Assembly: GCA_021738245.1 (NCBI GenBank)
Contig: JAIPCJ010000004.1
Span: 1 to 64,000 of the forward strand
From: Methylotenera sp.
GTDB taxonomy: Bacteria; Pseudomonadota; Gammaproteobacteria; Burkholderiales; Burkholderiaceae_C
DNA length: 64,000 nt
Direction: 5' to 3'
The notes beneath the pieces are model-generated. The model did not search any database and was not told the DNA's origin. It worked only from the letters and a program-made list of their open reading frames with translations. Of the stretch, positions 1 to 64,000 are shown piece by piece. Position 1 is the stretch's first letter; every line of letters starts with the position of its first letter. The position numbers were made by a program, and so were the translations under genes.

Positions 1-1
1 C

Positions 2-433
2 ATCGGCTTCTTTGGCTGGAGCTATGGCGGCTTCCTGGGCGCCCGCGCCATGCTGGATGCCGACACGCCGTTCGCTGCCGCCGTGGCCGTCGCGCCGGTG
101 ACCGACTGGACGCTCTACGACACCGCCTACACCGAGCGCTACCTGGGCCTGCCGGGCCCGAACGGGCAGGCGCCCAACTACGCCAGCGCCCACTTGCCTT
201 CGCGCGCGGGCCTGCTGTCCAAGCCGCTGCTGCTGGTGCACGGCACGGCGGACGACAACGTGCTGTTCGAGCACACGCTGCGGCTGGTGGAGGCCCTGCA
301 GAACGCCGGCAAGACGTTTGACCTGCAGATCTACCCCGGCAAGGCCCACGGCATTGCCGGCCGCGCCGCGCGGCTGCACCTGTACCGCACGATGGACGCC
401 TTTTTCGAGCGCCATCTGAAAACCGGACATTGA
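2..433 (+). CDS. S9 family peptidase (prolyl oligopeptidase/DPP-IV type), C-terminal part, truncated at window start
   Basis: Open frame from base 2: IGFFGWSYGGFLGARAML contains the GWSYGG nucleophile elbow; HGTADDNVLFEHTLRLVEAL and GKAHGI complete the S9 catalytic region. Confidence 0.9.
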   Translation: MGFFGWSYGGFLGARAMLDADTPFAAAVAVAPVTDWTLYDTAYTERYLGLPGPNGQAPNYASAHLPSRAGLLSKPLLLVHGTADDNVLFEHTLRLVEALQNAGKTFDLQIYPGKAHGIAGRAARLHLYRTMDAFFERHLKTGH

Positions 434-539
434 CGGCCCCCGAAGTGCGGGGGGGCGGGTGTCACCCTGGCCGGTGACGCCCGCGCGCGACGCGGTATCG
501 ACTCCTGGCTAGCATCCCACGCATCACCTGGAGGTCGCC

Positions 540-1151
540 ATGTCCCGCTTCGCCCGCACCCTTGTCCTGGCCGCTGCAGCCCTCGCCGGCACCGCGTCCG
601 CTGACACGCTGACCTTCAACGGCACGGCCGACGACTTCCTCAAGATCTTCATCTCGACGGACCTGAGCAGCCCGGGCCCGGTGGCTTTCGACAAGACTTC
701 GGGCTGGAGCAGCGTTGGCACCACCACCCTCAACCTGCAGCCGGGTCAGAGCGTCTACCTGCTGATCGACGCCAACAATGCGTTCGGCGGCCCCGCCATG
801 CTGCTGGCCGATCTCAGCCTCAGCGGCGAGACGCTGCGCTTCGCCAACGGACTCACCACGCTGACCACCGACACCACCCACTGGCAGGTGTCCGAAGTCG
901 GGTTTTCCAGCCCGCTGTCGACGCCTGTGTCCATGGGCCAGAACCTGCCGGGACTGCAGATCTGGGGCGCGTTCTCGCCCGTCTCATCAGACGCGACCGC
1001 CATCTGGGCCTACAACGCCGACTGGTCGACCGGCCGTGTCGGGCACGCCTACTTCGTGACCCAGATCAGCGCCGTGCCCGAGCCAGCCACGGCGCTGCTG
1101 TGGCTCGGCGGCGCGGCCGTGTTGACGGCGCTGCGTCGCCGCTCGCGCTGA
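540..1151 (+). CDS. PEP-CTERM sorting domain-containing exported protein
   Basis: N-terminal signal peptide; C-terminal VPEPATALLWLGGAAVLTALRRRSR (PEP motif, TM helix, Arg tail). Confidence 0.88.
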   Translation: MSRFARTLVLAAAALAGTASADTLTFNGTADDFLKIFISTDLSSPGPVAFDKTSGWSSVGTTTLNLQPGQSVYLLIDANNAFGGPAMLLADLSLSGETLRFANGLTTLTTDTTHWQVSEVGFSSPLSTPVSMGQNLPGLQIWGAFSPVSSDATAIWAYNADWSTGRVGHAYFVTQISAVPEPATALLWLGGAAVLTALRRRSR

Positions 1152-1176
1152 CCGAGCGCCCAGTACAGTCCAGCGC

Positions 1177-1518
1177 ATGACGCTGGTCTATTCCACTGAT
1201 TTCGGCCGTGCCTGCGCGGGTTGCGGCCAGCCCGTGGCGCAATGCGCCTGCAAGGCGGCGGCCCGGCCCGTGGGTGACGGCATCGTGCGCGTCAGCCGCG
1301 AGACGGCCGGACGCAAAGGCAAGGGCGTGACCGTGGTGCGCGGGCTGCCGCTGGACGACGCAGCCCTGACGGCCCTGGGCAAGCAGCTCAAGGCCAGCTG
1401 CGGCAGCGGCACGGTGAAGGACGGCGTCATCGAGATCCAGGGCGATCATCTCGACAAGGTCCTGGCGTGGCTGAAGGCGCGCCCCGAGGGCTGGACGGTC
1501 AAGCGCGCCGGCGGCTGA
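1177..1518 (+). CDS. yciH: SUI1/eIF1-like translation initiation factor (YciH family)
   Basis: 113 aa; GKGVTVVRGLPL...LKASCGSGTVKDGVIEIQGDH is typical of bacterial SUI1-like proteins. Confidence 0.88.
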   Translation: MTLVYSTDFGRACAGCGQPVAQCACKAAARPVGDGIVRVSRETAGRKGKGVTVVRGLPLDDAALTALGKQLKASCGSGTVKDGVIEIQGDHLDKVLAWLKARPEGWTVKRAGG

Positions 1519-1569
1519 CGCCGCCCAGCCGAAGCCCGGTGCCGGGCCGCTTGCGCCCGGCCTGGGCCA

Positions 1570-2157
1570 TCAGGGCGGCAGGCCCTGGCGAGCGCGTTCG
1601 CGGGCCAGGAAGTTCGCCTGTGCCTGGTCCCGCTCGCGCTGGACCCGGGCTTCGCGGGTCTCCCACTCGCCGCAGCTGAAGTAGGAGCCGCCGAACAGCC
1701 AGCCCATGAGGCTGGAGCCGTCCACGGCACGGGCGTCGCCGGCAGTGCAGACCATCGCGGCCTTGGAGCTGCTCTGCTCGGCCAGTGCCTCCTGCACGAT
1801 CATCGAGCGAGACATCAGTACCGTGAGCGGCATGGCCATCGCCAGCAGCACGCCGCCGATCACCACGCCTTTGGCCCAGCGCGGCAGGCCTGCCGGCGCA
1901 GGCGCCGCGGTCGGCACCGCACGGGGGGTGGGCGCCTGAGCGCGCTTCAGCGGCAGGGTGGCGGTGGCGCTGGTGGAGCCGGTTGCCGTCTGGCCCGGGC
2001 GCCGGGTGCCGCTGCTGCCACCGGCACCGCTGAGCAGCCGGGGTTGGGCGGAGCGCGCGGTGGAGGAGGGGGGCGGGGGCGGAACGGTCGGCATGGGCAA
2101 ATCAACAGCAGTCGGCATGCTAGGCAAGCGTCCGTCGCCAGATGTGAGCAATTGCAA
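1570..2157 (-). CDS. hypothetical proline-rich protein with one TM helix
   Basis: ORF of 195 aa with TM segment GVVIGGVLLAMAMPLTVLM; start uncertain. Confidence 0.5.
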   Translation of the reverse strand: MQLLTSGDGRLPSMPTAVDLPMPTVPPPPPSSTARSAQPRLLSGAGGSSGTRRPGQTATGSTSATATLPLKRAQAPTPRAVPTAAPAPAGLPRWAKGVVIGGVLLAMAMPLTVLMSRSMIVQEALAEQSSSKAAMVCTAGDARAVDGSSLMGWLFGGSYFSCGEWETREARVQRERDQAQANFLARERARQGLPP

Positions 2158-2214
2158 GCCCGCGGGTCTGGGTGGCGGAATCTGCGCAGGAAGTCACACC
2201 CTGGACAATGCGGC

Positions 2215-3657
2215 ATGAACCAAGTTCCCGCCTCCGCTCCTGAACTCGCCTTTGCCCGCCTGCCGCTGAGCCCGGCGATGCTCGCCAATCTCGACCAGCT
2301 CGGCTATCACCGGATGACGCCCATCCAGGCGGCCAGCCTGCCGCTGGCCCTGGCGGGGCAGGACGTCATCGGGGAGGCGCGCACCGGTTCGGGCAAGACG
2401 GCGGCCTTCTCCCTGGCCCTGCTGCACCGGCTGGACGCCGGCCTGGCTCGGGTGCAGGCCCTGGTGCTGTGCCCGACGCGGGAGCTGGCCGACCAGGTCA
2501 CGCAGGAGATCCGCCGCCTGGCCCGCGCGGCTGACAACATCAAGGTGCTGAGCCTGTGCGGCGGCAGCCCGATGCGGCCGCAGATGGAGAGCCTGTCGTT
2601 CGGCGCGCACATTGCGGTGGGCACGCCGGGCCGGCTGCTCGACCACCTGGAGCGCGGCAGCCTGGATCTGTCGGCGTTGAACACGCTGGTGCTGGACGAG
2701 GCCGACCGCATGCTCGACATGGGCTTCGTGGAGGACATCCGTCAGATTGCCCGTCGGGCGCCGGCCGCTCGCCAGACCCTGCTGTTCTCGGCCACCTTCC
2801 CCGAGGGCGTGGCCGAGATCGCGGCGAAGTTCATGCGTGCGCCGCAAACCGTGAAGGTGGCCGGCGCGACCAGTGCCGCTGCGTCGAGCATCCGCCAGAT
2901 CGCCTTTGAGGTGACGGAGGCCGAACGGCTGGACGCGGTGCCGCGCCTGCTGCGCGCCTATCGGCCCGAATCCACCATCGCCTTCTGCAATACCAAGCAG
3001 CAGTGCCGCGATCTGCAGGCGGTGCTGGCCGCACAGGGCCTCGTGGCGCTGGCCCTGCATGGCGACCTGGAGCAGCGCGACCGCGACCAGGTGCTGATCC
3101 AGTTCGCCAACCGCAGCGCGTCGGTGCTGGTGGCGACCGACGTGGCGGCGCGGGGGCTGGACATCGCCAACCTGGCCTGCGTCATCAACGTGGACATCAG
3201 CGCCGACGTCGAGCAGCACGTGCACCGCATCGGCCGCACCGGCCGCGCGGGCGCCGAGGGTCTGGCCTTGAGCCTGGCGAGCCTCGACGAAATGGGCCGT
3301 GTGGGCCGCATCGAGCAGCTGCAGGGCGCACCGTTCATCTGGCAGCCGTTGGCCAGCTTGCAGGACGCCGCCGGCGGCCCCTTGCTGCCGGCCATGGACA
3401 CCTTGCAGATCCTCGGGGGCCGCAAGGAAAAGATCCGCCCGGGCGACATCCTGGGCGCCTTGACCGGCGAGGCTGGCTTCACCGCGGCGCAGGTGGGCAA
3501 GATCAACGTGACCGACTTCCACAGCTACGTTGCCGTGGAGCGCAGCATCGCCAGGGAGGCTGTGCGCCGCCTGTCGCTGGGCAAGCTCAAGGGGCGCAAG
3601 GTGAAGGTGCGGCGCCTGGCGGACCTGGCGGACACTGGCGATAACACGGGCCGTTAG
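2215..3657 (+). CDS. dbpA: ATP-dependent DEAD-box RNA helicase, DbpA type
   Basis: ARTGSGKTAAFSLALL, VLDEADRMLDMGF, LFSATFPE, HRIGRTGRAG motifs plus DbpA-like C-terminal RNA-binding domain; ATG at 2215 preferred over the 2044 ORF start. Confidence 0.92.
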   Translation: MNQVPASAPELAFARLPLSPAMLANLDQLGYHRMTPIQAASLPLALAGQDVIGEARTGSGKTAAFSLALLHRLDAGLARVQALVLCPTRELADQVTQEIRRLARAADNIKVLSLCGGSPMRPQMESLSFGAHIAVGTPGRLLDHLERGSLDLSALNTLVLDEADRMLDMGFVEDIRQIARRAPAARQTLLFSATFPEGVAEIAAKFMRAPQTVKVAGATSAAASSIRQIAFEVTEAERLDAVPRLLRAYRPESTIAFCNTKQQCRDLQAVLAAQGLVALALHGDLEQRDRDQVLIQFANRSASVLVATDVAARGLDIANLACVINVDISADVEQHVHRIGRTGRAGAEGLALSLASLDEMGRVGRIEQLQGAPFIWQPLASLQDAAGGPLLPAMDTLQILGGRKEKIRPGDILGALTGEAGFTAAQVGKINVTDFHSYVAVERSIAREAVRRLSLGKLKGRKVKVRRLADLADTGDNTGR

Positions 3658-3743
3658 CAGCCGGCGCCGATTCGCGGTGAACTCTTCCCCTGGCGACGCC
3701 GGGGTGGCCGCACTACATTGGCCTGCGTCTTTGCGCCCGCCCC

Positions 3744-4625
3744 ATGCCCCACCGTCGCCACATCGTTCAGGCCGGGGCCGCCCTGCTTGCCGGGGCGGCT
3801 GCTCCGGCGCACGCGCAAGGGCTGGTGCTCACGCTGCGCTCGCCCGACAGCGAGACGGATCTTCGCAACGCCTACATCCGCGATGCGGTGCAGCTGGCCC
3901 TGGACAAGACCCGCGCGACCGACGGCGGCTACCGGTTGCAGGTCTCGCCGCCGATGAACAAGCGGCGCGCGCTGCTCGAAGCCGCGCAGCAGTCGGTGCC
4001 CAACTTCCTTGTGGCGACCGGCCCGGATGCAGGCCGTGCGGCGGGGTTGGTGCCGGTGCTGTTTCCCATCCATCTCGGCGTGAACCGCTATCGGGTGTGT
4101 TTCGTGAACGCCGAGCGCCGGGCCCTGGTGCGCGAGGCCACGACGCTGAGTGCGGTGGCCCGTCTGAAGCACGTGCAGGGGCGCGGCTGGGCCGATGCCG
4201 ACATCCTGCGCGCCAACGGCTTCACGGTGTCCGAGATCGCCACCTACGAGGCGCTGTTCCAGATGATCGCGCTGGGCCGTGCCGACATGTTCTGCCGCAG
4301 CGTGCTGGAGGTGGGCGAAGAGGCGCGGGCCCACGCCGGGCTGAAGGGGCTGGCGCTGGATGACAGCCTGCTGCTGGCCTATGACCTGCCGCAGTACCTG
4401 TACACGCATCCGGGCAACCAGGCGGCCATCGACCGTGTGGGCCGCGGCTTGCGGATGGCGTTCGCCGACGGCTCTCTGCAGGCGCTGCTGCGCCAGCATC
4501 TGCAGACCTCGCTCGCGCTGCTGAACCTGCCGCAGCGCCGGTTGATGACGCTGAGCGTGCCGACGCCCGCCGTGGTCGAAATGAACGACCGTCCCTTTCA
4601 CCTGGATCTGCTGCGCCGGCCGTGA
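3744..4625 (+). CDS. periplasmic substrate-binding-like protein with signal peptide
   Basis: MPHRRHIVQAGAALLAGAAAPAHA signal; general SBP_bac_3-like layout. Confidence 0.6.
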   Translation: MPHRRHIVQAGAALLAGAAAPAHAQGLVLTLRSPDSETDLRNAYIRDAVQLALDKTRATDGGYRLQVSPPMNKRRALLEAAQQSVPNFLVATGPDAGRAAGLVPVLFPIHLGVNRYRVCFVNAERRALVREATTLSAVARLKHVQGRGWADADILRANGFTVSEIATYEALFQMIALGRADMFCRSVLEVGEEARAHAGLKGLALDDSLLLAYDLPQYLYTHPGNQAAIDRVGRGLRMAFADGSLQALLRQHLQTSLALLNLPQRRLMTLSVPTPAVVEMNDRPFHLDLLRRP

Positions 4626-4735
4626 CATGTTGGCGGTCAGCCCGCCCAAGCCCGGGGTGTGTGGCCGGCGGTGCGAACTTTTCCCGGGTGATGACCGCGG
4701 GCGGCGCCTACTGTGGTGGCACGACGAGGTGCCCC

Positions 4736-4960
4736 ATGAACTCACGCGCTGCCATCCCGACCTGTGACGACTACGAACTGCGGTTCGAATCCCTGTTCCA
4801 GTCGGGGCGCGCGCTGGCCTTTCCGTGTGATGCCCAGGGGGGCGTCCGGCTGGATGCCCTCAGCGAGCGAGCGCGGCAGAACTACCTCTTCGCGCGCGCC
4901 GTGGTGGGCCGGGACTACGCCAACCCGGTCGTGTTGCGCAGCGGCCCGAACCGAGTCTGA
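4736..4960 (+). CDS. small hypothetical protein (74 aa)
   Basis: MNSRAAIPTCDDYELRFESLFQSGRALAFPCD; ATG at 4736 in frame. Confidence 0.55.
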   Translation: MNSRAAIPTCDDYELRFESLFQSGRALAFPCDAQGGVRLDALSERARQNYLFARAVVGRDYANPVVLRSGPNRV

Positions 4961-5024
4961 AGCCGGCGTCGCGCGCTTGTCACAAGTCAAGCGAAAGGCG
5001 TCGGGGCCGTGCTCGAATCGTTGC

Positions 5025-5882
5025 ATGCAAAGAACGACTGGAGACAGCGGTGCGGCTGCGTCGCCGGCTCAAGCGGGTGATGCGGCTGAACTGGCGGAAT
5101 CGGCGGAAGCGGCCCGACAGCCGGCATCGGCCCTGCGACGCCGGCTGTGCGGCGCCAGCTTTCTCTCCTGCCTGCCTCTGACAAGCCCCGCAGCCGAAGC
5201 GCCACTGCACATCGAAACCATCCAGTCCGAGCCCTTCGGTCGCCTCGGGCCGCAAGGGCCGAGCGGGCTGATGTACGAGATCGGTCTGCTCATCGCCCAG
5301 CGCGCGGGCCTGCCGGCCGAGAACCATGTGGTGCCCTATGCCCGCACGGTGCTGAGCTTGCAGAACGGCACGGCCGACATCGTGCTGCGCTTCACCAATG
5401 ACGAGCTCCGCCAGGTCGCCCATCAGGTGGCACCGGTGCTGCAGCTGCCCACGGTCGTGGTGAGTCGGCATGACTCGCCGGTGCGGCGGCTGGAGGCGTT
5501 GTCTCACCGCACGCTAGCGGTCGCACGCAGCTTCCCCGTGCCCGAGCGACTGTCGCAAGTGTCTGGGCTGCAACTGCAGGGCGTGAACAACAACGAGCAC
5601 GCCATCCAGATGCTGATGGGCCGGCGCGTCGATGCCGCCTAGGGCAGCAACCTCGGCCTGTTCGGCGCGGCGCGCGGGCTGGGCCTGCCGATGCAGGCCT
5701 TTGCCGCGCCGGTGGTGGTCGAGCAGCAGACGTTCTGGCTGCATCTGTCGCGCAGTCGGGCCACGCCCGGGCTGATCGAGCGCCTGAGCCAGGCCGTCGA
5801 GGCCCTGCAGCGTGAGGGCGCCATCCAACGCCTCTACCAGCGTGCGCTGGCCGCCTTCGGCGACGACCGCATGCCGGCCTGA
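5025..5882 (+). pseudogene. extracellular solute-binding protein (family 3-like) interrupted by in-frame TAG at 5640-5642
   Basis: Frame from ATG 5025 stops at TAG 5640-5642; the same frame continues as GSNLGLFGAARGLGLPMQAFAAPVVVEQQTFWLHLSRS...DDRMPA to 5882. Confidence 0.7.
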
Positions 5883-5907
5883 GGCAGCCAAGCCGGCAAG
5901 TCGCCGC

Positions 5908-7677
5908 TCATTTGGCGAAGCTGTCCTTCAGGCCCGTGATCTTGTTGAAGACCGGCTTGTCGGCGCGGTGGTCGATGCGGTCCGTCACGAAATAGCCATG
6001 CCGCTCAAACTGCCAGCGTGCTTCGGCCGGCGCATGGGCGAGCGACGGCTCCACAAAGGCCTGCACCACGCGCAGGGAGTTCGGGTTCAGGAACTCGATG
6101 AAGTCCCGCCCGCCCGCATCCGGCTGGGGCTCGGCAAACAGTCGCTCGTACAGCCGCACCTCAGCCGCCACCGCCTCATGGGCACCCACCCAGCCGATGA
6201 CGCCCTTGACCTTGACGCTGTCGGCGCCCGGTGTGCCGCTCTTGGTGTCCGGCACCAGCGTGGCCAGCACGGCCGTCACGTCGCCGTTGGCATCCTTCTC
6301 GGCGCCGGTGCATTCGATGACGTAGCCCGCCTTCAGCCGAACCTTGTTGCCGGGGAAGAGCCGGAAGTAGCCCTTGGCGGGCACCTCCATGAAGTCCTCC
6401 GCTTCGATCCACAGCTCGGGGCCGAGCGAGAACCGGCGCAGGCCCAGCTCCGGCTTGTGCGGATGCGCGGCCACCTCGCAGGGCTCACGGTGATCGAGGC
6501 TGCCGAACACCTCGGCGAAGTTGGTCAGCTTGAGCTTGAGCGGCTGCAGCACCGCGAAGGCGCGCGGCGCCTGCGGTTCGAGGTCGGCGCGCAGGGCCTG
6601 GTCGAGTACGGTGTCGTCGATCCAGGCGTTTTGCTTGCTCGCGCCGGTGGCCTCCACCATGGCGCGCAGGCTGGCGGGCGTGAAGCCACGGCGGCGCAGG
6701 CCCACCAGCGTGGGCATGCGCGGGTCGTCCCAGCCGCTCACGTGCTTTTCTTCCACCAGCTGGCGCAGCTTGCGCTTGCTGGTGACCACGTAGTTCAGAT
6801 TCAGGCGGCCGAACTCGATCTGCTGCGGCAGTGGCCGGGCCAGCAGGCCGAGGTCGGCCAGGTGGTTGAGCAGCCAGTCGTAGAAGGGCCGCTGGTCTTC
6901 GAACTCCAGCGTGCAGATGCTGTGGGTGATGCGCTCCAGCGCGTCCTCGATCGGGTGCGCGAAGGTGTACATCGGGTAGATGCACCACTTGTCGCCCGTG
7001 GCGTGATGCTCGGCATGCTTGATGCGGTAGAGCGTCGGGTCGCGCAGGTTGATGTTGGGCGAGGCCATGTCGATCTTGGCCCGCAGCACCATGGCGCCGT
7101 CGGGGTGCTTGCCGTCGCGCATCTCGCGCAGGCGTGCCAGGTTCTCGGCCGGGCTGCGGTCGCGGAAGGGGCTGTTCACGCCAGGCTTGCCGAAGTCGCC
7201 GCGGTTCACGCGCATCTCTTCGGCCGACTGCTCGTCCACATAGGCCAGGCCCGCGTTCACGAGCGCTTCGGCCGCGGCGTACATGAAGTCGAAGTAGCTG
7301 CTGGCCTCGTAGAGGTTGTCACCCCAGCTCCAGCCCAGCCACTGCACCATCTCCTTGATGGCGTTGACGTACTCCAGCTCCTCCTTCTCGGGGTTGGTGT
7401 CGTCAAAGCGCAGGTGGCAGGCGCCGCCGTAGTCTCGCGCCAGGCCGAAGTTCAGGCAGATGCTCTTGGCGTGGCCGATGTGCAGATAGCCATTGGGCTC
7501 GGGCGGGAAGCGGGTGCGGATGCGGGCTTCGTCCAGCGGTGCGCCGGCATGGTGGGCCGCATCGCCCGGCGTGCCGGCGAAGTGGCGGCCGGCGAAGGCG
7601 CCGGTCTCGAGGTCGTGCTCGATGCGCTGGCGCAGGAAATTGGTGGCCGGCGCCGCGGCTGGGGAGTTGTGGCTCAT
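5908..7677 (-). CDS. glnS: glutaminyl-tRNA synthetase
   Basis: RTRFPPEPNGYLHIGHAKSICLNFGLARDYGG (HIGH motif); VVTSKRKLRQLVEE (KMSKS-like VTSKRK); ATG at 7677. Confidence 0.95.
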   Translation of the reverse strand: MSHNSPAAAPATNFLRQRIEHDLETGAFAGRHFAGTPGDAAHHAGAPLDEARIRTRFPPEPNGYLHIGHAKSICLNFGLARDYGGACHLRFDDTNPEKEELEYVNAIKEMVQWLGWSWGDNLYEASSYFDFMYAAAEALVNAGLAYVDEQSAEEMRVNRGDFGKPGVNSPFRDRSPAENLARLREMRDGKHPDGAMVLRAKIDMASPNINLRDPTLYRIKHAEHHATGDKWCIYPMYTFAHPIEDALERITHSICTLEFEDQRPFYDWLLNHLADLGLLARPLPQQIEFGRLNLNYVVTSKRKLRQLVEEKHVSGWDDPRMPTLVGLRRRGFTPASLRAMVEATGASKQNAWIDDTVLDQALRADLEPQAPRAFAVLQPLKLKLTNFAEVFGSLDHREPCEVAAHPHKPELGLRRFSLGPELWIEAEDFMEVPAKGYFRLFPGNKVRLKAGYVIECTGAEKDANGDVTAVLATLVPDTKSGTPGADSVKVKGVIGWVGAHEAVAAEVRLYERLFAEPQPDAGGRDFIEFLNPNSLRVVQAFVEPSLAHAPAEARWQFERHGYFVTDRIDHRADKPVFNKITGLKDSFAK

Positions 7678-7741
7678 CGGGGGGCTGTTGGAAGCGGAGG
7701 ACCGCGCCGGAGAGACCCGGCCCGGCAAAGGTGGCGCGATT

Positions 7742-8557
7742 TTACGGAGCCGGCGGGTGGCCCCGCAGCGGCAGCCGCACATGCGCAAGCCCGATGCTGA
7801 TCCACACCGCCACGCTGAAGTACAGCGTCATCCACACCACCTCGCTGTGCCAGTGCGCCCAGTCGTGTGACACCTGCCAGCGGCTGCCCGCGTCGGCCAG
7901 CCCGGCGGCCAGCGTTGGATACAGGCGGCCGGCGGCCTGGTCGGCCTGCCAGCGGGCCCAGTACATCGGCACGTCGACCGCGAACATGTAGACGGCATAG
8001 AGGCTGCCGGCGGCGATGGCCAACCCCAGCCAGCGCCGCCCGCGCGCCGACGCATCACGCCACAGCATCGCCATGCCCAGCACGCTGATCACGGCCACGG
8101 TCCCCCAGAGAGACTCCTCCACCACATGGCCGATGTTGCGCGTGGTGAGCACGGCATACCAGGAGTTGACCTCGGCGATCACGATGAGCGGCAGCACCGC
8201 ATGCGCCAGCCACAGCACCGGGCGGCGGTGGTGGGCGAGGGCGCAGGCACGCAGCAGCAGGGCCCACTGCGCGGCGAAGCTGAGTTCGGCCAGCGTCGCC
8301 ACGGTGCGGCCCACGAGCACGCTCGACGCGAAGGAGTCGACCATCACCACCCGTGGCACGTCGAACACCGGCAGCAACGAGCGGTAGCCGCAGCCCAGCA
8401 CATACAGCGCCGACAGCAGCAGCTGCAGCCGCTGGTGGGGCCAGGTGGTGCCGTCAGGGCGGTTGCGGTGCAGCCAGGCGGTGGACACGGTCCACGCCAC
8501 CAGGTTGGCGCCGGCAATCGCGCACAGTGCGTGCCACCACAGAGTTGCGTCCTCCAT
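7742..8557 (-). CDS. multi-pass membrane protein, unknown function
   Basis: 271 aa with about seven hydrophobic segments. Confidence 0.65.
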   Translation of the reverse strand: MEDATLWWHALCAIAGANLVAWTVSTAWLHRNRPDGTTWPHQRLQLLLSALYVLGCGYRSLLPVFDVPRVVMVDSFASSVLVGRTVATLAELSFAAQWALLLRACALAHHRRPVLWLAHAVLPLIVIAEVNSWYAVLTTRNIGHVVEESLWGTVAVISVLGMAMLWRDASARGRRWLGLAIAAGSLYAVYMFAVDVPMYWARWQADQAAGRLYPTLAAGLADAGSRWQVSHDWAHWHSEVVWMTLYFSVAVWISIGLAHVRLPLRGHPPAP

Positions 8558-8663
8558 GCGAACCTCCCGGAACCTGTTGCTGGAAGACGCTTGTACGGCG
8601 TGGCCGCCGGGCCGTCAGTCAGCGGTGTCTGATTTCGCGCGAAAGAGCCGCTGCCAGGTGACG

Positions 8664-10223
8664 TCAGTGCTCACGGCCCAGCTTGAAGACGCCGACGACC
8701 TCGTTCATGCGCTGGGCCTGGCCGCGCAGGCTGTCGGCCGCCGCAGCCGCTTCTTCCACCAGCGCCGCGTTCTGCTGGGTGACGCGGTCCAGCTGCGCCA
8801 CCGCTTCGCTGACCTGGCCGATGCCGGTGGTCTGCTCCTGGGTGGCCGAGCCCATCTCGCCGATGAGGTCAGCCACGCGCTTCACCTGGCTGACGATCTC
8901 GGTCATGGTGCTGCCTGCTTCGCCCACCAGACGCGAGCCGGCTTCCACGTCGTCCACGCTCTGGCCGATCAGGCCCTTGATCTCGCGGGCGGCCTGGGCG
9001 CTGCGCTGCGCCAGGGCGCGCACCTCGCCCGCCACGACCGCGAAGCCGCGGCCTTGTTCACCGGCACGGGCGGCTTCCACCGCAGCGTTCAGCGCGAGGA
9101 TGTTGGTCTGAAACGCGATGCCGTCGATGGTGCCGATGATGTCGGCGATCTTGCGCGAGCTGGCCGAGATGTCGCCCATCGTGCTGATGACCTTCTGCAC
9201 CACCTCGCCGCCGCGTACGGCGACCGTGCTGGCCGATTGCGCGAGCTGCGTGGCGGTCTGCGCGGTGTCGGCGTTCTGGCGCACCGTGGCATTCATCTGC
9301 TCCATGGAGGCGGCGGTTTCCTCCAGGTTGGCGGCCTGTTCTTCGGTGCGCTGGGACAGGTCGGCATTGCCGCTGGCGATCTCGCCGGCACCGGTCAGGA
9401 TGGAGTCGGCGCCGTGGCGCACCTGCTGCACGATCCTGACCAGGCCGTCGTTCATCTCGCCCAGAGCCGAGAGCAGCGCGGCGATCTCGTCGCGGCCGTC
9501 GGCGTTGATGGACACGGTCAGGTCGCCGCCGGCCACGGCCTGCGCAAACCCGACGGCGCGCCGTACCGGCTCGGTGATGGAGCGCGTGATCAGCCAGGCC
9601 ATTCCGCCACCGAGCAGCAGGGCCGCGAGGGTCAGTGCCACCGTGGTGCCCGCGGCCACCGTGCGGGTGGTTTCGGCGCGCTGGAATTCGGCAGCGGCTT
9701 CGTCGATCTGCAGTTTGACCAGCTGGTCTGCCAGGTCGCGCGCCTTGGTGCCGAGCGGCAGGGTCTTTTCTTCGTAGATCTGCAGTGCCGTGCTCATGCC
9801 GCCGGTGGACAGCGCCGTGCTGACAGGCAGCAGACCCTCCTCGATGAAGGCCTTGCGCGCCGTGACGAAGCGCTGGGCCAGCTCACGCTCGCTATCGGTC
9901 AGCTTGCTGGCCAGATACTCGTCCAGCACGGTCTGGCCGCGCTTGATGTTGGCGTTCAGTTCGTCGCTGCGCCGCTTGATCTCGTCGAAGCCCGGCGAGC
10001 GCAGCATCTCGACAATGATGAGGCGGTTGCGCGTGGACAGGTTGTTCAGCTCGCCCAGCTGCGCCAGCGGCACGGTGCGGTCGCGGTAGACCGTCTCCAG
10101 CCCGGCAGCGACGCGGAAGATCCCGACGACCCCCACCGCAGCCACGATCACCATCAGCGCCAGCACCGCGGTGAATGCGATCCCTAAACGGCTACCAATG
10201 CGCAGTTGCTTCAATGCATTCAT
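8664..10223 (-). CDS. methyl-accepting chemotaxis protein
   Basis: 4HB sensor and HAMP region, then [55 protein letters not shown]. Confidence 0.95.
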
Positions 10224-10297
10224 GCCTTGTCCCCCGTGTGTTGCCCTGTCGAGCGGGCTCACGGAGTCTGCATGAACGGCGCAGGCGCGTCGACGCC

Positions 10298-11866
<1,569 letters not shown>

Positions 11867-11940
11867 GAGGCGTCCTCTAAAATCAATGGCTAATCAACGA
11901 TAAACGGTCTGCTGCAACGGCAGTCCCCCAGGAGCCACAC

Positions 11941-12663
11941 ATGGCCGGTCATTCCAAATGGGCCAACATCCAGCATCGCAAAGGTCGCCAGGACGAGAAG
12001 CGCGGCAAGATCTGGACTCGCATCATCCGTGAGATCACGGTCGCCGCGCGCCAGGGCGGCCCCGACATCAAGGACAACCCCCGCCTGCGCCTGGCGGTGG
12101 ACAAGGCCAAGGCCGCCAACATGCCGGCCGACCGCATCAAATACAACATCGACAAGGCCAGCGGCAACATCGATGGCCTGACCTACGAGGAAATCCGCTA
12201 CGAAGGCTACGGCATCGGCGGCGCGGCCATCATGCTCGACACCATGACGGACAACCGCGTGCGCACCGTGGCTGAAGTGCGCCACGCCTTCAGCAAGTAC
12301 GGCGGCAACATGGGCACCGACGGCTCGGTGGCCTTCCAGTTCAAGCATTGCGGCCAGTTCCTGTTCGCGCCGGGCACCTCGGAAGACAAGGTCATGGAAG
12401 TGGCCCTGGACGCCGGTGCCGAGGACGTCATCACCGGTGACGATGGCGCCATCGAGGTGCTGACGGCTCCGGCCGACTATGAAGTCGTCAAGGCCGCACT
12501 GGAGGCGGCGGGCCTGGTGCCTGAGCTCGCCGAGGTGACCATGCGTGCCGAGAACACCATCGAACTTACCGGCGAGGATGCCGAGCGGATGCAAAAGCTG
12601 CTGGACGTCATCGAAGACCTGGACGACGTCCAGGCGGTCTACCACAACGCCGAGCTCAACTGA
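11941..12663 (+). CDS. yebC: YebC/PmpR family transcriptional/translational regulator
   Basis: [40 protein letters not shown]. Confidence 0.97.
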
Positions 12664-13949
12664 TGCGAGTCCTTGTCATCGGCAATGGCGGCCGTGAACA
12701 TGCCCTGGCCTGGAAGCTGGCGCAAGCAGAGCGCGTGAGCCAGGTGTTCGTCGCGCCCGGCAACGGTGGCACCGCGCGCGATGAGCGCCTGCAGACCGTG
12801 CCCATCGGCGTGACCGACGTGAAGGCGCTGGCGGAGTTCGCCATCGCCCAGAAGATCACGCTGACCGTGGTCGGCCCCGAGGCCGCGTTGGCGGCCGGTG
12901 TGGTCGATGAGTTCCGCGCGCGCGGTCTGCGCATCTTCGGCCCCACCCAGGCGGCCGCGCAGCTCGAAAGCTCCAAGGCCTTCGCCAAGGACTTCATGAA
13001 GCGCCACGGCATCCCGACCGCGGCCTACGAAACCTTCTCCGACGCCGCCGCAGCGCATGCCTATGTCGACGGTCGCGGCGCGCCCATCGTTATCAAGGCG
13101 GACGGCCTGGCGGCGGGCAAGGGCGTGGTCGTGGCGATGACGCTGGCCGAGGCGCACGAAGCCATCACCTGGATCCTGGAAGACAACAAGCTCGGCGTGA
13201 CCCACAACGCGGGCGGTGCGCGCGTGGTCATCGAGGACTTCCTGGCCGGCGAAGAGGCCAGCTTCATCGTCGTGTGCGACGGCAAGCACGTCGTGTCCCT
13301 GGCCACCAGCCAGGACCACAAGCGCCTGCTGGACGGCGATGCCGGCCCGAACACGGGTGGCATGGGGGCCTACTCGCCCGCGCCGGTGGTGACGCCCAAC
13401 GTGCATGCCAAGGTGATGCACGAGATCATCCAGCCCACCATCGCCGGCATGGCCAAAGACGGCCATCCCTTCACGGGCTTCCTGTATGCCGGCCTGATGA
13501 TCGACGAGCACGGCCAGCCGCGCACCGTCGAGTTCAACACCCGCATGGGCGACCCCGAGACCCAGCCCATCATGATGCGGCTCAAGAGCGATCTCTTCGA
13601 GCTGCTGATGCATGCCACCGACGGCACGCTCGACCAGGTCGAACTGCAGTGGGACCGACGCGTCGCGCTGGGCGTGGTGCTGGCGGCGGAGGGCTACCCG
13701 CTGCAGCCGCGCAAGGGCGATGCCATCAGCGGCCTGCCGGGCGACGACGACGAGGCCATGGTCTTCCATGCGGGCACGGCCATGGCCGATGGCCAGCTGG
13801 TGACCAGCGGCGGTCGTGTGCTGTGCGTGACGGCACTGGGCGAATCGGTCCGCACCGCGGCCCAGCGGGCCTACGACGTGGTGGCGGGCATCCAGTTCGC
13901 CGGGCGCCAATACCGATCCGACATCGGCCACCGGGCCATCAAGCGTTGA
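12663..13949 (+). CDS. purD: phosphoribosylamine--glycine ligase
   Basis: [54 protein letters not shown]. Confidence 0.97.
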   Translation: MRVLVIGNGGREHALAWKLAQAERVSQVFVAPGNGGTARDERLQTVPIGVTDVKALAEFAIAQKITLTVVGPEAALAAGVVDEFRARGLRIFGPTQAAAQLESSKAFAKDFMKRHGIPTAAYETFSDAAAAHAYVDGRGAPIVIKADGLAAGKGVVVAMTLAEAHEAITWILEDNKLGVTHNAGGARVVIEDFLAGEEASFIVVCDGKHVVSLATSQDHKRLLDGDAGPNTGGMGAYSPAPVVTPNVHAKVMHEIIQPTIAGMAKDGHPFTGFLYAGLMIDEHGQPRTVEFNTRMGDPETQPIMMRLKSDLFELLMHATDGTLDQVELQWDRRVALGVVLAAEGYPLQPRKGDAISGLPGDDDEAMVFHAGTAMADGQLVTSGGRVLCVTALGESVRTAAQRAYDVVAGIQFAGRQYRSDIGHRAIKR

Positions 13950-14587
13950 GCCTCACGCCCACCGTCCTGACCGGGCCGCTGCACCCTCACGGCCGCCAAA
14001 GCCGTCTGGCCCGTGGGGTGCTGCGCCTGTTCGGCTGGCGGGTGGACTCGCCCGGGCTGCCGGCAGAGCAGGGCGTGATCCTGGTCTACCCGCACACCTC
14101 CAACTGGGACTTCGTCGTGGGCTTGCTGGCCAAGTGGGCCCTGGGCCTGCAGCTGCGCTTCTGGGCCAAGGACAGCCTGTTCAGCGTGCCGGTGCTGGGC
14201 CGCTGGGTACGGTATCTGGGCGGCGTTGCGGTGGACCGCAGCAGTCGGCATGGCATGGTGGGCGACACCGTGCAACAGATGCAGGCCGCGGCCGCGCGCG
14301 GTGAGCGCTTCTGGCTGGCCGTGGCGCCCGAGGGCACGCGGTCGCTCACCACCGGCTGGCGCACCGGGGCCTACCAGGTGGCGGTGCAGGCCGGCGTGCC
14401 GGTGGGCCTGTGCTACTTTGATTTCCGCGAGCGGGTGGTGTCCCTGACCCGCTTCGTGCAGTTGACGGGCGACATGCCGGCCGATTTCGCCGCCTTTGCC
14501 GCCTATCTCGGCCCCCGGGTCGGCAAGCGCCCGGCGCTCGCCAGCCCCATCCAGCCCCGTGCCACATCGCCAGGTCCGCGCCCATGA
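13946..14587 (+). CDS. lysophospholipid/1-acylglycerol-3-phosphate acyltransferase family protein
   Basis: [12 protein letters not shown] (H-x4-D) and VAPEGTRS motifs; probable TTG start overlapping the purD stop. Confidence 0.8.
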
Positions 14588-15519
14588 ATTCACAAGCCGT
14601 TCGCGACTATCTGCTCGACCTGCAACAGCGCATCGTCACCGCGCTGGAAGCGGCTGATGGCAACCCCTTCCTGCGTGACGGCTGGAGCCGCGAGCCCGGC
14701 GGCCGCCTGGAGGGTGATGGCCTGTCACGGCTCATCGAGGGCGGTGCCGTCATCGAGCGGGGTGGTGTCAACTTCTCTCATGTGAAGGGCCGTGTGCTGC
14801 CGCCCTCGGCCACGCAGCACCGCCCGGATCTGGCCGGCGCGCCGTTCGAGGCCATGGGCGTGTCGCTGGTCATCCACCCGCACAACCCCTTCGTGCCCAC
14901 GGTGCACATGAATGTGCGGATGTTCGCCGCCCTGCCGGAGAACGCACCGGCCGTGACCTGGTTTGGCGGCGGCATGGACCTCACGCCCTACTACGGCTAC
15001 GAGCGCGACGCCCAGCACTTCCACCGCGTCTGCCGCGACGCGCTGGCGCCGCACGGGCCTGACCTGCACCCGAAGTTCAAGGCCTGGTGCGACGAGTACT
15101 TCTTCCTGAAGCACCGCAACGAGCCCCGCGGCGTAGGTGGCATCTTCTTCGACGACTATGCCGAGGGCGGTTTCGACCGCGGCTTCGCGCTGATCCAGTC
15201 GGTGGGCGACGCTTTTGTGTCGGCCTACCTGCCCATCGTCGAGCGTCGCCAGGGCTATGCCTACGGCGAGCGTGAGCGCGAGTTCCAGGCCTACCGGCGC
15301 GGCCGTTATGTCGAGTTCAACCTGGTCTGGGACCGCGGCACCTTGTTTGGCCTGCAATCGGGCGGTCGCACGGAATCCATCCTGATGTCCATGCCGCCCC
15401 AGGTGAGCTGGCGCTACGACTGGGCGCCCGGACCCGGCACGCCCGAGGCGCGGCTCTATACCGACTTTCTGCGTCCGCGTGACTGGGTGAACGAGACGCC
15501 CACGGGGCTGTGGCTTTGA
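14584..15519 (+). CDS. hemF: oxygen-dependent coproporphyrinogen-III oxidase
   Basis: [48 protein letters not shown]. Confidence 0.97.
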
Positions 15520-16100
15520 CACTGGCTCTGTTTGGCGGCAGCTTCGACCCGCCGCATCTCGGGCACCTGGCCTTCGCGCGATTCGTGCGGGACGCACTGA
15601 GCCCGGATCAACTCGTCTGGCTGCCCGCGGGCCGGCAGTGGCAGAAGCCCGACCAGGTCATGGCGGCCGGTTCCCACCGGGCGGCCATGATTGCCCGCCT
15701 GATCGCGTCGGAGCCGCAGTTCCGGCTCGATGAGCGCGAACTGCAGCGCCGTGGGCCCAGCTTCACGGCGGACACGCTGCGCGAGTTCAGCAGCGAGAAT
15801 CCCGGCGCGGAACTGATGTTCCTCATCGGCCAGGATCAATACGCCCGGCTGCCGACCTGGTATCAGGTCGAGACGGTCGTCTCGCTCGCCACGCTGGTGG
15901 TGGTGCCGCGTGGCGGTGAAGCCGTTGTCACCCCGCCGGGCCTGCCGCCGCACCGCCTTCGTGTGCTGGCGCTGCCCGAACTCCCGATTTCGTCCACCGC
16001 CGTGCGCGACGCCGTTGCGCAGGGCCAGGACATCAGCCCCATGGTGGGCGCCGAGGTCGCGAGCTATATTGCCTCGCACCGCCTCTACGAGAAAAAGTAA
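15510..16100 (+). CDS. nadD: nicotinate-nucleotide adenylyltransferase
   Basis: [36 protein letters not shown]; start may lie a few codons downstream. Confidence 0.95.
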
Positions 16101-16103
16101 AGC

Positions 16104-16838
16104 ATGGACATCCGCAAGCTGCAACGCGCCATCGTCGATGGTCTTGAAGACGTGAAGGCCCAGAACATCGTCGTGTTCAACACCGAGCATCTGTCGCCGC
16201 TCTTCGAGCGCGTCATCGTGGCGTCGGGCACGAGCAACCGGCAGACCAAGGCCCTGGCCTCCAGCGTGCGCGAGACCGTCAAGGGCCGCGGCATGCAGGT
16301 CATGCGCACCGAGGGCGAGGACAATGGCGAATGGATCATCGTGGACTGCGGCGCGGCCGTGGTGCACGTGATGCAGCCCGCCATCCGCGACTACTACCGA
16401 CTCGAAGAGATCTGGGGCGGCAAGCCCGTCAAGTTGAAGGTCGGCAGCGGCGAGGTGAAGCTGGTCAAGGCGTCGGAAGACGAAGCGCCGGTCAAGAAGT
16501 CGCCGGCCAAGGCTCCCGCCAAGACAGCAGCCAAGACGGCGGCCAAGGCACCGGTCAAGGCCGCCGCGAAGACCCCGGCCAAGAAGGCCGCCCCTGCCGC
16601 GAAGAAAGCCACTCCCGCCAAGAAGGGCGTGAGCCGCGTGGTGGGCGCCAAGACGCCGGTGGCCAAGACCATCAAGGTGGGCGCGGCCAAGCCGGCCGCC
16701 AAGAAGACCAGCGCCAAGCCTGCAGCCAAGCCGGCTGCCAAGAAGGCGGCCCCGGTGAAGGCGGCGGCCAAGAAGGTGGCAGCGAAGGCGGCACCGGCCA
16801 AGGCTGCCGCCAAGAAGACCGCAGCCAAGAAGGGCTGA
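16104..16838 (+). CDS. rsfS: ribosome silencing factor RsfS with long Lys/Ala/Pro-rich C-terminal tail
   Basis: [51 protein letters not shown]...[28 protein letters not shown], then ~110 aa of [16 protein letters not shown]-type repeats. Confidence 0.93.
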
Positions 16839-17305
16839 TGCGGCTGTTCCTGGTGGCCGTGGGCCAGCGTCAGCCGGCCTGGGCCGACACGGCCTATGAC
16901 GACTTCGCCAAGCGCTTCCCGCCCGAGCTTCGGCTGGAGCTGAAGGCGGTCAAGGCCGAGACGCGCGGCAGCAAGACGGCCGAACAGCTCATGGCCGCCG
17001 AGGCCGCGCGCATCGAGGCAGCCCTGCCAAAGGGCGTGCGCCGCATCATCCTGGACGAGCGCGGTGAACGCCGCACGACGGTGCAGTTGGCCGAGCGGCT
17101 CAAGCTCTGGATGGGGGAGGGCCGCGACGCCGCACTCATCATTGGCGGGCCTGACGGCCTGCACCCCGACCTCAAGGCCACGGCCGACGAGACCCTGCGC
17201 CTGTCTGACCTGACATTGCCGCATGCCTTTGCCCGCGTGTTGCTGGCCGAGGGCCTGTACCGCGCATGGACCGTCACCACCGGTCATCCCTACCATCGCG
17301 AATGA
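16838..17305 (+). CDS. rlmH: 23S rRNA (pseudouridine1915-N3)-methyltransferase
   Basis: [40 protein letters not shown]. Confidence 0.95.
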
Positions 17306-17904
17306 CGCCCTTGCTCTACCTCGCCTCCCAGAGCCCGCGCCGCCTGCAATTGCTCGGGCAGCTGGGCTTGCATCCTGAATTGCTGCTGCCTGGCGACAAC
17401 GAGGACGCGGAGGCCCTGGAGGCCGTGCAGCCGGGCGAGGCGCCCGAGGTCTATTGCGTGCGTGTCACTCGCGCCAAGCTCGATGCCGCCGTGGCGCGAC
17501 GCCTGGCGCGCGGCCTGGCGCCTGGCGTCATCCTGTGCGCCGACACGACCGTGGCGGTCGATCAACTCATCCTGGGCAAGCCGGCCGACGACGCCGATGC
17601 GGCGCGCATGCTGGCGCTGATGTCGGGCCGGCAGCATCGCGTCATCACGGCGGTCGCGGTGTCGGATGGTGTGCGGTGCGAGCAGGCGCTGCAGGTGTCC
17701 GCCGTCGAGTTCGCCGCGCTGACGCCGGCGCAGATCGAGCGCTATGTGGCCAGCCGGGAACCCTTTGGCAAGGCAGGGGCTTATGCCATCCAGAGCCAGG
17801 CTGCGGCCTGGATCGTGAACATTTCAGGCAGCTACTCGGGCATCATGGGGTTGCCCCTCTTTGAGACGGCGACGCTGTTGGCCAAATTTGGCCTCGACGT
17901 TTGA
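17302..17904 (+). CDS. maf: Maf family nucleoside triphosphate pyrophosphatase
   Basis: [60 protein letters not shown] at 17302. Confidence 0.93.
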
Positions 17905-17989
17905 GCGGCTGGCGGGCCTCCCCGCCGCGGTCGAGTCCTGACGCCTGCGCGCATGCCCGTGCGCAACCGTCAGCATTCAAAGGTTCGCG

Positions 17990-19474
17990 ATGGAAGACAT
18001 CCTGATCAACTGGTCACCGCAGGAGACGCGCGTGGCCGTGGTCGAGAACGGCGCGGTGCAGGAGCTGCACATCGAGCGCACGTTGGAGCGGGGCCTGGTG
18101 GGCAACGTCTATCTCGGCAAGGTGGTGCGCGTGCTGCCCGGCATGCAGAGCGCCTTCATCGACATCGGCCTGGAGCGTGCCGCCTTTCTGCACGTGGCCG
18201 ACCTGCACACCGCCTCGCAGTTCGGCCACGGCCGCAGCCATGGCCACGACACGCCGCCCACCCCGATCGAGCGCCTGGTGTTCGAAGGCCAGCCCCTGAC
18301 CGTGCAGGTCATCAAGGATCCGATCGGCACGAAGGGCGCGCGACTGTCCAGCCAGATCAGCATTGCAGGTCGCATGCTGGTTTACCTGCCGCAGGATGAG
18401 CACATCGGCATCAGCCAGAAGATCGGCTCTCCCGAAACTCGCGAATCCCTGCGGGCGCGCATGCAGGCGCTGGTCGGCACCAAGGAACAAGGCGGCGGCG
18501 GTGGCTTCATCCTGCGCACCAACGCCGAGGATGCGACCGACGAGGAGCTCGCTGCAGACATCGCCTACCTGCGCAAGACCTGGCACCAGATCCGCGACAA
18601 GGCCCTCACCACGCCGCCGGCCAACCTGCTGCATCAGGATCTGAGCCTGGTGGAGCGCGTGCTGCGTGACCTGGCCAGCGAGCGTACCGGGGCCATCCGC
18701 ATCGACTCCCGGATGCAGTACGACGTGCTGCGGCAGTTCGGCGAAACCTTCATGCCAGCCGCCACTGCCAAGCTGGAGCACTACCGAGGCGAGCGTCCGA
18801 TCTTCGATCTGTGCAACGTCGATGCCGAAATCGCCCGGGCGCTGGCGCGCAAGGTGGAGCTGAAGTCCGGCGGTTCGCTGGTGTTCGACCAGACCGAGGC
18901 GATGACGACCATCGACGTCAACACCGGCGGCTTCGTGGGCGCCAAGAACTTCGACGAAACCATCTTCAAGACCAACCTCGAGGCGGCCGGCGCGATTGCA
19001 CGGCAGCTGCGTCTGCGCAACCTCGGCGGGATCATCATTGTCGACTTCATCGACATGACCAAGGAAGAGCACAAGGCCGCGGTGCTGAGCGAGTTCAAGA
19101 AGCAGCTCAGCCGCGACCGCACCAAGGTGACGGTGGGCGGCTTCACGCAACTCGGCTTGGTGGAGATGACGCGCAAGCGCACGCGCGAATCGCTGTCGCG
19201 CATGCTTTGCGAACCGTGCCCAACCTGCGAAGGGCGTGGCCAGGTGAAGACGGCGCGGTCGGTCTGCTACGACATCCTGCGCGAGATCCTGCGTGAGGCG
19301 CGGCAGTTCTCGCCGCGCGAGTTCCGCGTGGTGGCGGCGGCCAACGTGGTGGAGATGCTGCTCGACGAGGAGAGCGCGCATCTCGCGGGCCTGTCGGACT
19401 TCATCGGCAAGCCGATTTCGCTGACGGCCGAGCCCACCAACCAGACCGAGCACTACGACATCGTGCTGCTGTAA
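17990..19474 (+). CDS. rng: ribonuclease G
   Basis: MEDILINWSPQETRVAVVENGAVQELHIERTLERGLVGNVYLGKV; RIDSRMQ; MTTIDVNTGGFVG. Confidence 0.97.
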   Translation: MEDILINWSPQETRVAVVENGAVQELHIERTLERGLVGNVYLGKVVRVLPGMQSAFIDIGLERAAFLHVADLHTASQFGHGRSHGHDTPPTPIERLVFEGQPLTVQVIKDPIGTKGARLSSQISIAGRMLVYLPQDEHIGISQKIGSPETRESLRARMQALVGTKEQGGGGGFILRTNAEDATDEELAADIAYLRKTWHQIRDKALTTPPANLLHQDLSLVERVLRDLASERTGAIRIDSRMQYDVLRQFGETFMPAATAKLEHYRGERPIFDLCNVDAEIARALARKVELKSGGSLVFDQTEAMTTIDVNTGGFVGAKNFDETIFKTNLEAAGAIARQLRLRNLGGIIIVDFIDMTKEEHKAAVLSEFKKQLSRDRTKVTVGGFTQLGLVEMTRKRTRESLSRMLCEPCPTCEGRGQVKTARSVCYDILREILREARQFSPREFRVVAAANVVEMLLDEESAHLAGLSDFIGKPISLTAEPTNQTEHYDIVLL

Positions 19475-19555
19475 CGGCCCGCCGTGCGGGCTGCCGTGGC
19501 CGACGCGGCCTTGTCTGACGTTACATCTCGGCCGCGTGCGGCAAAATGCCGCGCC

Positions 19556-20869
19556 ATGCTCGAACCTACCGCGTTCTCCCTGGCGACCTTCTCGCGCCGC
19601 CGTCTGGTGACCTTGTCTGCCCTGTCCAGCTTGATGGCGCTGGGCGCTGCGCCGGCCCTGGCCCAGGTGCGCATCGACATCTCCGGCGTGGGGGGCTCGC
19701 GCATCCCGGTCGGCATCGTGGACTTCCGCGACGACGCCAAGGCCTCGACGCAACCCATCGCCGCCATCGTGCGGGCCGACCTGGAGCGCAGCGGCTTGTT
19801 CCGCAGCGTGGACACGCCGGCTGGCCTGAGCGAGACCAGCACGCCCGTCTGGGCCGACTGGCGTGCGCGGCAGGCCGATGCGCTCGCGGCGGGCTCCGTC
19901 ACCCGCCTCGCAGATGGCCGGCTGGACATCCGCTTCAAGCTCTGGGACGTCGTCAAAGGCAGCGAACTCGTGGGGCAGGCACAGGCCGTCCATCCGGACG
20001 ATGCTCGCCTGGCAGCGCACCGGATTGCCGACACCATCTACGAGAAGCTGACGGGCGAGAAGGGCGTGTTCGCCACCCGCATGGCCTACGTCACCAAGGC
20101 CGGCCCGCGCTACAGCCTGGTGGTCGCCGACGCGGACGGCGAGGGCGCCAAGGTCGCCCTGACCAGCCCCGAGCCCATCATCTCGCCGGCCTGGGCGCCC
20201 AATGGTCGTGAGCTGGCCTACGTCAGCTTCGAAAGCCGCAAGGCCACGGTCCGCATCCAGGACGTGCAGACCGGCCAGCGCCGCGTGCTGGCCGACTTCA
20301 AGGGCACCAACAGCGCGCCCGCGTGGTCGCCTGACGGTAGCCAGTTGGCGCTGAGCCTGTCGCGCGAGGGGGGCACGCAGCTCTTCGTCATCAACCGTGA
20401 CGGCTCGGGTCTGCGCCGGCTGACGCAGAGTGGCGCCATCGACACCGAAGCCTGCTATGCGCCGGACGGCAGCAAGATCTACTTCGTCAGCGACCGTGGC
20501 GGCGGCCCGCAGATCTACCGCATGCCCGCCGGTGGCGGCGCGGCTGAGCGCGTGACCTTCAGCGGCAACTACAACATCAGCCCGGCCATCAGTCCCGATG
20601 GCCGCACGATGGCCTACATCACGCGCACGGGCGGCGCCTTCCGACTGTCGGTCATGGATCTCGGCACCGGGCAGTCGCAGCAGATCAGCGAGACGAACGA
20701 CGACGAGAGCCCGGCCTTCTCGCCCAACGGTCGGCTGATCGTCTATGCGACGCGCGCGGGCGGCAAGGAGGTCCTGATGACCACCACGCTCGACGGCAAA
20801 TTCAAGACGCCACTTCTTGTCACCCTGGTTGAGGTTCGCGAACCGACCTGGGGCCCTTTTACACGCTAG
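19556..20869 (+). CDS. tolB: Tol-Pal system beta-propeller protein TolB
   Basis: SFESRKATVRIQDVQTGQRRVLADFKGTNSAPAWSPDGSQLALSLSREG; gene order tolB-pal-cpoB. Confidence 0.95.
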   Translation: MLEPTAFSLATFSRRRLVTLSALSSLMALGAAPALAQVRIDISGVGGSRIPVGIVDFRDDAKASTQPIAAIVRADLERSGLFRSVDTPAGLSETSTPVWADWRARQADALAAGSVTRLADGRLDIRFKLWDVVKGSELVGQAQAVHPDDARLAAHRIADTIYEKLTGEKGVFATRMAYVTKAGPRYSLVVADADGEGAKVALTSPEPIISPAWAPNGRELAYVSFESRKATVRIQDVQTGQRRVLADFKGTNSAPAWSPDGSQLALSLSREGGTQLFVINRDGSGLRRLTQSGAIDTEACYAPDGSKIYFVSDRGGGPQIYRMPAGGGAAERVTFSGNYNISPAISPDGRTMAYITRTGGAFRLSVMDLGTGQSQQISETNDDESPAFSPNGRLIVYATRAGGKEVLMTTTLDGKFKTPLLVTLVEVREPTWGPFTR

Positions 20870-20974
20870 TAACTTGACAGTGCGGACGTTGTTGGACAAT
20901 GCAGCGCCCGCGCCGCCGATGGTGACGTGAGTCCAAACTCTTTCCTGCCCCCGTCCGTTGTGGAGAACATTCGA

Positions 20975-21505
20975 ATGAACCTGACCCGCTTTGCGCTCAC
21001 CCTGACCGCTGCCGCCGTGCTCGCCGGCTGCGCTTCCAACGTCAAGTTGGATGATCCCGCGCCGGTCAAGACCGCTGAGGCCAAGCCCGCCGTCACGGCC
21101 CCGGCCCAGCCCGCACAGCCTGCCCAGACCGCCGTGCCGACGGTGGACCTGTTCGCTCAGTACACCCAGCAAGTGCAGGACAAGCGCGTCGTCTACTTCG
21201 ATTTCGACAGCGACGTCGTCAAGGAAGAGTACCGTCCCCTGATCGACCTGCACGCCAAGCGCCTGAACGCCAACAAGAAGGCCGCCCTGAACCTGGAAGG
21301 CCACACCGACGAGCGCGGCGGCCGCGAGTACAACCTGGCCCTGGGCCAGCGTCGCGCCGAAGCCGTGGCCAAGTCGCTCACGCTGCTGGGCGTGGCCGCC
21401 AACCAGGTCGAGGCGGTGAGCTTCGGCAAGGAGCGTCCGGCCGCTCAGGGCACGGGTGAAGAAGTCTGGGCCAAGAACCGTCGCGTCGAGCTCAAGGACA
21501 AGTGA
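20975..21505 (+). CDS. pal: peptidoglycan-associated lipoprotein Pal
   Basis: Lipobox VLAGCAS; YFDFDSDVVKEEYRPLIDLHA; LEGHTDERGGREYNLALGQRRAEAV. Confidence 0.96.
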   Translation: MNLTRFALTLTAAAVLAGCASNVKLDDPAPVKTAEAKPAVTAPAQPAQPAQTAVPTVDLFAQYTQQVQDKRVVYFDFDSDVVKEEYRPLIDLHAKRLNANKKAALNLEGHTDERGGREYNLALGQRRAEAVAKSLTLLGVAANQVEAVSFGKERPAAQGTGEEVWAKNRRVELKDK

Positions 21506-22290
21506 TCCCCATGCGCGCTCTGCGACTGACGCTCACGGCCCTGGCCGTGGGTGCGGCCTTCATGCAGCCCGCGCGGGCGGGCCTCTTCGAAGACGATGAG
21601 GCCCGCAAGGCGATTCTTGAGCTGCGCAACAAGGTCCAGGCCAACGAGGACGCTGCCAAGCAGCGTGCCGATCAGCTCAATGCGCTCATCCAGGAGCAAC
21701 TGCAGCCGCTGCGCCGCAGCCTGCTCGACCTCAACGGCCAGATCGATGCGCTGCGTGGCGAGATCGCGAAGCTGCGTGGGCAAAACGAGCAACTGGCCCG
21801 CGACCTGGCCGATACGCAGCGCAAGCTGACCGATCAGTCGCAGTCCGTGGAAGCGCGCTTGAAGCCGCTGGAACCGCAGAAGGTCAGCCTCGACGGACGC
21901 GAGTTCCAGGTCAGCCCGGATGAACGCAACCAGTACGAGGCGGCTATCGGCCTGGTGCGCCGCGGCGAGTTCGCGGATGCGGTAGCAGCGCTCAACGCCT
22001 TCCTGAAGCGCTACTCGGCCAGCGGCTACACCGACTCGGTGCGCTTCTGGCTGGGCAACGCCCAGTACGGCAAGCGCGACTACAAGGACGCCATCGCGAC
22101 CTTCAAAGCCTTCATCGCTGGCAACCCCGATCACCCGCGGGCTGCCGAGGCTCTGCTCGCGCTGGCCAACTGCCAGATCGAGTTGAAGGACAACAAGTCG
22201 GCCCGTCGCAGCCTGGAAGACCTGATCAAGGCCTACCCCTCGACCGAGGCCGCGCAAGCCGCCAAGGAACGCCTGCGCGCGATCAAGTGA
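21502..22290 (+). CDS. cpoB: Tol-Pal cell division coordinator CpoB/YbgF
   Basis: Coiled-coil N-terminus plus TPR region YEAAIGLVRRGEFADAVAALNAFLKRY; position after pal. Confidence 0.92.
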   Translation: MIPMRALRLTLTALAVGAAFMQPARAGLFEDDEARKAILELRNKVQANEDAAKQRADQLNALIQEQLQPLRRSLLDLNGQIDALRGEIAKLRGQNEQLARDLADTQRKLTDQSQSVEARLKPLEPQKVSLDGREFQVSPDERNQYEAAIGLVRRGEFADAVAALNAFLKRYSASGYTDSVRFWLGNAQYGKRDYKDAIATFKAFIAGNPDHPRAAEALLALANCQIELKDNKSARRSLEDLIKAYPSTEAAQAAKERLRAIK

Positions 22291-23072
22291 TGCTGGATCA
22301 GCAAGACGCTGATCTGGAGCGCCGCTTCGGAGGTCTGCGTCGCCTGCATGGTGACGCGGCCTACGGCCATCTGCGCCGCGCGCACGTCGCGGTGGTGGGG
22401 CTGGGCGGCGTCGGCTCTTGGGCCGTCGAGGCCCTGGCCCGCAGTGGCGTGGCGGCCCTGACGCTGATCGACCTCGATCAGGTTTCCGAATCCAACATCA
22501 ACCGCCAGATCCAAGCCTTGGGATCGACCGTCGGCATGGCCAAGGCGGAAGCATTGCGCCTGCGCATTGCCGACATCCATCCGGGTTGTGCCGTGCGGGT
22601 CATCGAAGAATTCGTGGAGCCGGGCAACTGGCCCGCGCTGTTGGGCGAAGAGCGTGTCGATGGCCTGATCGACTGCTGCGACCAGGTGCGGGCCAAGGCT
22701 GTTCTGGCGGCTTGGTCGCGGGAGCAGGGCATCCCGTTCGTGACCGTCGGCGCCGCCGGCGGCAAACGCGAGCCGCATCGCGTGCAGGTCGACGACCTGA
22801 GCGAAACCACCCACGATCCGTTGCTGGCGGCCCTGCGTCAGCGGCTGCGCAAGCACCATGCGGCACCTCGGTCGGGCCGCATGGGGGTGGCCTGCGTTTA
22901 CTCACGCGAGCCGGTGCATTTGCCGCTGCAGACGGAGGGTGAGGCCTGCGAGGTGGACGGCAGCCTGAACTGCCACGGCTACGGGTCGAGCGTGGCCGTG
23001 ACAGCGACCTTTGGCTTCTGTGCCGCGGCCGAATGGCAGCGGCTTCACCTGGCCCGCGCCATTGGGCGCTGA
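22287..23072 (+). CDS. tcdA: tRNA threonylcarbamoyladenosine dehydratase
   Basis: RRFGGLRRLHGDAAYGHLRRAHVAVVGLGGVGSWAVEALARSGV; DQVSESNINRQIQA. Confidence 0.94.
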   Translation: MMLDQQDADLERRFGGLRRLHGDAAYGHLRRAHVAVVGLGGVGSWAVEALARSGVAALTLIDLDQVSESNINRQIQALGSTVGMAKAEALRLRIADIHPGCAVRVIEEFVEPGNWPALLGEERVDGLIDCCDQVRAKAVLAAWSREQGIPFVTVGAAGGKREPHRVQVDDLSETTHDPLLAALRQRLRKHHAAPRSGRMGVACVYSREPVHLPLQTEGEACEVDGSLNCHGYGSSVAVTATFGFCAAAEWQRLHLARAIGR

Positions 23073-23096
23073 ACAAGCCAACAAATTCTCAAGAAA

Positions 23097-23128
23097 GCTT
23101 GCGCGGCTTCAGAAATACTGCCTATAAT
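23097..23128 (+). promoter_or_regulatory. sigma70-like promoter of tRNA-Lys(TTT)
   Basis: TTGCGC then ~18 bp spacer then TATAAT (23123-23128), ~20 bp before the tRNA. Confidence 0.65.
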
Positions 23129-23147
23129 GGCAGGCTCTGCTTGACGC

Positions 23148-23223
23148 GGGATGTTAGCTCAGTCGGTAGAGCAGCGGACTTTTAATCCGTTGGTCGCAGG
23201 TTCGAATCCTGCACATCCCACCA
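23148..23223 (+). tRNA. tRNA-Lys(TTT)
   Basis: GGGATGTTAGCTCAGTCGGTAGAGCAGCGGACTTTTAATCCGTTGGTCGCAGGTTCGAATCCTGCACATCCCACCA; anticodon loop CTTTTAA. Confidence 0.97.
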
Positions 23224-23248
23224 GAATTTGGATCTTGTTTCTTGAAAC

Positions 23249-23278
23249 TTGATCCGGCGTCTGAAAAGGCGCTATAAT
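23249..23278 (+). promoter_or_regulatory. sigma70-like promoter of tRNA-Lys(CTT)
   Basis: TTGATC (23249-23254), 18-bp spacer, TATAAT (23273-23278). Confidence 0.6.
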
Positions 23279-23311
23279 AATTGGCTCAGCAAGATACTCT
23301 GGCTGAATCAA

Positions 23312-23387
23312 GGGCTCTTAGCTCAGTTGGTAGAGCAGCGGACTCTTAATCCGTTGGTCGTAGGTTCGAATCCTACAGGGCCCACCA
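23312..23387 (+). tRNA. tRNA-Lys(CTT), integration target of the downstream element
   Basis: GGGCTCTTAGCTCAGTTGGTAGAGCAGCGGACTCTTAATCCGTTGGTCGTAGGTTCGAATCCTACAGGGCCCACCA. Confidence 0.97.
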
Positions 23388-23388
23388 A
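23341..23388 (+). repeat. attL: 48-bp direct repeat (3' part of tRNA-Lys(CTT))
   Basis: Exact copy of 40053-40100: GACTCTTAATCCGTTGGTCGTAGGTTCGAATCCTACAGGGCCCACCAA. Confidence 0.95.
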
Positions 23389-23405
23389 GTTTTCTCTTGT
23401 GAATC

Positions 23406-23441
23406 AAGCACTTAGCGCCAAGCAGGCCTAAGTGCTTTTTT
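23406..23441 (+). terminator. intrinsic terminator after tRNA-Lys(CTT), carried on the element side of attL
   Basis: AAGCACTTAG...CTAAGTGCTTTTTT stem and T-tract. Confidence 0.85.
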
Positions 23442-23609
23442 CATTCCTGATCGTCTGTAGGCGCCGGTGTATGCGTGGCGCCACAAACCACATTCAGAAG
23501 TCGGCCTACATCATCACGCTTGTGTTGCAGCGCAGCGGCCCTCAAAATCATTGCATCAGCTGGGGCGTAGACCCCGGGTCGGCCAAGGACAGGCCGTACG
23601 GAGAGAAAC

Positions 23610-23831
23610 ATGGCAACGCACGGATCAGTTTTCTTCGCCTCCGGCACTGTGGCTGGAGAGCGCCCTATGAGCGTTTTCGGCACGCGTCAGCCGGCCGAGC
23701 CGTTGGTGCGCGAGGTTGTGCGCTTCGCACCTGCAGCCGACCAGTACAAGGCACTTGAGCGTGCAAGCCAGCGTCTCGCGGATGGCCGTAGGGTCTTTGA
23801 GGACTCCGTGCAGGACGCGGCCGGTGAGTAA
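23610..23831 (+). CDS. small hypothetical protein (73 aa) coupled to the downstream protease-like gene
   Basis: ATG preceded by GGAGAG; stop overlaps a possible GTG start (23824) of the next gene. Confidence 0.6.
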   Translation: MATHGSVFFASGTVAGERPMSVFGTRQPAEPLVREVVRFAPAADQYKALERASQRLADGRRVFEDSVQDAAGE

Positions 23832-24654
23832 CTGCTTCCCCCGAGGCACTGATCTCCCTGCGCAATCGCCGCTCTTCTGGGTAACCCACAAAGACAGGTA
23901 CCTTCGGCAGCTCCTGATCAAGGACATTGAGGCCGACACCAGCCGCTCCCTGGTCGTCTACTTCGCTGACTGCAACGTGGCAGGCGCGCAGCTGGACGGT
24001 AACGACGATGTCTATGTCGCTGAGCTGCTGAACGCTTGCCCGAAGGGTGGGCCGGTGGATTTGCTGCTGGAGACGAACGGCGGGCTTACCGACGCTACTG
24101 AGAAAATCTGTGCTGTGCTTCGGGCGGCTACTAGTGATCTCCGCGTTATCGTGCCTCGGCGAGCCAAGAGTAACGGCACGGTCATCGCTATGTGCGGCAA
24201 GACCATCGTCATGGGTATGGAGTCTGAACTCGGCCCCATCGACCCGTCTATCAATGGCGTGCCGGTTGAGTTTGTGCTGAACGCACCTCCGGGCACCATG
24301 TCGGTCATCGACCTTCAGGTGGCGGAAACCGCCCGCAAGCAAACTCAGAAGCTGGCTTCAGACTTGCTGTCCACCGGCATGCTCAAGGGCACCGCGCCGG
24401 ACGAAATCACGGCGCTCGTCAACAAGATCGCGACGCGTGATAAGTACCACTCGCACGGCTCTGTGATCGACGCCAGCGAAGCGGCAAGCCTCGGACTCCA
24501 CGTTACCAATCTTGGCCAAGACGATCCTTTGTGGCGCAAGGTTGGGCTGCTGCGCGCCATGTACCAAGTTGACTGCGCGAACTACGGCTACGCAAAGATC
24601 TTCGAAGGCACGCGCGTAAGCCTGGTTGTTGCAGCGCCTCCCGCCAAGCCCTAA
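23824..24654 (+). CDS. SDH/SppA/ClpP-fold serine protease-like protein
   Basis: VDLLLETNGGLTDATEKICAVLR...VIVPRRAKSNGTVIAMCGKTIVMGMESELGPIDPSI resembles the serine dehydrogenase proteinase family; the supplied ORF starts at 23716 but the GTG at 23824 overlaps the upstream stop. Confidence 0.75.
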   Translation: MSNCFPRGTDLPAQSPLFWVTHKDRYLRQLLIKDIEADTSRSLVVYFADCNVAGAQLDGNDDVYVAELLNACPKGGPVDLLLETNGGLTDATEKICAVLRAATSDLRVIVPRRAKSNGTVIAMCGKTIVMGMESELGPIDPSINGVPVEFVLNAPPGTMSVIDLQVAETARKQTQKLASDLLSTGMLKGTAPDEITALVNKIATRDKYHSHGSVIDASEAASLGLHVTNLGQDDPLWRKVGLLRAMYQVDCANYGYAKIFEGTRVSLVVAAPPAKP

Positions 24655-24657
24655 GGA

Positions 24658-27600
24658 TCACTCCTTCGGCGGCGGCCCCATCAGCACCGCCGAGATAGGC
24701 GCATTGCCCTCGCTCCAGGCCACCCAGCCCTTGTAGGAGCGCACAGCCTGGGCCGAGGGGATGCCGAACACATCGCCCAGCAGCCGCACCACCGCGGCCA
24801 CCGCGGGCTCGTCCACCTCGCCCTGGTGGATCTGCTGCGCCGCCTTGCCCACGTCGGTCACGATGCGGCCCACCGGCGGGCCGGCGTAGGGGTAGCCGCC
24901 CACCAGCCCGGACAGCTCGCGCACGCCCACCACCAGGCCCAGCAGATAGCCCGCCTGCCACTCCAGCACCTTCTTGGCCCACTTCTCGGGGTCGTCTGAG
25001 CCACCACCGCGCAGCAGCTCGGTGAGGGCCGCCGGCACGATCGCAGGGATCACCGACAGCAGCGCCATGTCCGCCAGCCAGCCGGCCACCGCCTTGGGGT
25101 TGCGGAAGTCGGTGGCCGCGGTGCGCTCGGCGGTGAGGTTCAGCGTCACGCTGAAGTAGCTGTAAAACTGGGTGAGCATCGGGTGCTTGCGCTGGATCTC
25201 GGCCAGATCCTTGGTCTGCCCGCCGCCCTGGCTGCTGATCACCGCCTGGTCAGCCTGGGCCACCGCCGTGGCCTCGTCCATGCCCTGTGCCAGCGCCTGC
25301 TCGTAGCGCCCGATCCAGGTGGGCACGTCGGCAATCTGCTGGCACTTCGTCGTGAGATAGAACAGGCCGGCGTCAATCACCTGGCTCGTCTTGCTCTGGC
25401 CCTGCACCCGGCCGGCGATCTCGCGCAGCTCGCGGTTAAAGGTCTTCGCGCGCAGCCGCATGAAATCGGACTTCTCGCTGATCCACGTCATGGAGCTTTC
25501 CATGCGCGCCGCGTCACCGCCCCAGCGGGCCAGGCCGCGCAGCACCGGCGCCGCGCCGATGCGCACCATGCTCTGGGTGATGCCGAAGGGCTGCATCAGG
25601 GCGGTGGTGAACGACAGGCCCATGGTCGCCCGGCTCACGTTGGCGCGCAGCTTCATGAGGGCTTGGTCGATGGCCGTGCCGCTTACCACGTCGGCGGTGG
25701 CGATGCCCTGCAGATCGTCCTTCAGGGTGCGGATCACCGCGGGCCCGTAGTGCTCGCGGATGGCGCCGTCGATCAGCTTGTTTCCCAGCAGCCGGTTGGC
25801 GTCGGACAGCCACTCCTGCCAGGCCAGGTTATGCACCACCTCATTGACGTGCTGGGTGATCACGCCCAGATCCTTGCGAAGCGGCCGGTCCTTCACCATC
25901 TCGGCGCGGGCCTTGGTGAAGCCGCGGCGCGTCGTCGCGCGGACGTAGGCACCGGAAAGCATGTCCTTCGCCACCTGGGCCGCGTCGTGGCTCTCGGCCT
26001 TGGCCGATCGCGCGGTGTCGTACTTGGCGGGGTAGTACCCGCCTCGCATGGGCACCTGCGTGCCATCGCTGGCCGTGGCCACCCAGGGCGAGGCCTCCAC
26101 CTTGTCCTCGGACACGCCCGAGACGCGGAGCTGCTGGGCCTGGATCTCGGGCCAGAAGCTGTCGATGTACTCGTGCACGTCGTTCACAAACTGCAGTTCC
26201 ACCGGCGACAGCGTGCGCACGATGGCATCCACCTGGGCCTGCGTCCAGCGGTCGCCGTCGAGCAGGCGCTGGCGGTTGCCCTCGTTGCCCCAGTTCAGCG
26301 CGACCGACAGGCGGCCGGCCCGGGTGAGGCTGGCGCCGATCTCGGGGATGAACACCTTCGCGCCCGTCGTGCCGCCCTTCAGCGCCATGATCGGCTTGTA
26401 GATCTCGGCCAGCTTCAGCGTGGCCTTCTCGATCATCACCTGCTCGCGCGTGCCGGCGTCGTTCATCGGCCGCACCAGGGCAGACCAAAGCGGCCCGGCG
26501 TCCTTGCCGCCGTCCATCTGGTGCACCAGGCTGCTCAGCTTGCGGTGAGCCGCGGCCATGCCCTCCAGCCAGGGCTTCACGCCTCGCTCACCCTCCAGGG
26601 CCACGGGCCGCTTGGCGCCACCGTTGGCCACGATGCTGCCGGCGATGGTCTCCACCGTCTCGGCAAACGTGCGCGCGTCGCGCTGGGTGAGCAGCCGCTC
26701 CTTGAGCCGGCCGAGGTGCTCGATATTGCGAACGGTATCGAGTAGGCCGCGCAGCTCCTCCACCGTCATGTCCTTGAAGCTGGTACGCGCGGCCTCGTTC
26801 AGCAGCCGCTCGTCGACGGCCGGCGCAAACCCTTGCTCCTCCTGCGATGCCACCCAGGCGGCGAGGCTCTTGCGCTTGTCGATGGCCTTGAGGCTCTGGC
26901 CGGTGCGCAGGTCCACCCGCTCCAGCAGTTGGTCGATCTGGTCGGCGTACTCGGGCCCAATGGCCTTGCGCGTGGCCGCGCTGTCGAACTTGCCCAGGTA
27001 GTCGACGGCGCGCTCCACCTCGGCCAGCGTGGCGGCCGTGGTCTTGGCCAGCATGTGCTGCAGGGTCTGCTCTCGCTTCGCGCTGGCTGCGGTGGCCAGG
27101 TCGCCTTTCTTGAACGCTGCGGCGGCCTGGCGGCCCGCACGGGCCTCGGCCGCGGTGAACTGCCCCGGGCGCAGCTCGCGCACCTTGCGGCGGGCGATAG
27201 CGGCCTCGGCGAACTCGCGCGCGGCGCGGTTGGCGATCTGCACGCCACCGACGGCGCGGGCCAGCGCATTGGCCTCGGTGCTCAGCACCCGGGCCCGCGC
27301 GTCGTTCGCGATGGCGGCATGCGCGGCGCGCTCCAGCGCGGCGGGGTCGTAGAGCTCACCGTGGCGCTCCAACATGAGCTGATCGGTGCGGGCCTCGATC
27401 ACGTCGGCCGGCTTGTCGAGAGTGGCGAGGAGCTTCACCAGCTCGTCACCCGAGCTGAGCCCATAGGCCTCGGCCACCAGATCGGCCGGCATCGCGTTGG
27501 GGTCGTTGGTCGCCACGCCGTGCGGCAGGCGCTCCACCAGCTCGGGATGCGTCTCCTTGATCTCGGGCAGCGACAGGCGCACCGGCTGGCCGTCCTCGGT

Positions 27601-30246
27601 CTTGCCGCGGGCCAGATCGCGCCAGGCCTGGTAGATCGGGAGGGCGTTCACCTCGGCCGCCACCTGCTCCTCGATGGCTGCGCGCTTGGCCTGGGCCTCG
27701 CGGTCGAGCTTGCGCAGCGCGCGGGCCTTGCTGTTGGCGATGTACTGCAGATCCCGGATGCTGGCGCCCTGCAGTGACGCCACCGCGTCCTCGATCGCCT
27801 GCTGGCCCTGGGCCTGGTAGGTGGCGAACTCCTCGGGCGTCATGCCGGCGGCCTCGGCCGAGGTGAAGAGCGGGGCCCCGCCGCGGCGTGCTGCGGTCGC
27901 TGCAATCTGCTCATCCGTCGCCAGCATGCGGTCCATCACCGCGCGCACCTCGGGGGTGAGTTCCACATCCAGCGCGGTGAGCTTGCGATACAGCGCCACC
28001 AGCCAGCCGCGGAAGCGGGCGAACACCTTGGCCAGCTCGGTGGTGGGCGCCTTGCCCTCCATCAGGTAAGCCTCGAAGCCGCGGGCGAACTTCTCGTGAT
28101 GTTCGCGCTGCTGCTCCAGCGTCATGTCCTGCCACGTGGCCAGATCCTTAACGCCGAACCAGTCGAGCAGCGTCTGCATGTCCTGCCGCATCTGCGTCGG
28201 CGCTTCGCTGCGGCTCGCCTGGGTGATGGCCGTGTCCAGAAAGAAATGCCCGCTCTCGTGAAGCGGCGTTGACAGGTCGGCGCCCTTCAACAGAGCAATG
28301 GTCTTGCTGTCGGGCGCGTAGAGGCCGCGTGCCTCGCCGCTGGCCTGGTCGAACACGCTGCCGGGCCGTGCTGTGTCGAGCTGCGACACGATGCGCGGCA
28401 CCAGACCCTGAATCTCGGCCGGCGTCAGGTTGTTGCGCTCGGCGGATGTGGCAATGAACGCCGACAGCAGCTCGGCGTACTGGGCATTGGCCTGGGGCGT
28501 GAACCGGCCCACCTTGGCCAGCGCATCGGCCACCGACTGTCGGGCCTGGGCCACTGCCTCGGCGCGCGGCTCCAGCGCGGGCTCGGGAGGAAACAGGCGG
28601 TCCACCTCGGCGCGCAGCTCGTCGTCCGGGTTGAAGGCTTGGGCCTCGGCCTGGCTCATGGCCTCGGGCGTCTTGCGGATGTGCTGCACCAGCTCGGGCA
28701 CGTCGGCCAGGTGCGCAGCCAGGTCGCCCACCTTGATGGCGATGTCACCGCCGGCGGTCTGTGCGTCGGCCAGTTGCTCGGTGATCTCCTTGGGCAGCGC
28801 GGCCAGCTTCTCGGGCGGTACCGACTGCGCGAACGTCTTGGCGTCAATGAACACCTCGGCGTCGTCGGCCGCTGCGTTGGCGAACTCCGCGAAGGTCTGC
28901 GGGTCACGCTGGCGCAGCTTGCTGGCCTTGGCCGCTTCCAGCAGTTGCGCGGCCTCGGCGGCGTCGGCCTTCGCTTGCTTGGCCTGGGCCATGCGCTCGC
29001 GCACCGTGCCGCCTGCGATGGTGGCCACCTCGGCGGGTGCGTGGAAAGCCTCGCCCACGATCTCGGCCAGGATGTTCCCGGGGTCCAGCTCCTGGCCGGC
29101 TGCGATCTGGCCGCCGGCCTCACCCAGGCCGCCGAATGCGCCCTGGATGGGCGTCTGCGTGGCGAGGTTCGCCAGCTCGCGCGCCACCGGCGCCTTGGTC
29201 AGCACCTTGCCGGGCAGCGCCAGCCGGCTGGCCAGGCCGCCCGATGCGGCGTCCACGGTGCCCACGATGGTGGCGTGCGCCATGGCCTGCGCGGCTACCC
29301 GCTGCATCAGCCGGGTGTCCTTCGCGGCCTTGGCCAGCGCCTCGGGGTCGTTGAGGTCTACACCCTCCTTGCCCAGTGCCTCCAGCAGGCTGCTGCCGTA
29401 GTCGGTCACGAAGCTGCCGGCACCCATGGTGCTGGCCTTCATGATCGGGCCGCCCGGCACCACAGCACCAGCGGCCAGGCCCGGCGCGTTCTGCACCAGG
29501 CTCTCCGGGCCGATGCTGGCGATGAACTTCACCGGGTCGGTGACGAACGCAGAGACAGCCTCGCCGAAGGTCTTGGCCTGCATCACCTGCTGAGTCACTG
29601 CGGGCGAGGGATACAGGGCCTTCTCTGCCTGCAGCGTGGCGATGCTTGCCGCCTGGCCGCCTGCCGCCTGCCCGAGGCTCGCCCGGTACTGGGCGCGCTG
29701 CTCTGGCGTCATGTACTGCACGCCCGCAGGGTCTGCGGAGTCGAGCACTCGGCCGCCGGCGGCCAGCGTCGCCTCCACCCGGTCCAGGTCGGCCAGCGCG
29801 TTGGCGTTGGCGCGCAGCGCGGTCGCGCTGAAGTTCTGCTTCAGCCCCGGGATGCCGCGGCGGAAGCTGTTGGCCAGGGTCTCGTAGAGGCTCAGGCTGT
29901 CGATGTCGTCATGCGACTGCGCAGCCGCGAAGGGCTTGGCGCGCAGGAACCCGGCCAGCTTCGGCGCGGTGGCCAGCTTGGCGTCGGCATCATCAACAGC
30001 GGCCTGGACGCGCACGTCCTGCAGGTTGCGCAGGATCACCTCCTCCGGTGCCGGGTAGCGGCGCGCCAACCTGGCCGCCTCGCTGGCCTGTTCGGGGTTC
30101 GTACGGGCTGCAGCCTGCAGCGTCAAGCGCTGTTGCGCCTTTTCGCCCTGCAGCACCTGGCCGACGGCGTCGTCGATCAGGTCGCGCTTGGCCTTCTCGG
30201 GCTGGGTGCCGATGGCACCGGCTACTGCGTCGTCGATGGTGATCAT
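24658..30246 (-). CDS. phage large polyvalent protein (1862 aa), probable internal-virion/ejected multidomain protein with HExxH zincin-like motif
   Basis: Very large ORF next to virion-type genes; LHESGHFFLDTAI (codons at 28246-28260); C-terminus NLTAERTAATDFRNPKAVAGWLADMALLSVIPAIVPAALTELLRGGGSDDPEKW resembles phage giant proteins. Confidence 0.75.
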   Translation of the reverse strand: MITIDDAVAGAIGTQPEKAKRDLIDDAVGQVLQGEKAQQRLTLQAAARTNPEQASEAARLARRYPAPEEVILRNLQDVRVQAAVDDADAKLATAPKLAGFLRAKPFAAAQSHDDIDSLSLYETLANSFRRGIPGLKQNFSATALRANANALADLDRVEATLAAGGRVLDSADPAGVQYMTPEQRAQYRASLGQAAGGQAASIATLQAEKALYPSPAVTQQVMQAKTFGEAVSAFVTDPVKFIASIGPESLVQNAPGLAAGAVVPGGPIMKASTMGAGSFVTDYGSSLLEALGKEGVDLNDPEALAKAAKDTRLMQRVAAQAMAHATIVGTVDAASGGLASRLALPGKVLTKAPVARELANLATQTPIQGAFGGLGEAGGQIAAGQELDPGNILAEIVGEAFHAPAEVATIAGGTVRERMAQAKQAKADAAEAAQLLEAAKASKLRQRDPQTFAEFANAAADDAEVFIDAKTFAQSVPPEKLAALPKEITEQLADAQTAGGDIAIKVGDLAAHLADVPELVQHIRKTPEAMSQAEAQAFNPDDELRAEVDRLFPPEPALEPRAEAVAQARQSVADALAKVGRFTPQANAQYAELLSAFIATSAERNNLTPAEIQGLVPRIVSQLDTARPGSVFDQASGEARGLYAPDSKTIALLKGADLSTPLHESGHFFLDTAITQASRSEAPTQMRQDMQTLLDWFGVKDLATWQDMTLEQQREHHEKFARGFEAYLMEGKAPTTELAKVFARFRGWLVALYRKLTALDVELTPEVRAVMDRMLATDEQIAATAARRGGAPLFTSAEAAGMTPEEFATYQAQGQQAIEDAVASLQGASIRDLQYIANSKARALRKLDREAQAKRAAIEEQVAAEVNALPIYQAWRDLARGKTEDGQPVRLSLPEIKETHPELVERLPHGVATNDPNAMPADLVAEAYGLSSGDELVKLLATLDKPADVIEARTDQLMLERHGELYDPAALERAAHAAIANDARARVLSTEANALARAVGGVQIANRAAREFAEAAIARRKVRELRPGQFTAAEARAGRQAAAAFKKGDLATAASAKREQTLQHMLAKTTAATLAEVERAVDYLGKFDSAATRKAIGPEYADQIDQLLERVDLRTGQSLKAIDKRKSLAAWVASQEEQGFAPAVDERLLNEAARTSFKDMTVEELRGLLDTVRNIEHLGRLKERLLTQRDARTFAETVETIAGSIVANGGAKRPVALEGERGVKPWLEGMAAAHRKLSSLVHQMDGGKDAGPLWSALVRPMNDAGTREQVMIEKATLKLAEIYKPIMALKGGTTGAKVFIPEIGASLTRAGRLSVALNWGNEGNRQRLLDGDRWTQAQVDAIVRTLSPVELQFVNDVHEYIDSFWPEIQAQQLRVSGVSEDKVEASPWVATASDGTQVPMRGGYYPAKYDTARSAKAESHDAAQVAKDMLSGAYVRATTRRGFTKARAEMVKDRPLRKDLGVITQHVNEVVHNLAWQEWLSDANRLLGNKLIDGAIREHYGPAVIRTLKDDLQGIATADVVSGTAIDQALMKLRANVSRATMGLSFTTALMQPFGITQSMVRIGAAPVLRGLARWGGDAARMESSMTWISEKSDFMRLRAKTFNRELREIAGRVQGQSKTSQVIDAGLFYLTTKCQQIADVPTWIGRYEQALAQGMDEATAVAQADQAVISSQGGGQTKDLAEIQRKHPMLTQFYSYFSVTLNLTAERTAATDFRNPKAVAGWLADMALLSVIPAIVPAALTELLRGGGSDDPEKWAKKVLEWQAGYLLGLVVGVRELSGLVGGYPYAGPPVGRIVTDVGKAAQQIHQGEVDEPAVAAVVRLLGDVFGIPSAQAVRSYKGWVAWSEGNAPISAVLMGPPPKE

Positions 30247-31829
30247 TCGATGCCCTTCCAGGCCTTGTACGCCTGCGTGATCTGTGCGTCAGTCGGTGCG
30301 GCCACGCCGCGGGCCTTGAAGCGCTTCACCAGCTCGGCGCGGTCGGTGCTGCTGATGTCGGGCACGAACTTGCGGCCGGTCACCACGCTCTCGGCGTAGC
30401 TCTTCGCGTTGTCGTTGAACCAGCTCGACTGGCCCGGCAGCATCAGCCGGTCAAGGATCTTGGTCTCCTCGTCGGGCGTGGGGTACTTGCCCGTGCGCTG
30501 CTTGAAGGTCTCGCGCTCGCGGTTCGCGGCCTCGGAGAACGTGCCCTTCTTCTTGTCGTCCTTATCGATGCCGAGCAGGTTCCAGCGGTCCTCGATGCGG
30601 CGCAGCCAAGTCACGCCGTCTGCGCTCTGCTTGGGGTCAAGGATTTCCCGCTGCTTGGTGTAGAGCTGCTCCAGGTCGGTCTGGCTCAGCTTCATGCTGT
30701 AGGCCTGCAGCCGCTCCTGGGCGAATGCCTGCGGGTCTCGCACCAGCATTTCCCAGAGCTTCGCGTGGGTGGTGGGGTCAGTCGGCACCGGCTTTGCGCC
30801 CAGCATGGCCAGGTGCTCGGCGCGCTGGCGCAGATGGTCCTGGAGCTGCACGCGCTCGCGGCCATCCATGCCCGTCAGCACCGCCTCGGGCACCTTCTTG
30901 CCCTGGCCCACCAGCTGCCAAGCCTGGTCGGAGAACTTGCGCTCCTCCTCCTGCTTGGCCGCCAGCACCAGCCCGTGATTGGTCTTGAGCTGCGTTATGG
31001 CCTTCTCGCGGCGCTCGGGGTCTTTGATGTCAGCCGCCGCGGTGATCTGCTCGGCGAGCGGCTTGGCCGCCACGCTGGCAGCGAACTGCACCGCAAACTG
31101 GTTGTCCGTCGCGCCCTTGAGGATCTGTTCCACGCGCGGCTGCTGCGCGAATCCCACCTCGGCCTTGTTGGCGTCGTAATAGGTCTGCGCTGCTGCCGCG
31201 TTGGTCTCGGCGAGCTTGCTGATCTGCGCCAGGTGAAGCTGCGAAAGGCTCTTGCCCTGCTCGGCCAGCAACTGCTCGGTGGTCCAGCCCTTGCGCGCGG
31301 CCACCTCGGCGGTCAGCTGGCGCACCCGGGCCGCGGCGCCGGCCACGTCGCCCGAGGTCACGCCGAACTGAATCGACGTCTGGATGTTGGCCGATGCCGC
31401 ATCGTCGGCAGTGCGCTCCTTTTCGTTGTTGACGTGCTGCGCGACAGTGCCGAGGGCCACGCTCTGCCGGCGCCCGAGCACCTGGCTCAGCATCGTTTTG
31501 CCGCGGGTGCTGAGGGCCTGGCCGTAGGTCGTCGGGGCGTCCTGCCACCACTTGGCCGCCTCGGCCTGGTACTGGTCGACGTTGGCGCCCTGGTACTTGG
31601 TGCGCAGCTCGGCGTCCTTGGCCATCCAGTCGCCGGCCAGCTTGGCGTCCACCTGGCTGGTGGCGATCTCGTCATCGCGCTGCGCGATCTTGTCGGCCAC
31701 ATCGCTGGCGCGGTCCAGGGCTTGGCCGACGGCGCGGCCGGTCGCCCCGGTGTCGACTTGCGGGATGTACCCGCCGGGCTGGGCCTGCGTGGTGAGCTGC
31801 GGGCCAGTGGAGAGTGGTACACGGGGCAT
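30243..31829 (-). CDS. phage internal virion/core-like protein (528 aa)
   Basis: MPRVPLSTGPQLTTQAQPGGYIPQVDTGATGRAVGQALDRASDVADKIAQ with helical Ala/Gln-rich body, typical of podovirus internal proteins; ATGA overlap with the giant ORF. Confidence 0.65.
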   Translation of the reverse strand: MPRVPLSTGPQLTTQAQPGGYIPQVDTGATGRAVGQALDRASDVADKIAQRDDEIATSQVDAKLAGDWMAKDAELRTKYQGANVDQYQAEAAKWWQDAPTTYGQALSTRGKTMLSQVLGRRQSVALGTVAQHVNNEKERTADDAASANIQTSIQFGVTSGDVAGAAARVRQLTAEVAARKGWTTEQLLAEQGKSLSQLHLAQISKLAETNAAAAQTYYDANKAEVGFAQQPRVEQILKGATDNQFAVQFAASVAAKPLAEQITAAADIKDPERREKAITQLKTNHGLVLAAKQEEERKFSDQAWQLVGQGKKVPEAVLTGMDGRERVQLQDHLRQRAEHLAMLGAKPVPTDPTTHAKLWEMLVRDPQAFAQERLQAYSMKLSQTDLEQLYTKQREILDPKQSADGVTWLRRIEDRWNLLGIDKDDKKKGTFSEAANRERETFKQRTGKYPTPDEETKILDRLMLPGQSSWFNDNAKSYAESVVTGRKFVPDISSTDRAELVKRFKARGVAAPTDAQITQAYKAWKGIE

Positions 31830-31846
31830 GGTGTCTTCCTTGGTCG

Positions 31847-32062
31847 TCAGGCCAGGTCGCAGTAGTCGGGCAGCAGTTCGCCCTCGATGCGCTCACCCTC
31901 GGCGAAGCGGCGCCGCAGCTCGGCCAGCATGGCGTGCACGGTCTCGGGGTAGAGGTAGCGCAGGCCGTCCTGGCTCACCCACCAAAGCAGGAAGGCCGAC
32001 GGCTGCGCGGCGATGGGTTGCCCCTTGCGACTGCCGCAAGGCATCAGGGGCTGGCACATCAC
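31847..32062 (-). CDS. small hypothetical phage protein (71 aa)
   Basis: Overlaps the Bbp16-like stop (ATGA-type); same operon direction. Confidence 0.55.
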   Translation of the reverse strand: MMCQPLMPCGSRKGQPIAAQPSAFLLWWVSQDGLRYLYPETVHAMLAELRRRFAEGERIEGELLPDYCDLA

Positions 32063-32523
32063 GCCACGCCGAAGCCGCTGCCGTGCAGCTTGTCGAGGTC
32101 TTGCGGGCTGTTCACCACGTTCGCGGTGAACTGGCCGGCGGTCAGCGGGCCATTGGTCACCGTGTACTGCAGGCCCAGGTATCGCTGGCCGAAGTTCTGC
32201 GCGGTGAGCACATGGCGCGGCACCAGCAGCACGATGGGCCGGCGGGCATAGGTCAGGTCAGCCTTCGGGATGGCACCGGTTTGCGCCAGCACGGTGACGC
32301 CGGCATTGATCACGCCGCCACCCACCCCGCTGCCGCTGATGGCCTGAAAGTTCACCGTGGCCGCACCGGCTGCGGTGACGGTCTGATCCACCGTGATGAC
32401 GACATAGAGCGGCTCACCCGCGCTGAGGTCACGCGCCATGTTCAGGTCGATGCAGTTGGCGGATACGGCCGATGCCGTCACCGCCTGCGCGCTGGAGAGT
32501 TGGAGAAGTCCGTCGATCCACAT
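32059..32523 (-). CDS. Bbp16-like phage capsid decoration/cement protein
   Basis: MWIDGLLQLSSAQAVTASAVSANCIDLNMARDLSAGEPLYVVITVDQ...NFGQRYLGLQYTVTNGPLTAGQFTANVV is the pattern of the Bordetella phage BPP-1 Bbp16 family. Confidence 0.75.
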   Translation of the reverse strand: MWIDGLLQLSSAQAVTASAVSANCIDLNMARDLSAGEPLYVVITVDQTVTAAGAATVNFQAISGSGVGGGVINAGVTVLAQTGAIPKADLTYARRPIVLLVPRHVLTAQNFGQRYLGLQYTVTNGPLTAGQFTANVVNSPQDLDKLHGSGFGVA

Positions 32524-32533
32524 GATTAGGTCC

Positions 32534-33151
32534 TTAGGTCCGTTTGAGTTTTCCGCTTGCGATGGCGGCGCGTGCCTGCCGTGCAGCGATGCGCACCACG
32601 TCCGGGTGATTGCCCAGGCCGGTGCGGTTGAGGAAGTCCTTCAGGCGGGGATCTCGGCCCACCAGGCGGCGCGCGTCGGCCAGGGCCTGCTCCCACCCGT
32701 CGGGGCCGTATTCGTCCTGCAGCGCGGTCTTGGCCTCGTCCGGCCATACCTGCATGGTCTCGGCGCTGGGCTCGTCCATCGTGGCCAAGCCGACAACGTG
32801 CGCAGCGTCCTGCGCATTCAGGTCAAGGTCTGCAAACACGCCGGCCCACGTGCGGTGCTCAGCCTCGGCCGCCTGGCCCTCGATGCCCAGGTCGGCCAGG
32901 GCCTTGTCGATGCCTGCGGCCTTGTACTGCGTGGTGTCGCTGTAGATCTGGCGCGCTGGCTCGGCCTCGCGCAGGGCCTTCACCTCGGGCGGCAGTTCCT
33001 CCGGTGGCAGCTCGGGCTTGTCGTACATGGCCGAGGCGATCTGCTCGCCGGTGCGGCCCACCGGCTCGGTGGGCGGAACGTGCGCGGGCGGGGGCTCACC
33101 ACCGTAGAGCGCGGCGCCCATCTCGGCCAGGCTGCGGGATTCGTCACCCAT
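32534..33151 (-). CDS. phage capsid scaffold-like protein
   Basis: 205 aa acidic/helical; C-terminal RDPRLKDFLNRTGLGNHPDVVRIAARQARA resembles podovirus scaffold C-termini. Confidence 0.55.
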   Translation of the reverse strand: MGDESRSLAEMGAALYGGEPPPAHVPPTEPVGRTGEQIASAMYDKPELPPEELPPEVKALREAEPARQIYSDTTQYKAAGIDKALADLGIEGQAAEAEHRTWAGVFADLDLNAQDAAHVVGLATMDEPSAETMQVWPDEAKTALQDEYGPDGWEQALADARRLVGRDPRLKDFLNRTGLGNHPDVVRIAARQARAAIASGKLKRT

Positions 33152-33917
33152 GCTTACCGCCTGCGATCTCGGCGAGCTCGTGCGGCTCCTTCAGGCAGAG
33201 TTCGATGCGAGAGGAGTTGTGCTCCAGTCGCCCGTGCGCGCGCTCGGCGGCCTGCTGGAACAGCAGATCGAACGATCCAGGCGTGAGCGTCTCGTGATCA
33301 AACACCCAGCCGGCTGCAGGGATGGCGATATTGCTCGGGTTACCGGATCGCATCGCCACTTTCATGACGAAGTGCGCCAGCGCATGCTGCATGTCGGGGC
33401 CCTCAACCCCCGAGGCGTGCGGGTACGTCGTCTCAATCAGAAGCTGCCGCTGGCGCAACAGGCCGTTGTGCCAGGGATCACCGAGCAGGTGTGTGTGGAA
33501 GGGCGTAGCCAGCTCTGCGGATTCCCGCACGGCGGCTTGCGTTGCATTGCCGAGCGTGATCACCTCGTCGAGCGCCCTCAGGAAGAGTTCGCCGGCCTGC
33601 TCAAGGGCCGCAACCAGCTGGCGCCGGTGTTCCCGGGTGTCAAGCGCGGCCTGCATGGTCTTGCGTGCGTGCAGGCGTTGCGCCTTCCGGGCTTGGCTGG
33701 TTTCCAAGGCATGGATCGCCGTGAGGTCACCCAGCAGGTCGTCCCGCTCGTCCTCCATGGCTTGACGGCGCGAACGGGCGTGCCGGGCCGCTTCCGCAGC
33801 GCCACCGGTGGGGTTGCCGGGACGCGCGGCGCCGAGTTGGTGGATCTCGGCGTCAATGCGCTGGATCTCCTCGTCGATATCGGTGATGCGCTTTTTGTGG
33901 GCGTCGATGATGTCCAT
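33144..33917 (-). CDS. hypothetical phage protein with N-terminal coiled coil (257 aa)
   Basis: MDIIDAHKKRITDIDEEIQRIDAEIHQLGAARPGN; overlaps the scaffold-like start. Confidence 0.6.
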   Translation of the reverse strand: MDIIDAHKKRITDIDEEIQRIDAEIHQLGAARPGNPTGGAAEAARHARSRRQAMEDERDDLLGDLTAIHALETSQARKAQRLHARKTMQAALDTREHRRQLVAALEQAGELFLRALDEVITLGNATQAAVRESAELATPFHTHLLGDPWHNGLLRQRQLLIETTYPHASGVEGPDMQHALAHFVMKVAMRSGNPSNIAIPAAGWVFDHETLTPGSFDLLFQQAAERAHGRLEHNSSRIELCLKEPHELAEIAGGKHG

Positions 33918-33972
33918 GGGTCACTCCTTTCGGGCATCGTGCCCAGCAGGAGCGCCCGGCACCAGAAGGGCA

Positions 33973-34440
33973 CTACAAGGGCACGCCGACAGCGACGGCG
34001 CGGCCCGGCGGTGGACGCCATCGCACATGCACCCGGCCGTTGCGCATCTCAAAGCGCACGCCGGGGCCGTTCTCGCTGTCGGCAGGCGCTAGCAGGGCAG
34101 CTAGCTTCGGATCGGTGTGGATGAGGCTGTCACGCGCTCGGGCCGTGGCCTGGCGCCACGCGCGCAACGTCTGGCCCTGCCGCAGCTCCAGCCACCTGCC
34201 CGGGTTGTGGGCAACGAGGTGCAACACCCAGGCGCCCGCGCCGTCACAGCGCCACACGCCCGCATCGGTGAGCCAGCCACCACCGGGCAGCGGGCGGAAC
34301 TGCAGCGCAGGCGGGAGCTGGGCCTGGATCAGCAGCGAGGACAAAGCGCGCTTGTGCCAGGGCAGCAGGCAATCACACCCGTCTACCCGGTGGAGCAGCT
34401 CGGTGATCTGGTCGTGGGTCAGGGTCGGAGTGGGACTCAT
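33973..34440 (-). CDS. hypothetical phage protein (155 aa)
   Basis: ORF in operon with good spacing; no family recognised. Confidence 0.55.
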   Translation of the reverse strand: MSPTPTLTHDQITELLHRVDGCDCLLPWHKRALSSLLIQAQLPPALQFRPLPGGGWLTDAGVWRCDGAGAWVLHLVAHNPGRWLELRQGQTLRAWRQATARARDSLIHTDPKLAALLAPADSENGPGVRFEMRNGRVHVRWRPPPGRAVAVGVPL

Positions 34441-34515
34441 GCGCGTTCACCCGTGCCTACATGCGAACTTTGCGCACCTTGCGCCATTGGCGCGCCCGGC
34501 GGATTTGCAGTCCGA

Positions 34516-35118
34516 TCAGGCAAGGTCGCTGCCGTCATCTGAGGCCTTGCGCTCTGCTGCAACGCCCATGATGGCGACTATCCGAGCGCGCCCGGCTTGC
34601 AGGCTCTCCTCCACCTGGGCCAGCTCCGCGTCCAGCTCGGCGTCGCTCAGTTTGGCGAAGGGCGACAACTCCACCCGGCGGGTCTCGCGGTACTTCTCGG
34701 GACGGTGCGCACGCAGCAGAAAGATCAGCAATTGGTCGCTGTACCCCTTCACCGTGGCCACGCAAGGCTGGCCGGCGGCGTCCAGCAGCAGCGGGGCCTG
34801 GTCGGGCGGGAAAGGCTTGCCGCTCTTCGGATTGATGGCGGTAAGGTCGCGGAGGTAGGTGAATTGCCCTTTGTGCACCAGCGGAACGTCCACGCCCACG
34901 ACAGCGCGGCGGAAGGCCTCGCCCTCAAGTTCGTCGATGCCGGCTTCGAGCGCATCGTCCCAGGCCTTCGCAAACTCCGGGTTCTTGGCGCGGTGGTCAT
35001 AGGCCGTCTGCCGCGAGACGCCGGCGGCCTCGCAGGCTTTTCCCACCACGCACAGCGCGGCTAGAGCCTCGCAGAAGCGAGCCTGAGCGGCGGGTGAGAA
35101 CTTGGAGCGGCGCGGCAT
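34516..35118 (-). CDS. terminase small subunit-like DNA-binding protein
   Basis: MPRRSKFSPAAQARFCEALAALCVVGKACEAAGVSRQTAYDHRAKNPEFAKAWDDALEAGIDELEGEAFRRAV: N-terminal HTH plus oligomerisation region typical of TerS; ATG at 35118 preferred to 35157. Confidence 0.75.
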   Translation of the reverse strand: MPRRSKFSPAAQARFCEALAALCVVGKACEAAGVSRQTAYDHRAKNPEFAKAWDDALEAGIDELEGEAFRRAVVGVDVPLVHKGQFTYLRDLTAINPKSGKPFPPDQAPLLLDAAGQPCVATVKGYSDQLLIFLLRAHRPEKYRETRRVELSPFAKLSDAELDAELAQVEESLQAGRARIVAIMGVAAERKASDDGSDLA

Positions 35119-35301
35119 AGCGCGCATGGTGCGCGCGCTCGGCGTCGTCAACCGCACGGCCTATATCGCGCGTACGCACGCGCACACGCAGGCGATGTGT
35201 CGGGCACTGTCAACCATCGGGCCTCGCGCGCACACGCGGGCGATGCGTGCAGAAGTTGCGCCTTGCCTATACGCGCGCGCACGCCCGCGCGATGCGTTGC
35301 A

Positions 35302-36024
35302 TCACCCGATCGGCTGGCGGTGGTCCTCGCCGTCAAGCACCAGCACCAGGGCCCGATCGCGCAGCCGGCTGAAGATCCGTTCGCCCAAGACGTTCAGCAA
35401 CTGCCGCGGTGATAGGTTGCTCGTGATGATGGTGTGCAAGTCATACGCGTCCCGCTCGTTGATCACATCGAACAACTGCACCAGCTCTGACCCCTTGCCG
35501 AAGGACGTCCCCACGTCGTCTATCACGAGCGCGTAGCAATCCGTGTAGCGGGCTAGCGCCTCCTGCTCCTTGGCGCCCGATCCGCGCTCCCCCCAGGAGC
35601 TGCGCAGGTCGCGGATCATGTCGCGCGGCGTAGTGAACACCACGGACTCACCATCCCTGTGCTGCGCTCGGAGCACGGCGCAAGCCAGGTGCGTCTTGCC
35701 GCGCCCCACCGGGCCCAGCAGCCAGAGGTTGCGCGCAGTGCTGGCTCCCTCCTCGTCACTGAGGAAGGGAAAGCGCTCGCAGGCCTTCAGCGCGGCCCGC
35801 TGCAGCTCGGTCTCCGCCTTGAAGTTGTCGAACGTGCACGAGTTGTAGCGCCCAGGCACCCCGCAGGTTGCCCACGTGGCGGCATGCGCGCGCAGTCTCG
35901 CCTCGTGCTCCTTGCGCACCTTCTCAAGCGCCTGCTCCTTGCGCTGCTGCTCGGCGGCACGCCGCTGGGCGTCCATCGATGCAGAGATTCGAGCGGCCAG
36001 GTCATCCAGAGGCGCGGCCGTCAT
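35302..36024 (-). CDS. DnaC/IstB-like helicase loader ATPase
   Basis: NLWLLGPVGRGKTHLACAVLRAQ (Walker A), YALVIDDVG (Walker B); ATGA overlap with rep gene. Confidence 0.88.
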   Translation of the reverse strand: MTAAPLDDLAARISASMDAQRRAAEQQRKEQALEKVRKEHEARLRAHAATWATCGVPGRYNSCTFDNFKAETELQRAALKACERFPFLSDEEGASTARNLWLLGPVGRGKTHLACAVLRAQHRDGESVVFTTPRDMIRDLRSSWGERGSGAKEQEALARYTDCYALVIDDVGTSFGKGSELVQLFDVINERDAYDLHTIITSNLSPRQLLNVLGERIFSRLRDRALVLVLDGEDHRQPIG

Positions 36025-37001
36025 GGCGGCATGCTCCAGTCATCCGCGCCAACCGGCTGCGCCGCGCTTTTTGGCCGTGCCGGCTTCGTTCGTCCCCCTC
36101 GGGCCTTGGGCCAGAGCTTCCAGCGCTCCTCGATGGCCTGCCTGCACAGCGCATTGAGGTCGTGCCCACCCTGGGCCAGCACCCGGGCGTGAGCGATCAA
36201 CCTTTGCACGGCGGGCCCGGACTGGCCATCCGTCCAATGCGCAAACAAGGCGGGATCGAGGCCTTGCGGCAGATCAACGCGGGGCGCCGCAGCGGCCGCG
36301 CCAGCGGCCGCGCTAGCGGCGCCTCCCCCGCCCCCCTTCGGGGGGTATTCTGGGTCCGGATTCCGGACCATTTCCTGCCGGATTCCGGACCATTTACCCC
36401 CTAAAGGTGCGGAATCCGGATGATTGAACGGGCCGGAATCCGCACCATTGAATCGTACGGATTCCGGACTGTTCCCGAGGCGCCAGACGATCACACGACC
36501 GGTGCGACCCTTGCGCGTGCCGGTGTCCTGGATCAGCCCGAGGGCTTCTAGCCTACTGAGGTTGTCGAGAACGGCCGTGCGGCGCATATCTGCCAGCCGG
36601 CCGATGGTCTCGGCGGTTGGCCAAGCGAGGGTGTCGCCGGGCTTGAAGCAGTGGCGAGCCAGGGCCACAAGCACCAGCTTCGGGCCGGGCCCGCCTGCGT
36701 CTTGATCAAACGCCCAATCGATAGCGTACTGATCCGGCGCCGGGCCGTGCGGATATCGGTGGGCTGGGGCCTCACCATCCGCTTCGCTCGTTGTGCTTTC
36801 GTCGGTCCCCTCAGAAGCCCCCGCGGTTGCCGCCTCGGGGGCTTCGTCTTTCTCGGGCGGGGGTGCGGCCTGCTGCGTGTGCCACACGGCGCGGCGCCGG
36901 GCCAGTTCGTCCTCGTCGACGAACGCATGCGGCCCGGACTGGGTGTAGCGCTCAGGTGGGCACGGCTCACCCGGCCGGGGTGTCCAGTTGGTGGTGCTCA
37001 T
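36021..37001 (-). CDS. phage replication initiator (helix-turn-helix, lambda O-like position)
   Basis: PDQYAIDWAFDQDAGGPGPKLVLVALARHCFKPGDTLAWPTAETIGRLADMRRTAVLDNLSRLEALGLIQDTG winged HTH; followed by DnaC-like gene; ATG at 37001. Confidence 0.8.
   Translation of the reverse strand: MSTTNWTPRPGEPCPPERYTQSGPHAFVDEDELARRRAVWHTQQAAPPPEKDEAPEAATAGASEGTDESTTSEADGEAPAHRYPHGPAPDQYAIDWAFDQDAGGPGPKLVLVALARHCFKPGDTLAWPTAETIGRLADMRRTAVLDNLSRLEALGLIQDTGTRKGRTGRVIVWRLGNSPESVRFNGADSGPFNHPDSAPLGGKWSGIRQEMVRNPDPEYPPKGGGGGAASAAAGAAAAAPRVDLPQGLDPALFAHWTDGQSGPAVQRLIAHARVLAQGGHDLNALCRQAIEERWKLWPKARGGRTKPARPKSAAQPVGADDWSMPP
36354..36469. repeat. five iterons of CGGAWTCCG inside the rep gene; candidate replication origin
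   Basis: CGGATTCCG at 36357-36365, 36379-36387, 36458-36466; CGGAATCCG at 36410-36418, 36434-36442; several within longer GTCCGGAWTCCGGAC-like pseudo-palindromes. Confidence 0.75.
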
Positions 37002-37257
37002 GGTGTGCTTTCTTGTTCGGTGCCGGGGCGTCGGGCAGGCGCTTGATGCGGACGCAGGCCTGGCCACGAATCCGACCGGTGCAGATGTCGCGAACGGTGC
37101 TCTTGGCGCACTCGAACTTCTCCGCAATGCGGCCCAGGCTCATGCCTTCTTCGCGTAGGGCATAGATCAGGTCCACGTCGGCGTCGCTGAGCTTGGCGCG
37201 CTGGTGGCCTTCACCAATGCGATTTCCGCGCGCGTTGAACCACACTACGCGCGACAC
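36967..37257 (-). CDS. small HTH (recombinase-HTH-like) regulator
   Basis: GEGHQRAKLSDADVDLIYALREEGMSLGRIAEKFECAKSTVRDICTGRIRG; GTG start at 37257. Confidence 0.65.
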   Translation of the reverse strand: MSRVVWFNARGNRIGEGHQRAKLSDADVDLIYALREEGMSLGRIAEKFECAKSTVRDICTGRIRGQACVRIKRLPDAPAPNKKAHHEHHQLDTPAG

Positions 37258-37259
37258 GG

Positions 37260-37445
37260 CTAGCGCCCCTGCTGCAGGTGGTTTGCCAGGGCTTCCAGGT
37301 CGTCGAGGTTGTGCAGCTCGCGCACCGTCAGCCGGCGGATGACGAAGTAGCGCACGTACCCGTCGGCCGGGTCGGTGCGCACCAGGCTGAGCCCCGCGGC
37401 CTCGGCCTTCGCGCGCAGAGCCTTGAACAGCTCTTCCGCGCTCAT
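37260..37445 (-). CDS. small hypothetical protein (61 aa)
   Basis: MSAEELFKALRAKAEAAGLSLVRTDPADGYVRYFVIRRL; overlapping start/stop with neighbour. Confidence 0.55.
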   Translation of the reverse strand: MSAEELFKALRAKAEAAGLSLVRTDPADGYVRYFVIRRLTVRELHNLDDLEALANHLQQGR

Positions 37446-37774
37446 GGCCGGCCCCCGTCGATGCGGTCGAGCCATGCGGCGACTTCCGGCAGGCTGCGGA
37501 AGAGGTAACGCTGAGCCCACTTGACACCCAGGTAGAGCATTCCGCCCAGGAGCTCCTCGGTAGCGTAAAGCTCAACACCAGCCATCGCGGCGCGGGCCCG
37601 CAAGGTGGCGAACTGCTTCGCGCGCTCGATGGCCGCATCTCCGGCCTGCGCAGCGTCGGCGTAGGGCTGAAGGGCCGCGGCGATCTTGGGCAGCGTGTTC
37701 TGGTGCTGGGGGATGGGCGTGCGCGGATCCCACAGGGCCTGCAGCTTGCGCAGCTCGCAGGGGCGGCCGCTCAT
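37442..37774 (-). CDS. hypothetical protein (110 aa)
   Basis: MSGRPCELRKLQALWDPRTPIPQHQNTLPKIAAALQPYADAAQ; tight overlaps on both sides. Confidence 0.55.
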   Translation of the reverse strand: MSGRPCELRKLQALWDPRTPIPQHQNTLPKIAAALQPYADAAQAGDAAIERAKQFATLRARAAMAGVELYATEELLGGMLYLGVKWAQRYLFRSLPEVAAWLDRIDGGRP

Positions 37775-37983
37775 GCTGCACCGCCTTCCTCGAACTTGGC
37801 GAGGGCCTCGCGCACGCGGTCTACGTTGTAGCGGACGGCGCTGCCAAGCTTGAAGAACGGGATGCGGCGCTGCCGCTGGCGATCCTTGCGGAGCGTGTGG
37901 ACAGACAGGCCGAGGGCTTCGGCCATCTCATGCTCTGTGAGAGCCAGTTTCTGAAAGGTCGTCGGTGTGCCTGCGGTGGGCAT
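37771..37983 (-). CDS. AlpA/MerR-like helix-turn-helix regulator or excisionase (70 aa)
   Basis: LTEHEMAEALGLSVHTLRKDRQRQRRIPFFKLGSAVRYNVDRVREAL; located after the integrase gene as in many satellites. Confidence 0.8.
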   Translation of the reverse strand: MPTAGTPTTFQKLALTEHEMAEALGLSVHTLRKDRQRQRRIPFFKLGSAVRYNVDRVREALAKFEEGGAA

Positions 37984-38207
37984 GGCGAACTCCTTGGAGT
38001 CGCCACCGCACCTAGCCCATGCACGGGCTGCACTTCCGCGTTGTTCAAGGTAGTACCGACGGGCCGAAATTGCGGTGGCCGAACGCCAGGAGTCGCCTTG
38101 CGCGCCCGCTTTGCCCTGCGGGTCGGGTGTGGCGCCATCGGCGCCTTGTGCTGCATTCTCAGCGAGATACCAAAGCGAGCGCAATACAGACCGTGCGCAT
38201 AACTTGC

Positions 38208-39464
38208 TCAGGCGTTCGCAGATCCAGTGTCCTCGATGAAGTCCGCGACGGTCTGCCACGCGCGGCGCAGCTGGGCCTCGGACTTCCCGACGTAGTGGGC
38301 GCCGGTCACGTCGTCGCCGCTGTTAGCGTGGTTCAGCATGCGTTTGAGCGCATAGCCTGACACCAGCTCCTCGGCAACCGAGGCGAAGGTGTGGCGTAGC
38401 TTGTGCGGCGTGATGCCTTCCACCTTGGCCTCGGCGTTGATCGCCTCCAGCATGCGGCCCGGGTCCGACACATCGAACACCTTCTCCTTGGCCTTCTTGC
38501 CCGCGCAGTGGGTGGCGAGGATGGCCGCCGCCTGGGTGGACAGCGCGATGGTGTGATCGCGTCGGTTCTTGGTGTCGGGCAGGGTGACGCGGCCGCCGGC
38601 CTGGTCGACGTGCGCCACCAGCAGCCCCTCCTCGTGCTCCGATCCGAACACCTCACCAGGCCTGCAGCCGGTGAGCAGGATGAAGCGGCACCCATCGGCC
38701 GAGGGTGCGCCCGCGCGTGCGGTGGCTGCGCGCCACCAGGCGCCCAGCTTCTCCGGTGGAATGGGTGTCGGGTTGCCTGTGGTGGGGGCCAGGATGATGC
38801 GGTCCTTGCCGGCCGTCGTCTTGGCCAGCGGCGAATCCTCCACGGCAACCCCGTGCCAGTTCAGCACGGCGCGCAGCACCTGCATGGCGTAGCTCGCTTG
38901 CCGCTCGCCGCGGGCTTGGGCCGCGGCGTGCACCTTGCGCATGTCGTCCGCGCTGATCTTGTAGATCGACTTCGCAGCGAGGCTGTACAGCGCGCCGTCG
39001 GCAAACGGTTTGCCGCTCTTGCTCGTGCCGCCAGGCGCCACCATGGCCTCGTAATCGGCCTTCGTGCGCGCCTTTAGGGGGAGGCCGTCCTTGCCCCGCC
39101 GCTTGCCCTTCACGTAGGCCTTGACGGCATCGGCCAGGGTGGTCGCTTCCTCCTTCTCCTGCTGGCGCTGCTCGCGCTTCACTTCGGCGCGGTCGACGCC
39201 CGATTGCAGCTCGCTCGAGATCGTGATCTGCAGACTGCGCGCGGTGTCGGCTGAGATCGCCTTCGCGCCTGCAGCCTTGCCCAGGGTGCGGCGTATCGTC
39301 TTGCCGTTGACCCGGCGCTCGGCCACGTAGGCGCGATCACCGGTCGCAGACACGCGCAGGCCGAGGCCCGGGGTGTCGCGGCACCAGTGGATTTCGTAGC
39401 CGTCGGAGGGCAGGGGGATTGACCGGGCGACGGTGTCGGTCAGCTTCTTGGTCAGCTTGGGCAA
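38208..39464 (-). CDS. site-specific tyrosine recombinase (P4-type integrase)
   Basis: FILLTGCRPGEVFGSEHEEG, TPHKLRHTFASVAEELV, LNHANSGDDVTGAHYV (R..HxxR..Y); TTG start at 39464 likely (supplied ORF begins 39554). Confidence 0.92.
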   Translation of the reverse strand: MPKLTKKLTDTVARSIPLPSDGYEIHWCRDTPGLGLRVSATGDRAYVAERRVNGKTIRRTLGKAAGAKAISADTARSLQITISSELQSGVDRAEVKREQRQQEKEEATTLADAVKAYVKGKRRGKDGLPLKARTKADYEAMVAPGGTSKSGKPFADGALYSLAAKSIYKISADDMRKVHAAAQARGERQASYAMQVLRAVLNWHGVAVEDSPLAKTTAGKDRIILAPTTGNPTPIPPEKLGAWWRAATARAGAPSADGCRFILLTGCRPGEVFGSEHEEGLLVAHVDQAGGRVTLPDTKNRRDHTIALSTQAAAILATHCAGKKAKEKVFDVSDPGRMLEAINAEAKVEGITPHKLRHTFASVAEELVSGYALKRMLNHANSGDDVTGAHYVGKSEAQLRRAWQTVADFIEDTGSANA

Positions 39465-39844
39465 TGGGCACCCCGGGTGATGGGTTGGGCGTTGTCGAGG
39501 TAGTCCACCATGCGGTTGCTGTCGGCCTCCAGGCGGTCGAGCGCCCAGGTGCACAGCCGCAGCAGATCGGCTTTGTGCTGCACCCCCAGCAATGCCGGGG
39601 TGGGGTTGCCCTGGCCGTCGTCGTTGTCCGCTTCGATGTCGTCGCGCTCGATGATCTGCATGACCGTGCGCACACCGGCGCTGACGTCGCGCACACCGCC
39701 GGCGAATTCGGCGACGCGGCCGCCGTCAACGCTCACCGGGCTGAGGGTCTGCGCGCGGTGGTGCCAGGTGAAGGGCGTAAAAATAACCCGACGATCGAGG
39801 GGGGTGTGGGTTTCCGAGGCGGGGGCACAATTGGCGATAGACAT
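39452..39844 (-). CDS. hypothetical protein (130 aa) upstream of int
   Basis: MSIANCAPASETHTPLDRRVIFTPFTWHHRAQTL...; slight overlap with the int start. Confidence 0.5.
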   Translation of the reverse strand: MSIANCAPASETHTPLDRRVIFTPFTWHHRAQTLSPVSVDGGRVAEFAGGVRDVSAGVRTVMQIIERDDIEADNDDGQGNPTPALLGVQHKADLLRLCTWALDRLEADSNRMVDYLDNAQPITRGAHCPS

Positions 39845-40052
39845 GATTCGCTCCTAATCAGCGGATGGTGTTTAGGGCTCGCCAGGTGTTCCACCACCTT
39901 GCGGGCCCGCTTGCCTTCTGGCCGGGCCATTCTGCATGTAGGCGACCGTGTAGGCAAATTCCGTATCAAAGGAAGCGCGGTCTATCCCAATGAATACCAA
40001 GCAAAGCGCGGTTTTTGTGGCGGTAACGCGCTGGCTAGAGCAGGATAAAACT

Positions 40053-40100
40053 GACTCTTAATCCGTTGGTCGTAGGTTCGAATCCTACAGGGCCCACCAA
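40053..40100 (+). repeat. attR: 48-bp direct repeat of the tRNA-Lys(CTT) 3' end
   Basis: Exact match to 23341-23388. Confidence 0.95.
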
Positions 40101-40115
40101 ATTTCCTTGATGAAT

Positions 40116-40151
40116 GAAGCACTTAGCGCCAAGCGGCCTAAGTGCTTTTTT
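40116..40151 (+). terminator. intrinsic terminator, inferred original tRNA-Lys terminator displaced beyond attR
   Basis: GAAGCACTTAGCGCCAAGCGGCCTAAGTGCTTTTTT, near-identical to 23406-23441. Confidence 0.85.
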
Positions 40152-40266
40152 CTTGCCTGCAAGTTGGTGGCTAGAGGGGCGTCGCGCGCGGCGCAAGCAG
40201 TTCGCCTTGGAACGTCGGCGGCGGTCGCGCTCCGTGCCCCGCGCAAACTGCGATTCCCCAACGAAA

Positions 40267-40296
40267 AACAGGTCACGCCTTTCGACGTGACCTGTT
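40267..40296 (-). terminator. terminator downstream of tRNA-Pro
   Basis: AACAGGTCACG / CGTGACCTGTT perfect stem followed on the minus strand by T-tract. Confidence 0.75.
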
Positions 40297-40311
40297 GATC
40301 TACTCAATAAA

Positions 40312-40389
<78 letters not shown>

Positions 40390-40457
40390 CTGAGCCAAGC
40401 AGTATAACCCACAAATCGGGCCACTCCAGAGCTTCGCGGGCCTTTTTGCTGAGAAAG

Positions 40458-40997
40458 TCAGTTGATGAGGCTGGCGCGGATGGCCAGCAGCTCGGCCCGG
40501 ACCTGATCCAGCGAGGTCACCGGGTCGAGCACCATCACCGGCAGCGTCAGTGAGGCTTCGGCGGCCTTGAGAGGCTGCGCATGAGCCGCGGGCGCCTTGG
40601 CCGCCACTTGGGCAGCAATCGGCGCGCCCGCGTGAGCGGCGATGTGGGCGTCGTCGTCCTCAAGGTCATCCAGTTCATCCGCCTCGCGTGCGGCCTGGCC
40701 CGCTTCCTCTCGGAAGCTTTGCGCCAGCGAGGCGGCCGATGATGGCGTCTCGTTGAGCTGGTTCCGGGCGCCGCTGATCGTGAACCCCTGGTCGTACAGC
40801 AGGTCTCGGATGCGGCGGATCAGTAGGACTTCGTGGTGCTGGTAGTAGCGGCGGTTGCCGCGCCGCTTCATGGGTTTGAGTTGCGTGAACTCCTGCTCCC
40901 AGTAGCGCAGCACATAGGGCTTCACGCCGCAAAGCTCGCTGACCTCACCAATGGTGAAGTAGCGTTTGGCGGGGATGGCGGGAAGCGCCTTTTCCAT
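40458..40997 (-). CDS. MerR family transcriptional regulator
   Basis: RYFTIGEVSELCGVKPYVLRYWEQEFTQLKPMKRRGNRRYYQ. Confidence 0.92.
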   Translation of the reverse strand: MEKALPAIPAKRYFTIGEVSELCGVKPYVLRYWEQEFTQLKPMKRRGNRRYYQHHEVLLIRRIRDLLYDQGFTISGARNQLNETPSSAASLAQSFREEAGQAAREADELDDLEDDDAHIAAHAGAPIAAQVAAKAPAAHAQPLKAAEASLTLPVMVLDPVTSLDQVRAELLAIRASLIN

Positions 40998-41032
40998 TGC
41001 AAATCAATAAGTTCGCGAGGGGAAGGCAGACT

Positions 41033-41401
41033 CTACTCGAAGTCATCGCCCGCAGGCGCGTCGCCTTGCACCTGCCCCTTGAGTTTGTGGCTCGCGTGAA
41101 AGGTGACCACGTTGCGGGCCTTGATGGGGATGGATTCACCCGTGCGTGGATTGCGCCCTGGGCGGGGTGCCTTGCGGCGGATGTTGAAGTTGCCGAAGCC
41201 GGAAAGCTTCACGTCCTGGCCCTTGACGAGGCTGTCGTGCAGGATGTCGAAGAAGGCTTCGACCATGTCCTTGGATTCGCGCTTGTTGAGCCCGAGCTTG
41301 TCGAACAGCAGTTCGGCAAGCTCAGCTTTCGTCAGCGTGGGCGTCTCGAGGCTGCCGATGACCACGGCAGCGGCGTCCTTCTTGGTGTCATTCGCGTCCA
41401 T
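41033..41401 (-). CDS. ihfA: integration host factor alpha subunit
   Basis: [36 protein letters not shown]...[25 protein letters not shown]; next to pheT. Confidence 0.95.
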
Positions 41402-41412
41402 GAATCCTCCGG

Positions 41413-43842
41413 TCAGCCGCGCAGGCGGGCGCCCAGTTGTTGGCCGGTGGCCGCGACGATGGCGGTGACGACCGCATCGATGCGCTCATCCGTCAGGGTG
41501 GCCTCGTCATCGAGCAGTTCCAGCCGCACGGCCAGGCTGCGCTCATCGGCCTGCAGGTCCGTCGCGCTGCCTGCGGTCGGTTTGAAGACGTCGAACAATC
41601 GGGCCGAGCGCAGCAGCGGGCCGCCAGCCGTCGTGATGGCACTCATCAGCGCGTCGTGGCTGATGCCGTCCTTCACCACGAGCGCCAGATCGCGCTGCAC
41701 CGCTTGCTGGCGAGGCAGCGGTTGGCCGTGGGGCAGGGTGCGGCTCAGCGAGGCGTCCAGGTCAAGTTCGAACACGACGGGCGCACCGCCACTGATCTCA
41801 TACGACTGACGCCAGCGCGGATGCAGTTCGCCGATGACACCGACGGGCGCACCGTTGAGCAGGACCCGGGCGCTGCGCCCGGGGTGAAGCGCGGGATGCA
41901 CCGCAGCCTCGAAGCTCAGCGATTGCGGCGCGAACAGAGCCTCCAGGTCACCCTTGACGTCGAAGAAGTCGACGGCGCGGTCGCGCTGGCTCCATTGCTG
42001 CTGGTCAGCCGGGCCCCAGGCCAGGCCACCCAGGCGCAGCGGCTGGGCAATGCCAGCCACGGCCAGCGGGCCACTCGCCACCTCTGCAGCGCGCTTGAAG
42101 ACCCGGCCGAGTTCAAAGACCCGCACGCGCGTCGCGCGGCGCGCCTGGTTGTGGCGCAGCACCTGCAAAAGGCTGCCGATCAGGCTGGTGCGCATCACCG
42201 CCAACGGGGCCGCGATGGGGTTGAGCAGCTTGATGGGATTCGTCTCGCCGGCTAGGTCGCGTTCCCAGCGCTCTTCGACGAAGCTGAAATTGATCGTCTC
42301 GTAGTAATCGCGCGCCGCCACGGCGCGGCGCAGTGCATGCTGGCCCGAGCGGCTCTCGGTGCGCGTGCGGCCCACGATGGGCGCCAGCGGCGCTGTCGAG
42401 GGCAGGGTTGGGTAGCCCATCACCCGGATGACTTCCTCGATGAGGTCTTCTTCGATCAGCAGGTCGAATCGCCAGCTGGGCGGGGTCACCGTGATCACGC
42501 CGTCAGTGGCGGTGAAGGGCAGCCCCAGGCGGGTGAACACGCGCTCGCAGTCAGCTTGCGTGACCGGCATGCCAATGACCTTGGCGGCGCGGGCGACACG
42601 CAAGGCCACCGGTTGGCGTACGGGCAGGTTGGGCGACTGGTCGTCCATCGGGCCGACCTGGGTCTCGGGCGTGCCGCAGATGTCCAGGATGAGCTGGGTG
42701 ATGCGCTCGATGTGCTCGACGGTCTGGGCCGGATCGACGCCGCGCTCGAAGCGGTGGCCGGCGTCGGTGGAGAAGTTGTAGCGGCGCCCGCGGCCCATGA
42801 CGGCCTCGGGCCACCAGAAGGCGGCTTCGACGTAGACGTTGCGGGTGTCGTCGGACACGGCGGTGTGATCGCCGCCCATGATGCCGGCGAGAGACTCGAC
42901 TTCGCGCGCATCGGCGATGACGCCGACCTTCTCGTCGACCGAGATGGTGTTGCCGTTGAGCAGCTTGAGCTGTTCGCCCGGCTTGCCCCAGCGCACCACG
43001 AGCTCGCCGCTGATCTTGTCGAGGTCGAAGATGTGCGACGGGCGGCCGTACTCGAACATCACGTAGTTGGAGATGTCCACGAGCGCCGTGACCGAGCGCT
43101 GGCCGCAGCGCTCCAGGCGCTGCACCATCCAGGCCGGGGTTGCCGCCTTCGTGTCGATGCCCTGGATGATGCGGCCCGAGAAGCGGCCGCAGAGGTCGGT
43201 GGCTTCGATGCGGGCGGGCAGCTTGGCGTCGGTCGTGGGCTTGACGGGCGGGAACTCCGCCTTGAGCAGCGGCGCGCCCGTCAGCGCAGCGACTTCGCGG
43301 GCGATGCCGTAGACCGACAGGCAGTGGCCCAGGTTGGGCGTGAGCTTGAGCGTGAAGAGGGTGTCGTCCAGCGCGAGGTGCTTGCGGATGTCTTCGCCGA
43401 CCAGAGCGTCGGCGGTCAGCTCAAGCAGGCCGCCATGGTCCTCGCTCAATTTCAGCTCGCGGGCCGAGCACAGCATGCCGAAGCTCTCGACGCCACGCAG
43501 CTTGCCGACGCCGATCTTGAAGGGCTTGCCATCTTCGCCAGGGGGCAGTTCGGCGCCGACGGTTGCGAGCGGCACCTTGATGCCGGCGCGGGCGTTGGGG
43601 GCGCCGCAGACGATCTGAAGCGGCTCAGGGCCACCGGCGTTGACCTTGCAGACGCGCAGCTTGTCGGCGTTGGGGTGCTGCGTGGCTTCGAGGATCTCGG
43701 CCACCACGATGCCGTGGAAGGGCGGCGCGACAGGGCGCAGCTCTTCCACTTCCATGCCGGACATGGTGAGCAGTTCAGCCAGTTGGGCGGTGGACAGCGG
43801 CGGATTGCAGAACTCGCGCAGCCAGGACTCGGGGAATTGCAT
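41413..43842 (-). CDS. pheT: phenylalanyl-tRNA synthetase beta subunit
   Basis: [42 protein letters not shown]...; follows pheS. Confidence 0.97.
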
Positions 43843-43860
43843 GGTCTTGTTCTTGTCGGA

Positions 43861-44904
43861 TTACTTGAACTGGGCGAGGAAACGCAGATCGCCGTCGAAG
43901 AAGGCGCGCAGGTCATTGACGCCATAGCGCAGCATGGCCAGGCGATCGATGCCGGAGCCGAAGGCGAAGCCGATGTAGCGCTCGGGGTCGAGGCCCATGT
44001 TGCGGATGACCTGCGGATGCACCTGACCCGAGCCCGAAACCTCCAGCCAGCGCCCCTTGAGCGGGCCGCTGTCGAACATGATGTCGATCTCGGCACTGGG
44101 CTCGGTGAAAGGGAAGTAGCTGGGGCGGAAGCGCAGCTGCAGCTGGTCGGTCTCGAAGAAGGCGGTGATGAAGTTGAGATAGACCGCCTTCAGGTCCTTG
44201 AACGAGATGTTCTCGCCCACCCACAGGCCTTCGACCTGGTGGAACATGGGCGAGTGCGTGGCGTCGCTGTCCACGCGGTAGGTGCGGCCCGGGGCAATGA
44301 CGCGGATCTCCGGCATCGTGTCCTGACCGGCGTAGCGCTTGGCGTGGGCCTGTGCGTAGCGGATCTGCATCGGGCTGGTGTGCGGGCGCAGGTTGAGCCA
44401 GGCGCCGTTCTCGTCCTTCATGTCGACGTAGAACGTGTCCTGCATCGAGCGCGCGGGGTGGTTCTCGGGGTTGTTCAGGGCCGAGAAGCTGTACCAGTCG
44501 GTCTCGATCTCGGGGCCGTCGGCGACGTCGAAGCCCATCGACGAGAAGATGGCCTCGATGCGCTCCATGGCGCGGGTGATGGGGTGCAGCCCGCCGGTAC
44601 CGCGCTGGCGGCCGGGCAGGGTCACGTCCAGGGCTTCAGCCTTGAGCTGCTTCTCGAGCTCGGCGGCGGCCAGGGCGTCGCGGCGGGCGGTCAGCGCGGC
44701 CTCGATGGCCACCTTGCATTGGTTGATCTCGGCACCGCGGGTCTTTTTTTCCTCGATGCTCAAGGCGCCGAGGCCCTTCATCAACTCGGTCACGCGGCCC
44801 GTCTTGCCGATGTACTTGGCCTTGGCGTTTTCGAGTTCAGCGGGCGTCGGGGCGGCGGCAAAGTCAGCTTGGGCCGCCTGCAGCAAAGCGTCGAGATCAG
44901 ACAT
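43861..44904 (-). CDS. pheS: phenylalanyl-tRNA synthetase alpha subunit
   Basis: [53 protein letters not shown]. Confidence 0.97.
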
Positions 44905-44990
44905 TCGGGAATTCGGAAATGAAGAAGGGCCGACCCAGTGGGCCGGCCCTCAAAAGTTTGCGTATCCCGACGAGTCGGGACGGTTCGCAA

Positions 44991-45347
44991 TCAGGCGAGC
45001 GCGGCCTTCACCTTGGCGAAGATGCTGGCGAAACCAGCCGGGTCGTTGACGGCCAGATCAGCGAGGACCTTGCGGTCGATCTCGATCTGGGCCTTCTTCA
45101 GACCCGCCACGAACTTGCTGTAGGACAGGCCCAGGCCACGCGAGGCGGCGTTGATACGGGCAATCCAGAGCTGACGGAAGACGCGCTTCTTGGTGCGGCG
45201 GTCACGGTAGGCGTATTGGCCCGCCTTCATCACCGCCTGCTTGGCGATGCGGAAGACGTTCTTACGACGACCGCGGAAGCCCTTGGCCAGGGCCAGGACC
45301 TTCTTGTGACGGGCGCGAGCGGTAACACCACGTTTGACGCGAGGCAT
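44991..45347 (-). CDS. rplT: 50S ribosomal protein L20
   Basis: [51 protein letters not shown]. Confidence 0.98.
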
Positions 45348-45374
45348 GTGTTTCTCCTTTAGTCGTTGGTGGGA

Positions 45375-45578
45375 TTACAGACCGGCGAAAGGCAACATTT
45401 GAGCCATGTGGCCCATGTTGGTTTCGTGCACGTTCACAGCGCCGCGAAGCTGACGCTTGTTCTTCGTGGTCTTCTTGGTCAGGATGTGGCGCTTGAACGC
45501 CTGACCGCGCTTGACGGTGCCACCCGGACGAACGCGAAAACGCTTTTTCGCGCTGCTCTTGGTCTTCATCTTGGGCAT
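45375..45578 (-). CDS. rpmI: 50S ribosomal protein L35
   Basis: [46 protein letters not shown]. Confidence 0.98.
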
Positions 45579-45699
45579 GTGAATGCTCCTTTTAAGTGTG
45601 TCCCTGGGGCGGTGACGAAAGAGCCCGTCACGCTTGTTGGCCTCAGGAGACTTGTGAACTGGCCGGCGACCAAACCGACCAGTTGAACCTGCAAAGGTC

Positions 45700-46245
45700 T
45701 CAGCGCTTCTTGGGCGCCAGGACCATGATCATCTGCCGACCTTCGAGCTTCGGCATGTTCTCGACCACCGCCACATCGGCCAGTTCGTCGCGGATCCGCT
45801 CCAGGAGGCGCATGCCGATTTCCTGGTGGGTGATCTCGCGGCCCCGGTAGCGCAGCGTCACTTTGCCCTTGTCGCCGTCTTCGGCGATGAAGCGGCGCAG
45901 ATTGCGCATCTTGATCTGGTAGTCGCCTTCGTCCGTGCCCGGGCGGAATTTGACTTCCTTGATTTCGATGATCTTCTGCTTGGCCTTGGCTTCGGCGGCG
46001 CGCTTTTGCTCCTGGTACTTGAACTTGCCGTAGTCCATCAGCCGGCAGACCGGCGGATTGGCAGTGGCGGAGATCTCGACCAGATCCACATCCAGATCGC
46101 CCGCCATGCGCAGGGCTTCCTGGATGCTGACGATCCCGATGGGTTCGTTCTCGGGGCCGTTCAGGCGGACTTCGGGAGCCATGATTTCGCGGTTCAACCG
46201 GTGCTTGCGCTCCGGAATCGCACGACGGTCGGCAAACGTAGCGAT
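45700..46245 (-). CDS. infC: translation initiation factor IF-3, inferred non-canonical ATC start
   Basis: Frame extends 16 codons above the supplied ORF start (46197) to ATC at 46243-46245: [45 protein letters not shown] Shine-Dalgarno about 8 nt upstream. Confidence 0.88.
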
Positions 46246-46313
46246 GGTGTGGACCTTTCAACGGGCCCCAAGGCGAGGAGCCCAGACAAAACAAATCGCG
46301 CCCGGAGAGCTCG

Positions 46314-48221
46314 TCAGACCTTGTGGGTGATGTCTGCGGAGATCCTGTCGAGGAAGTCCTGCAGAGGCATCACGCCGAGATCCTGGTTGCCACGGGCGCG
46401 GACCGCAACGCTGCCATTCGCCTTTTCCTTGTCACCAACGACGAGGATGTACGGCAGCTTTTGCATGGAATGCTGACGGATTTTATAGGTGATCTTCTCG
46501 TTGCGCAAATCAGCCGAGGCCCTAAGCCCTTGTTTTTGCAGCGATTTCACAATTTCAGCCACGTAATCGGCCTGGGCGTCCGTGATATTGGCCACCACGA
46601 CCTGCGTTGGGGCCAGCCAGGTGGGCAGCGCGCCGGCGTGCTGCTCGATCAGGATGCCGATGAAGCGTTCCAGGCTGCCGACGATGGCGCGGTGCAGCAT
46701 CAGCGGGCGCTTGTGCTCGCCGTTCTCGTCGACGAAGTCGGCGTCCAGGCGTTCCGGCAGGTTGGGGTCGACCTGGATGGTGCCGCACTGCCATTCGCGG
46801 CCGAGCGCGTCTTTCAGGGTGTATTCGATCTTGGGGCCGTAGAACGCACCTTCGCCCGGCAGGTAGGTGAAGTCGCAGCCCGAGGCCTTCAGGCCCTCGG
46901 CGAGCGCGGCTTCGGCCTTGTCCCAGCTTTCTTCGGTGCCGATGCGCTTTTCGGGGCGCGTCGACAGCTTGTAGATGATGTCGGTGAAGCCGAAGTCCTT
47001 GTAGACCTTCTGCAGCAGCGTCGTGAAGGCCGTCACCTCACCCTGGATCTGGTCTTCGGTGCAGAAGATGTGGCCGTCATCCTGCGTGAAGCCGCGCACG
47101 CGCATGATGCCGTGCAGGCCGCCCGAGGGCTCGTTGCGGTGGCATTGACCGAATTCGCCGTAGCGCAGCGGCAGGTCGCGGTAGCTCTTCACGCCCTGCT
47201 TGAAGATCAGGATGTGGCCCGGGCAGTTCATCGGCTTGAGCGCGTAGTCGCGCTTCTCCGACTCGGTCACGAACATGTTCTCGCGGTACTTGTCCCAGTG
47301 GCCGGTCTTCTCCCACAGGCCCTTGTCCAGGATCTGCGGACCCTTGACCTCCAGGTAGCCGTTGTCGCGGTAGACCCGGCGCATGTACTGCTCCACCTCC
47401 TGCCACACCGTCCAGCCCTTGGGGTGCCAGAAGACGACGCCCGGGGCGTGCTCGTCGATGTGGAAGAGGTCGAGTTCCTTGCCGAGCTTTCGGTGGTCGC
47501 GCTTCTCGGCTTCTTCCAGCAGCGTCAGGTACTTCTGCAGGTCGTCCTTGCTGGCCCAGGCCGTGCCGTAGACGCGCTGCAGCATCTCGTTGCGGTGGTC
47601 GCCGCGCCAGTAGGCGCCGGCCACCTTCATGAGCTTGAAGTGTTTGAGCTTGCCGGTGGATGGCACGTGGGGGCCGCGGCAGAGGTCTTCGAACTTGCCT
47701 TCGGCGTAAAGCGACACGTCTTCGCCGGCCGGGATGCTGCCGATGATCTCGGCCTTGTAGTGCTCGCCCAGGGCCTTGAAGTGGGCCACGGCTTCGTCAC
47801 GCGGCAGCACGCGGCGCACGACCTTTTCGTCCTTCTTGGCGAGCTCGGTCATCTTGGACTCGATGGCGGCCAAGTCTTCGGGCGTGAAGGGGCGCTTGTA
47901 GGAGAAGTCGTAATAGAAGCCGTTGTCAATGACCGGGCCGATGGTGACCTGGGCGTCGGGGTAGAGCTCCTTGACGGCGTAGGCCAGCAGGTGAGCGGTC
48001 GAGTGGCGGATCATGTCCAGGCCGTCGGCATCCTTGTCGGTGACGATGGCCAGGCTGGCGTCCTTGTCGATGACGTGGCTGAGATCGACGAGCTTGCCGT
48101 CCACCTTGCCACCCAGCGCCGCCTTGGCCAGGCCTGCACCGATGCTGGCGGCGACGTCGCCGACCGTCAGCGGGGCGGGGTACTCACGGCGCGAGCCGTC
48201 GGGGAGTTGAATCGAGATCAT
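46314..48221 (-). CDS. thrS: threonyl-tRNA synthetase
   Basis: [47 protein letters not shown] at 48221. Confidence 0.97.
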
Positions 48222-48246
48222 GGGTGCTCCGTTCGTGGGGCAGAAA

Positions 48247-48279
48247 ACAAAAAGCGCGGCCACTTGCCGCGCTTTGTTC
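48247..48279 (-). terminator. thrS leader attenuator hairpin
   Basis: Minus strand AAAGCGCGGC-AAGTG-GCCGCGCTTT followed by TTGTTTT, between the leader ORF and the thrS ATG. Confidence 0.85.
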
Positions 48280-48313
48280 TTGCCCGAAGGCAGGCGTGAC
48301 GAGCCGCGGCCGA

Positions 48314-48352
48314 CTAGGTACCGGTGAAGGTGGTCGTAGTTCGCGGTGTCAT
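48314..48352 (-). CDS. threonine-rich leader peptide [12 protein letters not shown] upstream of thrS
   Basis: ATG ACA CCG CGA ACT ACG ACC ACC TTC ACC GGT ACC TAG on the minus strand; 7 of 12 codons are Thr; AAAGG upstream. Confidence 0.8.
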
Positions 48353-48397
48353 AACCAGGGTGCCTTTCTCGCTCTTGTGAGGGGGGGAGCGTCGATT

Positions 48398-49492
48398 CTA
48401 AAGGCTCAGCGCCTGAAGGCTGTCACGCGAAGCGAGCTCGGCGAAATCTTCCGCCAGGCGCTGGCTCTCGGCGACGGCGATGCGCCAGCGGCGGCGGCGC
48501 TCCTCGGCATCGAGGTGGATGAAGTCATTGCGGTCGGGCAGCTTGCCTCCCGGCAGTGCGGCAATCCATTCGGGCGACGGGCATAGCAGCACCACGTTGT
48601 CGAGGAAGGCGGTCGCGCGGTGGCGGTGCTTGAGCGCCTTGTCGAGCCAGCCGGGCACCACCTGGCGCTGGAAATGCGGGTACAGCACCAACGGCGCGCC
48701 GCCGGCCTGCAGGGCGCGGTAGTCCAGGTGCAGGTGGTAGTCGGTGATGCCGCCGTCCCAATACGCGCCGCGTGGCGCGCCGGGGAGGTCGTGCTGGGCC
48801 TGAAGCCAGAAGGGGATGGAGCAGCTCGCCAGCAGCGCGCCGCGCAGGTTGGCGCGGGACAGGTGCACCTCGCGGCTGGTGAAGTCGTTCAGCGTCAGCG
48901 GCAGGCGGTCGCGCGGGTCCGAGAAGATCACCCGCTCCAGGAAGCGCCCGAGCAGTGGACGCGAGACGGCATTGGCCGCGAACGCGCCCAGGTAGCCCAG
49001 CGGCGTGCGCAGCCGGCCCTCGCGCGCGAGCAGGCCCAGCCCCTTGTGCTGGCCCCGCGAGGTGACGATGTGCAGCCGCCAGCGTGGGTGCGCCAGCACC
49101 TCGGCCTCGCGGCCCTCGAAGATCTCCGCCAGGATCTCGCCGAAGCGCCGGCTCACGCCTTCCGGGCGCGGGCGCTTCTCGCCCGGCAGCACGTCGTATT
49201 CCTGGGTGACGTAGGCCTCAGCCATCACCTCGAAGGCATGTGCCACGCCGCGATGCGCCAGAGCGGCGGTGGCCATGCGCCAGGCGCCGATGCTGGCGCC
49301 GACCAGATGCACCTTGTGCGAGCTGCGCGCCAGCCAGTCGCCGAACAGATGCCGATCCAGTCCGTTCAGCGCCAGACCTTTCGGCCCGCCCGCCGCGGCC
49401 GGAATGAGCCCGATGTCCTCGGCGCGCAGGCCGCGCCCAGCCAGCCGCGCGCGGGCGGCCGGTCCGGCGTAGACCTGCATCGCCCGCGTCAT
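48398..49492 (-). CDS. patatin-like phospholipase family protein
   Basis: [16 protein letters not shown] (oxyanion-type), [11 protein letters not shown] (GxSxG-like), [15 protein letters not shown] (DGG/DGA-like); ATGA overlap with upstream gene. Confidence 0.85.
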
Positions 49493-51777
49493 CAGAACTT
49501 GTGCTCCCAGTTCACCGACCACCAGGCCACGGGCTTGCGTTCGCTCAGGTTGTAGTCGCCATTGATGATGGCCACGCGCGTGCCTTGCTTGGGCTGGAAC
49601 AGGCCGTTCACCGAGAAGCGCACGCCGTCCTGCTTGCTGAGCTGCGCCGCGACGAAGGCGTCAAGCGAGCGGGCGGGCAGGGTTTCCTGGCTCTGCAGCG
49701 CGGTCTGCTGCACATTGAACTTCGGCGCGATCTGGGCGCTGAAGCCCATGTTCACGGGCAGGCTCTTCAGGCGATAGTCGGCGCCGAAGTTGAACTGCCA
49801 GGGCTGCTGGCCCTCCAGGCGGTTGTCCGGGCCGGGGATATCAGCCACGCGCGAGCGGTAGAGGTTCAGCGAGGCCCGCATGCTGAGTGCGGTGGCCGGC
49901 TCGAACAGGCTCGGGAAGAGCTCCGACGCGCGGCCCTTGATCTCGAACTCCAGGCCTTCGGTCGTGGCCTTGCTCAGGTTGATGGGCTTGGCCACCCAGC
50001 GCGGCACGCTGGCCCAGCTGACGTTTTGCTCCAGCACCAGCGAGTTGCGCACCAGGCCCGTGATGCGGCGGTGGAACACGCCTACCGAAATCAGGCCGCC
50101 GGCCGGGAGGTAGTTCTCCCAGGCGATGTCCAGGCCGGTGGCCAGCTCGGGCTTGAGGTCGGGGTTGCCGATGCGGTCGGGCGCGGTTTGGGTGTTGGTG
50201 CGCGCGTTGGCGCCGGTGGCCGGGTAGTCGGTGTTGATGGTCGGGCGCGCGATCAGTTGCTGCACGTCAGCCGCCTTGTAGGTGCGGGTGAGGCTGGCAC
50301 GGATGAGGTCGCGGGCCTTCGGGTCGGGCTTGAAGTTCAGGTGCAGCAGCGGCGTGGTGACCTTGCTGGTGCTGTTGAACTCGCTGCCGACGCCGTTGCT
50401 GACCGTCTTGATCTGCTCATGGCGCACGCCGAAGTAGGCCGACCACTGCTTGTTGATCTCCCACTCGTCCTGCACATAGGCGGCGGTGCGGGTGATGGTG
50501 GCGTCGAAAGGCTGGCCTTCGATGCCGGGCAGCAGATCCACGCCGTTCTCGACCGTGCGGCGGGTTTCGTCACGGGTGCGGCGCTCGATCTCGGCGCCGG
50601 TGGTCACCGTGTGGGCCTCGCCGGCGTACTGGCTGTACTTGCCCGACAGCGTCGCATTGCGGTTGCTGTTGTCGCCCGTGGTGGTGCGCGTCACGGTCTG
50701 CACACCGTTCTTGTCGCGGCCCAGGAAGTCGAACTTGAAGTCCGCACCGCCGCGGCCTGCGCCGGCGCGCAGCTCGACGCGGCGGTCTTCGCCGAAGCGG
50801 TTGTTGTATTGCAGGTTGACGCGCTGGGCCGAGAAGGTGCCGCGGTTGTGCGTCTCGTCGAGCACGCTTTGCGGCAGCACGCTGCTGGCGTTGGAGGCCA
50901 GCACCTCGGTGGTGTTGTTGCCGTCGTTGAAGAAGCGGTTGGTGATGAAGAAGCCCTGCAGCGAGAGGGTCTCGTCATCGCCCAGCTTCCAGTTCAGCCG
51001 CGGTGACACGTTCACGCCGCGGCCGTGCGAGCGGTCGGCGCCTGAGCTGCTCAGTCGCGTGGCACCGGTGTCGCGCAGCCGCTCGCCGTCGGTCTCGTTG
51101 CGGTTGTCCCACTGGAAAACGTTGATCGGCAGCACGAAGCCCAGGCCGCCCACCGTGCGGTTGCCGTAGGTGAAGCCGCCGTTCACGATGGGCTTCTCGT
51201 TGGCATAGGCCACGCCGATGCGCAGGTCCTTCTGCACGATGCGCGGCGCATCCTTCAGGATGATGTTGAGCGTGCCGGCGATGGCCTGGGCGGTCTGGTC
51301 GGCCGTGGGCGCCTTGCTCACTTCCAGGCGTTCGACCTGGGCGGGGTTGAGGTTGTCCAGACTGAAGCCCGGAGGCGCCGGCTCGCCGTTGACCAGGATC
51401 TGTGTGTAAGCGCCACCCAGGCCGCGCATGCGCAGCTGGCCGCCCGAGACGTTGATGCCCGGCAGGCGCTTGAGCACGTCGCTCAGCTGGGTGTCGCCAT
51501 ACTTGTCGAGCTCTTCGCGGCCGTAGAGCTGCTTGGCCACCGGCTCGCGGCGGCGCAGGTCGGTGTCGGTCTGCTGGCGGGTGACCGACACGCGCTCCAG
51601 CTGGTTGGTGTTGGGCGTGGGCGTGGCGGTCGTCGTGGCGCGATCGACCTCCTGCTGGGCCAGCACGAGTGCCGGGCAGAGCAGCAGGAGCGAGGCGAGG
51701 GCGGGCGTTTTCAAGCAGGTCTCCGAGGGTGTCGAGGCGGCGCGCACGTTAGCGGCAGCGTTGTCGGGCGGCAGCAT
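49492..51777 (-). CDS. TonB-dependent receptor
   Basis: Plug domain YGREELDKYGDTQLSDVLKRLPGINVSGGQLRMRGLGGAYTQILVNGEPAP; C-terminal beta barrel ending in WWSVNWEHKF; start uncertain. Confidence 0.92.
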   Translation of the reverse strand: MLPPDNAAANVRAASTPSETCLKTPALASLLLLCPALVLAQQEVDRATTTATPTPNTNQLERVSVTRQQTDTDLRRREPVAKQLYGREELDKYGDTQLSDVLKRLPGINVSGGQLRMRGLGGAYTQILVNGEPAPPGFSLDNLNPAQVERLEVSKAPTADQTAQAIAGTLNIILKDAPRIVQKDLRIGVAYANEKPIVNGGFTYGNRTVGGLGFVLPINVFQWDNRNETDGERLRDTGATRLSSSGADRSHGRGVNVSPRLNWKLGDDETLSLQGFFITNRFFNDGNNTTEVLASNASSVLPQSVLDETHNRGTFSAQRVNLQYNNRFGEDRRVELRAGAGRGGADFKFDFLGRDKNGVQTVTRTTTGDNSNRNATLSGKYSQYAGEAHTVTTGAEIERRTRDETRRTVENGVDLLPGIEGQPFDATITRTAAYVQDEWEINKQWSAYFGVRHEQIKTVSNGVGSEFNSTSKVTTPLLHLNFKPDPKARDLIRASLTRTYKAADVQQLIARPTINTDYPATGANARTNTQTAPDRIGNPDLKPELATGLDIAWENYLPAGGLISVGVFHRRITGLVRNSLVLEQNVSWASVPRWVAKPINLSKATTEGLEFEIKGRASELFPSLFEPATALSMRASLNLYRSRVADIPGPDNRLEGQQPWQFNFGADYRLKSLPVNMGFSAQIAPKFNVQQTALQSQETLPARSLDAFVAAQLSKQDGVRFSVNGLFQPKQGTRVAIINGDYNLSERKPVAWWSVNWEHKF

Positions 51778-51904
51778 CGCTGCGACCGTTGGCAGGAACC
51801 GGGGTGTCAATCGACGCCCCGCGGGCACGGGGCGCGATGTTGGCAAAGAATTGTTGCAATGACGAAGGTCAGCCTCCGGAGACCCTCCAAACGCTCGGGC
51901 GGCT

Positions 51905-54226
<2,322 letters not shown>

Positions 54227-54305
54227 AAAGGGCGCCTCCTGACGGCGCCCTGGTTGTTACGCGAGGCCCGCATTCTGCCAAAGCAGACGCGGCCGCTAGG
54301 CAGCC

Positions 54306-55067
54306 TCAGGGCGCGGCGCGCTGGCGCCAGCGCTCGTGGATGGCTCGGGCCGTGCCGTTGGCCTGGATGATCTTCATGCCGTCGTCGAAGGCCGCGAGCA
54401 TCTCGGCTGCCTGCGGATGGCGCCGCGAGAACGCGGTGTAGATGCCGAATGCGCTGAGCTGGCCCACCACCTTGAACTTGCCGGCGAGGTCGGGCTGCCG
54501 CTTGAACAGCAGCCGGGCGTTGATGTCCGGAGCCAATGTGTACGCCGCCCGGCCACGCAGCAGCAGGCGGAAGTTGTTCTCGTCGTGGCTGGTGACCACG
54601 CGCGGGATGCGCGTATTGCCGTCGAACTCGCTGCCGTACTCGTAGCCGCGAGTCACGGCCACCGGCTGGCCTTCGAGGTCGCGCACCTGCAAGCCACCGG
54701 CGCGGGGTGTCGGCGCATCGGCGGGCGCCCAGATCAGGAATCGCTCCTCGAACATCGGCCGGGCCGGCCAGGCGTAGTCGTTCTCGATCTGAACGGTGCG
54801 CGTGGTGTTGAAGCAGGCCACCAGGCTGCCGGTGCGCGTCTGGGCCATGCAGCGCACGTAGGGCAGAGACTCCAGCCGCACGTCCACGCCCACTGCGCGG
54901 AACGCGGCCGTCACGAGTTCGACGGTGATGCCTTCCGGGCGGCCGTTCACTTCCGCCGAGTAGGGGTACCAGTCGTCCTCGGCGCCGATGACCACGGTGC
55001 GGGTCTGTGCCATGCCTGCGGCCGCTGGCAGGGCCAGCATCGAGAGCAGCAGGTCACGCCGTCGCAT
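54306..55067 (-). CDS. periplasmic substrate-binding protein (SBP_bac_3-like)
   Basis: Signal peptide LLLSMLALPAAAGMAQ; DDWYPYSAEVNGRPEGITVELVTAAFRAVGVDV. Confidence 0.85.
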   Translation of the reverse strand: MRRRDLLLSMLALPAAAGMAQTRTVVIGAEDDWYPYSAEVNGRPEGITVELVTAAFRAVGVDVRLESLPYVRCMAQTRTGSLVACFNTTRTVQIENDYAWPARPMFEERFLIWAPADAPTPRAGGLQVRDLEGQPVAVTRGYEYGSEFDGNTRIPRVVTSHDENNFRLLLRGRAAYTLAPDINARLLFKRQPDLAGKFKVVGQLSAFGIYTAFSRRHPQAAEMLAAFDDGMKIIQANGTARAIHERWRQRAAP

Positions 55068-55218
55068 CGGAGGTGGGTCGCCTTGCAGGAGGTGAAGCGG
55101 TGGCGGAGTCTAGGGCCCACCTCGCCGGCAGCGGGTCAGGGTCTGACTCGATTCCCCACACGGCGCGGCCCATGCGCAGCGCCGGGCGATTGGCCCGGTG
55201 AGGCGGCCCGGGGCAGTC

Positions 55219-56229
55219 TCAGCGCCGGGCGCGGCGCTGCCAGCGCAGGGCCGCTAGGCCGGTCAGACCGAGGGCGAGCAGCAGGCCGGACGTGGGCTCG
55301 GGCACGGCCGACACGGCATTGAAGGCCTGGGCCGGCCCGCCGTTGACGCTGTAGCTGGCGACGTTCAGCGTGTGCGAGAAGTCGGCCGAGGCGCCGTTCT
55401 GCGCGCCCGTGAACAGCGCGACGTTCATGAAGTAGAAGTAGCGGCCGCAGATCGGCGTGAGCGGTGCTGGCACCGGCGTGGTGCAGTCGATGCGGGTGCC
55501 CTGGGCCGTGACGTCCAGCGTGTGCTTCACGTCCACCCAGGTGCGCGAGGTGTCGGCCTGGCCGCCGAAGACGTCGAGATGCGTCTGGCTGCTGGGCTGC
55601 ACCGTGGCGAGCTGCCGCAGCAGGGTCTCACCCTCGGCATTCACGTCGATGCCGGCCTTGGCGAACAGCGCCGCCTGGCTGGCGCTGGTGGGGTTCACCT
55701 CGGAGCCGTAGGCCCAGGCGACGACGCCCGCGAGACTGGCATCGGGGCCGGTGGCGAGACTGCCGGTGGTGGTCAGCCGGCCCTCCAACGGCAGGCTGAA
55801 GCGCACGCTGACGTCCTGGTCCAGCACACCCCAGTAAGACAACATCGAGTAGCCGACGGACGCCATGCCGGTGGCGGTCGGGTCCAGCGGCGCGATGGCC
55901 GTGGCAGACGCGCCGAGCGAGGTGGCCGTCAGCTTGCCGAGTGCGGCCGCCGACTTGCCGCCCTGCATTTGGCTGGACTCGACGCGGGCCGACAGCGCGT
56001 TCGGCGCCGGGAACATCGTGAAGCTGCCGGCTTGCGTGGGCAGGCCGTCGATCACGGTGCCGGCACTGGCCTGCGCCGCGGCGACGTACCACTGATTCAG
56101 CAGCGCGCCGTAGAAAGACGAGGGATCGGGCGTGCCCAGCGTCAGGCCGGGCAGGGTGGTTTGTGCAGCAGCAGGCAGGGTCAGGCCCAGCAGGCTCAGA
56201 GCCAGGGCGGAAGCGGAGGGCAGGCGCAT
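55219..56229 (-). CDS. PEP-CTERM sorting domain-containing exported protein
   Basis: Signal MRLPSASALALSLLGLTLPAAAQ; C-terminal VPEPTSGLLLALGLTGLAALRWQRRARR. Confidence 0.88.
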   Translation of the reverse strand: MRLPSASALALSLLGLTLPAAAQTTLPGLTLGTPDPSSFYGALLNQWYVAAAQASAGTVIDGLPTQAGSFTMFPAPNALSARVESSQMQGGKSAAALGKLTATSLGASATAIAPLDPTATGMASVGYSMLSYWGVLDQDVSVRFSLPLEGRLTTTGSLATGPDASLAGVVAWAYGSEVNPTSASQAALFAKAGIDVNAEGETLLRQLATVQPSSQTHLDVFGGQADTSRTWVDVKHTLDVTAQGTRIDCTTPVPAPLTPICGRYFYFMNVALFTGAQNGASADFSHTLNVASYSVNGGPAQAFNAVSAVPEPTSGLLLALGLTGLAALRWQRRARR

Positions 56230-56358
56230 GGACGGGCAGCGTTTGAAATGACGCGCCAGTCTAGGAAGGCGGCCGTCGCGCGTTCGCCTCGCCACGAGGC
56301 CGGACCAGGGGACGCGGCCAGCCGCGTTTGCAACCGAATGTGACCCGCGCAGCAGGCC

Positions 56359-57618
56359 TCAGGCAGTCAACCAGCGGGACATCCCCTGCGCCGCGGCCCG
56401 GCCGCTGGCCAGGGAGGCGGTGAGCAGATACCCGCCGGTGGGCGCCTCCCAGTCAAGCATCTCGCCGGCGACGAACACGCCGGGCAGGGCGCGAAGCATG
56501 AGCTCGTCGGTCAGCGCCTCGAAGCGCACGCCGCCGGCGGTGCTGATGGCCTCGGCCACGGGGCGGGTGGCGTGCAGGGTCAGCGGGAGCTGCTTCAGGG
56601 CGGCAGCGAGCGTGGCGGCATCCAGCATCTGCTCGCGGGTGAGCAGCTCGTGCAGCAGGCCGAGCTTGAGCGGGTTGAGGTGCAGCCGGCTCTTCAAGTG
56701 CGACGACAGCGAGCGGCTGCCACGCGGATGCTTCACTTCGGCGAGCACGCGCTCGGCGCTGAGTTGGGGCAGCAGGTCCAGCTGCAGCGTGGCCTGGCCG
56801 TGCTGGTGGATCTGTTCGCGCAGGGCGCGGCTGGCGGCATACACCAGCGAGCCCTCGATGCCGCTGGCGGTGATGACGAACTCGCCCGCCCGGCGCTCGA
56901 AGCCTTCGGTCGCCAGGGCCGCGGGCTTGACCGGCTGGCCGGCGAACTCGGTGGCAAAGCGCTCGCTCCAGCCCGGCGCATCCGGGTGGGCCGCGGTGCG
57001 GCCGACGTCGAAGCCGCAGTTGGCGGGCTGCAGCGGGGCGACGTCCACGCCGCGTTCGGCAAGCCAGGGCGCCCAGGCGCCATCCGACCCCAGCTGCGGC
57101 CAGGAGGCGCCGCCCAGTGCCAGCAGCGTGGCGCGCGGCGCGGCGAGCCGCTCGCCCTCGGGCGTGTCGAAGCGCAGGAGGCCGTCGGCGCTCCAGCCCG
57201 TCCAGCGATGGCGCATCGAGAAGCGCACACCCGCCGCGCGCAGTCGATGCAGCCAGGCGCGCAGCAGGGGTGCGGCCTTGAGGTCGGTGGGAAAGACGCG
57301 GCCCGAGGTGCCGATGAAGGTTTCGATGCCGAGGCCTGCGGCCCAGGCGCGCAGGGCCTCCGCATCGAAGCCGCGCAGCAGGGGTTCGATTTGGGCGGCG
57401 CGGTCGCCGAAGCGGCCGACGAAGGGGGCGAAGGCTTCGGAATGGGTGAGGTTGAGGCCCCCTTTGCCGGCCAGCAGGAACTTGCGGCCGACGCTGGGTT
57501 TGGCATCGAAGACGGTGACGGCATGACCGGCAGCGGCCAGCACCTCGGCGGCCATCAGGCCGGCGGGCCCGCCGCCGATGATGGCGACGCCGGGCGTGAG
57601 AACTTCAGGGAGAGACAT
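56359..57618 (-). CDS. NAD(P)/FAD-dependent oxidoreductase (BaiN/TIGR03862-like)
   Basis: VAIIGGGPAGLMAAEVLAAAGHAVTVFDAKPSVGRKFLLAGKGGLNLTHSE; ATG at 57618. Confidence 0.9.
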   Translation of the reverse strand: MSLPEVLTPGVAIIGGGPAGLMAAEVLAAAGHAVTVFDAKPSVGRKFLLAGKGGLNLTHSEAFAPFVGRFGDRAAQIEPLLRGFDAEALRAWAAGLGIETFIGTSGRVFPTDLKAAPLLRAWLHRLRAAGVRFSMRHRWTGWSADGLLRFDTPEGERLAAPRATLLALGGASWPQLGSDGAWAPWLAERGVDVAPLQPANCGFDVGRTAAHPDAPGWSERFATEFAGQPVKPAALATEGFERRAGEFVITASGIEGSLVYAASRALREQIHQHGQATLQLDLLPQLSAERVLAEVKHPRGSRSLSSHLKSRLHLNPLKLGLLHELLTREQMLDAATLAAALKQLPLTLHATRPVAEAISTAGGVRFEALTDELMLRALPGVFVAGEMLDWEAPTGGYLLTASLASGRAAAQGMSRWLTA

Positions 57619-57695
57619 GCCCGATTCTAGGAAGGCCCTGACGCCCGCCCGTCGCCGCCTCGCTGCGGCGCTGGCGAGGCCTCGGCTCTCCCGCG

Positions 57696-59207
57696 TCAGG
57701 CCCGGGCGGGAGCCTCCGGCCCGGCGGGGGCGAGGTGGTTGTTGCCCCAGCATTGCTCGTACTTCCAGCCGGTCAGCTCCTCGGCCACGGCGCGCGCCTC
57801 GGCGGGGGCATCGGCGATGCGGCCGCCGGCCTTGATGCGGGCGATCTCCTTCAGCAGGATCGCGTGGTTCTTGCGGTCCAGCTTCATCTGGTAGGTGTAA
57901 TACACACCGCCCAGCGCCAGGCCGATGACGCCCAGCGTGAAGATGCCGAGGATGGCGTTGAGGGCGCTCTCGGGCTGGGTGGCCTGGCCGGACACGAAGC
58001 CGTACTGGCCCAGCACCCAGCCCATGGCGAACACGATCGCCGAGCGGGTGATCTTGCCGGCGAAGGTCATCGCGCCCGCGTAAATGCCCTCGCGGCGGCG
58101 CCCGGTCAGCACCTCGTCGACGTCGGCCAGGAAGGTGTAGACCGTCCAGGGGATGTAGTACACGCCGCCGGTGCCCAGGCCGAACACGGCCGTGATGGCG
58201 AACAGCACGATCACGGTGGTCTGCTTGTCCCAGCCCAGGTAGTACAGCGCCGTGTAGGCCAGCACGCTGCCGCAGACGATCAGCAGTGCGATGCGGTAGG
58301 GCCGGGCGAAGCCGAACTTGATGCACAGGCCGATGAAGGCCATGGTGGAGATCAGCTGCATCACCGAGCTGAAGCTGTTGAGGTAGCCCACCACCGCCTT
58401 GTCCTGGCCGAGGCAGAACACGATCAGGTAGGTGAAGATGGACGCGAACAGCCACTCCGCCCCGAACCCCAGCAGGTACATGCCCAGGTGCTTGCGGAAG
58501 ATCTTCAGGTGGAAGGTCGAGATCATGTCGGCGCCCAGCTTCTTGAGGGCCTGCAGCAGGCTGCCCGCGCGCTCCTGCACCACCTCATGCGCCGGCCGCT
58601 CCCACGACGAGAAGTACAGCGCCGCCATAGCCGCGCACATGATGAGCGCGTAGATGATGCCGGTCAGCAGGAAGGGCGTGGGCGACTCCTTGCTGTAGAT
58701 CAGGAACAGCTGGGCCGGGATGAACGCGGCCAGGAAGTTCGCCACCTTGCCGAACATCGCTTTCGAACCCGTGAGCTTGGAGCGCACGGCGAAGTCATCG
58801 GTCATCTCGGTGGCCAGGGTCTCGTACGGCACCATGATGGACGTGTAGACGAGCTCGAACAGCGCGTACATGGTCAGGTAGTACCAGAAGCCGAAGCCCT
58901 CGATCCACATCAGCGGGTACAGCAGCACCAGCGGGATGCCGATCAAGATGAAGAAGCGCCGCCGCCCGAACTTCCGGCCCAGCCGGGTGTTGTAGAAGTT
59001 GTCGCTGATGTACCCCATGATGGGGTTGCTGATCGCATCCAGGATGCTGGCCAGCGAGAAGATGGCCGCCGCCTCCACCACCGTCAGCCCGCAGAACGTC
59101 GTGTAGAAGTACAGCAGCCAAGCGGCTGCAATCGCCAGGGCGCCGCTGCCCAGCAGGTTGGCGCTGCCGTAGCTCAGCGTGTGGCGCATCAGGATCGGTC
59201 GGCTCAT
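57696..59207 (-). CDS. MFS transporter, glycoside-pentoside-hexuronide (GPH)-like family
   Basis: SYGSANLLGSGALAIAAAWLLYFYTTFCGL; ISNPIMGYISDNFYNTRLGRKFGRRRFFILIGIP. Confidence 0.88.
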   Translation of the reverse strand: MSRPILMRHTLSYGSANLLGSGALAIAAAWLLYFYTTFCGLTVVEAAAIFSLASILDAISNPIMGYISDNFYNTRLGRKFGRRRFFILIGIPLVLLYPLMWIEGFGFWYYLTMYALFELVYTSIMVPYETLATEMTDDFAVRSKLTGSKAMFGKVANFLAAFIPAQLFLIYSKESPTPFLLTGIIYALIMCAAMAALYFSSWERPAHEVVQERAGSLLQALKKLGADMISTFHLKIFRKHLGMYLLGFGAEWLFASIFTYLIVFCLGQDKAVVGYLNSFSSVMQLISTMAFIGLCIKFGFARPYRIALLIVCGSVLAYTALYYLGWDKQTTVIVLFAITAVFGLGTGGVYYIPWTVYTFLADVDEVLTGRRREGIYAGAMTFAGKITRSAIVFAMGWVLGQYGFVSGQATQPESALNAILGIFTLGVIGLALGGVYYTYQMKLDRKNHAILLKEIARIKAGGRIADAPAEARAVAEELTGWKYEQCWGNNHLAPAGPEAPARA

Positions 59208-59342
59208 GATGGACTGTCTCTCGTTATTGGAAGACAGTTTCATTTTTTGTGGCCTGTCGTTCCGTGGAAAGTTCAGTATCCCATTTCTGCGCCTTTCGGG
59301 GCCTGTCGTGAACCCTGTGCGAGCCCCCGTGGGGCGCCCTGC

Positions 59343-60032
59343 TCAGGCGCCGCTGATCAGACCCTCGATCAGGGTGAGGCCCCCCCGCAGCCGGTAGCCC
59401 TCGGCCGGGCGGCCGCCGGAGCCGATCAGCAGGTCTGCCGGTTCCAGGGCGTCGGCGGCCAGCATCTTGCGGCGGAAGTTGGCCTTGTTCTCCGTGGTGC
59501 CGCAGACGAGTTCGTAGGCCTGGCGCAGGTCTGACAGGCGGAACACCGGCGGCAGCAGATGCGCCAGCAGGGTGGAGTAGGCCGCCTTGGCCTTGAGGCG
59601 GCCGAGGGCGATGTCGATCAAATGGCGGTGATCGAAGGCCAGCGGTGGCAGCCGCGGCGTGGGGTGCACCGGATGCAGGCTGACCCGACCAGCCGCCACC
59701 AGCGTCTCGACCACCGCGTATTCATGCAGGGCGAGGTGGATGACGCTGGCCGACCAGCCGCGCGGGTCGCGCGTCGGGCCTGACTCGGTGTAGACCTGCT
59801 CCAGATGCCGCGGCGTGAAGCCGAGCTTGTGCTTGAGGATGCGCAGCGCCGCCTGGGTGGTGGATTTGTCGACCTTGCCCGTGGCCGGGTCGCCGTGCAC
59901 GAAGCCGCCTGGCAGCATGGCGCGGCCCGCGAAGGGGGCCTCGGTGCGGGGCATCAGCGCCACCTGGAGCTGACCTTCGGCCAGCGTCAGGATGACCACG
60001 TCGACGGTAAGGATGGGGTTCTGGAACGTCAT
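59343..60032 (-). CDS. nrtR: NrtR-like NUDIX-domain transcriptional regulator of NAD metabolism
   Basis: N-terminal NUDIX-like domain (LPGGFVHGDPATGKVDKSTTQAALRILKHKLG) plus C-terminal winged helix; last gene of prs-nadV operon. Confidence 0.8.
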   Translation of the reverse strand: MTFQNPILTVDVVILTLAEGQLQVALMPRTEAPFAGRAMLPGGFVHGDPATGKVDKSTTQAALRILKHKLGFTPRHLEQVYTESGPTRDPRGWSASVIHLALHEYAVVETLVAAGRVSLHPVHPTPRLPPLAFDHRHLIDIALGRLKAKAAYSTLLAHLLPPVFRLSDLRQAYELVCGTTENKANFRRKMLAADALEPADLLIGSGGRPAEGYRLRGGLTLIEGLISGA

Positions 60033-60052
60033 GCCAAGCTCCTCGGTGGCGT

Positions 60053-61639
60053 TCAGCCGCCGCGGCGCAGCCGGGCGCGGATCTCGGCCAGCGTCTGCCG
60101 GCGCAGCAGCTCGCCGTTCTTGAACACCGTCTGCAGCAAGCCGCCTGCCTCCTGCTCGGGCGTCTGGCGGTCGTAGAGCACGTAGCGACCGTCTTCGCGT
60201 TCCACCCGCAGCAGACCCACGGCCGACTTCTTGGTGCCGCCGTCGGTCTTGGGGTCCTTGGACAGTTCGCGCAATTCACCGTTCACCACGCCAGCCGTCG
60301 CCTTCATCGCCATGCCGAAGCTGTCGCGGGTGATGAACTGGTAGCTGAAGCTGCCCACGCCGAGCACCACGTTGGTCGACGCGAAGCCCTTGGTCATCAG
60401 CCGGCGCAGGATCGCGTCGGCGCGCTGCAGCGTGATGGAGTCGCCGTAGATGAGGCCGACACGCTCGTGCAGCACCTTGAAACCCTTGCTCGTGGTGGTG
60501 CCGCCGAACACATCCCACAGGCATTGCACCGCGCCACGCCGCTCGGCGTCGGTGATGCGGCGGCCGCCTTCGCGCACTTCGTACAGGCCGTCGGCGTCGC
60601 GCCGGGGCTGGCCTTGGGCGTCGCTCACCAGTTCGTCGTCGAGGTAGCCGGTGAGGATGAGCACCGGGTCGCCCGAGTCGGGGCGGAACACCACCTTGGC
60701 CTGGCCCAGGGCGTTGGGCTGGCGGGCCAGGATCTCGGCCTTGAGTTGCACCGCGTAGTCGGTGATGACCTGCCAGAAGTCCCAGGTGTCGCTGACGATG
60801 CTGACCAGGCCCGCCGGGTAGACCTCAGTGATCAGGCGGCGGAAGGTGCCGAGTTCATCGAGCTGGCCGCCCATGCTCATCACGCTGTGCTCGGTGGCGG
60901 GGATGGAGCCGCCGATCATCTCGGTGTCGCTGTTGGCGCCGTAGAAGTCTTCGAGGTAGTCGATGGCGTTGACCGTGTCGGTGCCGGTGAAGCTCAGCAG
61001 GTGGCCGGCGCCGCTGCGGGCCGCGTCCTCCGGGCCGGCCATGCCGCGGGCGGAGAAGTCGTGCGCCTGCCAGTCGATGAACAGCGGGTCGCCGCCGGTC
61101 ATGTCGCCATACGCCTCGAGCAGGCGCCGGTACTGGTAGGCCAAGGTGGCCACGGTCATCGGCTTCCAGTTGGCGTTGCTCAGCACGGTCTCGATGTAGT
61201 TGGTCAGCCAGAAGAATTGCGGCAGCGTCTCGGTGACGGTGAACGGCGGCACCTTGATGTCCACCAGCGAACCCTCGGGCAGGGCCTTGATGTGCAGGGG
61301 CAGGTAGCCCAGGTCGTGAAGGGCCTCGATGTGGTCGACCGGCACCGCGCCCCGGCCGAGGGCGTTGTCCATGCGGCGGCGGTAGCGGCCCACCGCCTGA
61401 GCCTTGGGGAGGCGGAAGAACTCAGTGTTGAAGGCGTCGATCAGGACGTCGAGGATGAAACCCTGAAGGCCGAAGAACACCACCTTGCCGTCGAAGGTGG
61501 CCGGCCCGGTGCGCAGCACCGGCGCGAGGCGGTCCGAACGCGGCGTGAAGTTGCTGTAGACCTTCTCGGTGCCGGCGGGGTACTGGAAGACGTGGCCCGA
61601 CTTGTAGAAGTCGATCAGGTTGAGCGGGTTCAGCTTCAT
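60053..61639 (-). CDS. nadV: nicotinamide phosphoribosyltransferase
   Basis: NLIDFYKSGHVFQYPAGTEKVYSNFTPRSDR; HDFSARGM; VFRPDSGDPVLI; MTKGFASTNVVLGVGSFSYQFITRDSFGMAMKAT. Confidence 0.93.
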   Translation of the reverse strand: MKLNPLNLIDFYKSGHVFQYPAGTEKVYSNFTPRSDRLAPVLRTGPATFDGKVVFFGLQGFILDVLIDAFNTEFFRLPKAQAVGRYRRRMDNALGRGAVPVDHIEALHDLGYLPLHIKALPEGSLVDIKVPPFTVTETLPQFFWLTNYIETVLSNANWKPMTVATLAYQYRRLLEAYGDMTGGDPLFIDWQAHDFSARGMAGPEDAARSGAGHLLSFTGTDTVNAIDYLEDFYGANSDTEMIGGSIPATEHSVMSMGGQLDELGTFRRLITEVYPAGLVSIVSDTWDFWQVITDYAVQLKAEILARQPNALGQAKVVFRPDSGDPVLILTGYLDDELVSDAQGQPRRDADGLYEVREGGRRITDAERRGAVQCLWDVFGGTTTSKGFKVLHERVGLIYGDSITLQRADAILRRLMTKGFASTNVVLGVGSFSYQFITRDSFGMAMKATAGVVNGELRELSKDPKTDGGTKKSAVGLLRVEREDGRYVLYDRQTPEQEAGGLLQTVFKNGELLRRQTLAEIRARLRRGG

Positions 61640-61663
61640 GGTGGCTCCTTGAGGGTCGGGTGT

Positions 61664-62521
61664 TCAGGCGCGGCGGCTGGTCAGGGCAGTCGCAGCGGCG
61701 AGGTCAGGGTTGGCGCAGTGGGCGGCAAAGATGCCGTCGAAGTGGGCCTGCAGCGGCGCCAAGCCCTTGGTGAACAGGCCATGTGTGACGTAGAGGTACA
61801 GCGGCTGGCGCGTGCGCTCACGCAGCACCTGGGCCAGGGCGACGAAGGTGCCGCCGCCGTCGCAGATGTCGTCGACGATGAGCAGGGGCAGGTCGGGCAC
61901 GTCGCCCTGCACCTCGGCGCCGGAGAGGCGGCCGGTGACCGGGTCGCGCGTCTTGCCGGCATAGGCCACCGGCAGGCCGAGGGCCTTGCCCACCTGCTCG
62001 ACCCGCTTGCGCGCGCCCGCATCGGGCGCCACCAGCGCCAGGCCGGGCAGATTGCCCAGAGCCTGGGCGCACAGCTGACGCACGGCGTCGGCGGCCGGTT
62101 GCACGCGTACCCGTTCGAGCAGCGCGGGGACCACGTCGCTGTGCGGGTCGGCAATCGTCACCGACACAAATTTCAGGCTGTTGACGAGGCGGCAGAACAC
62201 GGCTGCCGAGAGGGGCTCGCCAGCCAGCGCGACACGGTCCTGGCGGGCATAGGGCACGTAGGGCATGACGAGATGCAGCTCGGCGCCGGCGGGTGCGGCG
62301 CGACGAAGGGCGTCGGTCAGCAGTAGCAGGTCCATCACGCCCTCGGCCGAATAGAGGTGGGCGGTGAGGGTCCAGCAGCGGTCGCTGCCGTCGAGGGCGC
62401 TGGCGGGCAGGCGCACATGGCGCTCGCCGCCGGGGAAGCTGAGGAACTGCAGGTCGTCGTGGTGGCGCACGACGTCGCTGTCGGCGGTTGGCCGTGACTG
62501 GAGGCTGAAGCGGGAGATCAT
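61664..62521 (-). CDS. prs: ribose-phosphate pyrophosphokinase-like protein
   Basis: LVMPYVPYARQDR; LLIVDDICDGGGTFVALAQVL (PRPP loop). Confidence 0.88.
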   Translation of the reverse strand: MISRFSLQSRPTADSDVVRHHDDLQFLSFPGGERHVRLPASALDGSDRCWTLTAHLYSAEGVMDLLLLTDALRRAAPAGAELHLVMPYVPYARQDRVALAGEPLSAAVFCRLVNSLKFVSVTIADPHSDVVPALLERVRVQPAADAVRQLCAQALGNLPGLALVAPDAGARKRVEQVGKALGLPVAYAGKTRDPVTGRLSGAEVQGDVPDLPLLIVDDICDGGGTFVALAQVLRERTRQPLYLYVTHGLFTKGLAPLQAHFDGIFAAHCANPDLAAATALTSRRA

Positions 62522-62533
62522 GGGGCGTCCTTT

Positions 62534-62554
62534 TTTGTCTCATTGTGAGACAAA
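62534..62554. promoter_or_regulatory. perfect 21-bp palindromic operator candidate for NrtR upstream of prs
   Basis: TTTGTCTCA-TTG-TGAGACAAA, 13-33 bp upstream of the prs ATG. Confidence 0.7.
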
Positions 62555-62588
62555 GCGGGGCCGCGCGCAAGCCCTGCGCAGGCAACAA

Positions 62589-62617
62589 AAAGAAAGCGCC
62601 TCCGCAGAGGCGCTGGA
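62589..62617 (-). terminator. terminator after the SDR gene
   Basis: AGCGCCTC-TGCG-GAGGCGCT stem on minus strand followed by TTCTTTTTG. Confidence 0.75.
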
Positions 62618-62636
62618 TGTGCAGTGGGAAGGCGGC

Positions 62637-63524
62637 TCAGTCGGCCCGCAGCTTGGCGCGGAGCGCAGCGCCGATCTCGGGCTTGTCGGCAAAGGCGTCT
62701 GTCGGGTTGCGCAGCAGCATTACATCCTCCAGCCGGGTCTGCACGCCGGCCAGGGCCTGCGGATGGCTGAAGATGTAGAACTTGTTGTGGTCGATGGCGT
62801 CGAACACCATCGCAGCCACGTCGGCCGCGGTGAGCTTGCCGGAGGACACGGCCTTGTCGGTCTGCGCCTGCGAGATCAGCTGGCTCTTGGTGGGCTTGGC
62901 CGCGGCGAACTCGCTCGGGCGGTTGCGGTGACTCTGGCTGATGCCGGTGGGCACGAAGAAGGGGCAGAGCACCGAGGCGTGGACCTGGTCGGTCACGAGC
63001 GACAGGTCCTGGTAGAGCGTCTCCGACAGCGACACCACCGCATGCTTGGACACGTTGTACACGCCCATGTTGGGCGGGTTCAGCATGCCGGCCATGGACG
63101 CGGTGTTGACGATGTGGCCGTGGTAGGCCGGGTCAGCCTTGGCGGCGGCCAGCATTATGGGCGTGAACAGCCGCACGCCGTGCACGACGCCCATCAGGTT
63201 GACGCCCAGCACCCATTCCCAGTCGCTGACACTGTTCTCCCAGATGAGGCCGCCGGAGCCGACGCCTGCGTTGTTGAAAACGAAATGCGGTGCGCCGAAG
63301 CGGGCCTGAACGTCGCGCGCCAGGGCCTCCATGGGCTCGGCCTTGGCCACGTCCACGACACGAGCCAGCACCTGCACGTGGGTGAACTCGGCCGCGGCCT
63401 TCTCCAGCGCATCGGCCTGCACATCGACGAGCACGAGGTTCATGCCGCGCCGGGCAGCGATGCGGGCGGTCTCCAGGCCGAAGCCGGAGCCGGCGCCGGT
63501 GATGACGGCGGTCTTGGGGGTCAT
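62637..63524 (-). CDS. SDR family oxidoreductase
   Basis: TAVITGAGSGFGLETARIAARRG; NNAGVGSGG; YNVSKHAVVSLSE. Confidence 0.93.
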   Translation of the reverse strand: MTPKTAVITGAGSGFGLETARIAARRGMNLVLVDVQADALEKAAAEFTHVQVLARVVDVAKAEPMEALARDVQARFGAPHFVFNNAGVGSGGLIWENSVSDWEWVLGVNLMGVVHGVRLFTPIMLAAAKADPAYHGHIVNTASMAGMLNPPNMGVYNVSKHAVVSLSETLYQDLSLVTDQVHASVLCPFFVPTGISQSHRNRPSEFAAAKPTKSQLISQAQTDKAVSSGKLTAADVAAMVFDAIDHNKFYIFSHPQALAGVQTRLEDVMLLRNPTDAFADKPEIGAALRAKLRAD

Positions 63525-63979
63525 GTCTTGTCTCCTTGTGGGCGCCGCATCTCGATGTGCGGAATGCCGTCTTCGATGTAGGTCGGGCCGACGGGCTGAA
63601 AGCCGAAGCCGGCGTAGAAATGTTCCAGGTGGGCTTGTGCGTGCAGGGTGATGCCTTGGTGGGGCCACAGCGCCAGGCAGCGGGCCACGGCCTCGGTCAT
63701 CAACGCGCGGCCGGCACCGCTGCCGCGAGCGGCCGGCGCGGTGACCACGCGGCCGATCAGGGCATCTTCGCCTTTGAGGCCCGGCGGGATCAGCCGGGCA
63801 TAGGCCTGAAGCTGGCCGTCATCGGCCTCACCCAGCAGATGCCAGGTGTGCCGGTCCAGGCCGTCGATGTCGAGAAAGACGCATTGCTGCTCCACCACGA
63901 ACACCTCGGAGCGCAGGGCCAGCAGGTCGTACAGACGCTGCACCCCGAGTTCGCCGAAGGGCAGGCAGTGCCAGTGCAT
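63521..63979 (-). CDS. elaA: GNAT family N-acetyltransferase (ElaA-like)
   Basis: LYDLLALRSEVFVVEQQCVFLDIDGLDRHTWHLLG; IGRVVTAPAARGSGAGRALM. Confidence 0.9.
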   Translation of the reverse strand: MHWHCLPFGELGVQRLYDLLALRSEVFVVEQQCVFLDIDGLDRHTWHLLGEADDGQLQAYARLIPPGLKGEDALIGRVVTAPAARGSGAGRALMTEAVARCLALWPHQGITLHAQAHLEHFYAGFGFQPVGPTYIEDGIPHIEMRRPQGDKT

Positions 63980-64000
63980 CGCTCAGACGAGCTTGACGAG

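Follow-up and report, generated by a model that had tools for sequence, protein, structure and literature searches.

The thrS gene of Methylotenera sp. is very probably preceded by a ribosome-mediated transcription attenuator, which would tie the thrS-led operon to the supply of charged tRNA-Thr. The window, meaning the whole stretch of DNA analysed here, comprises 64,000 nt of contig JAIPCJ010000004.1, and all attenuator parts as well as the operon lie on its minus strand. The locus displays every sequence-testable feature of a classical ribosome-mediated attenuator: a threonine-rich, translated-looking ORF between a predicted promoter and thrS, a terminator between this ORF and thrS, mutually exclusive 2:3 and 3:4 pairings together with a weaker 1:2 pairing, and the geometry of ribosome coverage. 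The features are the following:

48395..48400, minus: putative -10-like box TAGAAT of the leader promoter, assigned from the enrichment of -10 elements across leaders
48363..48370, minus: probable Shine-Dalgarno sequence of the leader ORF, purine-rich, GAGAAAGG (conserved AAGAGCGAGAAAGGC block)
48314..48352, minus: leader ORF, 12 codons and stop (sequence read; core conservation; Thr enrichment)
48337..48346, minus: strand 1, CCGCGAACTA, leader codons 3-6, pairs with strand 2
48304..48316, minus: strand 2, TAGTCGGCCGCGG, leader stop codon and following bases (pairing statistics against shuffles)
48310-48305, minus: antiterminator stretch GCCGCG within strand 2, complementary to CGCGGC of strand 3
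48282..48295, minus: small hairpin GCCUG-CCUU-CGGGC between strands 2 and 3 (RNA folding)
48266..48275, minus: strand 3, terminator 5' arm AAAGCGCGGC, of which CGCGGC (48271-48266) pairs with strand 2
48251..48260, minus: strand 4, terminator 3' arm GCCGCGCTTT (terminator scan; helix covariation)
48250-48244, minus: U tract after strand 4
46314..48221, minus: thrS, ATG at 48221, proposed first gene under control (TIGR00418, 734 bits)
45700..46197 as listed, minus: infC, true start probably upstream (TIGR00168)
45375..45578, minus: rpmI (TIGR00001)
44991..45347, minus: rplT (TIGR01032)
43861..44904, minus: pheS (TIGR00468)
41413..43842, minus: pheT (TIGR00472)
41033..41401, minus: ihfA (NF001401/TIGR00987)

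A direct read of the leader ORF gives ATG ACA CCG CGA ACT ACG ACC ACC TTC ACC GGT ACC TAG, in which 7 of the 12 codons are threonine codons (2, 5, 6, 7, 8, 10 and 12), as an earlier sequence-only reading of this DNA had noticed. The upstream neighbour is a patatin-like gene ending at 48398, and the -10 box of the leader overlaps that end. Behind the leader, GGCCGCGG starts 2 nt past the stop codon (TAG-TC-GGCCGCGG). The same reading had paired this segment with the 5' arm of a terminator ahead of the thrS ATG, and both elements are found in place. The intrinsic terminator AAAGCGCGGC-AAGTG-GCCGCGCTTT-TTGTTTT (48275-48251) has a 10-bp stem followed by the U tract, is the sole minus-strand terminator detected in 45000-49700 and lies 29 nt from thrS. 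The gene order thrS-infC-rpmI-rplT-pheST-ihfA, likewise proposed, is confirmed by NCBIfam matches.

Three pairings exclude one another: 1:2 between leader codons 3-6 and the post-stop segment, 2:3 between the post-stop segment and the terminator 5' arm, and 3:4, the terminator itself. In the proposed mechanism, the transcript would begin about 40 nt ahead of the leader ORF. As long as Thr-tRNA is plentiful, the ribosome would reach the stop codon and cover strand 2, the terminator 3:4 would form and RNA polymerase would stop about 25-30 nt before thrS. With scarce Thr-tRNA, the ribosome would stall at ACA (codon 2) or at ACT-ACG-ACC-ACC (codons 5-8), covering strand 1 and not strand 2. Pairing 2:3 would then form first and block the terminator, and thrS, presumably together with infC-rpmI-rplT-pheST-ihfA, would be transcribed. 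If the leader is not translated, 1:2 could form and the terminator would be free.

The arrangement of leader and terminator at thrS is not a product of chance. The motif of Shine-Dalgarno sequence and leader has a single match in the window and none in 100 shuffles. The leader core is the 18-mer GGTTATGACACCGCGAAC, present as one copy in the whole own genome; no further leader copies, e.g., to regulate other threonine genes, were found elsewhere in this genome. Within the family, the 18-mer (one or no mismatch) is kept once per genome in 311 of 400 genomes, covering 99 of 115 genera. Where the listed positions are comparable with thrS coordinates, it precedes the thrS profile match by about 340-420 nt, which is the leader position. 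The 18-mer is absent from about 22% of the sampled family genomes (89/400), and many of those lacking it are small (2.3-3.5 Mb). Named genomes with the leader include Roseateles, Pelomonas, Rubrivivax, Hydrogenophaga, Polaromonas, Ramlibacter, Burkholderia, Paraburkholderia, Cupriavidus, Janthinobacterium, Massilia and others. In five loci of relatives (L010, L017, L022, L086, L092), the leader ORF is absent and the -10 box is kept together with a GCGCGGC-type terminator-like hairpin, which is located about 10-30 nt past the -10 and directly before thrS, being either a remnant or a different control.

Other families of the Burkholderiales have leaders of different sequence that share an Arg-Thr core and are likewise followed by a terminator ahead of thrS, e.g., MAVRTTTTHP, MQLNRTTTTS, MTTRTTTAG, MFRTCTTTWC, MDFRTTTSAAR, MTLRTCTKH and MQRTSTKTITYLG. 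By inspection, such a leader is present in about 16 of 50 sampled families, roughly a third, and these leaders mostly sit between a tRNA-Val(GAC) gene and the terminator upstream of thrS. No threonine leader was found in other orders of the class (30 genomes), and in the phylum sample none was found outside the window's own family.

Threonine itself appears to be under selection. Residues 6-9, chosen as lying outside the search pattern, are threonine in 43% (160/372) of the positions in 93 distinct MTPRT leaders vs. 5.2% in the window genes. At codon 6, threonine occurs in 70 of 99 leaders and is written as ACG (39), ACT (11), ACC (10) and ACA (10); since all four codons are used, selection seems to act on the amino acid. 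All four threonine codons are present in 46 of 137 leaders. The non-MTPRT leaders, a set of 21 picked by eye, contain 25% threonine. Furthermore, a mechanical test, which compared threonine clusters in ATG-started ORFs before a terminator with dinucleotide shuffles (p < 0.05), was passed by 48/61 family loci, 57/69 named loci and 11/44 loci of other families, one of these (L203) being a reading of a tRNA gene, and by none of the 14 terminator-bearing loci from other orders of the class. The cluster test and the enrichment at residues 6-9 thereby establish the conservation of threonine codons in relatives, the lack of which the sequence-only reading had named as evidence against its proposal.

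The start of the leader adds a second layer, which that reading had missed along with strand 1 (CCGCGAACTA) and the conservation at nucleotide level, while the mechanism it had drawn is supported. Codon 4 is CGA in 94 of 99 leaders and codon 5 is ACT in 84 of 99; codon 2 is fixed by the search pattern, which leaves the third position open in codons 3, 4 and 5. In the window genes, ACT accounts for 0.5% and ACA for 2.8% of the threonine codons, and CGA for 2.8% of the arginine codons. The near-invariant start (48352-48337) uses the rarest threonine and arginine codons of the genome, and the nucleotide conservation of ATGACACCGCGAAC exceeds the obvious need of peptide plus pairing. These rare first codons suggest an added constraint at nucleotide level, namely strand-1 pairing, rare-codon sensitivity or something else. 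It is conceivable, although unlikely, that the leader senses general slow decoding at ACA, CGA and ACT and not threonine specifically, so that slow decoding anywhere in codons 2-6 would mask strand 1 and lead to antitermination. Such a sensor would suit the preference for CGA and ACT, an ACA codon 2 lying within the widely kept 18-mer, and leaders that hold only two threonine codons (MTPRTSNKGFC, MTPRTQEFFSVAP). However, codons 6-9 keep threonine by varying codons, with no other residue comparably enriched there, and the non-MTPRT leaders are threonine-rich as well, which argues against such a sensor.

A -10-like element lies upstream of 73 of 108 distinct leaders, where 8.3 are expected by shuffling, typically 48-60 nt before the leader ATG (about 49 nt in the window). 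Matches about 90 nt away have to be discounted since they lie inside tRNA genes. A sigma-70 scan revealed no full two-hexamer promoter, and therefore only the -10 is claimed. A transcription start downstream of the leader ORF, the other finding that the sequence-only reading had set against its proposal, is not indicated by these predicted elements. It is very improbable that the hairpin merely terminates the upstream gene or a tRNA-Val unit and that thrS is served by its own downstream promoter with no leader regulation. Some Burkholderiales families (L115, L118), in which tRNA-Val is followed immediately by the terminator and then by thrS with no room for a leader, would conform to this. On the contrary, no tRNA-Val gene lies upstream of thrS in the window, the -10 is positioned between the upstream gene and the leader, the gap from terminator to thrS is only 29 nt and the threonine leader is conserved.

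Against shuffled strand 2, the best duplexes of 101 nonredundant leaders have a mean z of -0.56 (s.e. 0.10) for 1:2 and of -1.04 (s.e. 0.11) for 2:3, values which overstate independence since these leaders are still phylogenetically related. Collectively, the pairings exceed the dinucleotide-shuffled controls. In 94% of the leaders, 1:2 and 2:3 use overlapping parts of strand 2. The 1:2 pairing is statistically weak, reaching p < 0.05 in only 10% of single sequences; its helices are mostly kept (71-81% of cells paired in alignment A1) and cannot covary, since strand 1 is nearly invariant. The 2:3 complementarity persists across clade-specific terminators, with CCTCGA in Burkholderia, GGCTAGTC in Massilia and CGCGGC in Roseateles. 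The terminator helix is 92% paired and shows 4 covarying pairs in 40 sequences.

Counting from the first base of the P-site codon, the leading edge of the ribosome is placed at 16 nt, as known from toeprints. When codon 5 or 6 occupies the A site, the modelled ribosome extends over strand 1, and strand 2 stays accessible. At the stop codon of the window leader, it covers all of strand 2, so that the masking of the antiterminator strand by a terminating ribosome, as put forward before, is reproduced in the model. Across leaders, the median distance between the first base of the stop codon and the start of strand 2 is 4 nt, and a ribosome at the stop covers at least half of this strand in 76%. 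In snapshot folds computed before strand 4 exists, the 2:3 helix is present when the ribosome is stalled and absent when it is at the stop in L001, L036, L041 and L063; in L026 and L066 the two states are less cleanly separated. Once the RNA is complete, every case shown folds most stably into the terminator, which fits a kinetic switch. Comamonadaceae-type leaders (e.g., L013, L026, L226, L246) contain a hairpin enclosing the stop codon, nested inside 1:2. It is kept by compensating changes and was clade-specific when checked in other leaders; a formal alignment of it was not used since the loop register shifts.

The proposed attenuator resembles the enteric thr, trp, his and leu attenuators in its short ORF rich in the regulated amino acid, the overlapping 1:2/2:3/3:4 pairings, the intrinsic terminator before the structural gene and the ribosome position as signal. 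In contrast to the enteric thr attenuator, it precedes an aminoacyl-tRNA synthetase/translation operon and not threonine biosynthesis, and its leader core is conserved at nucleotide level over a family, unlike those of enteric attenuators. The Rfam model of the thrABC leader (RF00506, Thr_leader) scored 20.9 bits (E = 0.087), short of its gathering score of 55, and the sequence is unrelated. The pheST attenuator of gammaproteobacteria (pheM leader) likewise controls a synthetase gene by leader-peptide attenuation, and trpS and leuS attenuators have been predicted in Streptomyces (PMC1262725); these differ from the thrS one in synthetase, amino acid, lineage and sequence. The thrS T-box of Firmicutes is also a transcription antitermination device before thrS responding to uncharged tRNA-Thr; however, there the tRNA binds the RNA directly and no ribosome is needed. 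A T-box, riboswitch or known leader was considered and gave no Rfam match at gathering or permissive thresholds. No prior description of this thrS attenuator was found in open-access text. A supplement listing 82 short 5'UTR transcripts of Burkholderia cenocepacia might include thrS (Sass et al., 2017; PMC5688073).

In E. coli, thrS is controlled by a translational operator, a mimic of the tRNA-Thr anticodon arm bound by ThrRS (PMC3858243). It likewise exerts feedback on the same gene heading the same operon; however, it acts on translation initiation via ThrRS and needs no leader ORF or terminator. Just before E. coli thrS lies GTGATC-TTTCGTGTG-GGTCACCACTG, which in our reading is part of the hairpin-2 ThrRS operator. 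Of 30 genomes from other orders of the class, 10 contain the E. coli-like motif (CGU loop, GGTCACCACTG), with 0.07 expected, and a pattern search retrieved it from none of 220 Burkholderiales loci including the window, in line with the contrast to E. coli drawn by the sequence-only reading. In other orders (L145-L173), an operator hairpin of this kind, AAGTGGCC-NCTCGTATN-GGTCACCACTG, is conserved within the last 60 nt before thrS. That ThrRS binds the leader RNA as such an operator, the ORF being incidental, has the E. coli precedent and the unusual invariance of the 18-mer in its favour and is nevertheless hardly credible, given the distribution of the motif and the fact that an operator leaves both the threonine conservation at amino acid level and the terminator unexplained.

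Since the operator is present in other gammaproteobacterial orders and was not found in Burkholderiales, the control of thrS seems to have been switched. Many Burkholderiales families have a tRNA-Val(GAC) gene as the direct upstream neighbour of thrS (L041, L050, L063, L066, L089, L097, L113, L133, L142, L178, L197, L205 and L213), and so do other orders (L145, L165 and L170). The attenuator terminator may descend from a tRNA terminator. A fuller scenario of exaptation is offered tentatively and is somewhat less probable than not: upstream of thrS, a threonine-rich ORF came to lie between the tRNA-Val(GAC) gene and its terminator, so that termination became regulated and the ThrRS operator, which sister orders retain, was displaced; the family of the window subsequently lost the tRNA and gained a private promoter. 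As part of this scenario, the invariant 18-mer may also hint that the terminated leader RNA or the peptide acts in trans.

In E. coli, thrS is a textbook example of autoregulation by ThrRS, and it is the first gene of an operon with essential translation functions (IF3, L35, L20, PheRS). If true, the order-wide replacement of the operator by an attenuator would mean that one locus has changed from one regulatory mechanism to another. The attenuator, if real, would provide a natural threonine sensor for Burkholderiales and would account for a small ORF that is unannotated and occurs in most genomes of a large family. Within the operon, infC has non-canonical start candidates upstream of the listed TTG (46245-46216, minus strand), either AUC at 46245-46243 with an AAGG Shine-Dalgarno sequence or AUU at 46218-46216, which recalls the AUU start of E. 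coli infC.
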